Shown one piece after another: positions 1-64,000 of a stretch of DNA of 64,000 bases (the stretch's first letter is position 1; each line of letters opens with the position of its first letter). Below the pieces are notes generated by a model, which was given only the letters and a program-made list of their open reading frames with translations, made no database searches and was not told where the DNA came from. Source of the stretch: Gluconacetobacter tumulisoli (GTDB lineage Bacteria > Pseudomonadota > Alphaproteobacteria > Acetobacterales > Acetobacteraceae); NCBI RefSeq assembly GCF_014174155.1, contig NZ_JABEQM010000002.1, positions 248,001-312,000 of the forward strand. Direction: 5' to 3'. A program made the translations under genes and the position numbers.

Positions 1-1
1 A

Positions 2-193
2 CCCGATCCCCGCGATCGCCGCAGCAGCCTGGTGTCGCTGACCGCGCAGGCGCAGGCCCGGCTCCCCGCCGGCCGGGCGATCCTCGCCCAGGGCAACAGG
101 GACGCGACCCGCGGCATGACGGACGACGAGGTGGACACGCTCGTCACCCTGCTGCGCCGCGTCCTCGCCAATGTCGAGGCCATGGAGGGCTGA
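2..193 (+). CDS. MarR-family transcriptional regulator, C-terminal part
   Basis: The gene enters from the left edge; only about the last 63 residues are visible. They contain DPRDRRSSLVSLT, which matches the wing segment of MarR-type winged-helix repressors (D-x-R-D-R-R followed by a hydrophobic strand and L-T), then a helical tail (VDTLVTLLRRVLANVE) of the kind that forms the MarR dimer interface. Family assignment rests on these two segments only. It lies on the same strand as the AhpD-like gene, with 114 bases and an ECF41-type promoter between them, so the next gene probably has its own start of transcription. Confidence 0.7.
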   Translation, partial: PDPRDRRSSLVSLTAQAQARLPAGRAILAQGNRDATRGMTDDEVDTLVTLLRRVLANVEAMEG

Positions 194-249
194 TCCCGCC
201 GCCATCCGGGGGCGGCCCGTCATGTGCAAGACCACGCGACGCGAAAATA

Positions 250-276
250 TGTCACACGCCACGCACCTGTCCCGTC
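250..276 (+). promoter_or_regulatory. Putative ECF41-type sigma promoter
   Basis: TGTCACA at 250-256, a 16-base spacer, then CGTC at 273-276, 31 bases ahead of the AhpD-like start codon. This is the -35/-10 pattern I recall as the signature of promoters read by ECF41 sigma factors, and an ECF41-like sigma gene lies two genes downstream. The promoter would drive the AhpD-like gene and the sigma gene, giving autoregulation. The match is seen in the sequence; that it is used is inferred. Confidence 0.65.
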
Positions 277-307
277 TTGAGGAAAACCAGCCCGAAGGAT
301 CCCCCCC

Positions 308-766
308 ATGACGGAACGTCTCGACTATTACGCCACCTCTCCCGCGCTTCTCGGGAAGATGCTGGACCTGGAACACGCCATCGCGTCCAGCGGCCTGGAC
401 CGGACCCTTCTCGAACTCGTGAAGATCCGGGCGTCCCAGATCAACGGATGCGCCTTCTGCCTCGACATGCATCTGCGGATCCTGCAGAAGGCAGGGGAAA
501 GGACGGACAGGATCGTTCTTCTGGACGCGTGGCGCGAGGCACCGATCTATACGGCGCGCGAACGCGCGGCGCTCGGCTGGACCGAAGCCCTGACACTGGT
601 CGCCTCGACGCATGCACCGGATGATGCCTACGAAGCCCTGGCCGGCCATTTCACCGAACAGGACATCGTCCAGCTCACGCTGGCGATCGCGATGATCAAC
701 GGCTGGAACCGCATCGTCATGGGTTTTCGGGCGCTGCCCCGTGCGCCGCGCATGCCCGGAAACTGA
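308..766 (+). CDS. Carboxymuconolactone decarboxylase / AhpD-like protein
   Basis: A 152-residue AhpD-like protein. The family signature is present near residues 50-57: CAFCLDMH, the C-x-x-C-x-x-x-H thiol site of AhpD-type alkylhydroperoxidases, preceded by LELVKIRASQING, the usual helix of this family. Such proteins act as small cytoplasmic thiol peroxidase or reductase-like enzymes; the real substrate is unknown. The start codon at 308 follows a GAAGGAT ribosome site. The next gene (sigma factor) begins one base after its stop, so the two are co-transcribed. A carboxymuconolactone decarboxylase-type gene beside an ECF41 sigma factor is the known conserved pairing for that sigma group, so this is the likely main target gene. 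Confidence 0.88.
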   Translation: MTERLDYYATSPALLGKMLDLEHAIASSGLDRTLLELVKIRASQINGCAFCLDMHLRILQKAGERTDRIVLLDAWREAPIYTARERAALGWTEALTLVASTHAPDDAYEALAGHFTEQDIVQLTLAIAMINGWNRIVMGFRALPRAPRMPGN

Positions 767-767
767 C

Positions 768-1652
768 ATGTCCGGCCCGACCGAAATCTTCATGCAGGCC
801 CGCCCCGACATGATTGGCGTGGCCTATCGCATGACGGGTTCCCTGTCGGTCGCCGAGGACATGGCGCAGGACGCCTTCCTGCGCTGGCACGCGGCGGACC
901 GCACGGTCATCGCGAACCCCCGGGCGTGGCTTCTCAAGGTCGTGACGCGCCTGTGCCTGGACTGGCTCAGGTCCGCGTCGCACCGGCGCGAACGTTATAT
1001 CGGCCCATGGCTTCCCGAACCCCTGCTGGAGACGCCGGATGCGCCGCAGGCGATGAAACACATGCATGACCAGGACCTGTCGGTCGCCTTCCTGCTGCTG
1101 CTGCGGAGCCTGTCCCCGGCGGAGCGCGCCGTGTTCATCCTGCACGATCTCTTCGAGACGCCGTTTCACGATCTGGCCGCTCTGCTGGGCCGGAGCGAAG
1201 AGGCCTGCCGCCAGCTGGCGTCGCGCGCCCGGCGACATCTGGGCCGGCCGGATGTCCGCCCGGCCCAGGGCCATGAGGCCGCCATGCGCCTCGCCGAGGC
1301 CTTTCTTGCGGCATCCCGCAAAGGCGACGAAACGACCCTGCGGAACCTGCTCGCGCGGGATGTCCGCCTTGTTTCGGACGGTGGAGGACGACGCCCGGCG
1401 GCCCGCAATGTCATCGAAGGGGCCGACAGGATCTGTCGCCTGTTCGTCGCCCAGGCACGCAGGACCGCCGGCCGGCCGGCCGCCGTCCTCTACCGGGGCC
1501 TGATCAACGGGGCGGCGGGCTTTGTCACGCGGGAAGCCGACGGGCTGGTCCAGACCACGACGCTCCTCCTCGAAGGGGAACAGGTCACGGCCATTCATGT
1601 CGTCCGCAATCCGGACAAGCTTCGCAATGTCGAGGCGCGTCTCGTTCACTGA
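768..1652 (+). CDS. ECF41-like RNA polymerase sigma factor with SnoaL-like C-terminal domain
   Basis: A 294-residue sigma-70 family protein. Residues 1-70 form sigma2 (YRMTGSLSVAEDMAQDAFLRW, then a DWLRSASHRRERY segment); residues about 105-160 form sigma4 (LSPAERAVFILHDLFETPFHDLA with the recognition helix SEEACRQLASRARRHL). About 125 further residues match the NTF2/SnoaL-like extension found in ECF41/SigJ-type factors, which usually replace an anti-sigma partner and control activity in cis. ATG 768 is preferred to the in-frame ATG at 741 because it sits one base after the upstream stop and begins directly at the sigma domain. The promoter at 250-276 fits autoregulation. No anti-sigma gene is seen nearby, as expected for this group. 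Confidence 0.88.
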   Translation: MSGPTEIFMQARPDMIGVAYRMTGSLSVAEDMAQDAFLRWHAADRTVIANPRAWLLKVVTRLCLDWLRSASHRRERYIGPWLPEPLLETPDAPQAMKHMHDQDLSVAFLLLLRSLSPAERAVFILHDLFETPFHDLAALLGRSEEACRQLASRARRHLGRPDVRPAQGHEAAMRLAEAFLAASRKGDETTLRNLLARDVRLVSDGGGRRPAARNVIEGADRICRLFVAQARRTAGRPAAVLYRGLINGAAGFVTREADGLVQTTTLLLEGEQVTAIHVVRNPDKLRNVEARLVH

Positions 1653-1708
1653 GGGAACGGGCCGAAAATCACACGAACTTTCCGCGTATAAAAAATGGAA
1701 CACGCATC

Positions 1709-2098
1709 ATGCGCAAGTCGGTCCTCGTCCTGTCCGCAGGCCTGTCCCTCTTTTCGACCCGCCTTCTGGCGGCACCGAAAATCACCCCTCTCCTTTCTCG
1801 CGACCTCGCAGGCCGCCCCGGCGAGGAAGCCGCGATGCTGACCGTGACCTATGGCCCGGGAGAGGGCGACCCCGTTCATCGTCATGACGCCCAGGTCTTC
1901 GTCTATGTCCTGCAGGGCACGGTCACGATGCAGGTCAGGGGCTCCAGCCCGGTTACCCTTCATGAAGGGCAGACCTTCTACGAAGGGCCGAACGATATTC
2001 ACGTGCTCGGCCGCAACGCCAGCCGAACGGCCCCGGCAAGATTCCTCGTCTTCTTCGTCAAGAAAAAGGAGACGCCTTTCGTCGTCCCGGCCCGGTGA
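1709..2098 (+). CDS. Exported cupin-domain protein
   Basis: A 129-residue protein with an N-terminal signal peptide (MRKSVLVLSAGLSLFSTRLLAA, likely cut after AAA or LLAA). The rest is a single cupin barrel: motif 1 appears as GEGDPVHRHDAQVFVYVLQG (two His and a later Glu-like position replaced by Gln/Phe), motif 2 as GQTFYEGPNDIHVLGRN (one His). It is probably a periplasmic metal-binding small protein; many relatives are annotated only as cupin. It follows the ECF41 gene by 56 bases on the same strand and probably belongs to its stress-response unit. Confidence 0.8.
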   Translation: MRKSVLVLSAGLSLFSTRLLAAPKITPLLSRDLAGRPGEEAAMLTVTYGPGEGDPVHRHDAQVFVYVLQGTVTMQVRGSSPVTLHEGQTFYEGPNDIHVLGRNASRTAPARFLVFFVKKKETPFVVPAR

Positions 2099-2196
2099 CC
2101 GGAGTGGCGATCAGATCGCGCCGGCCGACGAGGCACGGATATCCGAACATCCGGAGAGGGCGCTGACATCGACGAAACCGCTTCAGGAGCCTGTCC

Positions 2197-2252
2197 GAAA
2201 ACGCACTCCGGACCACCGTCCGCGCTTGTTTTCAACCGCCGGCGCGCATTTT
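2197..2252. terminator. Putative bidirectional terminator between convergent genes
   Basis: Imperfect inverted repeat: GAAAACGCACTCCGG (2197-2211) and CCGGCGCGCATTTTC (2238-2252), pairing at 12 of 15 positions, with an A run on one side and a T run on the other. It lies between the convergent cupin gene (plus) and the dehydrogenase gene (minus), where a shared terminator is expected. Confidence 0.45.
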
Positions 2253-2262
2253 CGAAAGGGCT

Positions 2263-3207
2263 CTAATAGCTGCGATCGGGCTGGTAGCGCAGGGGAACCT
2301 CCTCCCCCTTCAGGATCGCCTGGATGATGGCGGCCACATATCGCGCGCGTGCGCTGCGCGAGGCTTCCGCCGCCACATGGGGCGTGACCGTCACGCGGGG
2401 ATGCGACCAGAACGGCGACGCCGGCGGCAGGGGTTCGTCGCGGAACACGTCCAGCACCGCGCCGAACAACGTGCCATCATCCAGGGCCCGCAGGACGTCC
2501 CCATCCACAATCAGCGTACCGCGCCCGACATTGACCAGCCCGGCGGGCCGCCGCAAGTGCGACAGCATGTCGGCATTCACGCAATTTCGGGTCTGCGGGG
2601 TGTCCGGCAGCAGGCACACCAGAATGTCGCACGACCGCAGGAAGGCCGGCAGTTCCTCCGGCCCGGCATGGCAGGCGATGCCGGGCATCTGCCGGGGGCT
2701 TCGCGCCCACCCCGCCACGCGCAGCCCGGCGCCGGCCAGCCGCCGCGCCACATGCGCGCCCAGGTTTCCCAGTCCCATCACGCCCACCGTCACGTCGGAC
2801 GACATGCGCACCGCGCATGCCGCGCGCCGCCATGTCGCGTTCTGCTGGCCGATCGCCAGCGTCCGGGCGTCCCGCAGCAGCGAAAACACCGCCCACAGCA
2901 CGTAATCGCCCATCTGCACGGCCGTTTCCTCGCCGCCCATGCGGATCAACGGCACGTCGCGCGGCCAGTGGGGATCCCGCGTGATGTGGTCCACGCCGGC
3001 GGCGGCGCTCAGGATGGCCCGGAGGTTGGACATGCGGGCCAGGCGGCCGGGCTCGGGGTCCCAGACCAGCGCGAAATCGACCGTGGCGGGGTCCAGCGCC
3101 GGATCGGCCCAGTCGACCACCCGCAGGCCGGGGTCGAGATCGGCGAACAGCCGGCGCCATTCGAGAAATCCCTGGTGCCCACCGGCCCTGACCGCGAGAC
3201 AGACCAT
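2263..3207 (-). CDS. D-2-hydroxyacid dehydrogenase (glyoxylate/hydroxypyruvate reductase A type)
   Basis: A 314-residue NAD(P)-dependent reductase of 2-oxo acids. The Rossmann motif is VGVMGLGNLGAHVARRLAG, the catalytic Arg/Glu/His region appears as NVGRGTLIVDGDVLRALDDG, then GAVLDVFRDEPLPPASPFW and HPRVTVTPHVAAEAS, the GhrA-type signature. Its length matches GhrA (about 312). The start at 3207 is six bases after the MFS stop, so it is the last gene of the TonB receptor, transporter, dehydrogenase operon. It would reduce or oxidise the acid the operon imports. Substrate not predictable from sequence. Confidence 0.88.
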   Translation of the reverse strand: MVCLAVRAGGHQGFLEWRRLFADLDPGLRVVDWADPALDPATVDFALVWDPEPGRLARMSNLRAILSAAAGVDHITRDPHWPRDVPLIRMGGEETAVQMGDYVLWAVFSLLRDARTLAIGQQNATWRRAACAVRMSSDVTVGVMGLGNLGAHVARRLAGAGLRVAGWARSPRQMPGIACHAGPEELPAFLRSCDILVCLLPDTPQTRNCVNADMLSHLRRPAGLVNVGRGTLIVDGDVLRALDDGTLFGAVLDVFRDEPLPPASPFWSHPRVTVTPHVAAEASRSARARYVAAIIQAILKGEEVPLRYQPDRSY

Positions 3208-3212
3208 GCCGT

Positions 3213-4517
3213 TCAGTCCTTTCCGGTAGGCGCATAACGCGCCGAGAGTTTGAGGCACCCCAGGCTGATGACCACGGTGACCAGCAGGTACAGGCCCGGC
3301 AGGCTGTTGTCGTGGAAATGGTTCACCAGCCCCGACAGCAGCATCGGCGTGAAGCCGCCGAACAGAAGCTGGCCCAGCGCATAGCTGACCGCAATGGCGG
3401 TGGTGCGGTTGCGGGGCCGGAAGATCTCGGTAAACAGCGCGGGGACCGAGGCGTAATACCCGCAGTAGATCGTGGTGACCAGCACCCCCTGCACCATGAC
3501 GAGCGTGAGGACCGAAGGCGCGCCGACCAGCACCCGGAACAGCGGCCACACCATCAGGCCGCCCAGCAGCGCCATGCCGCCCATCATGCGGCGGCGGTCG
3601 GTGCGGTCCCCCCGCATGGCGAACAACGGCGGCAGCACGATGGTCAGCAGGCCCGACACCATCGTGCCGACGAAGGCCGCCGACTGGTCCAGATGCAATT
3701 GGGCGCGGGCCAGCGTGGGCATGTAGATGTTCAGGTAGCTGCCGGTCGCCCCGGCACTGACCAGCCCGATCGCCACCAGAAGACGCACGGGTTCCCGCTG
3801 CAGGATCTCGCGCAGCGGCAGGTGGCCCTCCCGCCGGCTGAACTCGGGCGATTCGTCGCTGCGCAGGCGCAGCCAGGTGGTCAGCGGGCCCAGCGCCACG
3901 CCGAACAGGAACGGCAGCCGCCAGGCCCAGGCCAGGACCTGCGCGTCCGTAAAGACATGATGCAGCAGCCAGGCGATGCACGACGCCAGGGTCACGGCCA
4001 CGCCGCCCGCCGACCATTGCAGGCTGGCCAGCACGCCGCGATACGCCGGGTTGCGTTCCGCCAGCATGGTGGCGGCGCTGCCGAACTCGCCCCCGGCGGC
4101 GAAGCCCTGCAGCAGGCGCGAACAGATGATGACCAGCGGCGCGAACGGCCCGATGGCGGCATAGGTGGGCACGACGGCCAGCAGCCCGGTGCCGACCGTC
4201 ATCAGGATGGACGACAGCACCAGCCCCCGCCGGCGCCCGTGCCGATCGGCATAGGACCCCAGGCACGCCGCCCCGATGGGCCGGGCCACGAACGCCACGC
4301 CGAAGCTGCCCAGGCCGAGCATCAGGGACAGGCCCGGGTCATGCGCGGTGGGAAAGAACAGTTGGGAAATGGTGACGGCAAACAGGCCGTATAGGATCAG
4401 GTCATACCATTCCAGCACGCCGCCCAACGTGGTGGCGATGACGGCCAGCCACGGCACGGCTGTGCGTCCCCCCGGCGGGGGGACGCTGGCGTACGGCACG
4501 TCTGCTGTGCCCTGCAT
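3213..4517 (-). CDS. MFS transporter, metabolite:H+ symporter (MHS) type
   Basis: A 434-residue inner-membrane transporter with 12 predicted helices. MHS-type features: GGVLEWYDLILYGLFAV in helix 1, the loop 2-3 motif GSYADRHGRRRGL, RLLQGFAAGGEFGSAATMLAE in helix 4-5, RLPFLFGVALGPL near helix 6. Relatives carry small organic acids and zwitterions (ketoglutarate, proline/betaine, shikimate) with protons. It starts directly next to the stop of the TonB receptor gene and is followed closely by the hydroxyacid dehydrogenase, so it probably moves the same substrate from periplasm to cytoplasm. Confidence 0.88.
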   Translation of the reverse strand: MQGTADVPYASVPPPGGRTAVPWLAVIATTLGGVLEWYDLILYGLFAVTISQLFFPTAHDPGLSLMLGLGSFGVAFVARPIGAACLGSYADRHGRRRGLVLSSILMTVGTGLLAVVPTYAAIGPFAPLVIICSRLLQGFAAGGEFGSAATMLAERNPAYRGVLASLQWSAGGVAVTLASCIAWLLHHVFTDAQVLAWAWRLPFLFGVALGPLTTWLRLRSDESPEFSRREGHLPLREILQREPVRLLVAIGLVSAGATGSYLNIYMPTLARAQLHLDQSAAFVGTMVSGLLTIVLPPLFAMRGDRTDRRRMMGGMALLGGLMVWPLFRVLVGAPSVLTLVMVQGVLVTTIYCGYYASVPALFTEIFRPRNRTTAIAVSYALGQLLFGGFTPMLLSGLVNHFHDNSLPGLYLLVTVVISLGCLKLSARYAPTGKD

Positions 4518-6971
4518 TCAGAACCCCGAACTGATGGTGACCATGCCGGTGAAATTGCCACCGGTAATATAGGTCGGCGCGGCGCCGCTGACCACCGTCC
4601 GGCCATCCGTGCCCAGAACGTTCCGGGCATTGGTCGTCAGGCCCCACGCGCCGGAGAGATAATGCGCGTTCCCCAGGTTGGTCATGTTCAGCTGGATCTG
4701 CGGACGCTTGAGGAACGCGACATCGCGGAAGCGATAGCCCAGGCCCAGATTGGCGGTCTCATAGGACGGAATCTTTTCGTCGTTCATGAAGGTCGAATAT
4801 TCCGAGCCGATGTAATTGAACGAGAAATTCCCGAAAATGCTGCCATCGTCATACGAAAGGCCGATCGACCCGGAAAATTCGGGGCTCAGCACCGCCGTCT
4901 TGCCCGCCGTCGGCAGATAGGTGCCCCCCGCCGGCAGGTTGTTGTCCATCGTGGCATGCAGGTACTGGCCCGACAGGTAGGGCGCGAAATGGTGCCATCT
5001 CGGCAGGCTGAATTCCGCACTGACGCCACGGGTCGTCTGGCCGCCCGCGCTCAGCGAGGTCGTGATCGTCGTGCCGTTCACCAGGGAACTGGTCGAAATC
5101 TGCTTGTTCGTGAAATTATAGTTGAAGAACGCCAGCGCCACGTTGAAATAGCGCCCGTAATGGCGATAGCCCAGTTCCTCCGCGATGGAATATTCCGGCT
5201 TGATGCCGCCGCTGCTGTGCTGGCTGGTCATCTTGCCGGTCGACGCGTTGAACAGGTCGATCGACGGCGTGATGGCCGCAGCCTCGCGGAAGGCGGTCGT
5301 GCCGTTGAAATAGACCTGGTCGCGCGGGGTGATCTGGTAGCTGACCGCCACGCGCGGCAGGGGCTGCGCATCGTTGAAGCCGGTGGCATAGGTCGCACCG
5401 GGCACCAGGTTCGTCGCGGTGCGGTTCAGCATCGCCTCCTTGAAGCCGGCCGAAATCACCAGCCGGTCATGCAGCAGGGAATAGCTGTCCATGATGCTCA
5501 GCGCGTTCGTCTGCTGGATCAGGTGCGCGTCCCACTGGTACAGGGGAACGCCCGATGCGGTCAGGACGGGATCGTCCCCCCACCGATTGGCGTTCCCCGC
5601 CGCCGTCGGCAGGGCGTAGGAGGGATTTTCCGTATAATTCACATAGGAATACCAGTACCCGAATTTCAGGTCGTTGTGGCCCCTCTTCCAGTCCAGGACG
5701 GAATTGATGCCGAACGTGGATTCCGTGAACGTGTCATCCGACTGCGCCACGCTCTGCGCGGCCGTCCCGGCTGGAAACTGCAGCGGGCTGGCGGACCGGG
5801 ACCCGAAATAGCTGTCGTTCTGGTTCAGCGTGGTTGCGCCGTTCAGCGTGCCGTCCACGTCGAACACATAGGGCGTGACGGACAGGTTCAGGTCCTTGGC
5901 CAGGTTGAACTTCATCTGGACGCTGGCGCGGGCATGCTTCCATTCATACTGATGGAATTTGTAATAATTGCTGTTCGTGCCGGTATAGTTCCTGGTGTAA
6001 TTGTAATCCCAGCCGCTGGCGTTCCACTGCGCCATGGTGGGATAGGTGTAAAGATCTTCCTGCACGTCGTTATAGGACATGAAGGCCGTCACGCTGTTGC
6101 CGTTTCCCCAGTCCTTCGCCGCCTTGAAATCGACATGCCAGCGATGCAGGTTTCCCGGCCCGCGCCAGTTCGACGCATGCGTGTCCGAGAACGAGACGAA
6201 GGACCGCACGCCGCTGTGGCCGATTTCACCGGTATCGAACCGGCCGAATTCGCGGCGCAGGTTGTTCCCGCCGTAGGTCAGGTCGACCAGCCCGCCCATC
6301 TTGTGGGCCGGATCGCGCAGTTTTTCGCTGATCATGCCGCCCACGGCGCTGTAGGTCGGGGCCATGAGGTCGGGCGAACCGGGCGTAATGGTGATGGAGC
6401 CGACATTTTCCGTATCCGCCCAGCCTGCGGAGGTCGGGGAATAGTACAGGACGTCCGACGGATTCATGCCCTCCAGCTCGTAGCCGATTTCGTTCTGATT
6501 CATGCCGCGGATGGACACGCTCATGCGGTCGGTCGCCCCCGTGGGATCCGCCGAGGCCACCACCACGCCGGGCGTGTTGCGCACCAGGTTCAGCGCGTTG
6601 GTGGTAGGGGACTGGGCCGCAATATAATCGCGCGTGACGCCGCTTTTCGAAAATGGCTCGTGCTGCGCGGGCATCAGTCCGCCACCGGGTGTCAGCCCGG
6701 TCACGCCGTTCGGCGTGACGGCGGAGGTGACCACGATATCTTCGGTGCCGGTGGCCGCGACGGGGCCGGGCGGGCGGACATTGCGCGCCGCATGCGCGGG
6801 GACCGCAGGGACGACGGCAGGCTGGACACTGGCCGGCGGCCGCGCCGGCTTCCTGCGCACGGGGCTTGCCGCCTGGGTGGCAGAGGCGCTTCCGGCAGCA
6901 AAGGCGGCGACGCAAAGAAAATTAACGGAACTTGCTGAAAGACGTCGCACGTTCGTCTCCTGTCGCGACAA
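4518..6971 (-). CDS. TonB-dependent outer-membrane receptor
   Basis: An 817-residue outer-membrane protein. A signal peptide spans about residues 1-35 (ending in a QAAS-type site). A Pro/Ala-rich linker follows, then the plug domain (VRNTPGVVVASADPTGATDRMSVSIRGM, EGMNPSDVLYYSP, GSPDLMAPTYSAVGGMI) and a long beta-barrel with repeated aromatic strands and EYSIAEELGYRHYG near the end. The very last residue is Phe (ISSGF), the usual barrel assembly signal. It is the first gene of a minus-strand operon with a transporter and a hydroxyacid dehydrogenase, so it probably imports a scarce or bulky organic substrate rather than iron; no siderophore genes are nearby. Confidence 0.92.
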   Translation of the reverse strand: MSRQETNVRRLSASSVNFLCVAAFAAGSASATQAASPVRRKPARPPASVQPAVVPAVPAHAARNVRPPGPVAATGTEDIVVTSAVTPNGVTGLTPGGGLMPAQHEPFSKSGVTRDYIAAQSPTTNALNLVRNTPGVVVASADPTGATDRMSVSIRGMNQNEIGYELEGMNPSDVLYYSPTSAGWADTENVGSITITPGSPDLMAPTYSAVGGMISEKLRDPAHKMGGLVDLTYGGNNLRREFGRFDTGEIGHSGVRSFVSFSDTHASNWRGPGNLHRWHVDFKAAKDWGNGNSVTAFMSYNDVQEDLYTYPTMAQWNASGWDYNYTRNYTGTNSNYYKFHQYEWKHARASVQMKFNLAKDLNLSVTPYVFDVDGTLNGATTLNQNDSYFGSRSASPLQFPAGTAAQSVAQSDDTFTESTFGINSVLDWKRGHNDLKFGYWYSYVNYTENPSYALPTAAGNANRWGDDPVLTASGVPLYQWDAHLIQQTNALSIMDSYSLLHDRLVISAGFKEAMLNRTATNLVPGATYATGFNDAQPLPRVAVSYQITPRDQVYFNGTTAFREAAAITPSIDLFNASTGKMTSQHSSGGIKPEYSIAEELGYRHYGRYFNVALAFFNYNFTNKQISTSSLVNGTTITTSLSAGGQTTRGVSAEFSLPRWHHFAPYLSGQYLHATMDNNLPAGGTYLPTAGKTAVLSPEFSGSIGLSYDDGSIFGNFSFNYIGSEYSTFMNDEKIPSYETANLGLGYRFRDVAFLKRPQIQLNMTNLGNAHYLSGAWGLTTNARNVLGTDGRTVVSGAAPTYITGGNFTGMVTISSGF

Positions 6972-7071
6972 AAGGACGGCCTGTCGGCCTGAGATCGCAC
7001 ATTTGTCGTTTTCCGCCGTCCGGTATGCATAACACCGGAAAGACGAGGGTGACGACTCTTCGATCCATCAT

Positions 7072-7083
7072 TCGGTATACCGA
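7072..7083. promoter_or_regulatory. Putative GntR/FCD operator (palindrome with GTATAC core)
   Basis: TCGGTATACCGA is a perfect 12-base palindrome about 100 bases ahead of the TonB receptor start, in the 413-base gap 6972-7384. FadR/FCD-type GntR proteins commonly bind short palindromes with a GTATAC-like centre, and such a regulator is encoded just upstream. Another inverted repeat (CCGGT 7020-7024 / ACCGG 7034-7038) lies closer to the gene. The rest of this gap holds no gene I can support. Confidence 0.45.
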
Positions 7084-7384
7084 GAATAGCCAGAGGCGGC
7101 GCGCGCCTGTCAACACCGTTCTGACTGGAAAACTATTATTTTCGGGATCCTGGCAGATTTCTCCGCAAGGAAAACGATCTTTTCCGGACACGCGCTCATC
7201 CGGCCGGGAAATTTCTCGGACCGAATTCGGAACAACGGCCACCACGTCACGCGGCCGAGGCAGAATCCAAGGAAATCCGCAGTTTTTCAGGGAACAGGGG
7301 CGACGGGCCAGGCCGAAAACCGGATTTTCGGTACACGCAACCGGGACCGGGCAGGCCGGCCGGCTGTTCGAGCTGGTCGATCAG

Positions 7385-8071
7385 CTACTCGGTGGTCCGG
7401 CGCTTCTTCCTCGCCCGTTCGGCCGGGCGGGATCGTTCGCTCAGCAGAATGGCGCTGCGCAGGTGCGTATTCATTTCCGCGCGCGCCACCCCGATATCGC
7501 GCCGCCGGATCGCATCGAGAATCCGCCGATGCCCGGCCAGGGTTTCCTCAAGCGAGTAGTCGGGCAGCGAGACGAGGTTTCCCACCCGGGAAAACCAGAT
7601 CTGGTCATAACTGATCTCAAGCTGGCGGCGCAGCAGTTCGTTGCGCCCGCCCGCGGCGATCAGGACGTGGAACTGGGTGTCCAGCCGTTCGAATTCGTAA
7701 AATTTTCCGTCCTGCGCCGCCTTTATCTGCGCGTCCAGGCAGGCCTCGATATCCTGCACCTGCCCGTCGTCGGCCCGCTCGCAGCACAGCGCGACGGACG
7801 CGCTTTCGATGGCTTCGCGGAATTCGTAGATCTCGCGCACGCTGTCATGCGACGGCGATACCACGACATAGAACCGCCCCTTGCGTCCGATCAGCTTGTC
7901 CTGGTGCAGGCGCTGCAGGGCTTCCCGCACCGGCGTGCGGCTGACCCCGTACCGGCGGGCGATGTCTTCTTCCTGCAGGATTGTGCCGCCCTGCACCCGG
8001 CTGTCGATCATGTCCCGCCGCAGGGCCGTATAAAGATCTTCACCGGACAGGGACGGACGGATTTCGCTCAT
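7385..8071 (-). CDS. GntR-family regulator, FadR/FCD subfamily
   Basis: A 228-residue DNA-binding protein. Residues about 10-75 are the GntR winged helix (LYTALRRDMIDSRVQGG, EEDIARRYGVSRTPVREALQRLHQDKLI). The remaining part is an FCD ligand domain (EFREAIESASVALCCERA, then DTQFHVLIAAGGRNELL, HRRILDAI and MNTHLRSAI, which supply the Asp/His metal-binding set). ATG 8071 is chosen because it begins at the conserved N-terminus; an upstream ATG at 8128 would add 19 unconserved residues. Its place between the FAD oxidoreductase and the TonB receptor suggests it represses both, released by a carboxylic acid ligand. Confidence 0.88.
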   Translation of the reverse strand: MSEIRPSLSGEDLYTALRRDMIDSRVQGGTILQEEDIARRYGVSRTPVREALQRLHQDKLIGRKGRFYVVVSPSHDSVREIYEFREAIESASVALCCERADDGQVQDIEACLDAQIKAAQDGKFYEFERLDTQFHVLIAAGGRNELLRRQLEISYDQIWFSRVGNLVSLPDYSLEETLAGHRRILDAIRRRDIGVARAEMNTHLRSAILLSERSRPAERARKKRRTTE

Positions 8072-8241
8072 TGATCCTGCATCGGACGGAGGGACCGGAA
8101 CGTCGAACCTAGCGAAAAACCGACCCATGTCCACCCGTCCGGGCGTGACGGTTTCAGAGGCCGGTTCGAAATTCGTCCTGCCGGGCGCGGGGAGGATGTC
8201 ACACGCCGGATCGCCGACGGGGCGCGTTTCGAACCGGCCTT

Positions 8242-9534
8242 TCATTTTCCCGTCCTTTCCCCGTTGCATCCGAAGCGCGCGAGGGTGAAATGCTCCTGCC
8301 CCGGGGCCGGCCGGCCGCCGGTGATCAGGTTGGCCATCAATTGCCCGGCCGCGGGGCCGATCCCGAACCCGTGGGCGGAAAAGCCCGTCGCCAGGTAAAG
8401 CCCGGGATATGTTCCCACGGACGACAGAACCGGCAGCGCGTCGGGCGTCACGTCGATCACGCCCGCCCACATGGCCGCCACCCTGGCGGTGCGGAATACC
8501 GGCATGTCGGCCTTCAATCGCTCGAAGGTGGCGGCCAGCGTTTTACGATCGGGTTCCGGATCGCATGCGCGATACGCCTCGAACGGGTTGGTCCGCCCCT
8601 TGCCGAACCGCTGCTCTTCCCTCAGTTCCTGGAAGAACGGCAGGCCGGCCCGCACGCTCAGCAGCTTTTTCTGCCTGAGGAAATTGGGCATGAACTGGCG
8701 CATGAAGCGGAACGCGTCCGGCGTGACATGCGTGACCGATGAATTGCGCTGCGCCACGGTATATCCGCCGTCCCGCCGCTTTCGGACCGAAAACCGCGAC
8801 GACGCCACGACCGGAATCGGCCCGCCCTCCAGCGGTTCCGTCCGCAGGACGGAGGCCGTGACCTTCAGCTGCGGCAGCACGATTTCCGCCGTCTTGCACA
8901 GCCAGCGCGACCAGATGCCCGCCGCCACCACCACGCTGTCGGCCACGACGCGCCCGGTTTCGGTCCAAAACCCGCAGGCCTGGCCGCCCTGAATATCGAT
9001 GGCCTTCACGGCGGTGTCGGCATGGAACGCCACCCCGGCCGCCCGCGCCTTGGCGACCAGGAACGCCATGGCGAGATCAGGCTCCGCGCAGCCGTCCTCG
9101 GGGCTGTAGAGGGCGCCGGCCCATCGCCCCCGGCTCTGCGGCATCAGGTCGGGAATGGCGGCGGATGCCAGTCTGCGGGGGGCAAAGCCCGCCGCCCGGG
9201 CGGCGTCCGCCCAGGCTTGCAGTGCCGTCCATTCCACCTCGTCCTGCGCCAGCGACAGCAGGCCGCACTGGCGGTATCCGAAATCGGCCTCTCCGGCCCA
9301 TTGCCGCCACAGGGGGCGGCTGGCCAGGGCAAGCGGCAGATCTTCCATGGCCTGGCTGATGGTCCGCACCCAGCCCCAGTTGCGGCTCGACTGCTCGTAA
9401 CCCGGCTGCCCCTTGTCGAACACCGCGACGGACAGCCCCGCCTGGCGCAGGAACAGGGCCGTGCACACCCCGATGATCCCGCCCCCGGCAATCGCGACAT
9501 CATACCGGGACGGGGCGGACTGTTGTGATGCCAT
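8242..9534 (-). CDS. FAD-dependent oxidoreductase (D-amino acid / opine oxidase type)
   Basis: A 430-residue flavoprotein of the DAO fold. The FAD-binding motif is DVAIAGGGIIGVCTALFLRQAGLSV near residue 12; SSRNWGWVRTI follows at about 50, a motif I associate with opine and amino-acid oxidases of this family. A C-terminal FAD segment reads LYLATGFSAHGFGIGPAAGQLMANLI. It would deaminate or cleave an amino acid or opine-like substrate to a 2-oxo acid. ATG 9534 is preferred to 9585, which adds residues before the flavin motif. The gene starts the minus-strand cluster with the GntR regulator; a 2-oxo acid product would suit the hydroxyacid dehydrogenase at the cluster's end. Confidence 0.8.
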   Translation of the reverse strand: MASQQSAPSRYDVAIAGGGIIGVCTALFLRQAGLSVAVFDKGQPGYEQSSRNWGWVRTISQAMEDLPLALASRPLWRQWAGEADFGYRQCGLLSLAQDEVEWTALQAWADAARAAGFAPRRLASAAIPDLMPQSRGRWAGALYSPEDGCAEPDLAMAFLVAKARAAGVAFHADTAVKAIDIQGGQACGFWTETGRVVADSVVVAAGIWSRWLCKTAEIVLPQLKVTASVLRTEPLEGGPIPVVASSRFSVRKRRDGGYTVAQRNSSVTHVTPDAFRFMRQFMPNFLRQKKLLSVRAGLPFFQELREEQRFGKGRTNPFEAYRACDPEPDRKTLAATFERLKADMPVFRTARVAAMWAGVIDVTPDALPVLSSVGTYPGLYLATGFSAHGFGIGPAAGQLMANLITGGRPAPGQEHFTLARFGCNGERTGK

Positions 9535-9584
9535 GGTGTCTTCGCGCCCTCGCAGCCATTTCGTATCCGCAGCATCCTGACCCA

Positions 9585-9646
9585 TTCAGCATACTGAAAC
9601 AATAGATAATACTCGAAATAAGCCTTAATTCACCCTTTGCGTATAC
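9585..9646. promoter_or_regulatory. Putative operator region of the FAD oxidoreductase gene
   Basis: A perfect inverted repeat TTCAG-N4-CTGAA (9585-9598) and a separate GTATAC core (9641-9646) lie 51 to 112 bases ahead of the oxidoreductase start, in an AT-rich stretch unlike its surroundings. The GTATAC core recalls the palindrome ahead of the TonB receptor, so the GntR protein may bind here too. Confidence 0.35.
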
Positions 9647-9821
9647 TTCGACCACACCCTCAAACGATCAAAATATGGAAACGACATATTTCCGTTGTTT
9701 CTATTTATGACGCACCGGCCGGTTCGTAATGTCCGAACAACGGCAACGCGGTTCCTCGGAACGGATCTGGCGGCCGTCCCCAAGCCCCCGACCTCCGCAT
9801 TTCCAGCCAAGGACCACCGCC

Positions 9822-10283
9822 ATGAACACCCCCCTGTCCCGCGAGACCGCCCTGCCCCGCGACGCCGCCCTGCTCGTCTCGCGCACCGCCCTGGCCACGC
9901 TCTTCCTCGTCATGGGATGGGGCAAGCTGTCCGATTATTCCGGCGCCGTGGCCTACATGGCGCAGACCCATGCCCCGCTGCCGGCCCTGTCGGCGATCGT
10001 GGCGATCGCCGCCGAACTGGGCATCGGCCTGGCGCTGGTGGCGGGGGTCCTGACGGCGCCGCTGGCCCTGCTGCTCGCCGCCTACACGGTCGTCACCGCC
10101 TTCATCGGCCATCATTTCTGGACCATGGAGGGCGCGCTTCGCTACGACATGACGATCCATTTCTACAAGAATATCAGCATCGCCGGCGGCCTGGTCGCCC
10201 TCGCGGTCGCCGGGCCGGGCCGCTACGCGCTCCGCCTGCGGAACCGCCACGTCCCCGCCGCCGCCGCGTCGCGGCCGGCCTGA
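9822..10283 (+). CDS. DoxX-family membrane protein
   Basis: A 153-residue inner-membrane protein with four predicted helices. DoxX features include LLVSRTALATLFLVMGWGKL in helix 1, the GKLSDYSGAVAYM segment, and MEGALRYDMTIHFYKNISIAGGL before the last helix. DoxX-type proteins are poorly defined; some act with thiol or quinone redox. The alpha/beta hydrolase gene follows 43 bases later on the same strand and is probably co-transcribed. The upstream AT-rich stretch 9600-9720 probably holds promoters for both this gene and the divergent oxidoreductase. Confidence 0.85.
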   Translation: MNTPLSRETALPRDAALLVSRTALATLFLVMGWGKLSDYSGAVAYMAQTHAPLPALSAIVAIAAELGIGLALVAGVLTAPLALLLAAYTVVTAFIGHHFWTMEGALRYDMTIHFYKNISIAGGLVALAVAGPGRYALRLRNRHVPAAAASRPA

Positions 10284-10326
10284 TCCCACGCCCCGCATCC
10301 TGCCGACATCCCCAGGGAACGCCCCC

Positions 10327-11145
10327 ATGCCGACGATCACCACCCGCGACGGAACCGCGCTCTATTACAAGGACTGGGGCACCGGCCAGCCCGTCCTCTT
10401 CAGCCACGGATGGCCGCTCAGCGCGGATATGTGGGACTACCAGATGCTGTTCCTGGCGCAGCACGGCTATCGCGCCATCGCGTTCGACCGGCGCGGCTTC
10501 GGCCGCTCCGCCCAGCCGTGGGAAGGCTACGATTACGACACGTTCGCCGACGATATCGGCGAACTGATCGAACGGCTCGACCTCACCAACGTCGTCCTGG
10601 TCGGCTTTTCGATGGGCGGCGGCGACATCGTGCGCTACATCGCCCGCCACGGCAGCGGACGGGTCGCCAAATTGGCGCTGCTCGGCGCGGTGACGCCGCT
10701 GTTCGTGAAGACGCCGGACCACCCGGCCGGCCCCGACCGCGCGGTGTTCGACGGCATCCGCGCCGGGCTCCTCGCCGACCGGGCGCAGTTCCTGGCGGAT
10801 TTCAGCCCGATCTTCTACGGCACGAATCACGGCACGAAGGTGTCGAAGGCCGTGTTCGACCAGACGCTGCAGATCGCGCTGACCGCCTCGATCAAGGGCA
10901 CGATCGACTGCGTCACCGCGTTCTCGGAAACCGATTTCCGGCCCGACATGGCCAGGATCGACGTGCCGACGCTGGTGCTGCACGGCGACGACGACCAGGT
11001 GGTGCCCTTCGAGGCCACCGGCAAGCTGGCGGCGGAGATGATCCCCGGTGCGACGCTCAGGCTCTATCCCGGCGCGCCGCACGCCCTGACCCTGACCCAC
11101 AAGGACCAGGTCAACGCCGACCTGCTGGCCTTCCTGCAGGGCTGA
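10327..11145 (+). CDS. Alpha/beta hydrolase (non-heme chloroperoxidase/arylesterase type)
   Basis: A 272-residue cytoplasmic hydrolase. The oxyanion region is LFSHGWPLSADMWDYQM, the nucleophile elbow GFSMGGGDIVRYIARHG (Ser near residue 97), the acid is in LVLHGDDDQVVPFEATG (near 222) and the His in PGAPHALTLTHKDQVN. Length and motifs match the cofactor-free haloperoxidase/arylesterase family (about 275 residues). It is probably in one unit with the DoxX gene. The natural substrate is unknown. Confidence 0.9.
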   Translation: MPTITTRDGTALYYKDWGTGQPVLFSHGWPLSADMWDYQMLFLAQHGYRAIAFDRRGFGRSAQPWEGYDYDTFADDIGELIERLDLTNVVLVGFSMGGGDIVRYIARHGSGRVAKLALLGAVTPLFVKTPDHPAGPDRAVFDGIRAGLLADRAQFLADFSPIFYGTNHGTKVSKAVFDQTLQIALTASIKGTIDCVTAFSETDFRPDMARIDVPTLVLHGDDDQVVPFEATGKLAAEMIPGATLRLYPGAPHALTLTHKDQVNADLLAFLQG

Positions 11146-11227
11146 CCGCCACGGGACCGGGACGACGGACCGCGTTCGGGTCGACGGCCCGAACGCGCGT
11201 CGCATCGCCGCCCGCGCAGGCTACCTC

Positions 11228-11572
11228 TCAGCTCTCGCGGGTGGCCCGCCCCAGATAGGCCATCGCCGAGATGGCCGCGATTCCCATCATGCCGCCCAGC
11301 GCCTTGGCGATCGCATCGGGCACGCCCGCGTCGCGGCCGGGCACGGCCAGCTGTCCCAGCTCCAGGGCGATGCTGCCCGCCACCACCCCGATGGCGACCC
11401 AGAGCCGGTGCCGGGGATAGGCCAGGGAAAAGAAGGCGCCGAGGATGAAATAGGCCGCGAACCGTTCGGCCTGCGGATGCCCGGTCCCGGGCCGGTCGCT
11501 CAGCGGCCCCAGCGTCACGAAGACGATGAACAGCGCAAGTCCTGCGGCGGCGATCTGGAAAAACCGTACCAT
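11228..11572 (-). CDS. VanZ-like membrane protein
   Basis: A 114-residue protein with about four hydrophobic segments. Features of the VanZ-like family: ERFAAYFILGAFFSLAYP, SIALELGQLAVPGRDAGVPDAIAKALGGMMG; the E-x-x-Q/Asp-rich segment just before the last helix is the family's hallmark. Function in this group is unknown. The start at 11572 begins directly at the first helix; an upstream ATG at 11590 adds six residues. It is convergent with the hydrolase gene and divergent from the acylase gene. Confidence 0.75.
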   Translation of the reverse strand: MVRFFQIAAAGLALFIVFVTLGPLSDRPGTGHPQAERFAAYFILGAFFSLAYPRHRLWVAIGVVAGSIALELGQLAVPGRDAGVPDAIAKALGGMMGIAAISAMAYLGRATRES

Positions 11573-11780
11573 GTCTGTCCTGCACCTCATTTTTCAGGCC
11601 CGCTTTCGGCAGGCCAGGCCAGCATAGGCCGTTTATCGCCGAATCAACCCGATTTTCGACGGATTGCGGCCCCAACCCGTCCAAACGCGCCGGATCGCCG
11701 ATCGGGTGCAGCTCCGCCCCCCGATTGCGGCCCGCCGTCCGCTCCGGTTTACTGGGGACGCCAGGACCGGAGCCCCCTTC

Positions 11781-14216
11781 ATGACCCCACCCGCGCCGCC
11801 GCCACCCCGCCGCCGGACCCGCCGCCTGCTGGCCGGGGGGCTGGCGGTCCTGCTGCTGGCCGGGGCCGGGGGCGTGGGATACGGCACGTGGGTCCTGCGC
11901 GCCAGCCGCCCCGTCCTGACGGGCACGCGGCATCTGGCGGGCCTGTCCGCCCCGGTGGACATCGCGCGCGACCGCGACGGCGTGCCGACGCTGACCGCGC
12001 GCAGCCGCACCGACCTGGCGCGGGCGCTGGGCTTCCTGCACGGCCAGGAACGGTTTTTCGAAATGGACCTGCTGCGCCGCGTGGGCGCCGGCGAACTGGC
12101 CGCCCTGGTCGGCGCCGCCGCCCTGCCGGTCGACCGCGCGCACCGGCTGCACCGCTTCCGCGCCCATGCCGAACGGGTCCTGGCCCGGCAGGACCCGGCC
12201 GACCGCGCCCTGCTGTCGGCCTATACCGCCGGGGTCAATGCCGGGCTGGGCGCCCTGGGCCATGCGCCGTTCGAATACACGCTGCTGCGCGCGACGCCCG
12301 CGCCCTGGACCGACGCCGATTCCCTGCTGGTCGTCTATGCGATGTATTTCGACCTGCAAAGCGCCGACGGCAGCGCCCAGCGCCTGCGCGCGGCCCTGCG
12401 CCGGGCATGGGGGCCGGCGATGGCGGCCTTCCTGGACCCGTCCCTGACCCCGCTGGACGCCCCGGCCGACGGCTCGGCCGCCGACGGGCCGCCGATGCCC
12501 GACCGGCTGGCGCCCCAGGCCCCGTCGCCCGCCCCGCCGTCCGCCCCGTCGCCCATCCAGGCGTCCACCCGCCCCGCCGCCGCGCCCCCGGCGCCGGAAC
12601 GCGGATCGAACAATATCGCCGTGTCGGGGCGGCTGACCGCGACGGGGGCCGCGATCGTCGCCGACGACATGCATCTGGGGCTGGGCGTGCCCAACATCTG
12701 GTATCGCGCCCGCCAGATCGTGCGCGACGCCCCGGACGCGCCGCCGACGCTGGACCTGATGGGCGTCACCCTGCCCGGCCAGCCCTTCCAGATCGTCGGC
12801 AGCAACACCCATGTCGCCTGGGCCTTCACCGACGGCTATATCGAAACCGGCGACCTGATCGCGCTGGACACGATGCCGGGCGATCCGACCCGCTACCGCA
12901 CCCCCGACGGCGTCCGCGCGATCGAAACGGTGCGCGAGACGATCTGCGTCATCCGCGCGCCCTGCCGGCCCGACGACATCGCGCAGACCGTCTGGGGCCC
13001 GGTGGTCGGCCACGACGCCGCCGGCGCCCCGCTGGTCTGGCGCTGGAGCGCCGCCGACGACAACGCCATCCGCTATGACGGCGTCCGCGCGCTGGAACGC
13101 GCCACGGACGTGCGCGCGGCGCTGGATGCCGCCCACCGCACCGGCCTGCCGCAGGAAAACATGCTGGTCGGCGACAGCGCCGGACACATCGCCTGGACCA
13201 TCATCGGCCAGGTGCCCCGCCGCGTGAACCTGAACGACCAGCTGCCGCATTCCTGGGCCGACGGCAGCCACGGCTGGAACGGCTACCTGGACGCCGCGGA
13301 AATCCCCGAAATCGTCGATCCCCCCGGCGGCCGCCTGTGGTCCGCCAACGGCCGCGTCGTGGGCGGCGCGGCGCTGGCGCTGCTGGGCGACGGCGGCTAT
13401 GCCGACGGGCTGCGCGCCGGCCGGCTGCGCGACGATCTGTACGCCCGCGACCGCTTCGCCGAACCCGACCTGCTGGCGATCGAAACCGACGACCACGCCA
13501 CCGTCCTGCGCCCCTGGCAGGCCCTGCTGATGCGCGCCATCGACGCGCGGCCCGGCCGGGCGGACCTGGCTGCGCTGCGCGGCCCGGTCGCGGCATGGGG
13601 CGAACATGCGCGCCCGGGCTCGGTCGGCTATCGCGTGGTCAGCACGTTCCGCACGCGGGCGCTGCGGATCGTCTTCGACGCCTATGCCCGCGCGGCGGCG
13701 GCCCCGCCCGGCCAGGCATCCGGCCCGCCGCCCCGCACGCCCGCCCGCGCCGGCTGGGCGGTCGAACGCCTGCTGACCGACCAGCCGCCCGCGCTGGTCC
13801 CGCCGCCCTATCGCGACTGGGCCGCCGTCACAGATGCGATCCTGCACGCGCTGTCCCGCGACATCGCCGCCGCCGGGGGCCTGGCGCGGTTCGACTGGGG
13901 CGCGGTCAACCGCGTCGGCATCCATCATCCGCTGGCCCGCGCCGTCCCGGGCCTGGGCTGGCTGACCGACCCGCCGGACGTGGCCGAGGCCGGCGACACG
14001 CTGGTCCCCCGCGTCGCGGTCCCCGGCTTCGGCGCCTCGGAACGCCTGGTCGTCAGCCCGGGGCACGAGGCATCCGCCCTGTTCGACATGCCGATGGGCC
14101 AGGCCGGCAACCCCCTGGCCCCCTATTACGGCGCCGGCCAGGCCGACTGGGTCGCCGGCACGCCCCGCCCCCTGCGGCCCGGCACGGCGCACTGGACGCT
14201 GACCCTCGCGCCATAG
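11781..14216 (+). CDS. Penicillin acylase-family N-terminal nucleophile hydrolase
   Basis: An 811-residue precursor. Residues about 10-35 form one membrane anchor or signal segment. The alpha part begins with DIARDRDGVPTLTARSRTDL and GFLHGQERFFEMDLLRR. A Pro/Ala-rich spacer (about 230-274) precedes the processing site Gly-Ser at residue 275/276: GSNNIAVSG, where Ser276 becomes the nucleophile of the beta subunit. Then VADDMHLGLGVPNIWYRA and SNTHVAWAFTDGYIETGDL follow, as in acylases that cleave amides, including beta-lactam side chains and homoserine lactones. It would act in the periplasm. Alone on its strand with no partner genes. Substrate cannot be told from sequence. Confidence 0.9.
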   Translation: MTPPAPPPPRRRTRRLLAGGLAVLLLAGAGGVGYGTWVLRASRPVLTGTRHLAGLSAPVDIARDRDGVPTLTARSRTDLARALGFLHGQERFFEMDLLRRVGAGELAALVGAAALPVDRAHRLHRFRAHAERVLARQDPADRALLSAYTAGVNAGLGALGHAPFEYTLLRATPAPWTDADSLLVVYAMYFDLQSADGSAQRLRAALRRAWGPAMAAFLDPSLTPLDAPADGSAADGPPMPDRLAPQAPSPAPPSAPSPIQASTRPAAAPPAPERGSNNIAVSGRLTATGAAIVADDMHLGLGVPNIWYRARQIVRDAPDAPPTLDLMGVTLPGQPFQIVGSNTHVAWAFTDGYIETGDLIALDTMPGDPTRYRTPDGVRAIETVRETICVIRAPCRPDDIAQTVWGPVVGHDAAGAPLVWRWSAADDNAIRYDGVRALERATDVRAALDAAHRTGLPQENMLVGDSAGHIAWTIIGQVPRRVNLNDQLPHSWADGSHGWNGYLDAAEIPEIVDPPGGRLWSANGRVVGGAALALLGDGGYADGLRAGRLRDDLYARDRFAEPDLLAIETDDHATVLRPWQALLMRAIDARPGRADLAALRGPVAAWGEHARPGSVGYRVVSTFRTRALRIVFDAYARAAAAPPGQASGPPPRTPARAGWAVERLLTDQPPALVPPPYRDWAAVTDAILHALSRDIAAAGGLARFDWGAVNRVGIHHPLARAVPGLGWLTDPPDVAEAGDTLVPRVAVPGFGASERLVVSPGHEASALFDMPMGQAGNPLAPYYGAGQADWVAGTPRPLRPGTAHWTLTLAP

Positions 14217-14701
14217 GGGCTCCCGGGGCCCGTCCCATCCCCACGGACGCGGACAAGGCGTGCGCCACACACTCTCCGGCGACCGCATCGCGCACAGGGC
14301 TTTCGCGGATATGCCGGCGCAGGCCACCGGCGCTCCGGCTCGCCGCCGAGGCACCGATCTCGTCCCAAGCCCCTTTCCCACCACGCACATGGCAGGTGGG
14401 CGCGCCACGCGGACACGAACGGCCCGTTCGCATCTCCCGCGGCGGAACCGACCGCCCTTCGCCGTCCCGCACCGCCACGCAAACCGCCCCTGATCGGCCC
14501 CGAACGCCCGTCGGAACGCCCGGCCCGGCCCCCGCCGCCGCATCGCGCGGCAGGCGGTACGCCCCGCGGCGAAAGGGGGGATTGCACTTTGGTAATCTCC
14601 CCGACCCTTTTCGCTCCGCGTCCGCTCACGATAGGCTGGCCACATTTTGATACAAAGCACGGCGTCGCCCCGGCGTCCGCAAGAGGGAGACATTTGCACC
14701 G
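14217..14701. other. 485-base intergenic stretch without a supported gene
   Basis: GC-rich DNA between the acylase and the MscS-like channel. Short open frames occur on both strands but none has a domain, a clear ribosome site or coding-like residue use. I see no clear terminator. The AT-richer end (14580-14650) is the likely promoter area of the channel gene. Confidence 0.4.
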
Positions 14702-15910
14702 ATGAGGCACGATTACGTCACCTCGATGTCCGGCGTCCGTCACTGGTTCGACTGGCTTCCCGCCCCCGTCGCCTCGATCCTGCTGCTGGCGATCGCCGCC
14801 GCCGTCGCGCTGCTGTTCAGCCGCCTCATCACCGACGCCATTCCGCGCCTGCCCGGGCTCAAGCGCCTGCCGATCATTCCCACGCTGATCGTCCGGCTGC
14901 GCTCGGCCATCCGCATGCTGCTGATGCTGCTGGCCGCCGGCGCCGCCCTTCCCGCCGCCGCCGTGGGGCTGTCGAGCGAAACGCTCTACATGCTCGGCAA
15001 GGTTTTCGCGTTCCTGTTCATTCTCATCCTGGGATTCGGCGTCATCCGCGCCCTGCGGATCGCGACGGACAGCTATCTGACGCGCATCGCCCGGCGCGAT
15101 CCGGGGGACGACATCACGGTCCGTTCCCACCAGACGCAGATACGCGTCCTGCGCCGCCTGGTCGAAATCACGCTCGGCGTCATCACGGTGGCCTCCGCGC
15201 TGATGGTGTTCGACACCGTGCAGCGCTTCGGCCTTTCCCTGTTCGCATCGGCCGGTGCCGCGTCCCTGGTCGTCGGCCTTTCCGCCCGTCCGGCGCTCAG
15301 CAACCTGATCGCGGGCATCCAGATCGCCATCACCCAGCCGATCCGCATGGAGGACATGCTGATCCTCAACGGCGACTGGGCCTGGGTCGAGGAAATCAAC
15401 GCCACCTACGTCGTGCTGCGCACCTGGGACAAGCGCCGCTATATCGTGCCGATCGCCTATTTCCTGGAAAATCCCTTCCAGAACTGGACGCACAGCTCGC
15501 CCGCGCTCATCGGCTCGATCTTCCTCTGGCTCGACTACCGCACGCCGATGGACCGCATCCGCCAGTTCCTGGAGGAAGAAATCGTCCATTGCCCCGACTG
15601 GGACAAGGACCGCGCCAACCTCGCCTGCCAGGTGGCCGACAGCAACGCGCAGGTCATTTCCATCCGCATCGTCGCCGGCGCGGCCGGCGCGGGGCAGATG
15701 TGGAATCTCTGCTGCGACATGCGCGAACGTATCCTCAGGCGCCTGCGCGAGGAACTGCCGGAATGCATCCCGCGCGGCCGGACGGCGCTGGTCGGCGACG
15801 GGGCGGGCGACGACGCCTGGCCCGAGGCCCTGGTGGCCCCGCGCATCGCGCGCCCGGACCAGGGGCCGTATACCGGCCCGAACCTGCAGGCGGCACCAGC
15901 ACGCGCCTGA
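14702..15910 (+). CDS. Mechanosensitive ion channel, MscS family
   Basis: A 402-residue membrane protein. Four hydrophobic segments precede the MscS core: pore-helix region FGLSLFASAGAASLVVGLSARPALSNLIAGIQIAIT, then the beta domain IRMEDMLILNGDWAWVEEINATYVVLRTWDKRRYIVPIAYFLENPFQNWT. The closing cytoplasmic part is long and polar. MscS channels open under membrane tension to release solutes at osmotic downshift. Here the pore helix carries the usual small-residue pattern. A strong ribosome site is not evident at 14702; the in-frame ATG at 14726 is an alternative. It stands alone. Confidence 0.9.
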   Translation: MRHDYVTSMSGVRHWFDWLPAPVASILLLAIAAAVALLFSRLITDAIPRLPGLKRLPIIPTLIVRLRSAIRMLLMLLAAGAALPAAAVGLSSETLYMLGKVFAFLFILILGFGVIRALRIATDSYLTRIARRDPGDDITVRSHQTQIRVLRRLVEITLGVITVASALMVFDTVQRFGLSLFASAGAASLVVGLSARPALSNLIAGIQIAITQPIRMEDMLILNGDWAWVEEINATYVVLRTWDKRRYIVPIAYFLENPFQNWTHSSPALIGSIFLWLDYRTPMDRIRQFLEEEIVHCPDWDKDRANLACQVADSNAQVISIRIVAGAAGAGQMWNLCCDMRERILRRLREELPECIPRGRTALVGDGAGDDAWPEALVAPRIARPDQGPYTGPNLQAAPARA

Positions 15911-16155
15911 CGGGACGGCGGCGTCCCCCCGGCGCGCCGTCCCGCCCGGCCCTGACGCACAAGTGATCGGACGCCGCCACACCCGCCAACCGCTTTGACT
16001 TTGCGTCCGCCCCGACCTCGGACATACAGGTACCTTCGATGCATAGCTATGCACATCGCCGCAACGTCCGTTGCAGGGGCGTCGCGCTTCGGGACATTTC
16101 GGCTCCGCCGGTCGACATGAACGGCGGCAGGACCTGACGGCGAAGGGACCATGCC

Positions 16156-17637
16156 ATGGCAGGGTTGAGCACGACGGACATCGACATCGCACACGGTGCG
16201 CGCGCCAGCGAAATGCACCGGCGCGCCTTCTCGATCATGCCGGAAATCGAGCGCCTGGGCGACCGCACCGCCTCCGCCCGGCGCTATGTCTCGATCGCCG
16301 CCGCCGTTGCGGCGGTCGGGGGCCTGCTGTTCGGATATGACACCGGCATCATCGCCTCCGCGCTGATTTTCGTCACGCAGAGCTTCTCGCTCTCGACATC
16401 GGGACAGGAATGGGTCGCGGCGGCGCTGAATATCGGCGCGATCTTCGGCGCCGTCTGCAGCGGCCCGATATCGGACCGGTGGGGACGACGCCCCGCCATC
16501 ATGGCCGCGGCCGCCGTCTTCATCGCGGCGTCGATCGGATGCGGCCTGGCGCCGACCGTCGGCGTCCTGATGTTCGCCCGGCTGTGGCTGGGCGTGGCGA
16601 TCGGCGCGACCACGCAGATCGTGCCCGTCTATGTCGCCGAACTTGCCCCCGCCGAACGGCGCGGCGGCCTGGTGTCGCTGTTCCAGCTCGCCTTTTCCCT
16701 CGGATTGCTGCTGGCCTTCCTCGTGGGATATGAATTGTCGGGCACGCCGGACTCCTGGCGTCCCATGTTCATGCTTGGCGCGGTCCCGGCCCTGCTTCTC
16801 GCACTGGGCATGATGGTCCTGCCCGAAAGCCCGCGCTGGCTGCTGCATCATCAGCAGGAACGACGCGCGGTCTCCATCCTCTACAAGCTCCGGGGCCACC
16901 ATACGCCCGTCAGCCGCGAACTGTACGCCGTCCTGACGGTCGACGAAACGGAAACGGCAGGATCCGGCTGGGCGGACCTGCGGCGCCGCTGGGTGCGCCC
17001 GGCCCTGGTCGCGGCCCTGGGCATCGCGGCCCTGTCGCAGCTCTCGGGGCCCAACGTGATCGTCTATTACGCCCCGATCATTCTCTCGCAGACGGGGCTG
17101 GCACATTCCGCGGCACTGCTGACATCGGTATCGGTCGGGATCACGTCCACCATCACCACGGCAATGGGCATCGCGCTGATCGACAGGGTGGGCCGGCGGC
17201 GGATGATGCTCGTCATGCTGCCCTTCGCCGCGCTGTCGCTCTTCGTGCTCGGCGCCGTGTTCCTCGGCACCGCGCCCCTCGGCGGCATCCGCATGGTGCT
17301 CATGGTCGTGTCGCTGCTGGGCTACATCTTCTTCAATTTCGGCTCTCTCTCGGTCGCGGTATGGCTCGTGGCGGCGGAAGTCTTCCCGCTGGCCATCCGC
17401 AGCAAGGCGATGGGACTGGCCAGCGCGACCGTATGGCTGTCCGACACGATCGTCTCCCTGGTCACCCTGTCGCTGGTGCACGCGCTGGGCACGACCGGAA
17501 CGTTCTGGCTGTTCGGCGCCATCAACGTCGCCGCCTTCCTGTTCGTCTGGAAATACGTGCCCGAAACGGTCGGGACAAGCCTGGAGGATATCGAGGATTC
17601 ATTGCGCGCCGGCACATTCCGCCCGACCGCCCGGTAA
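16156..17637 (+). CDS. Sugar porter-family MFS transporter
   Basis: A 493-residue inner-membrane sugar:H+ symporter with 12 predicted helices. All family signatures are visible: GGLLFGYDTGIIASAL (helix 1), DRWGRRP (loop 2-3), PVYVAELAPAERRGGLVSLFQLAF (helix 5), PESPRWLLHHQQ after helix 6, the QLSGPNVIVYYAPII segment in helix 7, DRVGRRRMM (loop 8-9) and PETVGTSLEDIED after helix 12. Similar to XylE/GalP types; the exact sugar is open. A GGGA ribosome site lies just ahead of ATG 16156. It converges on the AldA-like gene, which can oxidise sugar-derived aldehydes, but shared function is only inferred. Confidence 0.92.
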   Translation: MAGLSTTDIDIAHGARASEMHRRAFSIMPEIERLGDRTASARRYVSIAAAVAAVGGLLFGYDTGIIASALIFVTQSFSLSTSGQEWVAAALNIGAIFGAVCSGPISDRWGRRPAIMAAAAVFIAASIGCGLAPTVGVLMFARLWLGVAIGATTQIVPVYVAELAPAERRGGLVSLFQLAFSLGLLLAFLVGYELSGTPDSWRPMFMLGAVPALLLALGMMVLPESPRWLLHHQQERRAVSILYKLRGHHTPVSRELYAVLTVDETETAGSGWADLRRRWVRPALVAALGIAALSQLSGPNVIVYYAPIILSQTGLAHSAALLTSVSVGITSTITTAMGIALIDRVGRRRMMLVMLPFAALSLFVLGAVFLGTAPLGGIRMVLMVVSLLGYIFFNFGSLSVAVWLVAAEVFPLAIRSKAMGLASATVWLSDTIVSLVTLSLVHALGTTGTFWLFGAINVAAFLFVWKYVPETVGTSLEDIEDSLRAGTFRPTAR

Positions 17638-17820
17638 CGGAACCGGAAATCCCGGCCGGCAACACCTCGGACCGCCGCAAGCATGCATTTTGATCCAGCC
17701 CGGATAAGCCCATTTGAAATGGGATCTGGCAAGCAAGAGCGGCCTTCCGACCCGCGCCCGCCATGGAGTGTCGAGCACCGAAGCGAAACGGCCCTATCGG
17801 CCGCCCGCCACGGAACGCAG

Positions 17821-17855
17821 AAAACACGCGCCGGATCGCCGCCAGCGCGCGTTTT
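17821..17855. terminator. Bidirectional terminator
   Basis: AAAACACGCGC (17821-17831) and GCGCGCGTTTT (17845-17855) form an 11-base stem with one mismatch, ending in an A tract on one side and a T tract on the other. It sits between the convergent sugar porter and aldehyde dehydrogenase genes and works in either direction. Confidence 0.75.
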
Positions 17856-17866
17856 CAAAAGGACGC

Positions 17867-19315
17867 TCAGGCGTTCAGGTAGATGGTCTGCGTTTCCACA
17901 TACGCCTCCAGCCCATGCTGGCCATCCTCGCCGCCGATGCCGCTGTCGCGATAGCCATGGTGGAAGCCATGCGCCGCCTCGCCGCCCTCGCGGTTCACAT
18001 AGACCTCGCCGAATTCCAGATCGGCGTTGATCTTCATGATCCGCTCGAGGGAATTGGTGAACACATAGGCCGACAGGCCATAGCGGGACGCGTTGGCCTG
18101 GCGGATCGCATCCTCGTAGCTGTCCACCCGGATCAGCGAGAGGACCGGCCCGAACACCTCATCCTGCGTGATGTCCATCTTCTCGGTCACATCGGTCAGC
18201 AGCGTCGGCGCATAGAACTGCCCCTTGTCATAGAGGCCGCCGGTCAGGCGCGCACCGCCAAATTCAAGTTTCGCGCCCTGTTCGACCGCCCGCCTGACCA
18301 TCTTGTCCACTTTTTCCAGCTCCGGACCACAGACCTTCGGCCCCATGTCCGTCGTCTCGTCCAGCGGGTTGCCGACCTTCAGGTTGCGGATGCGGCCGCG
18401 CAGCTTTTCCGCGAAGACGTCGTAAATCTTCGCATCGACATAGGTGCGCTCGTTCGCCGTGCAGACCTGGCCGGCATTGCCGAAGCGCGCCGCAACGGCG
18501 GCCTCCACGGCGCGGTCGATATCCGCATCGTCCGCCACGATGAACGGTGCCTTTCCACCCAGTTCCAGACGCACGATTTTCAGATGCTCCGCCGCGGCGG
18601 CCATGATCTTCCGGCCCGCCGGCGTGCTGCCGGTCATGGTGATCAGCCGGGTATCCGGGTGCGCCACCAGCGGCACGCCGACACGCGGACCGTCGCCCGT
18701 GACGATATTGACCACACCCGGCGGAATTTCCGCCTCGGCCACCAGCTTCGCCAGTTCCAGCGCGGCCAGCGGCGTCATTTCATGCGGCTTGACGACAATG
18801 CTGTTGCCCGCCGCCAGCGCCGGCCCGAGCTTGCGCGCGACCAGCGCCAGCGGGAAATTCCACGCGGCGATCGCACCGACCACGCCGACCGGCTTGCGGT
18901 CGATCAGGATCTTCTCGCCGGGGCGCGATCCCGGAAGAATCTCGCCTTCCAGCCGACGCGCGTTTTCGGCGGCGAAACGCAGCAGATCGGCCGCAAATCC
19001 CACCTCGACGCGCGCCTCGCGGATCGGCTTGCCCATTTCCTGCGTGATCGTGCGCGCCAGATGCTCGGCATCGCGCCGGATCAGGCCAATCAGGCGATAC
19101 AGGCCATCCGCCCGCTCGGTCGCGGTCCGGCGCCGCCATGCCGGCATCGCCGCCTTCGCGGCCGCGACCGCACGATCGACGTCCTCGGACGTGCCGTTGG
19201 CCACCTGCGCCAAAATCTCGCCCGTCGCCGGATTTTCCACGGCAAGGCGCTCGCCCCGGCTGGCAGCCACCCAGCGACCGTCGATGAAAAGATCGTAGTT
19301 CTGTTGCAAACCCAT
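17867..19315 (-). CDS. aldA: Aldehyde dehydrogenase, AldA (lactaldehyde/glycolaldehyde) type
   Basis: A 482-residue NAD-dependent aldehyde dehydrogenase. The coenzyme region is AAWNFPLALVARKLGPALAAGNSIVVKP, the Gly motif MTGSTPAG, the general base Glu251 in RLELGGKAP, and the nucleophile Cys285 in NAGQVCTANERTYV. The C-terminal segment FGEVYVNREGGEAAHGFHHG plus KHGL-like DGQHGLEAYVETQTIYL follows E. coli AldA closely; this Asn-Arg-Glu with aromatic-x-x-Gly pattern is typical of lactaldehyde/glycolaldehyde dehydrogenases. It would make lactate or glycolate from the aldehydes. The start at 19315 is chosen over 19465 because the domain begins there. Confidence 0.85.
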   Translation of the reverse strand: MGLQQNYDLFIDGRWVAASRGERLAVENPATGEILAQVANGTSEDVDRAVAAAKAAMPAWRRRTATERADGLYRLIGLIRRDAEHLARTITQEMGKPIREARVEVGFAADLLRFAAENARRLEGEILPGSRPGEKILIDRKPVGVVGAIAAWNFPLALVARKLGPALAAGNSIVVKPHEMTPLAALELAKLVAEAEIPPGVVNIVTGDGPRVGVPLVAHPDTRLITMTGSTPAGRKIMAAAAEHLKIVRLELGGKAPFIVADDADIDRAVEAAVAARFGNAGQVCTANERTYVDAKIYDVFAEKLRGRIRNLKVGNPLDETTDMGPKVCGPELEKVDKMVRRAVEQGAKLEFGGARLTGGLYDKGQFYAPTLLTDVTEKMDITQDEVFGPVLSLIRVDSYEDAIRQANASRYGLSAYVFTNSLERIMKINADLEFGEVYVNREGGEAAHGFHHGYRDSGIGGEDGQHGLEAYVETQTIYLNA

Positions 19316-19814
19316 GTTCCGCTCCCTGTTCCGACCCGATGGATGTGACCCGCGGCCGCGGCCTGTGCAAGAGTCAACGACGGACGGGCGGAAAGTTGCG
19401 GCCTGGCATCGTGAAAGATCGGTCAGGCGCCTGCTGTCGTTTTCCGGAAATCCATCCGTGAACATAGGTGGGTTGCAACGCCGTCAGCCCAGCTTCCTCC
19501 CGGAAAATCCGAATTTCCACACCGAAAACGCCTGTCCTCCACGCCCTCGAGACCATCATCAGATTCTCCTAGAAGAAAACAGCAAACAATCCTTCCCTTT
19601 CATTTCCTGCAACACAGACCGTCCTTTTCCTATCCTGTCGGAACGGTTCCGGTGACACCCTGAATGCCCCCACCACGCGAATGCGGGGACGACCTCGCCA
19701 CCCTCCCGATCGACGGCGGGGCAACGCCAGGCCGCCCCCACTTTCAAGACAGCCCGTTAATGCCTATGGGGATCAATCCAGCCTTTCCGCGCCCAGCCCA
19801 CGAGAACCGGTCCA
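19316..19814. other. 499-base divergent intergenic region
   Basis: Separates the divergent AldA-type and PaiB-like genes. It contains an AT-richer segment (about 19500-19650), the likely promoter zone. Small open frames at 19374-19559 and 19559-19747 show no recognisable domain and I do not support them as genes. Confidence 0.4.
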
Positions 19815-20438
19815 ATGTACACACCCCCCGCCTTCCGCACCGACGACCTGCCCGCCCTGCACGCGATGATGCGCGCGGCGCGGCTGGCGACGCTGGTCAC
19901 CGCCACCACCGACGGCCCGATCGCGACCCCCCTGCCGCTGCTGCTGGCCGAGGACGAGGGCGAATACGGCGTGCTGTACGGCCACGTCGCCCGCGCCAAT
20001 CCCCAGTGGAGCACGCCCGCGACCGGCCCGGCGATCGCCCTGTTCATGGGACCGGACGCCTATGTCTCGCCCGGCTGGTACGCCAGCAAGCGCGAACACG
20101 GCAAGGTGGTGCCGACCTGGAACTACACCGCCGTGCAGGCCGCCGGGCCGATCGAATTCTTCGACGATCCCGACCGGCTGCGCGACGTCGTCACCCGCCT
20201 GACCGACCGGCACGAGGCCGGGCGCGCCGACCGCTGGGCGGTATCCGACGCGCCGGACGCCTTCATCGCCGCCCAGCTGCGCGGCATCGTCGGACTGCGC
20301 CTGCCCATCGCCCGGCTGCAGGGCAAACGCAAGCTCAGCCAGAACCGCGCGGCCGACGACCGCGCCGGCGTGGCCGAGGGCCTGGCCGCCAGCCCCGATC
20401 CGGCCGACCAGGCCATGGCGGCCCTGATCCCGCGCTGA
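19815..20438 (+). CDS. PaiB-like FMN-binding protein
   Basis: A 207-residue protein of the FMN-binding split-barrel family related to Bacillus PaiB. Features: MYTPPAFRTDDLPALHAMM at the start, LYGHVARANPQW near 60 (His-x-Ala-x-x-Asn-x-Gln), ALFMGPDAYVSPGWYASKREHGKVVPTWNY in the middle, and a late QGKRKLSQNRAADDRAGV motif. Members are annotated as negative regulators but are more likely flavin- or heme-binding enzymes or stress proteins. Length matches the family (about 207). It has no close operon partner. Confidence 0.88.
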   Translation: MYTPPAFRTDDLPALHAMMRAARLATLVTATTDGPIATPLPLLLAEDEGEYGVLYGHVARANPQWSTPATGPAIALFMGPDAYVSPGWYASKREHGKVVPTWNYTAVQAAGPIEFFDDPDRLRDVVTRLTDRHEAGRADRWAVSDAPDAFIAAQLRGIVGLRLPIARLQGKRKLSQNRAADDRAGVAEGLAASPDPADQAMAALIPR

Positions 20439-20558
20439 CCGCCCGTCTTGCGCGTCGCACCATGACGTTTTCGTGCGATCGCGCCCGCGCGCCCTCCCCC
20501 TTGTTTGCCGCATCGGCATGCCCACGCTTAGTAGGCCAGAAAAAAACAGGAGGGACCC

Positions 20559-20972
20559 ATGTCCGACTCTTTCATGAACCAGCAGCAGACCGATCTCCAG
20601 CAGACCAGCCTCAACCCGCAGGCCGAAACGCATGAACTGATCGCCTCGGACAAGGTGGAAGGCACCGCCGTCTATTCCCGCACCGGCGAAAGGCTCGGCA
20701 CCGTCAAGCATTTCATGGTCGACAAGCAGACCGGCCATGTCACCTATGCGGTCATGAGCTTCGGCGGCTTCCTGGGCATCGGCAACAGCTACCACCCGCT
20801 GCCGTGGAGCGCCCTGACCTACGATCCCGGCCAGGGCGGCTACGTCGTCGACCTGACGCGCGAGCAGCTGCAATCGGCCCCCGTGTACAACGAGGACACG
20901 ATGCCGAACTGGAGCGACGACATGTACGGCCGTGGAATCGACGATTATTATCGGCGCTCCACGGACTTCTGA
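20559..20972 (+). CDS. PRC-barrel domain protein
   Basis: A 137-residue cytoplasmic protein. After a Gln-rich start of about 25 residues comes a PRC-barrel: VEGTAVYSRTGERLGTVKHFMVDKQTGHVTYAVMSFGGFLGIGNSYHPLPWSALTYD. Such proteins occur widely in alphaproteobacteria as stress-linked proteins and RimM or photosynthetic reaction-centre relatives. An AGGAGGGA ribosome site lies eight bases ahead of the ATG. Role unknown. Confidence 0.88.
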   Translation: MSDSFMNQQQTDLQQTSLNPQAETHELIASDKVEGTAVYSRTGERLGTVKHFMVDKQTGHVTYAVMSFGGFLGIGNSYHPLPWSALTYDPGQGGYVVDLTREQLQSAPVYNEDTMPNWSDDMYGRGIDDYYRRSTDF

Positions 20973-21508
20973 CGCCTGTCGCCGGCGGGCTGCGGGCCGG
21001 CGGGTTCCGGATACGTCGTCCGGCACCCTGCGTCCTGCGGATCCGCCGACAGGATCCCGGGCCTCGGCCCGTCGCCACACCGCGCGTCGCGCGCCGACCG
21101 GGCGTGCGGCGCGTGCGTGTGTGCGTCCCCGCCGGTCCATCGGCGGCGCGATGGCAGATGCCGGCCTGACCAACGAACGCCGCCCCGCCTGACGCGCCCC
21201 TCCACGCCCGCCGGCGCCCCGGCCCCGCGCGACATACGCGCGACATCGGCCGTGCGCCACATCGGCCTCGCAGGTCGGATCGCCCCTTCCCCCGAAACAT
21301 CTCCGCCCGCCGGACCGGCAGCCTCGCGCGGCTGCGCCCGCGTCCCGGCGCCCTCTCCTCGCGGCGCCGCCCCGCCATGCACCGGACGCCTGCCGAAACG
21401 AATTCCCGGCCGGGCATCGTTGCATTATCAATACCATGACCCCAGGCCGTCGGTCCCAAGCCATCGGCCCCAGACCCACGCCCACGACCTTCGACCCGAA
21501 AGCCCCCC
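20973..21508. other. 536-base GC-rich intergenic region
   Basis: No supported gene. The stretch is very GC-rich; an AT-richer segment near 21415-21440 (TTGCATTATCAATACC) lies about 80 bases ahead of the ammonia-lyase homologue and is the most likely promoter place. Confidence 0.35.
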
Positions 21509-23005
21509 ATGACCACGCTGATCCTCGACCGCCCCCTGACATCGGACCAGATCCACCGGATCGCCTGCCACGGCGCGACCCTGGCGCTGTCCGACGCCGC
21601 CCTGGCCCGCATCGACGCCGCCCACGCGGCCCTGCGCACGCTGGTGGACGGCGACAGGCCGGTCTACGGGCTGAACACCGGCGTGGGCGCCCTGTCGGAC
21701 ACGCGGATCTCCGCGGCGGAGCAGACCGCCCTGTCGCGCAAGATCCTGTTCAGCCATGCGGTCGGCGTCGGCACGCCCCTGGACGAGGCCACGACCCGCG
21801 CGATCGTCGCCTGCGCCATCAACGGCTACTGCCACGGCCGGTCCGGGATCCGGGCGGATATCGTGCTGCTGCTGGTCCGCCTGCTGAATGCGAACTGCCT
21901 GCCGGTCATCCCCCGCGACGGCTCGGTCGGCTATCTCAGCCACATGGCCCATGTCGCCCTGCCGCTGATCGGCCACGGCGCGCTGCGCCTGGACGGCGAG
22001 ACCCTGCCGGCGCGCGAGGCCCTGCGGCGGCTGGACCTGGCCCCCGTGACGCTGGGCGCGAAAGAAGGGCTCTGCCTGGTCAACGGCCTGCCGTGCGCCA
22101 CGGGCATCGGCGCGCTGGTGACGACCCGCCTGCGGGACCTGATGGACTGGGCCGACTGCATCGCCGCCGTCACCTTCGACGTGCTGGGCGGGCAGGTGCG
22201 CGCCTTCGACCCGCGCTCGGCCCGGCTGCGCGCCTTTCCCGGCAGCATCGCGGTGGCGGACCGGCTGACCGCGCTCCTGGCCGGGTCGCCGTCGCTGGCC
22301 CGGTCGGCCGGCGCCCGCACCCAGGACGCGCTGAGCCTGCGCGCCATCCCGCAGGTCCACGGCGCGGCGCGCGACGCGCTGGCGGGCCTGCGCGGCGCCA
22401 TCGACCTGGAACTGCAGAGCCTGTCGGACAATCCGGCCATCGTCGCCGACGGCCCGGCGATCGAGGTGTTTTCCGAAGCCCACGCCGTCGGCGCCGCCCT
22501 GGCCCAGGCGATGGACCAGTCGGCGATCGTCACCGCCACCCTCGGCGGCATCGCCGAACGGCGGCTGGACCGCATGGTCAACCCCCTGGTCAGCCCCTGG
22601 CCGCCCTTCCTGGCGACCGATCCCGGCACCGGCAGCGGCTTCATGATCGCCCAGTACACCGCGGCATCGCTGGTGGCGCAGAACCGGCGGCTGGCGGCCC
22701 CGGCCAGCCTGGACGGCGGCATCACCTCGGCCCTGCAGGAAGACATCCTGGTCCACGCCACGCCCGCGGCGCTCAAGGCCGCGACAATCGTGGACAACAC
22801 GCGCACCATCCTGGCGATCGAGCTGCTGGCCGCCTGCCAGTGCATCGACCTCGCCGGCGGCCCCGCCGGCTTCGCGCCCCGCACGGCGGACCTCTTCCAC
22901 ACCGTCCGCGCCCTCGTCCCCCGCTATGACGAGGACCACCCCCTGGCCGACGACATCACCGGCCTCGCGACCCTGCTGTCCATCACCCCGCCGCCCGCCC
23001 TCTAG
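21509..23005 (+). CDS. Histidine ammonia-lyase homologue lacking the MIO triad
   Basis: A 498-residue protein that aligns along its whole length with histidine ammonia-lyase: YGLNTGVG (Tyr53), KEGLCLVNGLPCATG, SLRAIPQVHGAARDAL, LQSLSDNPAIV, SGFMIAQYTAASLVAQNR, ALQEDILVHATPAALKAATIVDNTR and LAIELLAACQ. But the loop that builds the cofactor reads GSVG-YLSHMAH (residues 138-148) where HutH has GSVG-ASG-DLAPLAH. The Ala-Ser-Gly triad is absent, a clean three-residue loss with the frame kept. The electrophilic MIO group cannot form, so classical ammonia elimination from histidine is unlikely. No hutU, hutI or hutG genes are near. The gene is intact and GC-rich in third positions, so it is probably functional in another role. 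Confidence 0.85.
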   Translation: MTTLILDRPLTSDQIHRIACHGATLALSDAALARIDAAHAALRTLVDGDRPVYGLNTGVGALSDTRISAAEQTALSRKILFSHAVGVGTPLDEATTRAIVACAINGYCHGRSGIRADIVLLLVRLLNANCLPVIPRDGSVGYLSHMAHVALPLIGHGALRLDGETLPAREALRRLDLAPVTLGAKEGLCLVNGLPCATGIGALVTTRLRDLMDWADCIAAVTFDVLGGQVRAFDPRSARLRAFPGSIAVADRLTALLAGSPSLARSAGARTQDALSLRAIPQVHGAARDALAGLRGAIDLELQSLSDNPAIVADGPAIEVFSEAHAVGAALAQAMDQSAIVTATLGGIAERRLDRMVNPLVSPWPPFLATDPGTGSGFMIAQYTAASLVAQNRRLAAPASLDGGITSALQEDILVHATPAALKAATIVDNTRTILAIELLAACQCIDLAGGPAGFAPRTADLFHTVRALVPRYDEDHPLADDITGLATLLSITPPPAL

Positions 23006-23020
23006 ACCGCCGCCGTCCCG

Positions 23021-23899
23021 TCAGCACATCTCGGCCAGGTACTCCATGAACGCCTGCGCCCGGCGCGAGAGATGCTGGCCGGAGGCATGGACGGCATAGA
23101 TGTTGATATCCTCCTGCTTGAAGGCGTCCAGCGCGGTCTCCAGCCGGCCGGCCCGCAGGTCGGCCGCGATATCGTAGTCCGTCTTCAGAACGACCCCGGC
23201 GCCCGAGATCGCCCAGTGCCGCAGCAGCCCGCCGTCATTGGTCATCCTGTCGCCCGACACATGCACCGGCAGAGACGCCTCGCCGTCCCGGAAGCGCCAG
23301 ATGCTCTGCGGATCGCCTTTCCGCGCCAGCACCAGGCAGTTATGGCCCGACAGCTCCTCGGGACGGCACGGCTTGCCATGTCGCGCCCAGTAGGCCGGCG
23401 CGGCGCAGACCGAACGCCCGCCGCGCAGGATAAGGCGCGCCTTCAGCCGGGAATCCGAAAGCGGGCCGGTCCGCAGGCCGAGGTCGTAGCCCCCATGTAT
23501 CAGATCGACCACGTCGTCGCTCAACGACAGGTCGAAACGCACCGCCGGATGGCGGGCCAGGAAACCGTCGATCAGACCGCACAGCCGGGTACGCCCGAAA
23601 TCGTTGAGCGACGTGACGCGGATGGTGCCTTTCAGGGGACCGTCCCCCGCGGCCTGGTCGACGGCCTCGTCCAGGGCAAGGAGGACGCCGCGGCACTGGC
23701 GCGCGAACCGCTCGCCCTCCGGGGTCAGCGCCAGCTTGCGGGTCGACCGCAGGACCAGCCGGGCGCCCACATGATCCTCCAGCCGCCGCAGGCTGGCCGT
23801 CACGGCGGACGGCGCAAGCCGCCGCGCACGCGCCACGGCGGCCAGGCTGCCCTGCTCGGCGATGTCGATGAAGACGCGGATATGCGCGAGAAGGTCCAT
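23021..23899 (-). CDS. LysR-family transcriptional regulator
   Basis: A 292-residue LysR protein. The winged helix covers residues 1-60 (LLAHIRVFIDIAEQGSLAAVARARRLAPSAVTASLRRLEDHVGARLVLR); the periplasmic-binding-like effector domain follows (IRVTSLNDFGRTRLCGLIDGFLARHPAVRFDLSLSDDVVDLI). It resembles the CrgA/DsdC-like group with LxxRTGPLxDSRL. It is divergent from the PRISE-type reductase gene and separated from it by about 190 bases, the usual layout of a regulator and its target. It ends only 15 bases from the lyase homologue's end, with no terminator visible. Confidence 0.92.
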   Translation of the reverse strand: MDLLAHIRVFIDIAEQGSLAAVARARRLAPSAVTASLRRLEDHVGARLVLRSTRKLALTPEGERFARQCRGVLLALDEAVDQAAGDGPLKGTIRVTSLNDFGRTRLCGLIDGFLARHPAVRFDLSLSDDVVDLIHGGYDLGLRTGPLSDSRLKARLILRGGRSVCAAPAYWARHGKPCRPEELSGHNCLVLARKGDPQSIWRFRDGEASLPVHVSGDRMTNDGGLLRHWAISGAGVVLKTDYDIAADLRAGRLETALDAFKQEDINIYAVHASGQHLSRRAQAFMEYLAEMC

Positions 23900-24091
23900 T
23901 CTGCATATTATGTGAATGATGCCTTCATCGCGGGATCAATTCTTCTTTTCCCGCCCGCCGACCATACTGCCGCCACTCCGTTTTCCACCGGCCGGATTTC
24001 CACCGGCCGCATCCAGGCGCCTGCCGCCGGACACCGGGCCGGAGCGCGCGGCCGGACACCACGGCCGCAGACATCGTTCGACGAGGATCCC

Positions 24092-25135
24092 ATGAGCGCA
24101 CGACATGTCCTGATCGCCGGCGCCAACGGCGTGGTCGGCCTCGCCGCCCTGAACGCCTTCCAGGGCGCGGGCTGGGCCGCCACCACGCTCAGCCGCGCGA
24201 CGCGCGGGCCGGGCAGCGGCGCGCATGTCAGCGCCGACCTGCTCGACCCCGAAAGCCTCGCCACGCAGGGCGGCGCGCTGAAGGGGGTCACGCATCTCTT
24301 CTACACCGCCCTCCGGCCGAACCCCGACCCGGGCGTCGAGGCGGACGAGAACGCCGCGATGCTGGAAAACCTGGTGGCGGCCCTGCGCGCGGCCGGCGCA
24401 CCGCTGGAACGCCTGGTCTTCATCCAGGGCGGCAAGGTCTACGGCGCGCATCTGGGCGTCTACAAGACGCCGGCGCGCGAGGATGACAGCCGCCATTTCC
24501 CCCCCAACCTCTATTTCCGGCACGAGGATTTCGCCCGGTCGCAGGAAAGCACGGGGCTGAAATGGACGGCGCTGCGGCCCGATATCGTCATCGGCCATTC
24601 GCTGGGCTCGTCGATGAATCTCGGCAACCTGATCGGGCTGTACGGCACGCTCTGCCGCGAGACGAACACCGCGATGCAGTTCCCCGGGACGGACGCCGCC
24701 TATCGCAACACGCTGGTCAACATCGTCGGCAGCGACGTGCTGGGCGAGGCCGCGCTGTGGGCGGCGGAGAACGGCATGGACGGGGCCTTCAACATCACCA
24801 ACGGCGACGTCTTCCGCTGGTCGCATGCATGGCCCCGGCTCGCGGAATGGTTCGGGGTGGAGGTCGGCGAGCCGCAGCCGATCTCGCTCGCCCGGCGCCT
24901 GCACGCGCTCCGCCCCGTCTGGGCGCAGGTTGCCGCCCGGCATGGCCTGGCCGAAGCCGATCCGGACCGGCTCGCACTGGGCGGGTTCGGCGATTTCATC
25001 TTCCATGTCGAAAAGGATGCGATCTTCGACGTGACCAGGGCGCGCCAGGCCGGCTTCCCCGGCATGACCCGCCGCTCGGACGACGTGCTGCTCGCCCACC
25101 TGGACGCCATGCGCGAACGCCGGCTCATCCCCTGA
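24092..25135 (+). CDS. PRISE-type short-chain reductase (NAD-dependent epimerase/dehydratase family)
   Basis: A 347-residue extended SDR. The nucleotide site is VLIAGANGVVGLAALNAF. Marks of the progesterone 5-beta-reductase/iridoid synthase-like (PRISE) group: FIQGGKVYGAHLG with the catalytic Lys and the Tyr in LYFRHEDF, WTALRPDIVIGHSLGSSMNLGNLIGLY, and a late FNITNGDVFRWSHAWPRLAEWFG. PRISE enzymes reduce activated C=C bonds of enones. The LysR regulator transcribed the other way is its probable controller. Natural substrate unknown. Confidence 0.85.
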   Translation: MSARHVLIAGANGVVGLAALNAFQGAGWAATTLSRATRGPGSGAHVSADLLDPESLATQGGALKGVTHLFYTALRPNPDPGVEADENAAMLENLVAALRAAGAPLERLVFIQGGKVYGAHLGVYKTPAREDDSRHFPPNLYFRHEDFARSQESTGLKWTALRPDIVIGHSLGSSMNLGNLIGLYGTLCRETNTAMQFPGTDAAYRNTLVNIVGSDVLGEAALWAAENGMDGAFNITNGDVFRWSHAWPRLAEWFGVEVGEPQPISLARRLHALRPVWAQVAARHGLAEADPDRLALGGFGDFIFHVEKDAIFDVTRARQAGFPGMTRRSDDVLLAHLDAMRERRLIP

Positions 25136-25304
25136 ACCGGCCACCCCCCGAACGGAGGCGCCGCGCACATGCTTTTGAAAACCGACGCATGGCACATGAT
25201 AAAACCGGACGCCCGGTGATTCCCCTTGACGGCAATTCCTTCCGGGGGAGTAGAACTGCAATCCAGCAGCATGCATCGGATATTCGCCGTGGGTTCATCG
25301 CACC

Positions 25305-25895
25305 ATGACTGACCTTGGGAAAATGGCCGGGGAGAATGTCGCCGGGCTGATCTTCGACTGCGACGGAACGCTCGTGAACACACCGCCCATCTATGCGCGC
25401 GCATGGGAAAAGGGCTTCGCGGAATCCGGCGTCCGGATGCCTGCGGAATGGTTCATGGCCAGGGCCGGCATGTCCGATCACGTCCTGATGGACGCGTTCG
25501 CTTCCGATTTCAAAGCTCTCTTCGACCGGAAATCGGCGGTCCGGACAATGCGAAAGGCTTTTTTTGAAGACATCGGCGCATTGACCGAAATCGATCACGT
25601 CGCGCGGATCGCACGGGACAACCACGGCAGGCGTCCCATGGCCGTCGCCTCCGGGGGCGCCCGGATCATCGTGGAATCCTGCCTCGAGGCCACGGGCCTC
25701 ATCGATCTGTTCGACGCCATCGTGACGATCGAGGACGTCGCCCATCCGAAGCCCGCGCCGGACCTGTTCCTCCGGGCGGCCGAGGTCATGGGCGTCAGCC
25801 CTGCCGAATGCATGGTCTTCGAGGACACGCCTTCGGGGCTTGAAGCGGCCTCGCGGGCAGGGATGCGGGGGATCGACATCACCAAGTTCGGGTAA
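25305..25895 (+). CDS. HAD-superfamily phosphatase (beta-phosphoglucomutase-like)
   Basis: A 196-residue HAD hydrolase. The nucleophile motif is LIFDCDGTLVNT (Asp18, Asp20), the Ser motif MAVASGGA, Lys in DVAHPKPAPDLFLRAAEVMGV and the acid pair in CMVFEDTPSGLEAASRAGM. The helical cap lies between residues 25 and 90. Such enzymes dephosphorylate small sugar phosphates. Slightly short for the family (usually 210-230), the lost part being the final helix. No close operon partner. Confidence 0.88.
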   Translation: MTDLGKMAGENVAGLIFDCDGTLVNTPPIYARAWEKGFAESGVRMPAEWFMARAGMSDHVLMDAFASDFKALFDRKSAVRTMRKAFFEDIGALTEIDHVARIARDNHGRRPMAVASGGARIIVESCLEATGLIDLFDAIVTIEDVAHPKPAPDLFLRAAEVMGVSPAECMVFEDTPSGLEAASRAGMRGIDITKFG

Positions 25896-25996
25896 TCCCC
25901 CGGCCCGGACCCGCCGGCCTTGAAGCCGGCCTGCGCCGATCCACATCCCGCATGTCCTCCCGAGGCCTGGCCTCGCGGCGCGCAAGGGGAAATGCG

Positions 25997-26491
25997 ATGT
26001 CGGGAAAGATCGTCACCTGCCTGTGGTTCGCCCCGGGCGCGGCGCGGAACGCGGCGGAATTCTATGCCGCCACCTTCCCCGACAGCCATGTCGGGCCGGC
26101 GCTTTACGCGCCCTCCGACTACCCGGGCGGTGAACAGGGGGACGAATTGACCGTCGAGTTCACCGTGCTCGGCCAGTCCTTCATCGGCCTGAACGGCCGA
26201 CCGCCGTTTCCCCCGAACGAGGCGGTAAGCTTCCAGGTGATGACCGATGACCAGGCGGAAACCGACCGCTACTGGAACGCCATCGTCGAACAGGGCGGCA
26301 GCGAAAGCGACTGCGGCTGGTGCAGGGATTGCTGGGGCTTTTCCTGGCAGATCGTGCCCCGCGCCCTGATGGCCGCGATGAAGGACCCGGACCGCGCCGC
26401 CGCGAAACGGGTGATGGACGCCATGATGACCATGCGCCGGATCGACATCGCCCGGATCGAGGCCGCGCGCGCAGGCCACGCGGCGGCCTGA
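25997..26491 (+). CDS. PhnB-like VOC-family protein
   Basis: A 164-residue protein of the glyoxalase/VOC fold, PhnB-like (3-demethylubiquinone methyltransferase-like domain). Features: ITVCLWF-type start KIVTCLWFAPGAARNAAEFYAATFPDS, FTVLGQSFIGLNGRPPFPPNEAVSFQVMTDDQAETDRYWNAIVEQGGSESDCGWCRDCWGFSWQIVP. The GWCRD/WGFSWQ pattern is the family hallmark. ATG 25997 is preferred to 25952 as the domain begins there. No enzyme function is established for this group. Confidence 0.87.
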   Translation: MSGKIVTCLWFAPGAARNAAEFYAATFPDSHVGPALYAPSDYPGGEQGDELTVEFTVLGQSFIGLNGRPPFPPNEAVSFQVMTDDQAETDRYWNAIVEQGGSESDCGWCRDCWGFSWQIVPRALMAAMKDPDRAAAKRVMDAMMTMRRIDIARIEAARAGHAAA

Positions 26492-26507
26492 AGCAGGCGA
26501 CCCCTGT

Positions 26508-27515
26508 TCACGCGGCGGTGTCGCCGCACCCGGCGGCACCTTCCGCCGCGCGGCCGCCCTCGTCCCCCGCCACGGGATGGCCGCTGGCCGGAACGACGCT
26601 CACCCCTTTGCGGGGCCGCGCATCCACCGTCAGGCTGAAGACGTCCGGCCGCGCGTAATGACCCGCGACATCCAGGTCGTAGCGCGCCCGGATCGTGTCC
26701 ATCAGGTCGATATCCGCGCTCAGGACCGCCTCCCGCCCGTACACGGGCCCGGCGAGGATATCGCCCATCGGACCGACGATCACGCTCCCGCCCCGGATCA
26801 GCTCGGTCTTCGGGTCGGCGCCCTGGATGCAGTCGTAGGCCTCCGGCGCATCCGCGCGCGTCAGGTACTGGCAGGCGCTCAGCACGAAGGTCCGGCCCTC
26901 GTAGGCGATGTGCCGCATGGACGCCTGCCAGATCTCGCGTTCGTCCACCGTCGGCGCGCACCACACGTTGATCCCCCTGGCATACAGGGTCTGCCGCAGG
27001 GCGGGCATGTAGTTCTCCCAGCAGATCGCGGCACCCAGCCTGCCCACCGCCGTGTCCAGCACCGGAAGGGTGGACCCGTCGCCCTGGCCCCAGACCAGGC
27101 GCTCGCTCGCGGTGGGCATCAGCTTGCGATGCCGGTCCAGCAGCGTCCCGTCCGGACCGAAGAACAGCGCCGAGCAATAGAGGGTCGCCCCCTCCCGTTC
27201 GATCACCCCCACGACCAGATGCGCCTTCATGGCGGCGGCGAAGGCACCGATGCGGGCGGTCTCGGCGCCCGGCACATCGATCGCCGCCTGCCAGTAGCGC
27301 AGGAAATCCTCCCGCCCCTCCGCGCTGCGCGTGCCCATCCGCGCCCCGAAATCCAGCCCCTTGGGATAACCGCCGACATAGGCTTCGGGAAACACCGCCA
27401 GCTCCACGCCCTGGCGCGCCGCCTCCTCGCAGAGCGCCTGCATGCGGTCGAGAGTGCGCGGTGTGTCGAACAGGCTCGTCCCGGCCTGGACGACGGCGAC
27501 GCGGCGAAGGGTCAT
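26508..27515 (-). CDS. Nitrilase (carbon-nitrogen hydrolase)
   Basis: A 335-residue enzyme of nitrilase branch 1. The catalytic triad is visible: Glu in LAVFPEAYVGGYPKG, Lys in LLDRHRKLMPTASERLVWGQGDG, Cys in LGAAICWENYMPALRQ. These motifs, with WGQGDGS and CWENYMP, are those of true nitrilases turning nitriles into acids plus ammonia. ATG 27515 has a GGAG site eight bases ahead; an in-frame ATG at 27536 is a possible alternative. The divergent LysR gene begins 72 bases away and is the likely regulator. Confidence 0.9.
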   Translation of the reverse strand: MTLRRVAVVQAGTSLFDTPRTLDRMQALCEEAARQGVELAVFPEAYVGGYPKGLDFGARMGTRSAEGREDFLRYWQAAIDVPGAETARIGAFAAAMKAHLVVGVIEREGATLYCSALFFGPDGTLLDRHRKLMPTASERLVWGQGDGSTLPVLDTAVGRLGAAICWENYMPALRQTLYARGINVWCAPTVDEREIWQASMRHIAYEGRTFVLSACQYLTRADAPEAYDCIQGADPKTELIRGGSVIVGPMGDILAGPVYGREAVLSADIDLMDTIRARYDLDVAGHYARPDVFSLTVDARPRKGVSVVPASGHPVAGDEGGRAAEGAAGCGDTAA

Positions 27516-27587
27516 GCGGCTGGCTCCCTGGCTCATTCCACCGCCCTCTTGCCGCACGCATGCGGATCGATCAAATTGAATGAACCG

Positions 27588-28592
27588 ATGCGTAAAATCG
27601 ACCTGACCGATATCAGCCGGTTCGACTTCAACCTTCTGGTGACGTTCCTGGCGATCTGGCAGGAACGCAGCGTGACGAAGGCGGCCACCCGCCTGTCCCT
27701 CAGCCAGTCGGCGGTCAGCACGGCGCTGACGCGCCTGCGCCGGGCGGCGGGGGACCCGCTGTTCCTGCGGACGCGCGGCGGCATGGAACCCACCCCGCGC
27801 GCCATCGCAATGGCCGCGCAGCTGACCGACGGCGCCGCGATGATCCGCGACGCGTTCCGCACGCACGCAGGATTCGCGCCGGCCACATGCACGCGCCGCT
27901 TCACGCTGGGCATGTCGGACGATTTCGAACTGGCGATCGGCCCGCTCCTGTCCGCCCGGCTGATGTCCGAGGCCCCCGGCGCCGCGATCGTCTATCGCCA
28001 GGCAAATCGCTACACGGCCGGACAGATGCTGGAGAGCGGGGAAATCGACGTGGCGATCGTCACCTCGGGCACCTCCCGCTCCTGGATGCAGCGCGAGGCG
28101 ATCGGCGAGGGCGGCTACGCCTGCCTGTTCGACCCGGCCGCCTGCGGCATCGACACGGCGCCGACGCTGCGGGACTATCTCTCCCTGCCGCATGTCCTGG
28201 TCTCGTTCTCGGGCCGCGAGGGCATCGTCGATACGGCGCTGAAGGCCATCGGCCACACGCGGCGCATTCAGACCGCCCTGACGCATTTCTCCGCCCTGCC
28301 GCCCTTCCTCGCGGGCAGCCGGGTCATCGCCACGATCCCGGCCCATGCGGCGAACACGCTGGCGCGGATATCGCGGCTCCGCGCCACGCCGGTCCCGGTC
28401 GAGCTGGGCCGCTATCCCATCGCCCTCGCCTTCACGCCCGCCACGGGGACGGACGCGGCGCTGTCCTGGCTGCGCGGGGCGATCGCCGACGCGCTCGCCA
28501 CCGGCCTGGCCCAGGCGGCCCACCAGACGGCCCAGACGGCCCAGATGGCCCATGTGACCCAGGCGACCCAGGCGACCCGCACCGGGCCCTGA
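27588..28592 (+). CDS. LysR-family regulator (NodD-like group) with repetitive tail
   Basis: A 334-residue LysR protein. The winged helix is FDFNLLVTFLAIWQERSVTKAATRLSLSQSAVSTALTRLRRAAGDPLFLR, a NodD/LinR-like start; the effector domain follows to about residue 300. The last 25 residues are a low-complexity run of Ala, Gln, Thr and His encoded by an imperfect 9-base tandem repeat. It is transcribed away from the nitrilase gene with a 72-base shared control region and probably regulates it. Confidence 0.9.
   Translation: MRKIDLTDISRFDFNLLVTFLAIWQERSVTKAATRLSLSQSAVSTALTRLRRAAGDPLFLRTRGGMEPTPRAIAMAAQLTDGAAMIRDAFRTHAGFAPATCTRRFTLGMSDDFELAIGPLLSARLMSEAPGAAIVYRQANRYTAGQMLESGEIDVAIVTSGTSRSWMQREAIGEGGYACLFDPAACGIDTAPTLRDYLSLPHVLVSFSGREGIVDTALKAIGHTRRIQTALTHFSALPPFLAGSRVIATIPAHAANTLARISRLRATPVPVELGRYPIALAFTPATGTDAALSWLRGAIADALATGLAQAAHQTAQTAQMAHVTQATQATRTGP
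28509..28579 (+). repeat. Imperfect 9-base tandem repeat at the LysR C-terminus
   Basis: About seven copies of a 9-base unit like GCCCAGACG or GACCCAGGC run through the last codons of the LysR gene and give the repeated Ala/Thr-Gln-Thr/Ala pattern. Such a repeat can change copy number without breaking the frame. Confidence 0.7.
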
Positions 28593-28667
28593 CACGGCTC
28601 GCCCGCGACGCGGCGGACATCCCGCCCCGTCCCACACCGCCCCAGCCCCAACCGTCAGCCCCAACCG

Positions 28668-29537
28668 TCAGGCACAATACCGCGCCAGGCCCTCCGCCAG
28701 ATGGTCCAGCAGGGCACGCACCGCCGGCGCCTTCCGCAGGTCCGCATGGGTCACCACCCACAGGGGAAGGGACGCCGGACAATAATCGGGAAGAACGGGA
28801 ACCAGCTGCGGATCGTCGCGGCCGATCGGTTCCTGGCAATAGCCGATCCCGATCCCCGCGCGCAGCGCGGCCAGCAGGCCCAGGTCGTCGTCGCATTCCA
28901 GGTCCGGACGCAGCGCCAGCGATGCCAGCTCCGGAATGCGGGCGATATGGTCGGCGGCGGCGACGATCCGATGCCCGGCCAGGTCCGGCAGGTCGCGCGG
29001 CGCACCATGCCGCCGCACATACTCCCGATGCGCAAACAGGCGGATCCGCACCGTCCCGACCTTCCGGCCCCACAGATCCCCCTGCCGGGGCGCGACATGG
29101 CGCACCGCCAGATCGGCCTCCCGCCCGATGACGTCCGCGACCGCGTCGGTGAGCGAGAGCCTGACGCGTACCGTCGGCCACGCCGCCATGAACGTGCCCA
29201 GGATCGGCGGCAGGACGACGGCCCCCGTGATGTGGCTGGCCGTAACGGTCAGCGTGGTCGTCATGCGCATGCGATCGGACCGCGCGAGGCTTTCCAGCGT
29301 GCGGGCCTGGTCCGTCATCATCGTCGCGACGGGCGCCAGCGCCCGCGCCAGATCCGTGGGCGTCAGCCCGGATTTCGACCGGGAGAAGAGCGGATGTCCC
29401 ACCGCCGCCTCCAGCTGCGCGATCTGCCGGCTCAGGGTGGGCTGGGTCGATCCCAGCTCCCGCGCGGCCTCGGACAGGGAGCCGCACCGACAGACCGCCG
29501 CGAGACTTCGCCAGAGATGCCAGTCGATCCTGTCCAT
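28668..29537 (-). CDS. LysR-family transcriptional regulator
   Basis: A 289-residue LysR protein. Helix-turn-helix: WHLWRSLAAVCRCGSLSEAARELGSTQPTLSRQIAQLEAAVGHPLFSRSKSGLTPTD. The effector domain carries TASHITGAVVLPPILGTFMAAWPTVRVRLSLTDAVADVIGREADLAVRHVAPRQGDL, like regulators beside small oxidoreductase or membrane genes. It is divergent from the SRPBCC gene with 70 bases between, and a palindromic box overlaps its start, so autoregulation and control of the neighbour are likely. Confidence 0.9.
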   Translation of the reverse strand: MDRIDWHLWRSLAAVCRCGSLSEAARELGSTQPTLSRQIAQLEAAVGHPLFSRSKSGLTPTDLARALAPVATMMTDQARTLESLARSDRMRMTTTLTVTASHITGAVVLPPILGTFMAAWPTVRVRLSLTDAVADVIGREADLAVRHVAPRQGDLWGRKVGTVRIRLFAHREYVRRHGAPRDLPDLAGHRIVAAADHIARIPELASLALRPDLECDDDLGLLAALRAGIGIGYCQEPIGRDDPQLVPVLPDYCPASLPLWVVTHADLRKAPAVRALLDHLAEGLARYCA

Positions 29538-29549
29538 ACGGATTCGTAT
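29536..29549. promoter_or_regulatory. Putative LysR box
   Basis: ATACG-N4-CGTAT is a perfect 14-base inverted repeat at the start codon of the LysR gene, close to the T-N11-A layout of LysR binding boxes and facing the divergent SRPBCC gene. Confidence 0.4.
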
Positions 29550-29607
29550 ACCTCCGCTACCGCTTTGCGCAATGGATCGGACAAGGCGGCGGTCCTACCC
29601 TCTCCCC

Positions 29608-30123
29608 ATGGATACGAAAATGCTGATATGTGCCGCGGCGGGCGCGCTCGCCGGGGGCCTCCTTCTCGCGGGCGTGCGCGGTCCGCGACGCGACGTCGCC
29701 ACGGACATCGACATCGCGGCTTCCCCCGAACGCGTATGGGCGGTGCTGACCGACATGGCGTCCTATCCGGCCTGGAATCCGTTTATCCGCCAGATGACGG
29801 GGTCGCTCAGGGCCGGCGGCCGGCTCACCATCCGGCTGGCCGCCGGCGGAACCGACGCCCCGCGGGACCAGATGGTCTTCTCCCCGCATGTGATCGCCGT
29901 CCGCCCGCCCCGCAGGCTGCAATGGATCGGCCGGCTGTGGGGCCTGCCCGGCCTGTTCACCGGCGAACATGTCTTCATCCTGCACCCCACCGACCACGGC
30001 ACCCGCCTCGAACAGAACGAGCGGTTCTCCGGCCTCCTGCTATGGGTCTACGACGTGAACCCGCTCCACGCCGCCTTCCAGCGCATGAACGCGGCCCTGA
30101 AAGCGGAAGCGGAACGGCCCTGA
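29608..30123 (+). CDS. SRPBCC-family protein with N-terminal membrane anchor
   Basis: A 171-residue protein. Residues 4-22 form a short hydrophobic segment (MLICAAAGALAGGLLLAGV). Then comes a START/SRPBCC-type fold: DVATDIDIAASPERVWAVLTDMASYPAWNPFIRQMTGSLRAGGRLTIRL, ending in a long helix (NPLHAAFQRMNAALKAEAE). The fold binds hydrophobic ligands; the function of this subgroup (often polyketide cyclase-like) is unknown. It is divergent from the LysR gene. Confidence 0.85.
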   Translation: MDTKMLICAAAGALAGGLLLAGVRGPRRDVATDIDIAASPERVWAVLTDMASYPAWNPFIRQMTGSLRAGGRLTIRLAAGGTDAPRDQMVFSPHVIAVRPPRRLQWIGRLWGLPGLFTGEHVFILHPTDHGTRLEQNERFSGLLLWVYDVNPLHAAFQRMNAALKAEAERP

Positions 30124-30328
30124 CCCGCCTCCACGTCGACGTCGCCAGGGAACTCCGGAAACATCGGGAATCGTCCGGGCCCGTTTGCAATATGGGCGGG
30201 CAAGCGGGGGCGGTCCCGCGACGCCACAGGATCGCCGCCACCTGCCGCCCGGCCGCCGCCGCGAACGGCCGAACCACGCGCCGGCCCATGCCGCCGCACC
30301 ATTCTCCTCGCCATGCGATCGAACAATC

Positions 30329-31153
30329 TCAATCCCACCCACGCATTTTCCGTTTCTCGATCCACCCCTCGCGCGATCCATCCTCCCCCTGCAGGTAGGC
30401 CGCGTTCGCTGCCACCAGCGCGTCCCAGTCCTCGCCGCCCGGCGCCAGCCCGTCGGCGGGCATCAGCTGCCGCCAGGCCAGGCCGTGCACCTCCATCACC
30501 CGCGACCGCAGCCAGCGCCAGGTGCAGCGCCGCGTCGTCCCCCAGGTCAGCAGCGTGACCAGGTCGGCGTCCCCCGTCCCGTCATAGGCCCAGGCCAGCA
30601 GGCAATGCCCGCCCCACGACCCCGGCGTCTGGTCGCCCGGCGTGGTCGTGTCCCACACGCCGTCCCGCTGGTCGGCCAGCGCCAGGCGCACGCCCAGATA
30701 CGCCGCCCCCATCCCGGCCATGATGTTGCGCATGCCATCCGGATCGTCCGGATCGGCGCTGCCCCACACCGGGAACAGCGTCTGGCCGGCCAGCGCATAG
30801 CCCCGGCGCGCGGCATGGGCCAGGACGTCCACTTCCACCCCGCCCAGGTCGGTCGCCGGGTCGCCGGGCACATAGCCGGTCGAGGCCGCATAGAACGCCT
30901 CGGCCTCCGCCGTCCCCACCGCCACCTGGTAGCCGGCCAGCGCCGCCGTCGCCCGGATATGATTGCCGATCCCAGCCGCGGTGCAGTCCCCCAGCACGTC
31001 GTTGCCCAGCATCAGCGGCGCCGGGTCGACGGCGTCGCGGACCAGGCGCGGCGGCGCGCGGCGCGCCATCATCCGCAACCCGGACAGGCGCGGCTGCCCC
31101 GGCCGGGTTTCCGCCGGCCGGCACCCCAGCCTGCCCCACGTCCCTGCTCCCAT
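30329..31153 (-). CDS. Phage-associated papain-like fold protein
   Basis: A 274-residue protein I do not recognise by name. Its pattern suggests a C1 (papain-like) peptidase fold: LMLGNDVLGDCTAAGIGNH near residue 50 (Gly-Asp-Cys ahead of a helix, like the Cys helix of papain), GSWGGHCLLAWAYDG near 185 (Gly-Gly-His), then LLTWGTTRRCTW where papains have Asn-Ser-Trp-Gly. The Asn of the triad seems to be Thr here. It lies downstream of the tail-fibre and lysin genes on the same strand, separated by two small plus-strand genes. A role in lysis or particle maturation is a guess. Confidence 0.55.
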   Translation of the reverse strand: MGAGTWGRLGCRPAETRPGQPRLSGLRMMARRAPPRLVRDAVDPAPLMLGNDVLGDCTAAGIGNHIRATAALAGYQVAVGTAEAEAFYAASTGYVPGDPATDLGGVEVDVLAHAARRGYALAGQTLFPVWGSADPDDPDGMRNIMAGMGAAYLGVRLALADQRDGVWDTTTPGDQTPGSWGGHCLLAWAYDGTGDADLVTLLTWGTTRRCTWRWLRSRVMEVHGLAWRQLMPADGLAPGGEDWDALVAANAAYLQGEDGSREGWIEKRKMRGWD

Positions 31154-31239
31154 CGCGACATATCCCCTTCACGTCGACGCGACGACGCCACCACCGCCCC
31201 CGCCCGGCGTTGGCACACCACCGGACAGGAGTCCCCGTC

Positions 31240-31566
31240 ATGCGTCGTATCCCGATCTTCATGCTCGCCTGCGCCATACCCGCGTCGCTGGCGGCGTCAC
31301 CGGCCGCCTGGGCGCAGAAAAACCCGTCCCCGTCCTCGATGGATTCCGAACAGGGCCATTATCCGAAGCCGTCGCAAAAGCCGTCCTCGGACTACGACAA
31401 CGCGCCCTATCTCCGGAAGCAGGGCGACAACGCGGCCAAATCCGGGTCCAGAACCTATCCCACGCCGCACGCCCTGAAACCGTCGGACGAAAACCACAAG
31501 CCACCCGGCATGGACAAGCCATCGCCCGAGCAGATGCCCAAGCCCGGACAGGGACCGCATCCCTGA
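31240..31566 (+). CDS. Small exported Pro-rich protein
   Basis: A 108-residue protein with a clear signal peptide (MRRIPIFMLACAIPASLAASPAAWAQ, cut after AWA). The mature part is hydrophilic and disordered-looking, rich in Pro, Lys, Ser and Gly, with repeated KPS/PKP steps and no domain. A GGAG ribosome site lies ahead of the ATG. It lies opposite in strand to the phage genes around it, so it may be bacterial or a phage-carried extra gene. Confidence 0.65.
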   Translation: MRRIPIFMLACAIPASLAASPAAWAQKNPSPSSMDSEQGHYPKPSQKPSSDYDNAPYLRKQGDNAAKSGSRTYPTPHALKPSDENHKPPGMDKPSPEQMPKPGQGPHP

Positions 31567-31639
31567 CCGCGACACGCCTCACCGCGACGCCATCGCCGCC
31601 GGCGGGACGCGCCCCTCCTGCAGGCACGTGACCCGCCCC

Positions 31640-31659
31640 GCCGTCCCGACAGGGACGGC
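31640..31659. terminator. Hairpin after the small exported protein gene
   Basis: GCCGTCCC (31640-31647) and GGGACGGC (31652-31659) form a perfect 8-base stem with a 4-base loop 74 bases after the gene's stop. A second near-perfect hairpin follows around 31738-31763. No T run, so intrinsic termination is uncertain. Confidence 0.4.
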
Positions 31660-31845
31660 GCCCCGGCGCGCAGGGCCACAGGGTCGGGGCGCGATCGCCG
31701 GCCGCCAGGATCTCCCGCGCCGGCCGGCCGGCAGGACGCCGGATGGGAAAGAGCCCGTCCGGCACGGTGCTGTTTCACTTTGTCGTCCTCCAATACATAT
31801 CGGCATGCGCCCCTGATCTATCCTTGGCCCCAGGGAGGTCACGGG

Positions 31846-32145
31846 ATGAAGATCGAGCTGGCCATTGCCATCATGCTGACGCTGGCCGAAATCCTCGCGG
31901 TCGGGATCCTGTTCCCGCCGTCGCGGGACACCGACGACGACGGGGACCGCATGGCGGCACTGTTCGCCGCCGGCGGGCCGCCGATACGGATCCTCCCGAC
32001 ACATGCCGCCCCCCGGGACGCCGGACCGCCGCGCCTCACACCCCCCGATACAGCGCCGCCCGCACCGCCGGGGCCGAGGGCGCGCCCGGCGCCGCCGTCA
32101 TCGCAGCCGGCGCCAGCCCGACGGCCGCTTCCAGCAGCGGAATGA
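31846..32145 (+). CDS. Possible small membrane protein
   Basis: A 99-residue frame with a very good ribosome site (GGGAGGT, seven bases before ATG). Residues 3-25 are one hydrophobic helix (IELAIAIMLTLAEILAVGILF); the rest is Pro/Ala/Arg-rich without a domain. Its last 110 bases overlap the 3' end of the minus-strand phage gene 32036-32791, so the tail may be a by-product of that gene's opposite frame. The N-terminal half looks real; no homologue recognised. Confidence 0.4.
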   Translation: MKIELAIAIMLTLAEILAVGILFPPSRDTDDDGDRMAALFAAGGPPIRILPTHAAPRDAGPPRLTPPDTAPPAPPGPRARPAPPSSQPAPARRPLPAAE

Positions 32146-32791
32146 TCTGCTCCGCCGTCTGGACATAGACGGCCACCCCCGGCGCGAACGCCGACACGAT
32201 CGGCGTCGCGATCGTCAGGATCGTCTGGAAATCCGACGCCAGAGACGACGCCCAGCCCTTGCCGGTCTCGATGTCGATCGCCCCGCCCGACGCCGCGTTG
32301 ATCTGCGCCGTGATCGTCCTGATCCGTGTCAGCGCGGCGTTGACCTGCGCGACCTGGTCGGCGGTCAGATGCGCCGACAGCGTGGGAATGCTCTCGATCG
32401 CCTCCGCCGCGAACGCGATCGCGCCGGCATCGGCATTCAGCTCGGCGGTGTTAATGACGGTGCCGGACCCGGTCGTGGTGCAGGCCGACACCGACAGCCC
32501 CACCGCCGCCAGCAGCGCCACGCCCGCCAGCGGCCTCCCGCGTCCGGACGCTCCCGGTTCGCCCGTCCCCGGCCCACCCGTTCCGGGCCGCGCCAGGTTC
32601 GTGACATTGCGAAAATTCTGCGCCAGCGCGTTCAGGATCGCATAGGCGCGCCCATAGGCCGAACGCGCGCTGGCCGGCACAGGCAGCCACGGCATCGCCG
32701 CCGCGCACACGCCGCAGATGGCGGCGACATCGACCAGGTACTGCACCGGCATGATCGTCAGAAGCGTCTGGAAAACGGTCATCGGGTCCAT
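32036..32791 (-). CDS. Prophage membrane protein with internal lipobox
   Basis: A 251-residue protein with no named family that I recognise. Residues 5-37 are hydrophobic (VFQTLLTIMPVQYLVDVAAICGVCAAAMPWL); a Gly/Pro-rich linker follows; residues about 87-106 read RGRPLAGVALLAAVGLSVSACT, which looks exactly like a lipoprotein signal ending in a lipobox; the rest is Ala-rich helix. It begins nine bases after the lysin-like gene. A holin- or spanin-like place in the lysis module is plausible, or it could be two former genes joined in frame. Confidence 0.55.
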   Translation of the reverse strand: MDPMTVFQTLLTIMPVQYLVDVAAICGVCAAAMPWLPVPASARSAYGRAYAILNALAQNFRNVTNLARPGTGGPGTGEPGASGRGRPLAGVALLAAVGLSVSACTTTGSGTVINTAELNADAGAIAFAAEAIESIPTLSAHLTADQVAQVNAALTRIRTITAQINAASGGAIDIETGKGWASSLASDFQTILTIATPIVSAFAPGVAVYVQTAEQIIPLLEAAVGLAPAAMTAAPGAPSAPAVRAALYRGV

Positions 32792-32800
32792 GCGACCCTC

Positions 32801-33286
32801 CTATGCTGCAATCGCGCGCCGGAACGCCGCGATCGTGATGATGGGATCCGCCGCGCCGCGCGCCGTGTTGTAGACACGCTTGTGCAGCGCGCTCATGCCC
32901 GCGGCGTCGCCGGCATCCGGCAGGACGTCGGGCGCGCGGTAATAGGCCAGCCGCGCCATCGCGCAGCCGTAGCGCAGGTTGCCGACCAGCTGCTGCACGC
33001 GCGGCAGGTCCGCACAGCTCATCCGCCGCACGCGCGCCGCGATCTCGCCGAACCGCGCGTCGGACAGGAAACTGCGCCAGATATCGTCATGGGTCGCCGG
33101 CTCCATCTGCCACAGGCCCAGCGCCGGGCCGCCGCCCAGCTGCGCCAGGAAGGCCCCGCCGCTTTCGGCCAGCGCCGTGCCCGTCAGCAGATTCACCGCC
33201 GCGTCCCCCGCCAGCCCCGCCGGCAGCGCCGCCAGCGTGGGGGCGACGACGCGCCATTTCAGCTGCGCGGGATCGATGCCGCCCAT
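32801..33286 (-). CDS. Phage lytic-transglycosylase-like protein
   Basis: A 161-residue protein. The segment GTALAESGGAFLAQLGGGPALGLWQMEPATHDDIW (about 35-70) contains a Glu-Ser pair and a Gly-Leu-Trp-Gln motif like the E-S ... G-L-M-Q of lytic transglycosylases of the SLT/lysozyme superfamily. It is a candidate endolysin or virion-associated muralytic enzyme. Its start overlaps the stop of the upstream gene by four bases (ATGA), so it is part of the fibre-lysis operon on the minus strand. Confidence 0.65.
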   Translation of the reverse strand: MGGIDPAQLKWRVVAPTLAALPAGLAGDAAVNLLTGTALAESGGAFLAQLGGGPALGLWQMEPATHDDIWRSFLSDARFGEIAARVRRMSCADLPRVQQLVGNLRYGCAMARLAYYRAPDVLPDAGDAAGMSALHKRVYNTARGAADPIITIAAFRRAIAA

Positions 33287-33735
33287 CAGCGTCCCCCCAG
33301 CCGCAGCACATGGCCGATCCAGTCGACGAACGGCTGGAACCCCAGCAGCGCCGACACGACGCCGCCGATGCCGATGCCCATGTTGCGAATCACCTTGATG
33401 CCGCCGGCAATCTGCTCGCTCTGGCGGATCAGGGTCCGCTGCGCCTCGGACAGCGGGGCCGTCGTCTCGGCGATGGTCGCGCGCATCTCGCTGCGCAGGC
33501 CGGCGATCGCCTGCTGCGTCTGCTGGGAATCGCGGTCGGCGCGCCGGTCCTGATGCTCGCCGCGCGTCCGCCCCTCGGCCGAGATCTCGGCCAGCTTGAC
33601 CATCAGCCCCTGTTGCCCGGCCTCCAGCCGCCCGATCCGCACGCCATGGTCGCGCAACGCCTCGGACGCCTCGACGGGGTCCAGCAGGACCGGTTCCGGC
33701 AGGCCGCCCTCCCGCGACGGCGCGGCGGCGCTCAT
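33286..33735 (-). CDS. Phage coiled-coil protein with C-terminal membrane helix
   Basis: A 149-residue protein. Residues about 20-110 are charged and helical with Gln/Glu/Arg heptads (coiled coil); residues 112-143 form one hydrophobic segment (GGIKVIRNMGIGIGGVVSALLGFQPFVDWIG). It is linked by four-base overlaps to both the tail fibre gene before it and the lysin-like gene after it. Its place suggests a holin/spanin-type role in host lysis. No catalytic motif. Confidence 0.6.
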   Translation of the reverse strand: MSAAAPSREGGLPEPVLLDPVEASEALRDHGVRIGRLEAGQQGLMVKLAEISAEGRTRGEHQDRRADRDSQQTQQAIAGLRSEMRATIAETTAPLSEAQRTLIRQSEQIAGGIKVIRNMGIGIGGVVSALLGFQPFVDWIGHVLRLGGR

Positions 33736-34637
33736 CCGCCGACCCCGGTATAGATGATCCGGTTCAGCATCATCGCCGGCGGAATGTTCTGGCTGGCGCC
33801 CGTGCCCGCGCTGGCGATGGTCAGGCCGGTCGCGGCGGCCGCCACGGCAATGCCGGTGGTCCCGACGCTGGTCTGCGCCGTCGCCGTCTCCTCGACGTCG
33901 CCGCCGCCGGCGAAGCTGGCCGTGATCTCGCCGCCCGAACGCTCCGGCACCACGAAGCCGCCGCCGTGATTGGGCGCGTGGGCATGGCCGGGGTCGGTGA
34001 CGCCGTGGGAATGCCCCGGGTCCGTGACCGCATGCGTGTGCGACGCGGCCATCTGGCTGCCGCCCACGGCGCCCAGCTGAACGCCGTTCAACCCCGACCC
34101 TGCCTCCGTGACCAGGTTGGCCGCCGCCCCGCCCATGTTGTCGACGCCGAACGTCGCCCGCCCGCGCAGGTCGGGCAGCGCGAAATCCGTCGCGCCGTCG
34201 CCCGCGCCGTACAGGGTCCCGATCGCCGCGAACAGGGCCGCATAGGCCGTCCGCCCGACCAGTTGCCCGGCACAGAACAGCCAGCCGGGCGGCGCCGTCG
34301 CCCCGGCGAAATCCGTGACCGCCCCGACCGGCACCGCCCCCGTCCCGCCCGTCCCGGCGCCCACCGGGTCTGCCGTCCAGACCTGGCTGCCGCCGGCATC
34401 TTCCAGCACCACGGCATATCCGGGAGAACTCAGCAGGAAGATGTCACCGAACTGGCTGGCCTCGTCCGCGACGACAGGGTTGGCATTGGGGATCGTCAGG
34501 CCCGGATCGGCATAGGTCGCCTGCGGCGTGGTCGTCCCGGTCCGGTAGAACGACAGCCGCGCGCCCGCCCGCGGCACGCCGGCGGCATCCACGCTGAAAC
34601 CATTGGGCCAGATGAAACGAGAGGCAGCAGAAGACAT
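33732..34637 (-). CDS. Phage tail fibre protein with tail-collar domain
   Basis: A 301-residue virion protein. Residues 5-60 resemble the N-terminal attachment domain of phage fibres (FSVDAAGVPRAGARLSFYRTGTTTPQATYAD). Residues about 105-165 are a tail-collar domain: AVTDFAGATAPPGWLFCAGQLVGRTAYAALFAAIGTLYGAGDGATDFALPDLRGRATFG. A His-rich repeat (SHTHAVTDPGHSHGVTDPGHAH) then probably binds metal, as in other collar fibres. It is the first gene of the left prophage block and is served by the promoter-leader just upstream. Confidence 0.88.
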   Translation of the reverse strand: MSSAASRFIWPNGFSVDAAGVPRAGARLSFYRTGTTTPQATYADPGLTIPNANPVVADEASQFGDIFLLSSPGYAVVLEDAGGSQVWTADPVGAGTGGTGAVPVGAVTDFAGATAPPGWLFCAGQLVGRTAYAALFAAIGTLYGAGDGATDFALPDLRGRATFGVDNMGGAAANLVTEAGSGLNGVQLGAVGGSQMAASHTHAVTDPGHSHGVTDPGHAHAPNHGGGFVVPERSGGEITASFAGGGDVEETATAQTSVGTTGIAVAAAATGLTIASAGTGASQNIPPAMMLNRIIYTGVGG

Positions 34638-34739
34638 GCACCCAAACCCCCACCGCGCCCCACGCGGGGACGACCGGACAAGCGGGCGGTGCCTGTGCCC
34701 TGACGCCGCATCCTACCCGCCCGGGGGGCGGAAGGGCAA
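34638..34739 (-). promoter_or_regulatory. Prophage promoter and conserved 72-nt leader, copy 1
   Basis: On the minus strand: TTGCCC (34739-34734), an 18-base spacer, TAGGAT (34715-34710), then nine bases, the 17-mer GGGCACAGGCACCGCCC (34700-34684) and 46 bases to the ATG of the tail fibre gene. A short hairpin CCCCGC-GT-GGGG lies in the last part. The same parts with the same distances occur ahead of the gene at 54882. Confidence 0.65.
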
Positions 34740-34952
34740 CCGTGCAATCGGGCTGCCCGGAAATACGGGGCATGCGACGCGACCTTTCCCGTCGGACCGC
34801 CACCCACTCCCGCGCTCCCCGCACCCCCTCCACGCCCGCGCCACGCCGCGCCCCACGCCATGCAGCGAGGGGGACGCGGCCTTGCACGCGCGGGTCTTTG
34901 CCCCCGGCGGGAAAGGCGCGACCCTGACCGTGCCAACAGCCGAGGTCATCCG

Positions 34953-35669
34953 ATGCAACAGCGTTCCGTTCTGTCCCTCGCCCTCCTCGCCGCCGCCCTG
35001 GTCGCCACCCCGACCATCGCCCCGGCCGCCACGCCGTCCGCCGCCCCGGTCCACACCGCGCGGCCGGACCAGGCCGCCGTCGACCATGATTTCAGCCGGC
35101 TGTCGCGGGACGGCCTGCGCGCCTACGCCGACATCGACCTCGCCCGCCAGGCCCTGGCGCAGGGCGACAAGGGCGCGGCCGGCACCTTCCTCGCCGACGC
35201 CAACACGGCGCTGGCCCGCGCCCAGACGGACAATCACGCCTTCACCCGCGCGGAATCGGCCCTGACCCCGGCCCCCCACGCACCGCAGGGCACGCCCGGC
35301 AAGACCCCCGACCCGGCCTCCGCCGCCCCGGCCGTCACCTGGATCCCGGTCGACGCGGAATATGTGGTCTCCTCCGATCCCGCCGCCGCCCCCACCGACA
35401 AGACGCAGGCCGCGAAGACCGCCAGCCAGCACCTGAAGAAAGGCGAAAGCGCCGCCGCCGCGCAAAGCCTGAAGGCCGCGGATATCGACGTCGATTTCGT
35501 CATGATCGTCGCCCCCCTGCAGACCGTGACGGCCGACGTCTATCGCGCGTCGAACCTCGTGCACGGCGCCGACACCACCGCCGCCGACCAGGCCCTGCAG
35601 GACGCCCAGAACGCCACCCGCTTCGTCGCCGACGACATGGTCTTCGTCCCCAAGGCCCCGAAAGCCTGA
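34953..35669 (+). CDS. YfdX-family exported protein
   Basis: A 238-residue protein with a signal peptide (MQQRSVLSLALLAAALVATPTIAPAA). The mature part follows E. coli YfdX: RLSRDGLRAYADIDLARQALAQGDKGAAGTFLADANTAL, WIPVDAEYVVSSD, ASQHLKKGESAAAAQSLKAADIDVDF, APLQTVTADVYRASNLV. YfdX-type proteins are periplasmic, helical and linked with acid stress; their exact activity is unknown. It is transcribed away from the prophage fibre gene and sits right at the edge between phage-like and island DNA. Confidence 0.85.
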   Translation: MQQRSVLSLALLAAALVATPTIAPAATPSAAPVHTARPDQAAVDHDFSRLSRDGLRAYADIDLARQALAQGDKGAAGTFLADANTALARAQTDNHAFTRAESALTPAPHAPQGTPGKTPDPASAAPAVTWIPVDAEYVVSSDPAAAPTDKTQAAKTASQHLKKGESAAAAQSLKAADIDVDFVMIVAPLQTVTADVYRASNLVHGADTTAADQALQDAQNATRFVADDMVFVPKAPKA

Positions 35670-35682
35670 CCCCGAACGAAAA

Positions 35683-35727
35683 AGGGCGCGGGGCACTGCC
35701 CCGCCCTCCGCTGGGGCCTCGGCCCCA
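35683..35727. repeat. REP-like double hairpin after the yfdX-like gene
   Basis: Two adjacent GC-rich stem-loops: AGGGCG(C)GGGGC / GCCCCGCCCT (35683-35707, one bulged base) and TGGGGCC-TC-GGCCCCA (35712-35727), preceded by a run of five A. They could end transcription of the plus-strand gene; their paired form recalls the short palindromic repeats often found between genes in alphaproteobacteria. The rest of 35670-36015 holds no supported gene; another small hairpin (CCTTTC/GAAAGG) is near 35752-35769. Confidence 0.55.
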
Positions 35728-36015
35728 GGCCCCGTTTACGAGGCGCTTGCACCTTTCATCACGAAAGGGCGCTGACGCCGCCATGATCAGACGCAGGTTC
35801 TGGTGACGAAAGGTCTTTTCGGACTGGCCTGGACGTGTTTCAGCGCTGGCCTTTGCGGAGACCTGTGGAGGCGTGGCCGCTGGCGGGTGGCGAACTGTCC
35901 GATTGTTCCGGCGCCGATCCCCTGCCGTCCCTGCCGGTCGCCACCCGCCATGACAAGGCGAGGAAACCGTTCCCCGCCTTTCTCGACCTCGCCGCCGCAA
36001 AGCAGGACTTGCGCC

Positions 36016-37509
36016 TCATGCGTGCGTGGGCATCACAAACTCGGCCCCGGCGCGGATTCCCGCCGGCCAGCGCTGCGTGATCGCCTTCATCCGCGTAAAG
36101 AAACGCACGCCTTCGGGCCCGTGCATGTGATGGTCGCCAAACAGCGAATCCTTCCAGCCGCCGAAGGAGTGGAACGCCATCGGCACGGGAATTGGCACGT
36201 TTATGCCGATCATACCTGCGCTGACGCAGTGCGTGAACGCCCGGGCCGTGTCGCCGTCCCGCGTAAAGATCGCCGATCCATTTCCATAGGGGCTGTCGTT
36301 GACGATTTTCAGCGCGGCATCGAAATCCGGCGCACGCATCACGCATAGAACCGGTCCGAAGATCTCCTCGCGATAGATGTCCATCTCCGTTGTGACATTG
36401 TCGAACAACGAACCCCCGATGAAGAAACCCTTCTCGTGTCCCGGCACCGTCAGACCGCGCCCGTCGACCACGAGCGTGGCACCCTGCTCGACCCCGGCAT
36501 CGACCAGCCTGCCGATCCTCGCGCGATGCTGGGCCGTAACGACCGGGCCCATCTCATTGCTGTCGTCGGCACCGCTGCCGACCTTCAGCGATCGCGTGCG
36601 CTCGGCAATCAGCGAGACAAGGCGGTCCGCGACCGGGCCGACGGCGACCGCCACGGAAATCGCCATGCAGCGCTCGCCGGCCGAACCGTAGGCCGCACCA
36701 ATCAGCGCGTCCACCGTCTTCTCGAGATCGCAATCCGGCATGACAATGGCGTGGTTCTTCGCGCCTCCCAGCGCCTGCACGCGCTTTCCGGCAGCAGTAC
36801 CGGTCGCATAAACATGCTTCGCGATCGGGGTCGATCCGACGAAGCTGACCGCCTGGATCGCCGGATGTTCCAGGATGGCATTGACCATGTCCTTGTCACC
36901 ATGGACAACCTGGAACACGCCGTCAGGCAGGCCGGCCTCCTTCAGGATGTCGGCCAGAAGGACCGACGCCGACGGATCTCGTTCGGACGGTTTAAGAATG
37001 AAGCAGTTGCCGGTCGCAATCGCCATCGGCGCCATCCACAGCGGCACCATGACGGGGAAATTGAACGGCGTGATGCCCGCGGTGATGCCCAATGGCTGGC
37101 GCATCGTCCAGGCGTCGATCCCCCGGCTGACCTGCTCGGTATATTCTCCCTTCAGGATTTCCGGTGCGGCGGTGGCGAATTCCACGACCTCCAGCCCGCG
37201 CGTGACCTCGCCCTTCGCATCCGAAAGCACCTTTCCATGCTCGGCGGTGATGATGGCGGCCAGATCGTCCCTGCGCGCCTCGATCAGGTCGCGGGCGCGA
37301 AACAGGATACGCGCACGGGTCAATGGCGGCGTCTCGGCCCAGGCGGGGAATGCCTTCCGTGCGGCCGCTATGGCAGCTTCCAGGTCTGCCTGGTCACCCA
37401 GAGGCACCTGCCTGGCGACCTCACCGCTCGCGGGATTGAAAACATCCGCCCGGCGGGTACCATGACCTTCCGTATGGCGACCGTCGATAACATGGGGAAT
37501 AGTCATCAT
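36016..37509 (-). CDS. mmsA: Methylmalonate/malonate-semialdehyde dehydrogenase-type aldehyde dehydrogenase
   Basis: A 497-residue enzyme. The catalytic Cys281 is in [11 protein letters not shown]. In place of the usual base motif E-L-G-G-K it has [17 protein letters not shown], the specific mark of CoA-acylating methylmalonate-semialdehyde dehydrogenases, and it ends with [24 protein letters not shown], another MMSDH mark. Family members turn (methyl)malonate semialdehyde into propionyl- or acetyl-CoA. Here it closes a sugar-acid cluster with an aldolase and a dehydratase, so it may handle a semialdehyde from aldol cleavage instead. Either of two adjacent ATG codons (37509, 37506) may be used. 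Confidence 0.88.
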
Positions 37510-37559
37510 GTCTCTTTTCCAAAACGAATATCGATGTGACGATCCGGACGGGCGTGCGA

Positions 37560-38384
37560 TCAGTAGCCTGAAACAGGAGCACTGCCCGTCATTGCGGGAG
37601 CACCGCCCACCAGCTTGCGGAACTCGGCAACGGAATGCTGTGCCCCCTGGGCGAGCAGGCGGACATCATTGGAAACCGTGACCAGGTCGGCACCCCAGGA
37701 AACGCCCTTCGCGGCATAGGCTGCGGTGCCGTTATGCAGCCCCAGTCGAATGCCGGCGCCGTGCGCGGCCGCGATCACGCGCTGGATCGCCTCGATCATC
37801 TCAGGTTCCTCGCGGTCGAACCCGGTCCGGTACCTGCGCCCGGTCAGGCCGAAGGTCAGGTCGGCCGGTCCGACATAGACGCCATCCAGTCCCGGCGTTC
37901 TGACGATCTCGTCGAGATTGGCCATGGCTTCCGCAGTCTCGACCATGGCAAGGCACACCACCTCGTCATCGGCAAAATCGGCATAATCGCTGCCAAGGGC
38001 GAAGTTCGCGCGCGTCGGCCCGAAGCTGCGATTGCCCTTCGGCGGGTACCGCACGCAGGAAACGAGCCGTTCCGCCTCCGCACGAGTGTTGATCATGGGG
38101 CAGATCACACCCCAGGCGCCGGCATCGAGGATTTTCATGATCGCGCCCGGATCCAGCCAGCTTGCCCGCGCCATCGTCGCAACGCCCGAGGCGCGCATCG
38201 CCTGAAGCATTGGAAGCATGCCATTGTAATCGACAGCACCGTGCTGAATGTCGATGGTCACGGAATCATAGCCGGCCGAGGCCATGATCTCGGCCGAAAA
38301 CGGACTGTCCATGGAAAGCCAGCCATTCAGTACTGCGTGGCCTTCCGCCCAGATACGCCGTATGGGATTTCTGTGGGTCGTCAT
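37560..38384 (-). CDS. HpcH/HpaI-family aldolase (2-oxo-3-deoxy acid aldolase)
   Basis: A 274-residue class II, metal-dependent aldolase. Motifs: [16 protein letters not shown] (substrate His), [53 protein letters not shown] (metal Glu), [17 protein letters not shown] (metal Asp) and [15 protein letters not shown]. It resembles GarL and RhmA, which split 2-oxo-3-deoxy aldarates or aldonates into pyruvate and an aldehyde. It lies between the dehydratase and the dehydrogenase genes on the same strand, matching the order of a pathway: dehydrate, cleave, oxidise. Confidence 0.88.
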
Positions 38385-38464
38385 TGCCCTGTCTCCATCG
38401 GTGCGCGTCGCCGGGACCTGCCTGCTCCGGAATATCCCGGGGCCTGCCCCGAACGCATGCGGCC

Positions 38465-40246
38465 TCAGTAGATCGCCGGTTCGGACACCGGCGCGCCGAA
38501 ATCTGCCTGCAGGAAATCAAAATCGCAGCCCTTGTCGGCCTGGACGATGTGATGCGCCGCCATCCAGCCATACCCCCGCTCATAGCGCGGCGGGGGCGCC
38601 TTCCAGTCGGCGCGGCGTCGCTCCAGCTCCGCCTCGGAAATCTCCATGGAAATCGAGCGCGCCTCCACATCCACCGAGATGACGTCTCCCGTCTTCAGCA
38701 GCGCCAGCGGGCCGCCGACATAGGCCTCCGGCGCCACATGGAGGATACACGCGCCGTAGCTGGTGCCGCTCATCCGCGCATCGGAAAGACGCAGCATGTC
38801 GCGCACACCCTGCCTGATGAGTTTTTTCGGGATGGGCAGCATCCCCCATTCCGGCATGCCCGGACCGCCCAACGGGCCCGCATTGCGCAGCACGAGGACA
38901 TGGTTCTCGGTCACGTCCAGGTCCTCGTCCTCGATTGCCCTCTTCATCGACGGGTAATCGTCGAAGACCAGGGCCGGGCCGCTATGCCTGTGGAACTTCG
39001 GATCGCAGCAGGCCGGTTTCATCACGCAGCCATCCGGTGCGATATTACCGCGCAGGACGGTCAGCGCGCCGCCGGCTTCGCCGGTAAACACCGGCTTGTC
39101 GAGCGGGCGGATCACATCGTCATCATAAACCTTCGCGGCATTGATGTTCTCGCCAACGGTCCTGCCCGTCACCGTGAGGCAGGACAGGTCCAGGAAAGCC
39201 GAGATACGATTCATCAGCGCCGCAATGCCGCCCGCGTAATAGAAATCCTCCATCAGATAGGTCGTGCCCGTAGGACGCACGTTGGCGATCACCGGCACCT
39301 CGCGGCTGGCCCGGTCGAAATCGTCAAGGCCGATATCGATGCCCGCCCGACGCGCCATGGCGATGACGTGAATGATCGCGTTGGTCGAGCAGCCCATCGC
39401 CATCGCCACCGCGATCGCGTTCAGAAATGCCGCACGGGTCGCGATTTTCGATGGCTTCAGATCCTCACGCACCATCTCCACGATCCGGCGTCCGGACGTT
39501 TTCGCCATGCGGATATGATTGGAATCGACGGCCGGAATCGAACTGGCGCCCGGCAGCGACAGACCGATCGCCTCGGCAACGGCGGTCATCGTACTGGCCG
39601 TGCCCATGGTCATGCACGTGCCGGCGCTGCGGGCGATCCCCGCCTCGACGCCGAGCCAGTCTTCCCGGGTGATCTCGCCTGCCCTCAGCTTGTCCCAGTA
39701 TTTCCACGAATCCGAACCCGAACCCAGCGTCTTCCCCTGCCAGTTGCCGCGCAGCATCGGGCCGGCAGGTACGTAGATCGCCGGGATATCCATGCTGGTC
39801 GCGCCGAGGAGCAGGCCGGGCGTGGTTTTGTCGCAGCCGCCCATCAGCACCGCACCGTCCGCCGGGTAGGAGCGGAGCAGTTCCTCGGATTCCATCGCCA
39901 GCATGTTGCGATACAACATCGTTGTGGGCTTCATGAAATTCTCGGAAAGCGAGATCGCCGGAAGCTCCATCGGAAAGCCGCCCGCTTCCAGCACGCCACG
40001 CTTCACGTCCTCGACCCGCTGTCGGAAATGCATGTGACACGGGTTGATGTCCGACCAGGTGTTGAGGATCGCGATGACGGGTTTCCCTTCCCAGTCCTTC
40101 GGATCGTAACCCATCTGCATCGCACGCGAACGATGCCCGAAACTGCGCAGGTCGGCCGGCCCGAACCAACGCTCGCTCCGCAGCCTGGGCCTGTCGGCTT
40201 CGCCTGCGGTCAGGCCTGGGGGGCGGGCTCCGGCGTCTTCAGTCAT
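38465..40246 (-). CDS. IlvD/Edd-family sugar-acid dehydratase
   Basis: A 593-residue Fe-S dehydratase. Cluster ligand regions: SDINPCHMHFRQ, LMGGCDKTTPGLLLGATS and ARSAGTCMTMGTASTM. Other marks: PAVDSNHIRMAKTSGRRIVEM and the C-terminal LSDARMSGTSYGACILHVAPEA. This subgroup (IlvD-like with SNHIRMA and ACILHV) contains arabinonate, xylonate and galactonate-type dehydratases that make 2-oxo-3-deoxy acids. It is first in the minus-strand catabolic operon and divergent from a LysR gene. Exact sugar acid not determinable from sequence. Confidence 0.9.
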   Translation of the reverse strand: MTEDAGARPPGLTAGEADRPRLRSERWFGPADLRSFGHRSRAMQMGYDPKDWEGKPVIAILNTWSDINPCHMHFRQRVEDVKRGVLEAGGFPMELPAISLSENFMKPTTMLYRNMLAMESEELLRSYPADGAVLMGGCDKTTPGLLLGATSMDIPAIYVPAGPMLRGNWQGKTLGSGSDSWKYWDKLRAGEITREDWLGVEAGIARSAGTCMTMGTASTMTAVAEAIGLSLPGASSIPAVDSNHIRMAKTSGRRIVEMVREDLKPSKIATRAAFLNAIAVAMAMGCSTNAIIHVIAMARRAGIDIGLDDFDRASREVPVIANVRPTGTTYLMEDFYYAGGIAALMNRISAFLDLSCLTVTGRTVGENINAAKVYDDDVIRPLDKPVFTGEAGGALTVLRGNIAPDGCVMKPACCDPKFHRHSGPALVFDDYPSMKRAIEDEDLDVTENHVLVLRNAGPLGGPGMPEWGMLPIPKKLIRQGVRDMLRLSDARMSGTSYGACILHVAPEAYVGGPLALLKTGDVISVDVEARSISMEISEAELERRRADWKAPPPRYERGYGWMAAHHIVQADKGCDFDFLQADFGAPVSEPAIY

Positions 40247-40378
40247 GCGTCATTCTCCCTGCCCCCACCGCGATGCCTGCTATGACCGCGTGACGGGGGT
40301 CTGCCGCCGCAGTTAGGACGCGACAGGTCCAGGGTGTCCAGATTAGATACGGCATGGATTGAGACAGGATTGATATCG

Positions 40379-41287
40379 ATGATTCAGCTCACCCAGGTCC
40401 GGTGCTTCGTCACCGTCGCGGAGGAACTTCATTTCGGGCGGGCGGCCGCGCGCCTGAACATGACGCAGCCGCCGTTGAGCCGGCAGATCCAGCTTCTCGA
40501 ACACGCGCTCGGTGTCGAACTGCTGGAGCGCACCAGTCGCGTGGTGCGCCTGACCCAGGCCGGCTCTGTCTTCCTGCCGGAAGGACGACGGCTCCTGCGC
40601 AGCGCCGAGGACGCGGTTCTCGCGGCGCGTCGGGCCGGGCGCGGCGCGCTGGGCCAGATCGCCATCGGTTTCACGCCAAGCTGCAGCTACGATTTTCTGC
40701 CGCGCCTGATTTCGGCCCTGCGCGCCGATTATCCCGACGTCGAGCCGATACTTGAAGAGATGGTCACCCGCGATCAGCTTTCCGCCCTTGCCTCGCATCG
40801 GCTCGACATCGGCTTCATGCGCCCGCATTTCGATGCGCCGGATATCGAGCGACGCAGGATCGTTACGGAACCCATGCTAGCCGCCATTCCCGAAGATCAT
40901 CCCATGGCGGCGCTGGAGGTGGTGATGCCCGCAGATCTGGAGGGACAGGAACTCATCATGTATTCCGTTCTGGGCGGCGGATATTTTCACGATCTTGTGC
41001 ACAGGCTTCTGGTCGGCTCGGGTATCCAGCCGAGACTTGTCCACCATATGACGCAGATCCACGCCCTGCTTTCCCTTGTGAAGACGGGAATGGGCATAGC
41101 GCTGATTCCCCGCTCGGCCTCCCGCCTCGGGATCAGCAACGTCGTTTATCGCAGTCTGGGATTCGGCACGGACATATCCGCCGAGCTTTTCATGGCGTAT
41201 CGCGCCGAGGACCCGAGCCTGGTCCTGGGGAATGTCATGAACGTGATCACACGCCTTGTCGGGGAGAGCGAGCCGCCGCCGGCCTGA
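40379..41287 (+). CDS. LysR-family regulator of the sugar-acid cluster
   Basis: A 302-residue LysR protein. Helix-turn-helix: QVRCFVTVAEELHFGRAAARLNMTQPPLSRQIQLLEHALGVELLERTSRVVRLTQAG, typical of the BenM/CatR/CbbR-like group acting on acid degradation genes. ATG 40379 fits the conserved LysR start; 40334 would add 15 residues. It is divergent from the dehydratase gene with 132 bases between and is followed by the transporter gene, so it probably senses a pathway acid. Confidence 0.92.
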   Translation: MIQLTQVRCFVTVAEELHFGRAAARLNMTQPPLSRQIQLLEHALGVELLERTSRVVRLTQAGSVFLPEGRRLLRSAEDAVLAARRAGRGALGQIAIGFTPSCSYDFLPRLISALRADYPDVEPILEEMVTRDQLSALASHRLDIGFMRPHFDAPDIERRRIVTEPMLAAIPEDHPMAALEVVMPADLEGQELIMYSVLGGGYFHDLVHRLLVGSGIQPRLVHHMTQIHALLSLVKTGMGIALIPRSASRLGISNVVYRSLGFGTDISAELFMAYRAEDPSLVLGNVMNVITRLVGESEPPPA

Positions 41288-41441
41288 GCGATGCCAGCCT
41301 TGTATTGATCCATCCACTGATTGATTTTGACGTCCCCGCGCCCGAGGCGTTGTGTTTCGCGCATGATCGCGGGGTCCCGATGTCTCGCCACCCGGAGCCC
41401 GCACCGGCGTATCCCGGGCCCCGCATCGAGGGAGACACAGG

Positions 41442-42809
41442 GTGAATATAATAAAAGGGGCGCCAACGCACCCAGCCGCCGGATTCCCGTCAGATGCCGC
41501 ACGCAGCCAGCGGCGAACCGTAGTCCGATATTTCGTTCTCGCATTTCTCTTCACCATAACCGCAATCAATTACGGTGATCGCGCGACGCTCGGGATCGCA
41601 AGGTCCAGCATCTCTCATGACCTTGGCCTGAACCCGGTTTCCATGGGGTATGTCTTCTCGGCGTTCGGCTGGGCCTATGTGCTGAATCAGGTACCCGGCG
41701 GCTGGCTGCTGGACCGTTACGGCTCCATTCGTGTCTATGGGGCCAGCCTCTTCGCATGGTCGCTGTGCACGCTGGCGATCGCCGGTGTCGGCCAGGTCCC
41801 GCACAGCCTGGTATTTCCGACGCTGTTCATCCTCTGGGCTGGACTTGGCCTGGTGGAAGCGCCGGCCTTTCCTGCCAACAGCCGCATCACGTCCAGCTGG
41901 TTCCCGACGGCCGAAAGAGGTCTGGCGACATCCATATTCAACTCGGCGCAGTATGTCGCCGTCGCTTTTTTCGCACCGTTGATGGGCTGGGTCACGCAGC
42001 GCCTCGGGTGGGAATATATTTTTGCCATGATGGGCCTTCTGGGCGTGCTGCTCGCCCTGCTCTGGCTTGCGACAATGCGCGCCCCTGCGAAGCATTCCGC
42101 CGTGAATGCCGCGGAACTGGCCTATATCCGCGAGGGAGGCGCGCTCGTCGATATCGACGACAGGAGCAGACGGACGAAACGGAGACTCAACGGCAGACAG
42201 ATTCGGTTCATGCTGACCGACCGGACCCTTCTGGGCGTCTATGGCGGCCAGTATTGCATCAATGTCATTCTTTATTTCTTCCTGACATGGTTTCCCTCCT
42301 ACCTGCACCAGGCACGGGGACTCTCGCTCACGGAAACCGGTTTCGCCGCGAGTGTGCCGGCGCTCTGCGGTCTGCTCGGCGCCATCATCGGCGGCGCCGT
42401 GTCCGACAGGCTGCTACGCTCCGGACGCTCGGAGAGCTTCGCACGAAAGACGCCCTTCGTTGTCGGGATGGCGCTGGCTTCCACTCTTTGTCTCTGCAAT
42501 TTCGTCCAGTCTCCCCTGTTCATCATCGCGATCATGTCGCTGGCCTTCTTCGGCAAGGGTGTGGCCGCGATCGGCTGGGCGGTCATCTCCGACATCGCTC
42601 CGAAGGAAGTACCCGGTCTGGCCGCCGGCATTTTCAATGGGATCGGCAATATTGCCGGCATCGTGACGCCGATCGCAATCGGTTACATCGTATCGCTGAC
42701 CGCGTCCTATGACGGCGCATTACTGTTCGTCGCCGCGCATTGTCTGGCGGCGATCCTGCTTTACCTCGTCGTCGCCGGAAAGATCCGGCGCCTCACCCTG
42801 CCAGCCTGA
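41442..42809 (+). CDS. GudP/GarP-like aldarate:H+ symporter (MFS, ACS family)
   Basis: A 455-residue inner-membrane transporter with 12 helices. It follows E. coli GudP/GarP very closely: NYGDRATLGIA, VSMGYVFSAFGWAYV, PGGWLLDRYGS, EAPAFPANSRI, WFPTAERGLATSIFNSAQY, GQYCINVILYFFLTWFP, ALAFFGKG-like SLAFFGKGVAAIGWAVISD and APKEVPGLAAGIFNGIGN. These relatives import glucarate and galactarate. With the dehydratase, aldolase and LysR genes beside it, it points to an aldarate-type sugar diacid as substrate of the whole cluster. Confidence 0.9.
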   Translation: MNIIKGAPTHPAAGFPSDAARSQRRTVVRYFVLAFLFTITAINYGDRATLGIARSSISHDLGLNPVSMGYVFSAFGWAYVLNQVPGGWLLDRYGSIRVYGASLFAWSLCTLAIAGVGQVPHSLVFPTLFILWAGLGLVEAPAFPANSRITSSWFPTAERGLATSIFNSAQYVAVAFFAPLMGWVTQRLGWEYIFAMMGLLGVLLALLWLATMRAPAKHSAVNAAELAYIREGGALVDIDDRSRRTKRRLNGRQIRFMLTDRTLLGVYGGQYCINVILYFFLTWFPSYLHQARGLSLTETGFAASVPALCGLLGAIIGGAVSDRLLRSGRSESFARKTPFVVGMALASTLCLCNFVQSPLFIIAIMSLAFFGKGVAAIGWAVISDIAPKEVPGLAAGIFNGIGNIAGIVTPIAIGYIVSLTASYDGALLFVAAHCLAAILLYLVVAGKIRRLTLPA

Positions 42810-43005
42810 GATGACCGGAGAGCCTGTTCAGATCGCGCTGGCGGTCCTGCTCGCTGGAAGAGGCAGAACGTCGGCGGCAGCCTTCGTGCGAGACACCAAA
42901 TCCGTCAACGGGACTTTCAGGAAGCGAACACCATGGAGACGCGATCACAAAGCGGCGCAAGGCGATCGGCTTGCATGAACGATCCGTCTCATCCAACAAG
43001 GAGGG

Positions 43006-44214
43006 ATGACTGACGTCCCCGGCACCCCTGCGGCTCGCATTCGACGTTTCCTGCGCTCCCCTTCGGGCGGGGCATCCGTCCTCCTGCTTGCATCCCTCGC
43101 GGGCTTTGCCCTGGCAAATTCGCCATGGGCGTCGGGTTATACCGCCCTGGTAACGACCCCCGTGACACTTTCCGTCCTGGGGGCACGGGGGCCGGAAAAC
43201 ATTGATGCATGGGTCTCCGACGGACTCATGACCCTGTTCTTTCTGGTGATCATTCTCGAAATCAAGAAGGAAATTGTCTCCGGGCACCTCGCGTCGCCAC
43301 GCCGCGTGGCCCTTCCGCTCATCGGGGCGCTGGGTGGAATGATCGTGCCCGCCCTGACGTATCTGCTGGTGACATGCGCGCATCCGGAAGCGACACGCGG
43401 CTGGGCCATTCCTGTTGCGACGGACGCTGCGTTCACGCTGCCGATCATTCTTGCTCTTGGAAGGCATGTCTCGCGCGGAGCCAGGGCCTGGCTGATGGCG
43501 CTTGCCATTTTCGACGATGTGCTGGGGATCGTGGTGATCGCCCTGTTCTACGGGGGCGCCCTGTACTGGCCGGCGATGGCAACGGCCGTGATCGTCACGG
43601 CAGCGTTGATCGGGGCGAACAGGACCGGGATCGGAACCCTCTGGAGTTACGGGATCGGTTGCGTTCTGCTGTGGGTAGCGCTTCTGGCTTCCGGCCTGCA
43701 CCCGACCCTTGCCGGGGTTGCAACCGGCCTCTGCCTGCCCGCAACCACGTCCGGACGGCGTGCCGGACAGATTGCTCCCCTCGATCGTGCGGCGTCCGCA
43801 CTGACGCCTTTCGTCACCTGGGTCGTTCTGCCGCTTTTCGGCTTCATGAACGTGGGCGTGTCACTGGCAGGCGTTCATTCGGACATGATGCTGAAGGCTG
43901 TTCCGTTAGGGATCATGCTGGGTCTGCTTGTCGGCAAACCTGTCGGTGTCTTCGGCGCGACACTGCTCTCGACCAGGCTGAAGATCGCAGCACTTCCGGC
44001 CGAAACACCAACAGGAATGCTGTTTGGTCTTTCGCTCCTGTGCGGCATTGGATTCACGATCAGCCTGTTCATCGCGAACCTGGCATTTTCCGGATCAGAC
44101 CTCGTAACCCCCGCCAGGATGGGCATCTTCGCCGGTTCCGTCCTGTCCGCCCTGGCGGGGTGGCTCTGGCTGCGTTTCTCGCCTGGGCACGACCGGTTTC
44201 AAGATGTCCCATAG
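43006..44214 (+). CDS. nhaA: Na+/H+ antiporter NhaA
   Basis: A 402-residue inner-membrane antiporter. Marks: GGASVLLLASLAGFALANSPW, LMTLFFLVIILEIKKEIVSGHL, the assembly motif WAIPVATDAAFTLPII (Asp133-equivalent) and LAIFDDVLGIVVIALFY (Asp163/Asp164-equivalents), GLHPTLAGVATGLCLP, LCGIGFTISLFIANLAF. It exchanges 2 H+ for Na+ and supports salt and pH tolerance. The AAGGAGGG site abuts the ATG almost directly, closer than normal, so translation may be weak or the start unusual; no other standard start is near. It follows the transporter gene by 196 bases with no gene between. Confidence 0.92.
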   Translation: MTDVPGTPAARIRRFLRSPSGGASVLLLASLAGFALANSPWASGYTALVTTPVTLSVLGARGPENIDAWVSDGLMTLFFLVIILEIKKEIVSGHLASPRRVALPLIGALGGMIVPALTYLLVTCAHPEATRGWAIPVATDAAFTLPIILALGRHVSRGARAWLMALAIFDDVLGIVVIALFYGGALYWPAMATAVIVTAALIGANRTGIGTLWSYGIGCVLLWVALLASGLHPTLAGVATGLCLPATTSGRRAGQIAPLDRAASALTPFVTWVVLPLFGFMNVGVSLAGVHSDMMLKAVPLGIMLGLLVGKPVGVFGATLLSTRLKIAALPAETPTGMLFGLSLLCGIGFTISLFIANLAFSGSDLVTPARMGIFAGSVLSALAGWLWLRFSPGHDRFQDVP

Positions 44215-44290
44215 GAAGAAACACCACCCGGAGCCGACATCCGCTCTCCCACCAAAGCAGCCGTGAGATGCTGGTTGAAAGCCGCCGCCG

Positions 44291-44321
44291 CTCCGTGTAT
44301 ATGCAATGGATATACACGGAG
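44291..44321. promoter_or_regulatory. VapBC autoregulatory operator (12-base inverted repeat)
   Basis: CTCCGTGTATAT (44291-44302) and ATATACACGGAG (44310-44321) are perfect inverted repeats with a 7-base centre, ending seven bases before the antitoxin ATG. VapB antitoxins bind such palindromes at their own promoter. Confidence 0.75.
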
Positions 44322-44327
44322 CCTCAC

Positions 44328-44597
44328 ATGCCCTCCCGTAGCCAGATGAATGCCTCCCCCCCACGTGAGGCCAAACTCTTTCGGAACAACAAGAGCCAGG
44401 CGGTTCGCATTCCGGCCGACTTCGAACTTCCCGGTGAGCGGGTCCTGATTCACCGGGAGGGTTCACGGCTGATCATCGAACCTGTGCCTGGGAAGCGTTT
44501 GTCCGCCGTCCTCGCCGAACTGAAGCCCCTACCAGCCGAAGACGCCTTCCCCGATATCGACGGCACACTCCTGCCGACGCGGGAAATTGACCTGTGA
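44328..44597 (+). CDS. vapB: VapB-type antitoxin
   Basis: An 89-residue antitoxin. The DNA-binding part is a swapped-hairpin AbrB fold: EAKLFRNNKSQAVRIPADFELPGERVLIHREGSRLIIEP, a classic VapB start. The C-terminal part (about 55-89) would wrap the toxin. A shorter start at ATG 44347 is possible. Its stop overlaps the toxin's GTG start (GTGA), so the two are translated together. The operator palindrome just upstream supports autoregulation. Confidence 0.88.
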   Translation: MPSRSQMNASPPREAKLFRNNKSQAVRIPADFELPGERVLIHREGSRLIIEPVPGKRLSAVLAELKPLPAEDAFPDIDGTLLPTREIDL

Positions 44598-45004
44598 CGG
44601 CGCTCTTCATGCTGGACACCAATATCATCTCTGATCTGGCCCGGAATCCTCAGGGCAGGGCCGCTCGGCATATCGTGTCTGTCGGTGACGACGCGATTTG
44701 TGTCAGCGTCATCGCCGCCGCTGAACTTCGTTATGGCTGCGTGAAGAAGGGCTCGCCGAGACTGACGGCGCAGATCGAGGCAATCCTGCAGAGCACCACC
44801 GTGCTTGCCCTCGATCTCCCGGCCGACGCTGAATATGGCCGCATCCGGGCGGATCTCGAGGCGGCCGGAAAGCCGATCGGCCCGAACGATCTCTTGATTG
44901 CCGCACATGCTTGTGCCGTTGGCGCGGTACTCGTCACCGCCAACACCGGTGAGTTCGCGCGTGTGTGCGGCCTGAAGGTCGAAAACTGGCTCGCCACTGC
45001 GTAG
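44594..45004 (+). CDS. vapC: VapC-type PIN-domain ribonuclease toxin
   Basis: A 136-residue PIN nuclease. The acidic catalytic residues are visible: Asp in FMLDTNIISDL, Glu in ISVIAAAELRYG-like SVIAAAELRYGC, Asp in GPNDLLIAAHACAVGAVLVTANTGEF (Asp-Leu-Leu-Ile-Ala-Ala-His). Such toxins cut tRNA or rRNA. It begins with GTG overlapping the antitoxin stop. About 50 bases after it ends, the IS5-family element starts. Confidence 0.9.
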   Translation: MTALFMLDTNIISDLARNPQGRAARHIVSVGDDAICVSVIAAAELRYGCVKKGSPRLTAQIEAILQSTTVLALDLPADAEYGRIRADLEAAGKPIGPNDLLIAAHACAVGAVLVTANTGEFARVCGLKVENWLATA

Positions 45005-45054
45005 CGAGTCCGGAAAAGGAGCAGGTCTTGAGCAAGAATGAAAATACCGTGTTA

Positions 45055-45893
45055 GGGCCCGGACTCATAACCAGTAGCTGACGGCCGCGACGAGGCAGAT
45101 GGCGGCGTGGAAGTTAATGGCATTGCGATCGTAACGTGTCGCGATGCGGCGGAAGTCCTTGCGGCGGTTGAACATGCGCTCAATGGCATTTCGCGTCCGA
45201 TAAAGGACCGGCGAAAAACAGTTCTTCCAGACCCGGTCGGCCCTGGGCGGGATGTTCGGCGCGGCGCCCTTGCCCTCGATCTGTCGACGCACCGCATTGA
45301 TGTCGTAGCCCTTGTCGCCGTGGATCAGCCGGGCGTTCGAGACCTGCTCCAGCAGCGGAACCGCTGCCGTGCAATCCGCGACGTTGCCGCCGGTCAGCAC
45401 GAAGGCGACCGGGCGGCAGGCGGCATCCGTCAGCGCGTGGATCCTGGTCGTGCGCCCGCCACGCGATCGGCCGATGGCCTGGTGTCGCTCCCCCTTTTTC
45501 CGCCGCAGGCGCAGCGACGGGCCTTCACGGCGGAACTGTCGATCAGAAGTTCGGCAGACGGTCCACCGCTCTGCGCCAGCGCCTCGAACAGGCGCGCCCA
45601 GGCGCCTTTCGCAGCCCAGCGCTGAAACCGATTGTAGAGCGTCTTGCGCGGGCCATACGCGGACGGCACATCCTTCCACCGCGCGCCGGACAGCATGATC
45701 TGAATGATGCCGCTGATCACGCGTCGATCATCCACGCGCGGCTTGCCACGCGTATCGGTGGGCAGATGCGGCGCAATCCGCGCAAACTGCCGGTCCGAAA
45801 ACCAGAAAAGGTCAGCGTCCATCGCTCGTCTCCTTTCAGAAACAGCGAATCACACGCCGCTCGCAATGGGAATCCCCTTATGGGTCCGGGCCC
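45055..45893 (-). mobile_element. IS5-family (IS427-like) insertion sequence
   Basis: About 839 bp bounded by terminal inverted repeats: the left one runs from 45054 to 45070 (AGGGCCCGGACTCATAA), the right one from 45878 to 45894, matching at 16 of 17 bases. It carries a two-frame transposase on the minus strand. The flanking bases (GTTA on the left, TGAG on the right) do not form a matching short target duplication, which suggests rearrangement after insertion. It lies at the border between the VapBC pair and a lower-GC segment with a resistance-type kinase. Confidence 0.85.
45065..45822 (-). CDS. IS5-family transposase made by frameshifting
   Basis: Two overlapping frames. The first (45822 down to about 45430) has the N-terminal IS5 part: FWFSDRQFARIAPHLPTDTRGKPRVDDRRVISGI, LSGARWKDVPSAYGPRKTLYNRFQRW, then the first Asp in LLIDSSAVKARR. 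The second frame (to 45065) holds AIGRSRGGRTTRIHALTD, LIHGDKGYD (second Asp) and the final Glu in RTRNAIERMFNRRKDFRRIATRYD. The run AAAAAGGGGG (minus strand, 45499-45490) is the likely slip site for a -1 shift joining the DDE parts. All three acidic residues are intact, so it may be active. Confidence 0.85.
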
Positions 45894-46041
45894 TGAGAGC
45901 CGACATTCCGATTACCCGCCAAAGCTTCCGGTCTATCATGCGCAAATAGCAGGGCGGCGGAACACGCATTCTTCTCGGTCATCGCGGGCGCTTGAAGCAT
46001 TCCCGATAGCGGACAGATGGCATGCGCTTTAATATCGCAAA

Positions 46042-46884
46042 ATGCACCGTGCAATAAGCCATACCCCTCTCCATTCAGCAGCGAACGCCTTGCTGTCCCA
46101 ATGGCATCTGATTGAAGATGGTCAGCCCATTTTGACGGCAAGTTCCCTGCTGATGCCTGTCACCCGTGATGGCTCTCCAGCCATGTTGAAAATTACCTCC
46201 GATCCTGATGAACTTCGCGGCAATCATCTCATGGTTCTATGGGATGGCCAGGGTGCCGCCGCAGTTATGGAACATGATCAAGGCGCTCTTCTGCTTGAAA
46301 GAGCGGTGAGCAATCGAACCCTCGCCGACTTCGTTTACGCTGATTTAGACGACGAAGCGACACGAAAACTCTGCGAGACAGCAAAGCTTCTGCATTCAGC
46401 CTCGCTATTACAACAAACGGATATGCGCTCCTTGGACAGATGGTTCGCCGATTTGCTCGAACTGCCCCCAAACAGCGCCGAATGGATAAAAGACTGCGCC
46501 CGTCAAGCCCGCGACTTGCTAAGCGACCCACGAGAGCCGATTACCCTGCATGGAGATCTCCATCACGGCAACATTCTGGACTTCGGAGCGCGAGGTTGGC
46601 GCGCGATCGATCCGAAAGGGCTTTACGGAGAACGAGCCGCCGATTTCGCAGCCTTGTTTCTAAACCCCGACCTTGCTGATCCACAGCGCCCCTACGCTGC
46701 TTCGCCGAAACGGTTCGAACACAGGGTCAGACAGGTAAGTTCACATGCGATGATTGAGCCTGCCAGACTCCTGCGTTGGATCCACGCTTGGAGCGGCTTG
46801 TCAGCGGTTTGGTTTATGGAAGAGGGAATTGTTCCGGAAACTCAGCAGGCCGTGGCGCATCTGGCAATTCAGGCGCTTGCTTAG
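46042..46884 (+). CDS. APH(6)-type aminoglycoside/hydroxyurea phosphotransferase
   Basis: A 280-residue kinase. The catalytic loop is ITLHGDLHHGNILDFGARGWRAIDPKGLYGERAADFA (HGDLHHGN with the base Asp; IDPKG for the metal Asp), which is the mark of the streptomycin 6-kinase/hydroxyurea kinase family. The N-lobe has MLKITSDPDELRGNHLM (Lys) and AAVMEHDQGALLLERA. The gene is clearly poorer in GC than its surroundings and lies just beyond the IS element, both signs of acquisition. Resistance to streptomycin is possible but chromosomal relatives often have other roles. Confidence 0.85.
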   Translation: MHRAISHTPLHSAANALLSQWHLIEDGQPILTASSLLMPVTRDGSPAMLKITSDPDELRGNHLMVLWDGQGAAAVMEHDQGALLLERAVSNRTLADFVYADLDDEATRKLCETAKLLHSASLLQQTDMRSLDRWFADLLELPPNSAEWIKDCARQARDLLSDPREPITLHGDLHHGNILDFGARGWRAIDPKGLYGERAADFAALFLNPDLADPQRPYAASPKRFEHRVRQVSSHAMIEPARLLRWIHAWSGLSAVWFMEEGIVPETQQAVAHLAIQALA

Positions 46885-47080
46885 TCAGGCGAGAAAAGAA
46901 AGCTTCCACCTCATCCTCGACGTATCGGCTTTGCTGTCGGTTCCCTGAAATCGGGTGATGCCAACAAGAAAATAACTGTAAATTCCGCAGATCAGCGACA
47001 AAATATAGGTTCCACTCATGAAAAAAAGGAACTTGTTTCCAGAAATGCACTAAAGTTCATGAGACAGATCAATCTCGCCA

Positions 47081-47458
47081 TTAACATGTGCGGGCATGAG
47101 ACCATGCATTTTCACTGATCTGATATTCCTCAAAAAGGGATTGATCGAGGCATTCGCTAAATGCTCGACTGGCGGTGGGTTCACTTTCACCAGCGTAAGC
47201 GACCTGCTCTTTCTGTCCCCCGCCAGAAACCGAGCCGATCTTGCCCCCGTGCTGCAGACCGAATGTAGCAGCATAATGCGTATCAAGGCCCACGCCTCCC
47301 GTTCCGCTGTCGAGGACGCCGCTGGCCGCATGTCCGTTGACCGTCATCGCAACATGCACCAGGTTGTCGTCCAAGGAAAAGGGCACGATCGTCTGTGCAT
47401 TCGCAGGGACGCCCTCGACCGTCAAAAACGATATGATGATGCTGGCTATGTAACGCAT
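47081..47458 (-). pseudogene. Truncated retropepsin-like aspartyl protease fragment
   Basis: A signal peptide (MRYIASIIISFLTVEGVPANAQ) is followed by FSLDDNLVHVAMTVNGHAASGVLDSGTGGVGLDTHYAATFGL, in which LDSGTGG is the catalytic Asp motif of retropepsin-like aspartyl proteases. After GGGQKEQVAYAG the frame turns into unlikely sequence; shifting by one base at about 47210 gives EVNPPPVEHLANASINPF, which also ends soon (47050). The usual length is near 300 residues, so this appears to be a frameshifted and truncated remnant in the lower-GC segment. Confidence 0.5.
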
Positions 47459-47766
47459 TCCGTCAATCTTCCTGATGCTCGCCACCGTATCGGTAATCAA
47501 GGTATCATGTCTCAGGAATGCAGATTACCTCCCCTAAAATCTTCCTCATCCAACTCAGACTTGTCCACCCGTTACAGACCGTTCGGCCAGCGCGGGATTC
47601 GCTTGTACGTACTGCGCTCGATGGCAGATAGCCTCGCTTTCCGCCATTGGGTCCGCCCTACCTGAGTATACGGGCAGACAGGCCGGACGCACCTTCATAA
47701 GAGACGCGGTTTCAGGATGTGATAGCTTCGGGAAGCAGACATAATTTGTCTGCCGGAAACGAGGTC

Positions 47767-48321
47767 ATGAGCGATATGAATGAAGTTTATCTTGAACCTC
47801 TTCGCCCTGAGGACGCACCTGATATGTTTTCCGGATTATCAGACGACCGCGCCTATCGCTTCATCCCTGATGATCCACCGGCAACTCTCGACGCTCTTCG
47901 TGACAGGTATGTTTTTCTGTCCTCGGGTGGCACGCAGGATGGTACCGAGGTCTGGCTGAACTGGGCCGTCAGACGGACTGCGGACCAGCAGCCTGTAGGG
48001 TATACGCAGGCCACATTGACGGGGGACAATGCGCTTGTCGCCTATCACGTCTTTCCGGCCTTCTGGCGCCAAGGCGTCGCGACCCGAGCCATGAAGCTGA
48101 CCTTGGCGGATATCTTTCGCCGCCCTCAAATTAAAGTGGCTCATGCCTTTGTCGATACGAGAAACACGGCGTCTATTGCACTATTGAGGACCCTGTATTT
48201 CAATCTCGTCCGAACAGTACCAGACGCAGATTTCTTCAAAGGGGCCACAAGCCACGAATACGAATTTCGTCTTCAGCGTGAAGCTTGGCTTCAAAAATCA
48301 ATACCTTCCAAAGCGGAATAG
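47767..48321 (+). CDS. GNAT-family acetyltransferase
   Basis: A 184-residue RimJ/RimL-like acetyltransferase. Marks: YLEPLRPEDAPDMFSGLSDDRAYRFIPDDPP at the start, VGYTQATLTGDNALVAYHVFPAFWRQGVATRAMKLTL (the acetyl-CoA loop, here Q-G-V-A-T) and AHAFVDTRNTASIALLRTL near the end. Substrate unknown; RimJ-like members modify proteins or small amines. Base composition is lower in GC like its neighbours. Several in-frame ATG codons exist (47719, 47767, 47776); 47767 matches the domain start best. Confidence 0.8.
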   Translation: MSDMNEVYLEPLRPEDAPDMFSGLSDDRAYRFIPDDPPATLDALRDRYVFLSSGGTQDGTEVWLNWAVRRTADQQPVGYTQATLTGDNALVAYHVFPAFWRQGVATRAMKLTLADIFRRPQIKVAHAFVDTRNTASIALLRTLYFNLVRTVPDADFFKGATSHEYEFRLQREAWLQKSIPSKAE

Positions 48322-48615
48322 CATGTCAGTCCGTCTACGCCCCATGTCGGTTGCCCATCATGATGCAGCCTTTCCTGAAACCAGACGCGCTACATGATTT
48401 ACCCGAAGCCCGCGACATGTTCGCACAATTCGAACCTATCGAACTGTACTGAAGGGGCAGGCGTCCTCTGACGGCAGGTTCATAGGTATTCTTGTCTCAA
48501 AGCGGACGATCCGCAAACCGCCAAAGCCGCCTGCCTGCAAGCACCGAGCAGACAGGCGGCAGACGCCGCATCGTCACGTCCCAGGTCGCACAAAAACCGC
48601 CCACTCCCAGCATCG
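48322..48615. other. 294-base intergenic stretch
   Basis: Between the GNAT gene and the phosphoesterase gene. A 30-codon frame at about 48360-48460 looks like a remnant and not a gene. This is where base composition rises back from the lower-GC segment to the typical level. Confidence 0.35.
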
Positions 48616-49353
48616 TCAACGAGGCATTCTACCTGTACGCACCCCAAACGCGATTTCAGGCCGCCCGGCCTGCTCCGCTTGCCGCGCAGCCGCCTCGAAA
48701 TCGTAGGGAATCGCCCGCAGGTCGACGCTCCACCCCAAAGGCGATGGGGCTACCAGAGCATATCGCGCATGTGGACATCCCGCCTCCATGACATGCGCGA
48801 CCGGGCGATCGTCGTCATAGGCAGGCATCCCGACGCTGCCAGGATTAACGATAAGAACACCATCACTCATGACGACGCGCGGAATATGGGTATGCCCACA
48901 CAACACGAGCTGCGCATCACCGGCCCCGACCAGGCGGCGACGGATAGCGTCAGGGCGATCGAGCCGCGCTTGCCCTGTCGAGACATCTTCCAGGAAATAA
49001 TCCAGATCCCCTCCGGCAGGACTGCCATGACAGGCGAACACCCGCCCATCCAGCAACCTCGCTGTGCCGGGAAGCGACCCGAGCCATTTCCAATGGTCTT
49101 CCGACAGGCGCGGACGCGCATAGGCGTCGGAGGCACCCGTCCCACCTGTCAGCAGCTGGCGTTCATGATTGCCTGCCACCGTTACGGCCGAGAGCGACAT
49201 TTGAAGATCCGCACTGCGGGCCGGGTCGAACGGCCCGGAAACCAGATCCCCCAGATTGACGATCAGGTCGGGATTTTCATGCGCAATATCACGCAGCACG
49301 GCGTCCAGAGCCAGACTGTTCCCATGGACATCGGCGATCACGGCAATCTTCAT
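48616..49353 (-). CDS. Metallophosphoesterase (YfcE/MJ0936-like)
   Basis: A 245-residue enzyme of the calcineurin-like superfamily. All metal motifs are visible: IAVIADVHGNSLAL (Asp, His), VNLGDLVSGP (Asp), VTVAGNHERQ (Asn, His), VFACHGSPAG (His) and LVLCGHTHIPRV (His, His). NPGSVGMPAYDD is typical of this group. Members cleave phosphodiesters; real substrates are mostly unknown. The start at 49353 begins at the domain; 49419 would add an unconserved 22 residues. Confidence 0.9.
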   Translation of the reverse strand: MKIAVIADVHGNSLALDAVLRDIAHENPDLIVNLGDLVSGPFDPARSADLQMSLSAVTVAGNHERQLLTGGTGASDAYARPRLSEDHWKWLGSLPGTARLLDGRVFACHGSPAGGDLDYFLEDVSTGQARLDRPDAIRRRLVGAGDAQLVLCGHTHIPRVVMSDGVLIVNPGSVGMPAYDDDRPVAHVMEAGCPHARYALVAPSPLGWSVDLRAIPYDFEAAARQAEQAGRPEIAFGVRTGRMPR

Positions 49354-49526
49354 GCCGCCAGCATATTCGGCGACGTCGCGGCAGTCCATGCGGCCGGAAG
49401 AGTGCACCCCACCGACCACGGCACCCGCCTTCCTTGTCTTTCAGCCGAACATCGCTGTCGGCCAGCCTTCGCCCCCGGGTCCGACATCCGTAACCGCACA
49501 TCGCGCCCCGCATGCCAAACATGGCG

Positions 49527-50357
49527 TCACCTGGCGAAATCCGTCGAAACACTGACGGAACGCCAGGCGCGCAGTTCCTCAAGGCGCGCTTCGTCGCATC
49601 GTTCGGCCCGCTGATAGGCATCCCGCCCCAGAACCAGCCGCAGCGGCGGCCGCTCCGCGTCGGCCAGCGCAAGCATCGCCTGCGCCGCGCGGGCGGGATC
49701 GCCGGGCTGATGACCGTCATAGGCACGCTGCATCGCCGCCGTCCGGCCGACGGTTTCGGCATAGGCCGGGTTGCCGTCTGCAATGCGGGTCGAGGCGCCG
49801 GCGAAATCGGTGCGAAACCCGCCGGGCTCGACGATCGTGACCTGCACGCCGAACGGCCGCATTTCATCCGCCAGGACTTCCGAAAACCCCTCGACCCCGA
49901 ATTTCGCCGCCGAATAGGGTGCCCGACCCATCGCGCCCACCCGCCCCCCGATCGATGAAACCTGAATGAAGCGCCCCCGGCCCTGCGCCCGGAACACCGG
50001 TATGGCCGCCTTCGTCACGATGATCGTCCCGAACAGATTCACCTCTATCTGGGCACGAAAGTCCGAAAGGCCCGTGTCTTCGATCGGGGCGACATTGCCA
50101 TAGCCCGCATTGTTGACGACGATATCCAGCGTCCCGAAGCGGGCCACGGCCATCGCGACCGCGCGATCGGCGGCATCCGGATCTGTGACGTCCAGCGCCG
50201 CCGTGATGACACGCTCATCGCCCGATGCGACGAATTCGGCCAGCGACGCCGGGTCGCGCGCGGTCGCCACCAGCCGGTCTCCCCGATCGACAACGGCCTG
50301 CGCCAGCGCCCGACCCAGACCGCGGGAACAACCGGTGATCAGCCATGTTTTCGCCAT
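49527..50357 (-). CDS. Short-chain dehydrogenase/reductase
   Basis: A 276-residue classical SDR. Marks: TWLITGCSRGLGRALAQAV (T-G-x3-G-x-G), LDIVVNNAGYGNV, the Ser in VSSIGGRVG and the catalytic Tyr/Lys in PYSAAKFGVEGFSEVLADEM. The ARDP segment after strand 2 suggests NADP. It is divergent from a LysR gene 126 bases away; SDR-LysR pairs of this type are common and usually mean regulation by the neighbour. Confidence 0.9.
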   Translation of the reverse strand: MAKTWLITGCSRGLGRALAQAVVDRGDRLVATARDPASLAEFVASGDERVITAALDVTDPDAADRAVAMAVARFGTLDIVVNNAGYGNVAPIEDTGLSDFRAQIEVNLFGTIIVTKAAIPVFRAQGRGRFIQVSSIGGRVGAMGRAPYSAAKFGVEGFSEVLADEMRPFGVQVTIVEPGGFRTDFAGASTRIADGNPAYAETVGRTAAMQRAYDGHQPGDPARAAQAMLALADAERPPLRLVLGRDAYQRAERCDEARLEELRAWRSVSVSTDFAR

Positions 50358-50483
50358 AGCGGAACCTCTCATGCGGACGCGTGAACCATATCCATGCCGC
50401 CGCCCTGCGGCATCGCGGCAGCCGGCATACCGGAGATAGGGCGATTGCCGCATGGCGATAAGCGCGATAATCTGCACCGATCC

Positions 50484-51392
50484 ATGGCACTTTCCGCACC
50501 AATGGCCGGCGGCCGGCTGATCGAGCTCGAGGCCGCGTCGGCACTCGCCCGGTGCGGCAGCTTCCGGGCGGCCTCGGCATCGGTCGGTCTTTCGCCGACC
50601 GCCTTCAGCCGGACGATCGCCAATCTGGAAGAACGTCTCGGCGTTCAGCTCTTCGCCCGCACGACACGAAGCGTCCGGCCGACAGAGGTCGGCGCCCGGT
50701 TCCTGGCGCTGGCCGAGGAAGGATTGTGCGGCATCCGCTCAGCGGTGGCGGAGGCCACCGAACTGCATGGCCGGCCGTCAGGCGTCCTGCGCCTGACCTG
50801 CGCGACAGGGGCCGCGCGGCGCATTCTGGCGCCGGTCCTGCTGCCGTTTCTCCGCCGCTATCCCCGGATGGAACTCGAACTGGTCACGGATGCCCGGCTG
50901 GTCGATCTGGTGGCCGGCGGGTTCGACGCCGGCATACGCGCCGGCCACGCCGTCCCGCGCAGCATGGAGTCCACACCGATCGGCCCGCGCCTGCGCTATG
51001 TTCTTGTCGCATCTCCCGATTTCCTGGCCACGCATCCGGCCCCCGAAACCCCGCGCGACCTGCGTCACGTTCCATGCCTTCGGTTCCGGCGGCCCGATGG
51101 AGCGATCGAGCCATGGTCGTTCCGACGCGGACGGCAGAGGCTGTCCCTCGACGTCTCCGGACGATTGACCCTCGACGAACCAACCCTGCTGCGCGAGGCC
51201 GCCCTGGCGGGGGAAGGCATCGCCTACCTGGCCCGATGGAGCGTCGAGACCGATCTCACCGCCGGCCGGCTCGCCACCCTCCTGGATGATTGGATGCCCG
51301 AGGAACCCGGGCTTTGCCTGTACTACCCCCGCCACGCGCATCACCCGGCCGGACTCGACGCCCTGATCGCGATGGTCAAGGCGCAAACATGA
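50484..51392 (+). CDS. LysR-family transcriptional regulator
   Basis: A 302-residue LysR protein. Helix-turn-helix: LIELEAASALARCGSFRAASASVGLSPTAFSRTIANLEERLGVQLFARTTRSVRPTEVG. The effector domain follows in the CrgA-like form (GVLRLTCATGAARRILAPVLLPFLRRYP). The start is set at 50484, where the family begins; the longer frame from 50394 adds 30 unconserved residues. Probable regulator of the divergent SDR gene. Confidence 0.9.
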   Translation: MALSAPMAGGRLIELEAASALARCGSFRAASASVGLSPTAFSRTIANLEERLGVQLFARTTRSVRPTEVGARFLALAEEGLCGIRSAVAEATELHGRPSGVLRLTCATGAARRILAPVLLPFLRRYPRMELELVTDARLVDLVAGGFDAGIRAGHAVPRSMESTPIGPRLRYVLVASPDFLATHPAPETPRDLRHVPCLRFRRPDGAIEPWSFRRGRQRLSLDVSGRLTLDEPTLLREAALAGEGIAYLARWSVETDLTAGRLATLLDDWMPEEPGLCLYYPRHAHHPAGLDALIAMVKAQT

Positions 51393-51973
51393 CAGACCGG
51401 TCCGGCTCCCCCGCCGCCGAGAGGACGAAGCCACCGCCGATCGTCAGATTCGACGCCGTATCAGAGACGACCAACCTGTAACACCGACCTGTAACACCGA
51501 CCTGACGCTGACCTGCATGAGATCGCCGATGCCATCCCGCAGGAAGCCTTCCCCTCCTTCCACTCCAGCCCGAACATCTGAAAGTCCTGATGGGACTTCC
51601 CGTGCAACATCGTGATCCCTTCGATCACCTGTTGATAGCGCAGGCCCGGACCGAGCAGGCGATTTTTCTGTCGGAAGACAGCCAAATGGATCGTTATCCC
51701 ATCAAGAGACTTCATTGCTCATAGTCTCGTCAAAGGCAGCGGACATAACAAACATGGCTGCCGACAGCTATTTTCTCGAAACGGCCCATCGCGGGCCTAC
51801 ACTGCCCGGGAAACGACCGGCCATCCCCGCCATAAGCTGAAATGACGAAGACGCCACCCCGGCAAGCCGGCATGGCATCGGCCTGCGCGCCGCCAGACAT
51901 CCTCCAACCGACAGCCCTCCACGGCACGTCCCGCAGGGGACGTTCCGCAGGGGACGAAAGCGACCCGCCCCCC
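51393..51973. other. 581-base region without a supported gene
   Basis: A short direct repeat (CCTGTAACACCGA twice, near 51475-51500) lies just after the LysR gene. A small minus-strand frame (51461-51715, 84 codons) shows no domain and is not supported. Composition is mixed, and the segment may hold remnants of former genes. Confidence 0.35.
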
Positions 51974-53125
51974 CTACACCCCAACCGGCGTCGGCGCATT
52001 CGCCGCGATCAGTTTTTCCTGTTTCAGCTCGCTCCAGAAGTCCGGCGGAATCGCGACCTCCATCGACCGGGCGTTGGCCTGCATCTGCGCCGCGTTGCGC
52101 GCGCCCGGCACGATGGCGGCGACCGTGGGATGCGCGGCGGCGAACTGCAGGGCGGCGGTGCGCAGGTCGATGCCATGCCGGGCCGCGATCGCGCTGATGC
52201 GGGCGCGCTTGCGCGGCATGCCCTCGGGGATGGTCCCGCGATAATCGTAGCGGTCGCGCCCGGCCAGATAGCCCGCGTTCAACGGCGCCCCCACGACGGC
52301 CCCGATCCCGCGCTGGGCCAGCGCCGGCAGCGTGTGGTTCAGCGCCTCGTCATGCCGCAGCAGCGAATATTGCGTCGCCAGCAGGAAAATGTCCGGATCG
52401 CCGACCTGGATCGCCTTCAGCGCCGGCTGCGGGGTGTTCACCCCGAACCCCCAGGCCTTGATGATCCCTTCCTCGCGCATGCGCGTCAGCGCCGGCATCG
52501 CGCCCTTGGCGGCAACGTCGAAATACTCCGTCCAGCGCTTGCCCATGTCGCCGTTATCGGGCGAGATGTCATGGATGTACACGATATCCAGGCGCGAAAT
52601 GCCCAGGCGCTGCAGGCTGTCCTCGATGGATCGCCGCACGCCGTCCGCCGTGTAGTCGTACCGATAGGCAAAGGGCGACGGATCCTTCCACAGCTTCACC
52701 GCCGGCGGATGCGTGGTCGCCGTCAGCAGCCGCCCGACCTTGGTGGACAGGACGAATTCGTCGCGCGGGCGCGTATGCAGGAAATGGCCGAAACGGCGCT
52801 CGCTCAGGCCCAGCCCGTACCAGGGCGAAGTATCGAAATAACGGATGCCCGCATCCCACGCGGCCTCCAGCGCCGCCTCGGCATCCACGTCCGTGCCGGG
52901 GGCGAAGCCGTTGCCGATCGGCACCCCGCCGATGCCGATCCGCGTGGGCGGACGAAAACGCCGGCCCGGCTCGGGCGCGTTGGCCGGCATGGACGTGCCC
53001 GTCACGCGGCCCAGCGTGGGCATGACGTCGCCCGCATGGTCCGCGTCCTGGGCATGCGCCCGCCGCGCCAGCATCGCGGCGGCGCCCACGGCCGAAAGGG
53101 CAAGCATATTCCGTCTGGTCGGCAT
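51974..53125 (-). CDS. Exported aldo-keto reductase (D-threo-aldose dehydrogenase-like)
   Basis: A 383-residue protein. The N-terminus MPTRRNMLALSAVGAAAMLARRAHA is a Tat-type signal (Arg-Arg-x-x-Leu with a mild hydrophobic core, Ala-His-Ala cut). The rest is an aldo-keto reductase barrel: AGIRYFDTSPWYGLGLSERRFGHFL (Asp, Tyr), VLSTKVGRLL (Lys), DIVYIHDIS (His). The group includes D-threo-aldose 1-dehydrogenases and pyridoxal dehydrogenases. Export suggests folding with the cofactor inside the cell first. It lies just downstream of the phage gp7-like gene but is not phage-like. Confidence 0.85.
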   Translation of the reverse strand: MPTRRNMLALSAVGAAAMLARRAHAQDADHAGDVMPTLGRVTGTSMPANAPEPGRRFRPPTRIGIGGVPIGNGFAPGTDVDAEAALEAAWDAGIRYFDTSPWYGLGLSERRFGHFLHTRPRDEFVLSTKVGRLLTATTHPPAVKLWKDPSPFAYRYDYTADGVRRSIEDSLQRLGISRLDIVYIHDISPDNGDMGKRWTEYFDVAAKGAMPALTRMREEGIIKAWGFGVNTPQPALKAIQVGDPDIFLLATQYSLLRHDEALNHTLPALAQRGIGAVVGAPLNAGYLAGRDRYDYRGTIPEGMPRKRARISAIAARHGIDLRTAALQFAAAHPTVAAIVPGARNAAQMQANARSMEVAIPPDFWSELKQEKLIAANAPTPVGV

Positions 53126-53345
53126 GATCGGTTCCCTGGCTGTGATAAGACAGATCGGTAACGAGCGCGCGGAGGCCCGGTTCGCGACGGCAGCCGGGCC
53201 AGGCCGCACCCCCGCATGCGCACGCGCCAGTCTGCCGCGCATGGACGCCATGATCCAGCCGCCGCAGGCCCGTCCCGCCCGCCGGTCACATCACGCCATC
53301 GTGCGTCCCATCCCCGCCCGCGCGCCCTGCCACGCCGTCAGGCCC

Positions 53346-54068
53346 TCATGCCGTCAGGCCCACGCCCACGCCGGCAAACGGGTTCTGGTAGCTGCTGTCC
53401 CCGCCCGCCCCGCCCAGCAGCGCGCCCAGGGCCCCCGACGATCCCCCGCCGGCCAGCAGCGCCAGCGCGTTCCCCAGCCCGCCCTGCACCGCGGCCGTCG
53501 CGCCCAGCGTGCCCTGCGCTGTCGCGTTCCCCGCCCCCGACAGGGCGCCCAGCACGTCGCCGGCCGCCTGGTTGCCCTGGCTGCCGATCGTCCCGGCCGC
53601 CGAACTGCCCAGGCCCGCCAGGCCCGACAGCGCGTTCATGTAGTTCCCGAACTGCGTCCCCGCGTAATTCTGCGCATATTGCTGCAGGGCATTCATCTGC
53701 CCGCCCGACAAGGCCAGCCCCCGCGCGGCGGCGGACTGGTCCAGCCCCTGTTCGCCCTGCTGCAACGGGAACTGGTAATAGGGCGTCCGGGTGAACTGGG
53801 TATAGGCGTCCAGCGCGCCCGACCCCTGGCCGGACGACCCGCCCGGCAGCCCCATCAGGCTGGCCAGGCTGTACAGCGCATTCGTCCCCGCCCCGACATA
53901 GGGCGACAGGTCCTGCACGGTCTGGTCGTAGACCCCCTGCTGGAACTGGTTCGCCGTATTGAATTCGGACGCCCGCTGACGGGCGGCGGTCGACGCCGCG
54001 TCCGATCCCATCAGGCCGCTCGCGGCCGCGCCCAGCGCGCCCAGTCCACCCGTGATTGCCGTGACCAT
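53346..54068 (-). CDS. Phage DNA injection/transfer protein (P22 gp7-like)
   Basis: A 240-residue Ala/Gly/Ser/Gln-rich protein. After a hydrophobic start (AITGGLGALGAAASGLMG) comes ASTAARQRASEFNTANQFQQGVYDQTVQDLSPYVGAGTNALYSLASLMG and PYYQFPLQQGEQGLDQSAAARGLALSGGQMNALQQYAQNYAGTQFGNYMNALSGLAGLG, a pattern common in phage internal or ejection proteins of the gp7 kind. Its ATG overlaps the GNAT gene's stop. It is the last gene of the right prophage block; the gp20/gp16-type ejection genes usually found next are absent. Confidence 0.7.
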   Translation of the reverse strand: MVTAITGGLGALGAAASGLMGSDAASTAARQRASEFNTANQFQQGVYDQTVQDLSPYVGAGTNALYSLASLMGLPGGSSGQGSGALDAYTQFTRTPYYQFPLQQGEQGLDQSAAARGLALSGGQMNALQQYAQNYAGTQFGNYMNALSGLAGLGSSAAGTIGSQGNQAAGDVLGALSGAGNATAQGTLGATAAVQGGLGNALALLAGGGSSGALGALLGGAGGDSSYQNPFAGVGVGLTA

Positions 54069-54541
54069 CAGCCGATCCACTTCCCGAATTGACGTTCCAT
54101 TTCCACCCAGCCCAGCCGCTGGAAGATCCGCCCGACATCCAGCGACCGGCCAGAGGGCGCGGCATGGATCTTCGTGCCGGTGATCAGCCGCCGCACCCCG
54201 CGCGCCGCCAGCGTGCGCTCCGCCTCGCGGAACAGCCTGATGCCCGCGGTCCATTTCCGGTCGGCGGGCCGGATGTAGTACAGATCGAAAAATGCGTGCG
54301 GCGTGCTGCGATGATGCAGATGCGGCCAGACCAGCGCGACCAGGTACCCCACCAGGATGCCGTCGTCGCGCATCGCCACGACATGCAGCGCGCCCGCCGC
54401 CTCCAGCGCCGCATAGGCCGGCAGGTCCATGTCCAGCGGCACGCGCGCCTGCTCCACCGCCACCTCGCGGAAATGCGCCGCCCACAGCGGCTGCATGTCC
54501 GGCAGCACCGCCGACCAGGGCTCGACCCGACAGGCGATCAC
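54068..54541 (-). CDS. Phage-encoded GNAT-like acetyltransferase
   Basis: A 157-residue protein with a GNAT fold: a beta strand segment HVVAMRDDGILVGYLVALVWPHLHH (core strands), FDLYYIRPADRKWTAGIRLFREAERTLAARGVRRLITGTKIH (acetyl-CoA helix region, the loop is degenerate) and FQRLGWVEMERQFGKWIG at the end. Similar GNAT genes sit next to ejection-protein genes in several podoviruses. It overlaps both neighbours by four bases. Target unknown. Confidence 0.75.
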   Translation of the reverse strand: MIACRVEPWSAVLPDMQPLWAAHFREVAVEQARVPLDMDLPAYAALEAAGALHVVAMRDDGILVGYLVALVWPHLHHRSTPHAFFDLYYIRPADRKWTAGIRLFREAERTLAARGVRRLITGTKIHAAPSGRSLDVGRIFQRLGWVEMERQFGKWIG

Positions 54542-54882
54542 GACGTGGTCACCTGCAACCCGCCGGCCGAAATCGTCAGCGCCGCCGCCGCCGTCGCCAC
54601 GACCGCGATCGCATCCCCCGGGGCCAGCACCTTGCCGACCTCGTTCGGACTGTTCCAGCTCTGCCCGGGCAAAATGGTCTGGTTGAAGCTGGTGACGTTC
54701 GCGGGCCCCGCGCTGCCCCCCGACGGCACCAGGTAGATCGTCACCTGCACCGGCACGGCCACGACATTGCAGACGCCCAGGGCATCGATGCGCGTCACGA
54801 CCCCGCCGGGCGAGGTATAGACCGCCGTCGTCGCCGCCGGGACGGGCTGCGCGGGAATAATGGAAACGGGCTGAACGGACAT
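54538..54882 (-). CDS. Hypothetical phage structural protein
   Basis: A 114-residue beta-rich protein with no named family that I recognise: repeated Val/Thr/Ala strands (VVAVPVQVTIYLVPSGGSAGPANVT, AIAVVATAAAALTISAGGLQVT). It looks like a small tail or decoration domain. It is first in a three-gene minus-strand unit with the GNAT and gp7-like genes, and directly follows the second copy of the prophage promoter-leader. Confidence 0.6.
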   Translation of the reverse strand: MSVQPVSIIPAQPVPAATTAVYTSPGGVVTRIDALGVCNVVAVPVQVTIYLVPSGGSAGPANVTSFNQTILPGQSWNSPNEVGKVLAPGDAIAVVATAAAALTISAGGLQVTTS

Positions 54883-54984
54883 GGCACCTGCGATCGCATG
54901 CGCGTCCCCTGCGGGAACGACGGATGATGGGCGATGCCTGTGCCCCGGACCACCATGTTAGCCCGCGGACCGGGATCGGAACAA
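54883..54984 (-). promoter_or_regulatory. Prophage promoter and conserved 72-nt leader, copy 2
   Basis: On the minus strand: TTGTTC (54984-54979), an 18-base spacer, TAACAT (54960-54955), then nine bases, the 17-mer GGGCACAGGCATCGCCC (54945-54929) and 46 bases to the ATG at 54882. A hairpin CCCGCAGGGG lies in the last part. Every distance equals that in the copy at 34638-34739. Confidence 0.65.
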
Positions 54985-55007
54985 GCCGCGAAAACCTGCC
55001 GCCCGGC

Positions 55008-55826
55008 TCACAATGTGGTCGGCAGCGGAATGGTCTTCGTCTGCAGCGCCGACGTGAACGCCCCGATATTGAACGTGCCCAGCTTGCGGAACGTCACGTC
55101 GTCGTCGCTGAACCACAGGTCGAACAGCTGCGGGGTCTGGACATACCAGGTGGCATCGTTCCGCGACGTCACGGAAATCTGCGCCGCGCCCACCGGAACC
55201 CCGTAATCGAACACGACGAACGGCGGCGGAGAATAATTGTTCGATCCCCAGATCGTTCCATTATTCCCGTCATAGAGATCGGACGGCGGCGCGCCGGAAT
55301 AACTGTCGGTCGATGTCGACGCGACGGGAATCTGGCTGGCGCCCCCCACCGTCGCGGCAAGATAGCACTCCGCCATCGACGGGGGCTGCGTGCGCGTGGT
55401 CGCGATCATGTTGCCGATCGCCCAATAGCGATGCGCGCCCACGGCGCCCCCGCCCCCTTCCGGCGGCGCGGCCCAGGTCCCGTCGGCCCGCAGGAAATGC
55501 GCCGTGCCCCCGCCGCTGGCCGGCACGGCGCCCGGCAGGCCGGCGGTGAACGGCTGCACCAGCGCCGTCAGCTGCGCCGGCGTCAGCGCCGCGGCCGGGG
55601 CGGTGGCCCCGCTGGCATTGCCCAGCACCGTGCCGTTCGCCAGCGCCGGCACGCCCCCCGTCGTGCCGCAGGAAAACACCCCCGTCGCGGACACGTAGTT
55701 CAGATGGTTGCCCCCGCTGTCGGGGCAGGACGGCAGCTCGCCATGCCCGACCGGCCCCACGACCTGCGCGCGGGCGGGCAGCGCCAGCGCCAGCGCGCCG
55801 GCCAGGATCAGCAGGATCGTCTTCAT
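55008..55826 (-). CDS. Phage tail-fibre-like protein with signal peptide and discoidin-like domain
   Basis: A 272-residue protein. Residues 1-20 are a clear Sec signal (MKTILLILAGALALALPARA), odd for a virion protein. The middle has fibre-like repeats (VPALANGTVLGNASGATAPAAALTPAQLTALVQPF, ADGTWAAPPEGG). The C-terminal part (about 165-272) resembles a discoidin (F5/8C) carbohydrate-binding fold: YDGNNGTIWGSNNYSPPPFVVFDYG, TSRNDATWYVQTPQLFDLWFSDDDVTFRKLGTF. The ATG overlaps the previous stop by four bases. Either a receptor-binding fibre or a secreted lectin-like extra. Confidence 0.65.
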   Translation of the reverse strand: MKTILLILAGALALALPARAQVVGPVGHGELPSCPDSGGNHLNYVSATGVFSCGTTGGVPALANGTVLGNASGATAPAAALTPAQLTALVQPFTAGLPGAVPASGGGTAHFLRADGTWAAPPEGGGGAVGAHRYWAIGNMIATTRTQPPSMAECYLAATVGGASQIPVASTSTDSYSGAPPSDLYDGNNGTIWGSNNYSPPPFVVFDYGVPVGAAQISVTSRNDATWYVQTPQLFDLWFSDDDVTFRKLGTFNIGAFTSALQTKTIPLPTTL

Positions 55827-56281
55827 TCCGAATACCATTGCGTTGCGTTGTTCTGCCAGAAAACGGCCGCGCCACCGGCCACGATGGCGGCCGGCACGTC
55901 CGCCGCCAGCGCATCGATCGCCCCCCCCGAAGGCGGATAGACCAGCAGCGGCGCGGCCCCGCGATTCAGCACCTTCCGCCAGGCGCCCACGCCCCCCGCC
56001 GCCAGGACGGCGCCGCTGCCCGCCGCCACGGTGGTGAACAGGTTCACATCCGCCGCCAGCACCAGCGCGCTGCCCTGCGTGGTCCCCGTCGCCGCCAGCG
56101 ACCCGGCGAAGCTCTGCCCCGGCGGCGCCCAGGCCTGCCACGCCCCGTCCCAGGCATAGACCTGCCCGACATCGGTCGCGTAATAGAACCCCAGGCATCC
56201 GGCCGGCAGGCCCGGCGCCACCGGACGGTTCGCAAGGACGCCATAGCCGAAATAATCGGTAATCAGCGTGCTGTTGCCCAT
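55823..56281 (-). CDS. Phage tail-associated protein (DUF2793-like)
   Basis: A 152-residue beta-rich protein. GFYYATDVGQVYAWDGAWQAWAPPG resembles the Trp-rich unit of phage proteins that coat fibre tips (seen as DUF2793 in prophages of alphaproteobacteria). It overlaps both neighbours by four bases (ATGA), in a run of coupled tail genes on the minus strand. No enzymatic motif. Confidence 0.6.
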   Translation of the reverse strand: MGNSTLITDYFGYGVLANRPVAPGLPAGCLGFYYATDVGQVYAWDGAWQAWAPPGQSFAGSLAATGTTQGSALVLAADVNLFTTVAAGSGAVLAAGGVGAWRKVLNRGAAPLLVYPPSGGAIDALAADVPAAIVAGGAAVFWQNNATQWYSE

Positions 56282-56910
56282 CAGACCGGCACTCCAATCG
56301 TCTGGCCCGACGGGTCGGTGATCATCCCGACGGGCGAGACATCGCCATTGACCAGCGGCAGCACGCCGCCCGTGCCGCCGCCCCCGGCGACCCAGCCATC
56401 CACCGTGCCGGCGCCCGCCCGCTTGGACCACAGCGCCCCCGCCGCACCCCCGTCGCGTTGCAGGTAGACATCGCCGACCCACCCCCCGACCCGCCCCGAC
56501 GGCGTCCCGAACCCGTCGATCACCCGCGCCCCGTGATGCAGCACCACGACGTCGGCCGGCCCCCGGGGCGGCGGCGGCAGGTCAGGCCGCGCCACCGGCG
56601 GCACCTGCGGCGGGGCGGCCAGCATCGCCAGCAGCCGCGCCCCGGCCACGGCATCGCGCAGTCCCGGGGTGGCGTCCGGCGGCGGCGGGAACGCGGCCGG
56701 CAGCGTGACCGACACCGGCCCGTCGGCGGGAATGGCCGCCACCGGCACGCCCAGCGCCCGCGCGATTACCTCGACATTGCGCGCCGTCGCCTGCGTGGCC
56801 CCGCCCAGGCGCGACAGGAACTGGTACGCCGCCAGGGTCAGCCCCCGGGTGCCGGCATCGACGAACGGACGGTCGCCGATCGGCAGGGTCTGGCGCGGAG
56901 ACGCGGGCAT
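56281..56910 (-). CDS. Phage tail or baseplate protein of unknown function
   Basis: A 209-residue protein. The start is helical (AAYQFLSRLGGATQATARNVEVIARALG); the middle is Pro-rich; the end has VGDVYLQRDGGAAGALWSKRAGAGTVDGW, a short beta unit like those in fibre-tip proteins. It shares four-base overlaps with the gp10-like gene before it and the DUF2793-like gene after it. I do not recognise the family with certainty. Confidence 0.6.
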   Translation of the reverse strand: MPASPRQTLPIGDRPFVDAGTRGLTLAAYQFLSRLGGATQATARNVEVIARALGVPVAAIPADGPVSVTLPAAFPPPPDATPGLRDAVAGARLLAMLAAPPQVPPVARPDLPPPPRGPADVVVLHHGARVIDGFGTPSGRVGGWVGDVYLQRDGGAAGALWSKRAGAGTVDGWVAGGGGTGGVLPLVNGDVSPVGMITDPSGQTIGVPV

Positions 56911-58574
56911 CAGTCCATCCCCGCGTCGGTGTCCAGATAGAACCCGATCAGGTTGCGCCGCACCGGGTCGGTCACCTGCAGGCGCAGCACCCGCTGCCGC
57001 GCCTGGCCCATCTTCAGCCAGCGCAGCCGCGTCAGGTACGCCCCCTGCCGCCCCATCGACCGCCACAGCCGCCGCGCGCTCCAGGTCCGCGCCCCGTCGT
57101 CGGACCAGTCCAGCATGATCTTCGGATCGGCCCCCGGCGGCGTGTCGCCACCCCCCGCGATGGCCACGTCACGGCTGCTGCCCGGCGGGTTCGACGACGC
57201 GGGCAGGATCGTCCCCGCCAGCGCGAAGGCACCGCCGCCGCCATGGTTGGTCGCGAAATCCGCCACCCCCGCCCCCGGCGACACGGTCAGGAACACCGGC
57301 GGCGCCTGGCCCAGCGGCAGGGACCCGTCCGACCCCGCATATTGCGCGCCGACCGCCGCGCTGCGGAACAGCGCCCGGTTCGCCGCCACCGACAGGTCGA
57401 ACGGCGCCGCCGGCAGCCCGACGAACAGGTCGGCCAGCTGCGCCGCCGCGACCCCCAGCGTGCCGAAGCGCGTGCAGTACTGCGCCCCCGCCGGCAGCGG
57501 ATAGCTGCCGACGGCCGAGCCGTACATATTGCCGAAGACCAGGATCTCCCCACCCCACGGACAGGCCACGGCATTGCGGTCCGCCCATTGCGCCCCGGCG
57601 GGCGGCGTCCCGTACCCCGGCCAGTCGGCGGCCGCGTCATAGGCCGCCCCCGACACCGGCGCGCCCAGCTGCGTCGCCGTCCCGCCGGCATAGGCGAACA
57701 CCCGCACCGTGTCCCACAGCCCGGCATTGCCCAGATTGTCCCGGCTGTCCGACCGCCCGACCTTCAGGAACGTCACCAGCCACAGGTCCGCCCCCGCGAC
57801 GGGCGTCAGCGACGGCTGGCCGCCATAGACATCCGTCCCCCCCGGCCGCCCCGTGGAGATGTAGCTGTATTCGTCGGCAAACGGGACCTGCGCGGCCCCG
57901 TCCCCATCCACCCAGTTCGCATTGTCGATGCTGTACATCGGCAAGGTGCCGGCAAAGGACGTCGCGGCATTCCCCGCGAAATGCGCGCCCGCCAATGCGT
58001 CGTAGCTGACGGCCCCCATCGCGATCTTCACCATCGCGCCGCCGGGGCAGGCCGGCCCGATGACATTCAGCAGCTCGGTATTGGCATTGACGCCCGCGCT
58101 GGCGTTCGCCGCCATGTCGCCCCGGCTGAAATACAGGTAATGGTTCGTCCCGCCCTGGCCGTCCGGCAGGAAGAAGCCGACATTGCCGTTATAGCCATAC
58201 TGGACCAGCAGATTGTTGCCCAGCGACGCCGGATAGCCATATTCGATGACCGGCACCTGGCACGCCGCCCAGCCCGCCAGATTGCCCAGCCCCGGATACA
58301 GCCCGCCGAACCCGCCCGATCGCGCCGCGCCCCCGATGATCTGCGCGATGCTGGGATAGACCAGGACGACTTTCGGCGGCCCCGGATAGGCGTTCTGGTA
58401 GGACAGGATCGGATCGTCGATCGTCTGGTTCCCCGCCAGGAAGCAGACATTGTCGCCATAGATCGGCCCCGGGCCGCCCACGTCGTTATAGACGAACCCC
58501 TGGAACTCCGGCGCGCCGCCCGCGCCGTCGACGGCATAGAGGGCGATCCCGCACCAGTACGCGCCGGCATTCAT
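56910..58574 (-). CDS. gp10-like tail accessory protein, 3' part (out of frame with 5' part)
   Basis: A 554-residue frame from ATG 58574. Its last 80 residues, KIMLDWSDDGARTWSARRLWRSMGRQGAYLTRLRWLKMGQARQRVLRLQVTDPVRRNLIGFYLD, are the usual C-terminal strand module of P22 gp10-like proteins, whose first part is encoded by the gene just before it. The frame stays open and fully GC-rich in third positions upstream of ATG 58574 to about 58615, so this is probably the 3' part of one gene split by a one-base loss. The rest (beta- and Gly-rich) appears to be inserted fibre-like material. Confidence 0.7.
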   Translation of the reverse strand: MNAGAYWCGIALYAVDGAGGAPEFQGFVYNDVGGPGPIYGDNVCFLAGNQTIDDPILSYQNAYPGPPKVVLVYPSIAQIIGGAARSGGFGGLYPGLGNLAGWAACQVPVIEYGYPASLGNNLLVQYGYNGNVGFFLPDGQGGTNHYLYFSRGDMAANASAGVNANTELLNVIGPACPGGAMVKIAMGAVSYDALAGAHFAGNAATSFAGTLPMYSIDNANWVDGDGAAQVPFADEYSYISTGRPGGTDVYGGQPSLTPVAGADLWLVTFLKVGRSDSRDNLGNAGLWDTVRVFAYAGGTATQLGAPVSGAAYDAAADWPGYGTPPAGAQWADRNAVACPWGGEILVFGNMYGSAVGSYPLPAGAQYCTRFGTLGVAAAQLADLFVGLPAAPFDLSVAANRALFRSAAVGAQYAGSDGSLPLGQAPPVFLTVSPGAGVADFATNHGGGGAFALAGTILPASSNPPGSSRDVAIAGGGDTPPGADPKIMLDWSDDGARTWSARRLWRSMGRQGAYLTRLRWLKMGQARQRVLRLQVTDPVRRNLIGFYLDTDAGMD

Positions 58575-60565
58575 CCCCACGGCCAGGTACCGGCCCTGCA
58601 GCAGCACCGTGCAGCCTTCACGCTGAACGACGACATGGTCACCTGCGGCGCCACGCCCAGGACATCCGCCTGCACCGTGCCCGGCGCCAGCGTCCAGGCG
58701 ACCGCCCCCGCCGGCGACACGGCGTTGATCGTGCCGCCGGACTGCGAAATCATGTTGCCGCACCGGTCCGGTTGCAGCGACACATTGCTCCACCCGGCGC
58801 CGGTCCCCGCCGTATGCCCGCCGAACGCCGGATCCGACACCACGCCCGCCGCCCCGGCCGTCCCGGTGGACGGCCCGATCCACCACGGCCGCGCCGCCGG
58901 ATTGCCCACCGGCGCGCACGACGCCCAGTTCACCGACGCCGGCACCAGCGCCACCCCGTCCACATACAGCTGCAGCATCCGCGTCGCGGGCGACAGCGAC
59001 ATCTGCACGTTCGTCCACCCGTCCCACCCGGCACAGGCATAGGACGCCGCCACCACCGGGTTGCCCACGACATCCGCCGCCGTCACCACGATCCGCGCCG
59101 AGGCCGCCGGGTCGTTCACCAGCAGGATCGAAAATCCCGGCCCCCCGTCGCCCGGCCCCCCGTCGCTCGGCTCCCCGTCGCCCGGCCCCGCATTGCCGAT
59201 CAGCACCCCGCCCACCGGCCCGCCCCCCGGCAGGCAGGTCCACAGATTCACCAGCAGGTTCGCGATCGAGGCCGGGGTCCCCGCAGGCGCGCCCGCCCGC
59301 GCCAGGGCGCCCGGCGTCACCATCAGCGCGCCGGCCGGCTGGTACGGCACCTGCATCGTGCGCGGCCCCGCCGGCAGCCCCACCCCGGTTTCCACGTCCA
59401 GCTCGAACCGCCGCATGAACACCCGCCGGCGCGCGTCATGGACCGGCGGCGCGGCCAGCAGCCCGCGCATCGTCGCCCCCAGCTCGGTATAGACCGCGCC
59501 GTTCAGCTGCCCGACGGTCCCGGTCAGGCAGTCGCCGACCAGGATGCGATCGTACGCCATGACGGCATTGTTGCCGCGCCAGCGCCCGATCGAACTGTCC
59601 GCACCACATCCCGTCCAGGATTCCCGCTCGTGCCACAGGCCGGTGGCGACGTCATAGACCCAGCTCGCCGGCGCGCCGGGAAACAGCAGGGTGACGAATT
59701 TATGCCCCCCGAACGTGTAGCTGAAGCACCGCGCATCGCGCATGCGCGGATAGGCCTGCCATGCCCCCTCGGTCGCATGGGTGGAAATCCGCATGGGCTG
59801 GAATCCGTTCAGCCGATAGAACATCCCGTCGTCGCCCAGGAAGAAGACGGTATTGTCCTCCTGGCAATGGGCATGCGGCCCGGCGATGCCGCGCTGGATG
59901 AACGCCCCGTCGAAGCGCTGGAACGGGAAAGCCGGCGGCGCATTGCCCGCGTCGTACCACACCTCGGTCCGCGCCGCCCCGAACAGCAGAAGCTGCTCAT
60001 GCGTGTTCACGATCGCCAGCAGCGGGTCGGCCGTCGCCTCCTTGGACGCGAACATCGTCCCGTCGAACGGCACCACCCCCGCCTGCGGCGACAGGAAGAA
60101 TTCCTGCGTCCCCGACCGGTTGAACACGAAATAGGTATCGAAATACACGACATTGTCGGCCGGATAAAAATTCGGATCGACGATCTGCCGCACGCCGCCG
60201 GCCGCCGAATAGAACCAGCCGGATTCCCCATCGACCCAGACCAGCTCGACGCCGTTGGTATCCATCGACACCGGCCCGGTCACGAAGCACGTCCCCAGCT
60301 CGACCGACGACCCGTCCGCATCGACCTGGTACAGCGCCTGGCCCGACACCACGTACAGCACCCCGCCCATCATGCACATGCCCTGGACCGGCCCCGCCCC
60401 GCATTGCGCGAACGCCACCATCCCCGGACAGCCCCAGGCCGCAACCGGGGATTTCGCATCCGTGGGCGCGCATTCGGCATAGAAATTGACGCAGCGCTGC
60501 GCATCCAGCGCCACGGACCGCGCCTGGTACGATTGCGCCGCGAAGGGCACCGCCTGCACCGCCAT
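58571..60565 (-). CDS. P22 gp10-like tail accessory/packaged-DNA stabilisation protein, 5' part
   Basis: A 664-residue frame. Residues 1-380 match the gp10-type beta-propeller protein: SYQARSVALDAQRCVNFYAE, WGCPGMVAF, NTHEQLLLFGAARTEVWYDAGN, PFQRFDGAFIQRGIAGPHA, FFLGDDGMFYRLNGFQPMRISTHATE, and GGHKFVTLLFPGA. After FELDVETGVG the gp10 fold is broken by a long insert with LamG-like strands. The last 15 residues (AARCCCRAGTWPWG) use rare codons and are unlike the rest, so the true frame probably shifts at about 58614-58618 into the next frame. The protein plugs the portal and joins tail parts in P22-like phages. Confidence 0.8.
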   Translation of the reverse strand: MAVQAVPFAAQSYQARSVALDAQRCVNFYAECAPTDAKSPVAAWGCPGMVAFAQCGAGPVQGMCMMGGVLYVVSGQALYQVDADGSSVELGTCFVTGPVSMDTNGVELVWVDGESGWFYSAAGGVRQIVDPNFYPADNVVYFDTYFVFNRSGTQEFFLSPQAGVVPFDGTMFASKEATADPLLAIVNTHEQLLLFGAARTEVWYDAGNAPPAFPFQRFDGAFIQRGIAGPHAHCQEDNTVFFLGDDGMFYRLNGFQPMRISTHATEGAWQAYPRMRDARCFSYTFGGHKFVTLLFPGAPASWVYDVATGLWHERESWTGCGADSSIGRWRGNNAVMAYDRILVGDCLTGTVGQLNGAVYTELGATMRGLLAAPPVHDARRRVFMRRFELDVETGVGLPAGPRTMQVPYQPAGALMVTPGALARAGAPAGTPASIANLLVNLWTCLPGGGPVGGVLIGNAGPGDGEPSDGGPGDGGPGFSILLVNDPAASARIVVTAADVVGNPVVAASYACAGWDGWTNVQMSLSPATRMLQLYVDGVALVPASVNWASCAPVGNPAARPWWIGPSTGTAGAAGVVSDPAFGGHTAGTGAGWSNVSLQPDRCGNMISQSGGTINAVSPAGAVAWTLAPGTVQADVLGVAPQVTMSSFSVKAARCCCRAGTWPWG
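59142..59190. repeat. 15-base tandem repeat inside the gp10-like gene
   Basis: About three copies of CCGTCGCCCGGCCCC-like units that encode a Gly-Pro-Asp-rich hinge (GPGDGEPSDGGPGDGGPG) in the inserted region of the gp10-like protein. Confidence 0.65.
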
Positions 60566-60571
60566 GGCCCG

Positions 60572-61546
60572 CTACCCCGACCGCCCGGCCGGGCCCGCGC
60601 CCGCGCCGAACAGCACCGACTGCGGCTCGCGGTCCCAGGCCTGCGCCAGCGCCAGCTTTTCCGCCGCCAGCGCCGCGATCATCGCAAAGCGCGGCGCCGG
60701 GCAGTCGTATTCCGGCGCCAGTTCCCGCGCCAGGTTGTAGCGCAGCACCGAAATCCACTCCTGCGGCAGGTCGGCGGTATCCGCCTGGCTGGTGAAATCC
60801 TGCAACGGACGCTGCGCGGTAAAGGCCAGCGCGCTCCGACTGTCCGACGGCGCCGGCCACACATGCACCACCCCCGCCCCCAGCTGCGGGTCGTAGAAGA
60901 ACTGCGTCACCGTCCCCGGCGTCGTCTTGTTCGGCACGCTGGCGTAATCCAGCCGCGACATCGGCACGACCGGGATCTCGATCGCCTGCCCGCCGGGCGG
61001 CGCGAACTGGTACCGCCGCGCGCCGGGTACCCGCAGCGGCCGCACCAGCGGCGCGGCATACCCCACGCACATCGCCCCCGCGCCCGCCTGCGACGGCAGC
61101 GGCGCGGCCAGCGACAGGATTTCGCCCACGACCGCCACCACGGACGTCCAGAAAATCGTGCCCGCGTCCAGCCAGATGCCGATCCGGTCGCCCGCCCCCA
61201 TCCCGTCCGCCGACGCCGGCACGATCTGCGCCGCGCCGGCCGCCGCCGTCACCGCCAGCGCGCCCCGCACCCAGCCGTCGCCGGTCGTCGCCGCATCGGG
61301 CGACCCCGGCCCCAGCCGATAGCGCACCTGCCCCGGCTGCAGGAACAGCATGCAATCCTCCTCCGCCCACACATGGATGCCCGAGGCCTGCCACGTCTTG
61401 ACCATGCCGTTCAGCGCCTCCAGCGCCTCCTGGTACTCGCCCGCCCCCGGCGTCTCGCCCTGCGCGATGGCCGACAGCAGCCGCAGCGCGCCGTTGATGA
61501 TGCTGGCGGTGCCGGGATTCCAGCTCGCCGTGCCGCTGGTCGTCAT
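60572..61546 (-). CDS. P22 gp4-like tail accessory (head-tail connector) protein
   Basis: A 324-residue protein. The first 60 residues (IINGALRLLSAIAQGETPGAGEYQEALEALNGMVKTWQASGIHVWAEED) match the start of gp4-like adaptors; the last 100 (PLQDFTSQADTADLPQEWISVLRYNLARELAPEYDCPAPRFAMIAALAAEKLALAQAWDRE) match their C-terminal helices. An extra beta domain lies between, as in related prophages. It sits directly ahead of the gp10-like gene, the same order as P22. Its ATG overlaps the previous stop by four bases. Confidence 0.8.
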   Translation of the reverse strand: MTTSGTASWNPGTASIINGALRLLSAIAQGETPGAGEYQEALEALNGMVKTWQASGIHVWAEEDCMLFLQPGQVRYRLGPGSPDAATTGDGWVRGALAVTAAAGAAQIVPASADGMGAGDRIGIWLDAGTIFWTSVVAVVGEILSLAAPLPSQAGAGAMCVGYAAPLVRPLRVPGARRYQFAPPGGQAIEIPVVPMSRLDYASVPNKTTPGTVTQFFYDPQLGAGVVHVWPAPSDSRSALAFTAQRPLQDFTSQADTADLPQEWISVLRYNLARELAPEYDCPAPRFAMIAALAAEKLALAQAWDREPQSVLFGAGAGPAGRSG

Positions 61547-62085
61547 GCCGCCGATCCCCCCGATCCGGGCCCGTTCGATCCGGACGAGTTCGATCCGGGC
61601 CAGTTCAGCGCCGGCCCCGGCGCGCTGACATCCAGCACCATGTTCCGCGCGTCCTCGCCCGCCATCCCCGCCGGCGCCGGCAGCGGCGCGGCCAGCGCGA
61701 TCGTCGTGCCGGCGCGCGATACCACCTGCGTCGTGAAATTCACGCCGCTGTCCAGCATGATCTGCACCCGGTCCCCCACCGCGATCCCGTCGGCGCAGGC
61801 AACGACGATCGCCGCCGCCCCCGCCGGCGCCGGCACGGCCACCCACGTGCCCACCATCATGAAACGGACGGCCTGGCGCGGCCGGGCGACATCGACCGTC
61901 TGGTCGTCGACCACCCCGCGCACGAAATCCTGCGGCTGCTGCGCTTCCCACCGCCGGCGGTCCACCAGCGCCTGCCCGGTCTGCCCGCCGGGAATGCGCC
62001 GCGCCCCCGACCGCCGGATCTTGAACCCCGACAGATCGTCCAGCACGTAATGATCGCCCGGACTGTAGAACCAGCGTTCCGTCAC
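61543..62085 (-). CDS. Phage structural protein of unknown function
   Basis: A 180-residue protein. The start WFYSPGDHYVLDDLSGFKIRRSGARRIPGGQTGQALVDRRRWEAQQPQDFVRGVVDDQTV is typical of small head-tail proteins found between capsid and gp4-like genes in related prophages. The second half contains one beta module (GDRVQIMLDSGVNFTTQVVSRAGTTIALAAPLP) that is also seen in the gp4-like protein next to it. The C-terminus is a Gly/Ser/Asn repeat encoded by a 15-base tandem repeat (about 61560-61604). Confidence 0.65.
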   Translation of the reverse strand: MTERWFYSPGDHYVLDDLSGFKIRRSGARRIPGGQTGQALVDRRRWEAQQPQDFVRGVVDDQTVDVARPRQAVRFMMVGTWVAVPAPAGAAAIVVACADGIAVGDRVQIMLDSGVNFTTQVVSRAGTTIALAAPLPAPAGMAGEDARNMVLDVSAPGPALNWPGSNSSGSNGPGSGGSAA

Positions 62086-62144
62086 CCGCGTCCCCTCCTG
62101 CCCATCAGCCCCCGCCCGGCGCGCACCGTCACGCCCTCACACCG

Positions 62145-62555
62145 TCACGCCTGCGGCACGCCCTTGACCATCTCCAGCTCCAGGGTGAACGCGCTGCCCG
62201 CCGCCGCCCCGATGGTGGTCAGCAGGATCGATCCCGTGGCCCCCGGCGCCTTCGGGTTCGGGATGCCCTGCAACCGCCGGAAATCCAGATGGCCGAACCC
62301 CGACAGCGTCGCCAGGTCCACCGGATCCGTCGCCTCCCATTGCAGGCGCACGACCATCCCATGCACGTCATAGGCGATGCGCCGCACCTTCAGATGCACC
62401 CCCGGCGCCTGCCCCCCGACCGAAAAGGCGATGGACTGCGCATCCACGATCTTCACCGCCGCCAGCCCGCTCCCGTCGCTGACATCCGTCAGCTTGACGA
62501 TCAGGTTGCGCGGCCCGTTCGCCATCACCTGCGACGTCACGCTCTCCGCCATCAT
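62145..62555 (-). CDS. Phage head/tail protein of unknown function
   Basis: A 136-residue beta-rich protein: NLIVKLTDVSDGSGLAAVKIVDAQ, VHLKVRRIAYDVHGMVVRLQWEATDPVDLATLSGFGHLDFRRLQGIPNP, GSILLTTIGAAAGSAFTLELEMVKG. Similar proteins occur next to capsid genes in prophages of related bacteria; a virion part is likely. Two adjacent ATG codons begin it. A terminator lies upstream, so it probably starts a new transcript or gets read-through. Confidence 0.65.
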   Translation of the reverse strand: MMAESVTSQVMANGPRNLIVKLTDVSDGSGLAAVKIVDAQSIAFSVGGQAPGVHLKVRRIAYDVHGMVVRLQWEATDPVDLATLSGFGHLDFRRLQGIPNPKAPGATGSILLTTIGAAAGSAFTLELEMVKGVPQA

Positions 62556-62623
62556 GTTCCCCCTTCACCGCCCGGCCCGCGTCTTCGACGACCGAAGCGC
62601 GCACCCAGGCCCGCACGGAAAAC

Positions 62624-62648
62624 GCGCGCCGGCTCCCCGCCGGCGCGC
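62624..62648 (-). terminator. Intrinsic terminator within the phage head operon
   Basis: A perfect 10-base stem GCGCGCCGGC (62624-62633) / GCCGGCGCGC (62639-62648) with a 5-base loop, followed on the minus strand by GTTTT (62623-62619). It ends the transcript after the small basic protein gene. Confidence 0.75.
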
Positions 62649-62663
62649 CCTCCGGAACGGCCC

Positions 62664-62858
62664 TCAGGCCCGCCGGCCGCCCTTGCGCCCGGCACGCGCC
62701 GCCGCCGTCACCTTGGCCGGCGCGTGATAATGGTGATGGTGATGGATCTGCACCCCACCCGCGCGCCCGCCCGTCGCCGCATCCGCAACCGGGGCGGCAC
62801 GCCGCGCCGCCATCGCGCCGGCCCCCTTGGCGCCGGTCCGGTTCTTCTTCACGCTCAT
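62664..62858 (-). CDS. Small basic His-rich phage protein
   Basis: A 64-residue protein that is Lys/Arg/Ala-rich with a run of His (IHHHHHYH). It has no domain. ATG 62858 with a GGAG site six bases ahead is preferred; a TTG at 62882 and ATG at 62870 are alternatives in frame. It lies just after the capsid gene on the same strand. DNA or metal binding is possible. Not recognised. Confidence 0.55.
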   Translation of the reverse strand: MSVKKNRTGAKGAGAMAARRAAPVADAATGGRAGGVQIHHHHHYHAPAKVTAAARAGRKGGRRA

Positions 62859-62887
62859 CGTCTGCTCCATCGTTTTTTTCAAATCCT

Positions 62888-62930
62888 CAGGGCTCCGCCC
62901 TGAAACCCGCCAAAGGCGGTCGCCTTTGGA
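62888..62930. repeat. REP-like double hairpin between capsid and next gene
   Basis: Two perfect stem-loops side by side: TCAGGGC-TCC-GCCCTGA (62888-62904) and CCAAAGGCG-GT-CGCCTTTGG (62911-62930). This pair, with GGGTTTC between, has the form of a short palindromic repeat often found between genes of alphaproteobacteria. It may protect or attenuate the capsid transcript. Confidence 0.65.
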
Positions 62931-62957
62931 AACCGGTCACGATCGGGGGGCCCGACC

Positions 62958-63866
62958 TCACACGCCCGGCGTGCCGTACAGCCCGCGCCAGTCCGCCCAG
63001 TAGCCCGAATACCGCTCGTAGCAGGCGGCCTTGGCGTTCCGCGTGTCGAAATCGTTGTCCTGGTCGAACGAGATCGGATCGCGCTCGAAATAGGTCAGCG
63101 AATTGGGCACGTTGGTCCGGATGAACCACGCCGTCTGGCTGGTGAAGTAATGGTTCAGCTTGATGCCTTCAGGGAACGCGTTCGTCGCGCGCAGCACGTT
63201 GACGGCATTGTTCGCCGTGTCGTTCTGCAGCACCGAATTGCAGATCCGGTTGGCCTCGAACCACAGCGCCGACGGCACGTTCAGCGTGCGCGGCAGGGCC
63301 GAGATCCGCATCCCCCGGTTGTTCTGGCACTGCATGATCTGCACCGTCAGGTCCTCGACCGCCGCCTCCGACAGATCGGCCGCCGTGGCCAGCAGGTTCG
63401 ACTGCATGCCCGACAGCGTCGGATGCTGGCCGGACACCAGCGACACCCCGTCCCCCCCCGGCGCCGAGGCCGAGAACGCCATGTTATAGATCCCGGCCAG
63501 CACGTTTTCCTTGGTCTGGCGCATGGAAAACGCCAGCTGCGCCGCCCGCCGCTTGGACACGACCTCGTACAGATTGTCGCGCAGCTCCTCGTACGTGACG
63601 ACATAGCCCAGGGCATACGCCACATGCGTGAAGCGGCTGACCGACCCCTGCGCCTCGACATCGTAATAGATCTGCTGGCCCTGCGGCTTGACCGGCGCCA
63701 GGCCGAAGCCGGTAATCTCGACCTCCTCCTCATACGCCTTGTCCGAAGTCTGCCTGTCGAACAGATCCAGATATTCGACGCGATGCTCGTCGTAGCTGCG
63801 TCCCCACCACGCCTTGATCCCGGGCCACAGCGCCTTGGGATGCGCGCCAGTCGTAATAACGGCCAT
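62958..63866 (-). CDS. Phage major capsid protein
   Basis: A 302-residue capsid protein of the HK97-fold type used by short-tailed phages. Marks: SYDEHRVEYLDLFDRQTSDKAYEEEVEITGFGLAPVKPQGQQIYYDVEAQG, FTHVAYALGYVVTYEELRDNLYEVVSKRRAAQLAFSMRQTKENVLAGIYN, GGDGVSLVSGQHPTLSGMQSN, and LNVPSALWFEANRICNSVLQNDTANNAVNVLRATNAFPEGIKLNHYFTSQTAWFIRTN. The length suits such capsids. It leads the visible head-tail gene run; scaffolding, portal and terminase genes would lie beyond the right edge. Confidence 0.88.
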   Translation of the reverse strand: MAVITTGAHPKALWPGIKAWWGRSYDEHRVEYLDLFDRQTSDKAYEEEVEITGFGLAPVKPQGQQIYYDVEAQGSVSRFTHVAYALGYVVTYEELRDNLYEVVSKRRAAQLAFSMRQTKENVLAGIYNMAFSASAPGGDGVSLVSGQHPTLSGMQSNLLATAADLSEAAVEDLTVQIMQCQNNRGMRISALPRTLNVPSALWFEANRICNSVLQNDTANNAVNVLRATNAFPEGIKLNHYFTSQTAWFIRTNVPNSLTYFERDPISFDQDNDFDTRNAKAACYERYSGYWADWRGLYGTPGV

Positions 63867-63884
63867 TGAAATCGCTCCTCAGCC

Positions 63885-63903
63885 CGCGCGACGAAATCGC
63901 GCG
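63885..63903. other. Hairpin in the capsid leader
   Basis: CGCGCGA-CGAAA-TCGCGCG is a perfect 7-base stem-loop 19 bases upstream of the capsid ATG. It lies inside a 14-codon GTG-started frame (63923 to 63879) that has a strong AGGAGG site ten bases ahead. It may control capsid translation. Confidence 0.4.
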
Positions 63904-63963
63904 TCCTGCTCGATGTTTTTCACGATCGCGATGCCTCCTGAACCACGCCGGAGGCCCGCCGCC

Positions 63964-64000
63964 TCAGATCCCGGTCGGGCTGGTGACGGCATGCAGGTTG
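63964..64000 (-). CDS. Partial phage gene, C-terminal end
   Basis: A minus-strand frame enters from the right edge and ends at 63964 with ...NLHAVTSPTGI-stop. Only 11 residues are visible. Its place before the capsid gene suggests a scaffolding or decoration protein; too short to name. Confidence 0.4.
   Translation of the reverse strand, partial: NLHAVTSPTGI

Follow-up and report, generated by a model that had tools for sequence, protein, structure and literature searches.

Which reaction can a histidine ammonia-lyase (HutH) homologue catalyse once the residues that form its MIO cofactor are gone? This question is raised by a gene of Gluconacetobacter tumulisoli located in a stretch of 64,000 nucleotides, here called the window. 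The reading considered best, held with somewhat better than even confidence, is a MIO-free lyase with HutH fold that supplies the hut pathway with urocanate. On this reading, its substrate is most likely hercynine (N,N,N-trimethylhistidine), from which trimethylamine would be removed by 1,2-elimination.

The gene and its shortened loop

The open reading frame begins with ATG, ends with TAG and comprises 498 translated codons (Table 1). Its codon-position G+C of 0.73/0.53/0.96 is as expected of a real gene, and an overlapping antisense frame shows the mirror image of this pattern. End-to-end homology with HutH, as claimed by the original prediction, was borne out by a match to Pfam Lyase_aromatic (PF00221, aromatic amino acid lyase superfamily) over the full length with 484.8 bits (cut-off 27.3). 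The NCBIfam HutH equivalog (TIGR01225) gave 455.4 bits, which is below its cut-off of 539.15. A structure prediction, proposed earlier as a check, yielded a HutH fold with a pLDDT of 88.7 and low-confidence segments at residues 369-375 and 405-410. Its best solved structural match was HutH from P. putida (1eb4, TM-score 0.91; further entry 1b8f), while ergothionase from T. denticola (6s7j) was found at rank 20 with 0.90.

GSVGYL is encoded at 21920-21937, with 21931 as the last position of GSVG, exactly where the loop break had been placed. It had also been claimed that precisely the MIO-forming Ala-Ser-Gly triad of HutH was lost. The triad is absent, and the MIO serine and two more loop residues are missing whichever alignment is chosen, but whether the lost residues are the exact triad depends on the alignment: MAFFT places Tyr142 opposite Ala142 and a gap at Ser-Gly-Asp. 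A sequencing error or frameshift was considered and rejected, since the codon-position pattern is clean and all of the best 80 of at least 583 relatives carry the same loop.

The window copy of the gene is isolated. It adjoins a LysR-type gene, which is possibly its regulator, and no hut genes lie nearby in the window. Two palindromes representing what we take to be the HutC operator consensus gave 0 matches and 3 matches at chance level in the window, none of which adjoins the lyase gene; this result carries little weight.

Table 1. Coordinates of the lyase gene, its neighbour and its active-site positions in the window (HutH residues in P. putida numbering).
Feature	Position	Strand	Remark
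MIO-free HutH-like lyase, 498 aa	21509..23005	+	PF00221 484.8 bits, full length
Tyr53, kept (HutH Y53)	21665..21667	+	35/35 clade rows
His83, kept (HutH H83)	21755..21757	+	35/35 clade rows
Shortened loop GSVGYLSHMAH, replaces GSVGASGDLAPLAH	21920..21952	+	three residues missing after 21931
Tyr142, in place of MIO triad	21932..21934	+	35/35 clade rows
Asn192, kept (HutH N195)	22082..22084	+	Ser in 6/6 ergothionase-type rows
Leu275, replaces HutH Tyr280	22331..22333	+	35/35; Leu in T. denticola ergothionase too
Arg278, kept (HutH R283)	22340..22342	+	35/35 clade rows
Ala326, replaces HutH Phe329	22484..22486	+	35/35 clade rows
Met379, kept (HutH M382)	22643..22645	+	Gly in 6/6 ergothionase-type rows
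Tyr383	22655..22657	+	Val in 18/18 HutH rows, Lys in 6/6 ergothionase-type rows
Glu411, kept (HutH E414)	22739..22741	+	35/35 clade rows
LysR-type regulator gene, convergent with lyase	23021..23899	-	

A clade with a changed amine side

A scan of genome contigs gave at least 583 relatives, of which the best 80 were kept and examined for the loop. GS[VA]GYL was present in all 80 and likewise in five of five annotated plasmid loci examined; the clade gene was labelled histidine ammonia-lyase in each of the five annotated loci examined. The genes occur in Alpha-, Beta- and Gammaproteobacteria. Alignment A1 contained 39 sequences (the window protein and 38 of the 80 loci). Of the 86 clade members (the window protein, 80 loci and five plasmid loci), 35 were chosen to cover the spread and entered in a tree of 79 rows together with 18 of 34 canonical HutH rows; L127 (long branch), L138 (second copy of L008) and L143 (no reading frame survived filtering) were excluded, and T. 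denticola ergothionase was aligned but kept outside the tree. All 35 clade members formed one clade with a support of 100/100. This clade and all 25 MIO-bearing rows made up one group (100/100), separate from the ergothionase-like rows and further MIO-lacking types. Constraining all MIO-bearing rows together cost 0.17 log-likelihood (p-AU 0.504), a difference that does not separate a single MIO loss from several. The suspicion that a conserved clade shares the loop thus proved right, and its genes are probably misannotated as histidine ammonia-lyase.

When 60 genomes related to that of the window were searched, its own genome and the congener G044 alone gave matches of more than 600 bits, with 303 bits as the next best value. 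A TGA flagged inside the G044 match is the stop codon of the gene. Further MIO-lacking loop types were seen, namely GAAD/GAGD (L119-L122), GEAD (L123-L128), GEGD (L129-L133) and GCAD (L134-L137).

Active-site positions were compared in 35 clade rows, 18 canonical HutH rows and six ergothionase-type rows in P. putida numbering. Tyr53, His83, Asn195, Gln277, Arg283, Met382 and Glu414 were invariant in all 35 clade rows; the retention of Tyr53, Asn192, Arg278 and Glu411 (window protein numbering) had been noted before and was found again in the alignment. The same 35 rows have Tyr for Ala142, lack Ser143-Gly144, and carry Leu for Tyr280 and Ala for Phe329. The latter two replacements had been overlooked before, and both residues are kept in 18 of 18 canonical HutH rows. 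Leu at position 280 is shared with all six cytosolic ergothionase-type rows, T. denticola ergothionase included, and with all eight rows of the GAxD and GCAD types. MIO loss and Leu280 are not strictly tied, since six rows of the type of L003, a divergent family member described below, have no MIO and yet Glu at this position.

In HutH, active-site residues are assigned to the imidazole, the carboxylate or the amine side of the substrate. On that view, the clade appears to keep the imidazole and carboxylate residues, whereas its changes (MIO, Tyr280, Phe329) would sit on the amine side.

Gene neighbourhoods and the product

The absence of hut genes, noted in the original prediction, is true of the window but does not extend to most relatives. 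When hutC, hutU, hutI, hutF and hutG were counted within the stretches around the best 80 of at least 583 loci, at least one was present near the lyase gene in 68 loci and in 11 of 13 named genera. Burkholderia and Paraburkholderia account for 54 of these 80 loci; 53 of the 54 have a hut gene, mostly hutC alone. More than hutC (U, I, F or G) was found in just 14 of the 80. Complete sets of U, I, F, G and C surround the lyase gene in Gluconobacter (L005, L006), Komagataeibacter (L007), Acetobacter okinawensis (L008), Kaistia (L070), Aureimonas (L088) and G044, where the gene lies inside the hut operon. Among the matches listed, the closest relatives (approx. 60% identity) include L005 to L008 as well as L004, around which hutC, hutG and hutU were seen. 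Two Caballeronia loci (L080, L083) lack hutC but carry the other four genes, U, I, F and G. No hut gene was present in the stretches of 12 of the 80 loci. These comprise all five gammaproteobacterial MAGs, both Pseudomonas loci and the Agrobacterium locus, along with two of the three Acetobacter, one of the three Rhizobium and one of the 35 Paraburkholderia loci. The absent hut genes had been taken to suggest a new genomic context; the relatives point to histidine/urocanate catabolism instead.

In some Rhizobiaceae (L010, L078, L085), no hut gene was seen; the surroundings of the lyase gene there include a desaturase-like gene and a gene for a phosphonate-type binding protein. The gammaproteobacterial MAGs L067, L069 and L075, without nearby hut genes, have a small gene of approx. 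130 aa (starting MDKIFIHALKTEAI) directly upstream of the lyase gene.

The window's own genome does contain a hut operon with hutI, hutF, hutG, hutC and hutU (L159) on contig C3, without a lyase in the 16 kb examined. Its canonical HutH (L001, loop GSVGASGDLAPLAH) is encoded on contig C5, where 19.9 kb contained no further hut gene. The third family member of this genome is L003 (G000:C6:233969-235459, loop GTLGEGDLAVLA); its best relative among solved structures is ergothionase. L003 has a longer N-terminus resembling a signal peptide, and no hutU-like gene was found near it.

A hydratase was found at 13 clade loci. Five of these were tested, and all five hydratases clustered with the clade lyase were urocanate hydratases. 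Next to other MIO-lacking lyases (one with GEAD, four with GCAD loop), five of five hydratases passed the cut-off for thiourocanate hydratase. This parallel is the strongest evidence for urocanate as the product of the clade. All 43 clade genomes searched (G044 and 42 locus genomes out of 80; one match is a partial gene) also gave a hutU match over the cut-off, compared to 27 of the 58 lyase-free relatives, and some of the 27 were weaker with approx. 700 bits, the score of thiourocanate-type hydratases. As hutU is common in Burkholderiales regardless, this complete set of matches is weak evidence beyond the family to which the window belongs. Altogether, the support from gene context is good, and the product is very probably urocanate.

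Substrate, mechanism and alternatives

An enzyme without MIO is expected to use a substrate with a good leaving group. Chemistry and analogy moderately favour hercynine as this substrate, and the clade lyase would most likely be the hercynine counterpart of ergothionase, with which it probably shares its chemistry. PMC13405746 describes ergothionase as a trimethylamine lyase without MIO. Imidazole and carboxylate of hercynine would bind as in HutH. An enzyme base, perhaps Tyr53, would take the beta-proton, the carbanion would be stabilised by the protonated imidazole, and the quaternary amine could depart without a covalent electrophile. Room for the three methyl groups would be created by the loss of MIO, Tyr280 and Phe329, and Tyr142 and Tyr383 may give aromatic contact to the cation.

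A substrate-binding protein and an ABC ATPase are encoded near the lyase in 62 of the best 80 of at least 583 loci. In Sinorhizobium, the clade gene is downstream of a glycine-betaine-type ABC transporter. The S. meliloti gene behind these transporter genes (L086) has the clade loop and belongs to the same clade, although it is annotated as histidine ammonia-lyase; we take it to be HutH2 of the hutXWVH2 operon, a putative histidase. According to a 2000 paper in J. Bacteriol., hutH2 mutants of S. meliloti reportedly grow modestly slower on histidine. HutH1 of P. fluorescens SBW25, by comparison, may be an ordinary MIO enzyme. The HutH-like imidazole and carboxylate sites, the changed amine side, the urocanate product and the betaine-type transporter of Sinorhizobium all fit hercynine. 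The binding protein adjoining the lyase in Burkholderia counts against it, as it is nearest to octopine/nopaline-binding proteins and not to betaine-binding ones, and so do five genomes in which no canonical HutH was found and the reported growth defect of the hutH2 mutants. The 12 loci without a hut gene, the mere 14 of 80 with more than hutC, the isolated window copy and Glu280 of the L003 type also speak against the favoured explanation as a whole, and no trimethylamine-using gene was noticed beside the lyase gene.

According to sources among PMC13405746, PMC9732360, PMC8871633, PMC7653990 and PMC3826126, hercynine is produced by fungi, cyanobacteria and actinobacteria. In the literature searched, which leaves most subscription journals outside its coverage, no report of a hercynine lyase and no paper combining hercynine, trimethylamine and urocanate was found.

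An unlikely but serious alternative is that the clade proteins are true histidine ammonia-lyases that use another mechanism, independent of MIO, to eliminate ammonia from L-histidine. This is brought into play by G002-G005 and G044, which have a complete hut set and in which canonical HutH was not found; genome completeness is given for G044 alone (99%). When the own canonical HutH served as query, each of the five gave its clade member as best match, at 37% identity. No ASG loop was found in G002-G005, and further MIO-lacking members of the family occur in three of these (G002, G003, G005). In G044, searches with the window protein and with the own canonical HutH gave no second match. On the other hand, co-occurrence with HutH was determined in 42 of the 80 locus genomes, and 36 of the 42 had a full-length HutH-type match (at least 604 bits to PF00221), so that the clade lyase usually adds to HutH; an ASG loop of some kind was present in 38 of 42. 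Canonical HutH is even encoded in the same stretch as the clade lyase at L070 and L081, in Kaistia (L070) in one cluster. Moreover, Tyr280 is lost as well, and HutH with a mutated MIO loses nearly all activity on histidine. The claim of different chemistry made at the outset gains support, since the amine-side residues were altered jointly and the gene is usually present in addition to canonical HutH, not as its substitute. It is unlikely that the clade is a genuine histidine ammonia-lyase without MIO or any other electrophile that has taken over from HutH in certain acetic acid bacteria. If it were, the rule that ammonia elimination from histidine needs MIO would be broken.

A decayed canonical HutH in A. 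okinawensis was considered as well and rejected, as the fragments have a GSVGYL loop and represent a more distant MIO-lacking gene. This second gene of the GSVGYL type (L138:10746-12066) is in pieces, is 36-40% identical to the window protein and has GGNGHG where SEAHAVG is expected.

Rather unlikely is a MIO-free lyase that forms urocanate from another N-substituted histidine, such as dimethylhistidine or an opine like histopine. The opine-like binding protein of Burkholderia and the changed amine side would suit such a substrate. However, secondary and tertiary amines leave less well than trimethylamine, and the Sinorhizobium transporter is of the betaine type.

Very improbable is another ergothionase converting ergothioneine to thiourocanate and trimethylamine, in spite of two features that it shares with the clade besides the fold, namely the missing MIO and Leu at the Tyr280 position. 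The ergothionase-type rows form a separate clade, and their loop is one residue short compared to three residues in the clade lyases. They have Ser at 195, Gly at 382, Lys at 386 and Phe at 329, where the clade has Asn and Met of HutH type, Tyr and Ala. Furthermore, the clade lyase clusters with urocanate and not thiourocanate hydratase, and the family was rejected as ergothionase on the tree, the hydratase type and the active-site residues. Equally improbable is a non-catalytic binding or regulatory protein, an earlier suggestion based on the lost cofactor triad that is disfavoured by the invariant catalytic residues in 35 diverse rows and by the catabolic gene neighbourhood in relatives.

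The clade genes labelled as histidine ammonia-lyase cannot form the defining cofactor of that enzyme. If hercynine is indeed the substrate, the clade would provide a missing route from hercynine to glutamate, and trimethylamine would have a further bacterial origin. The clade would also be a second example of a HutH fold that functions in the absence of MIO, and canonical enzymes are close at hand for comparison.
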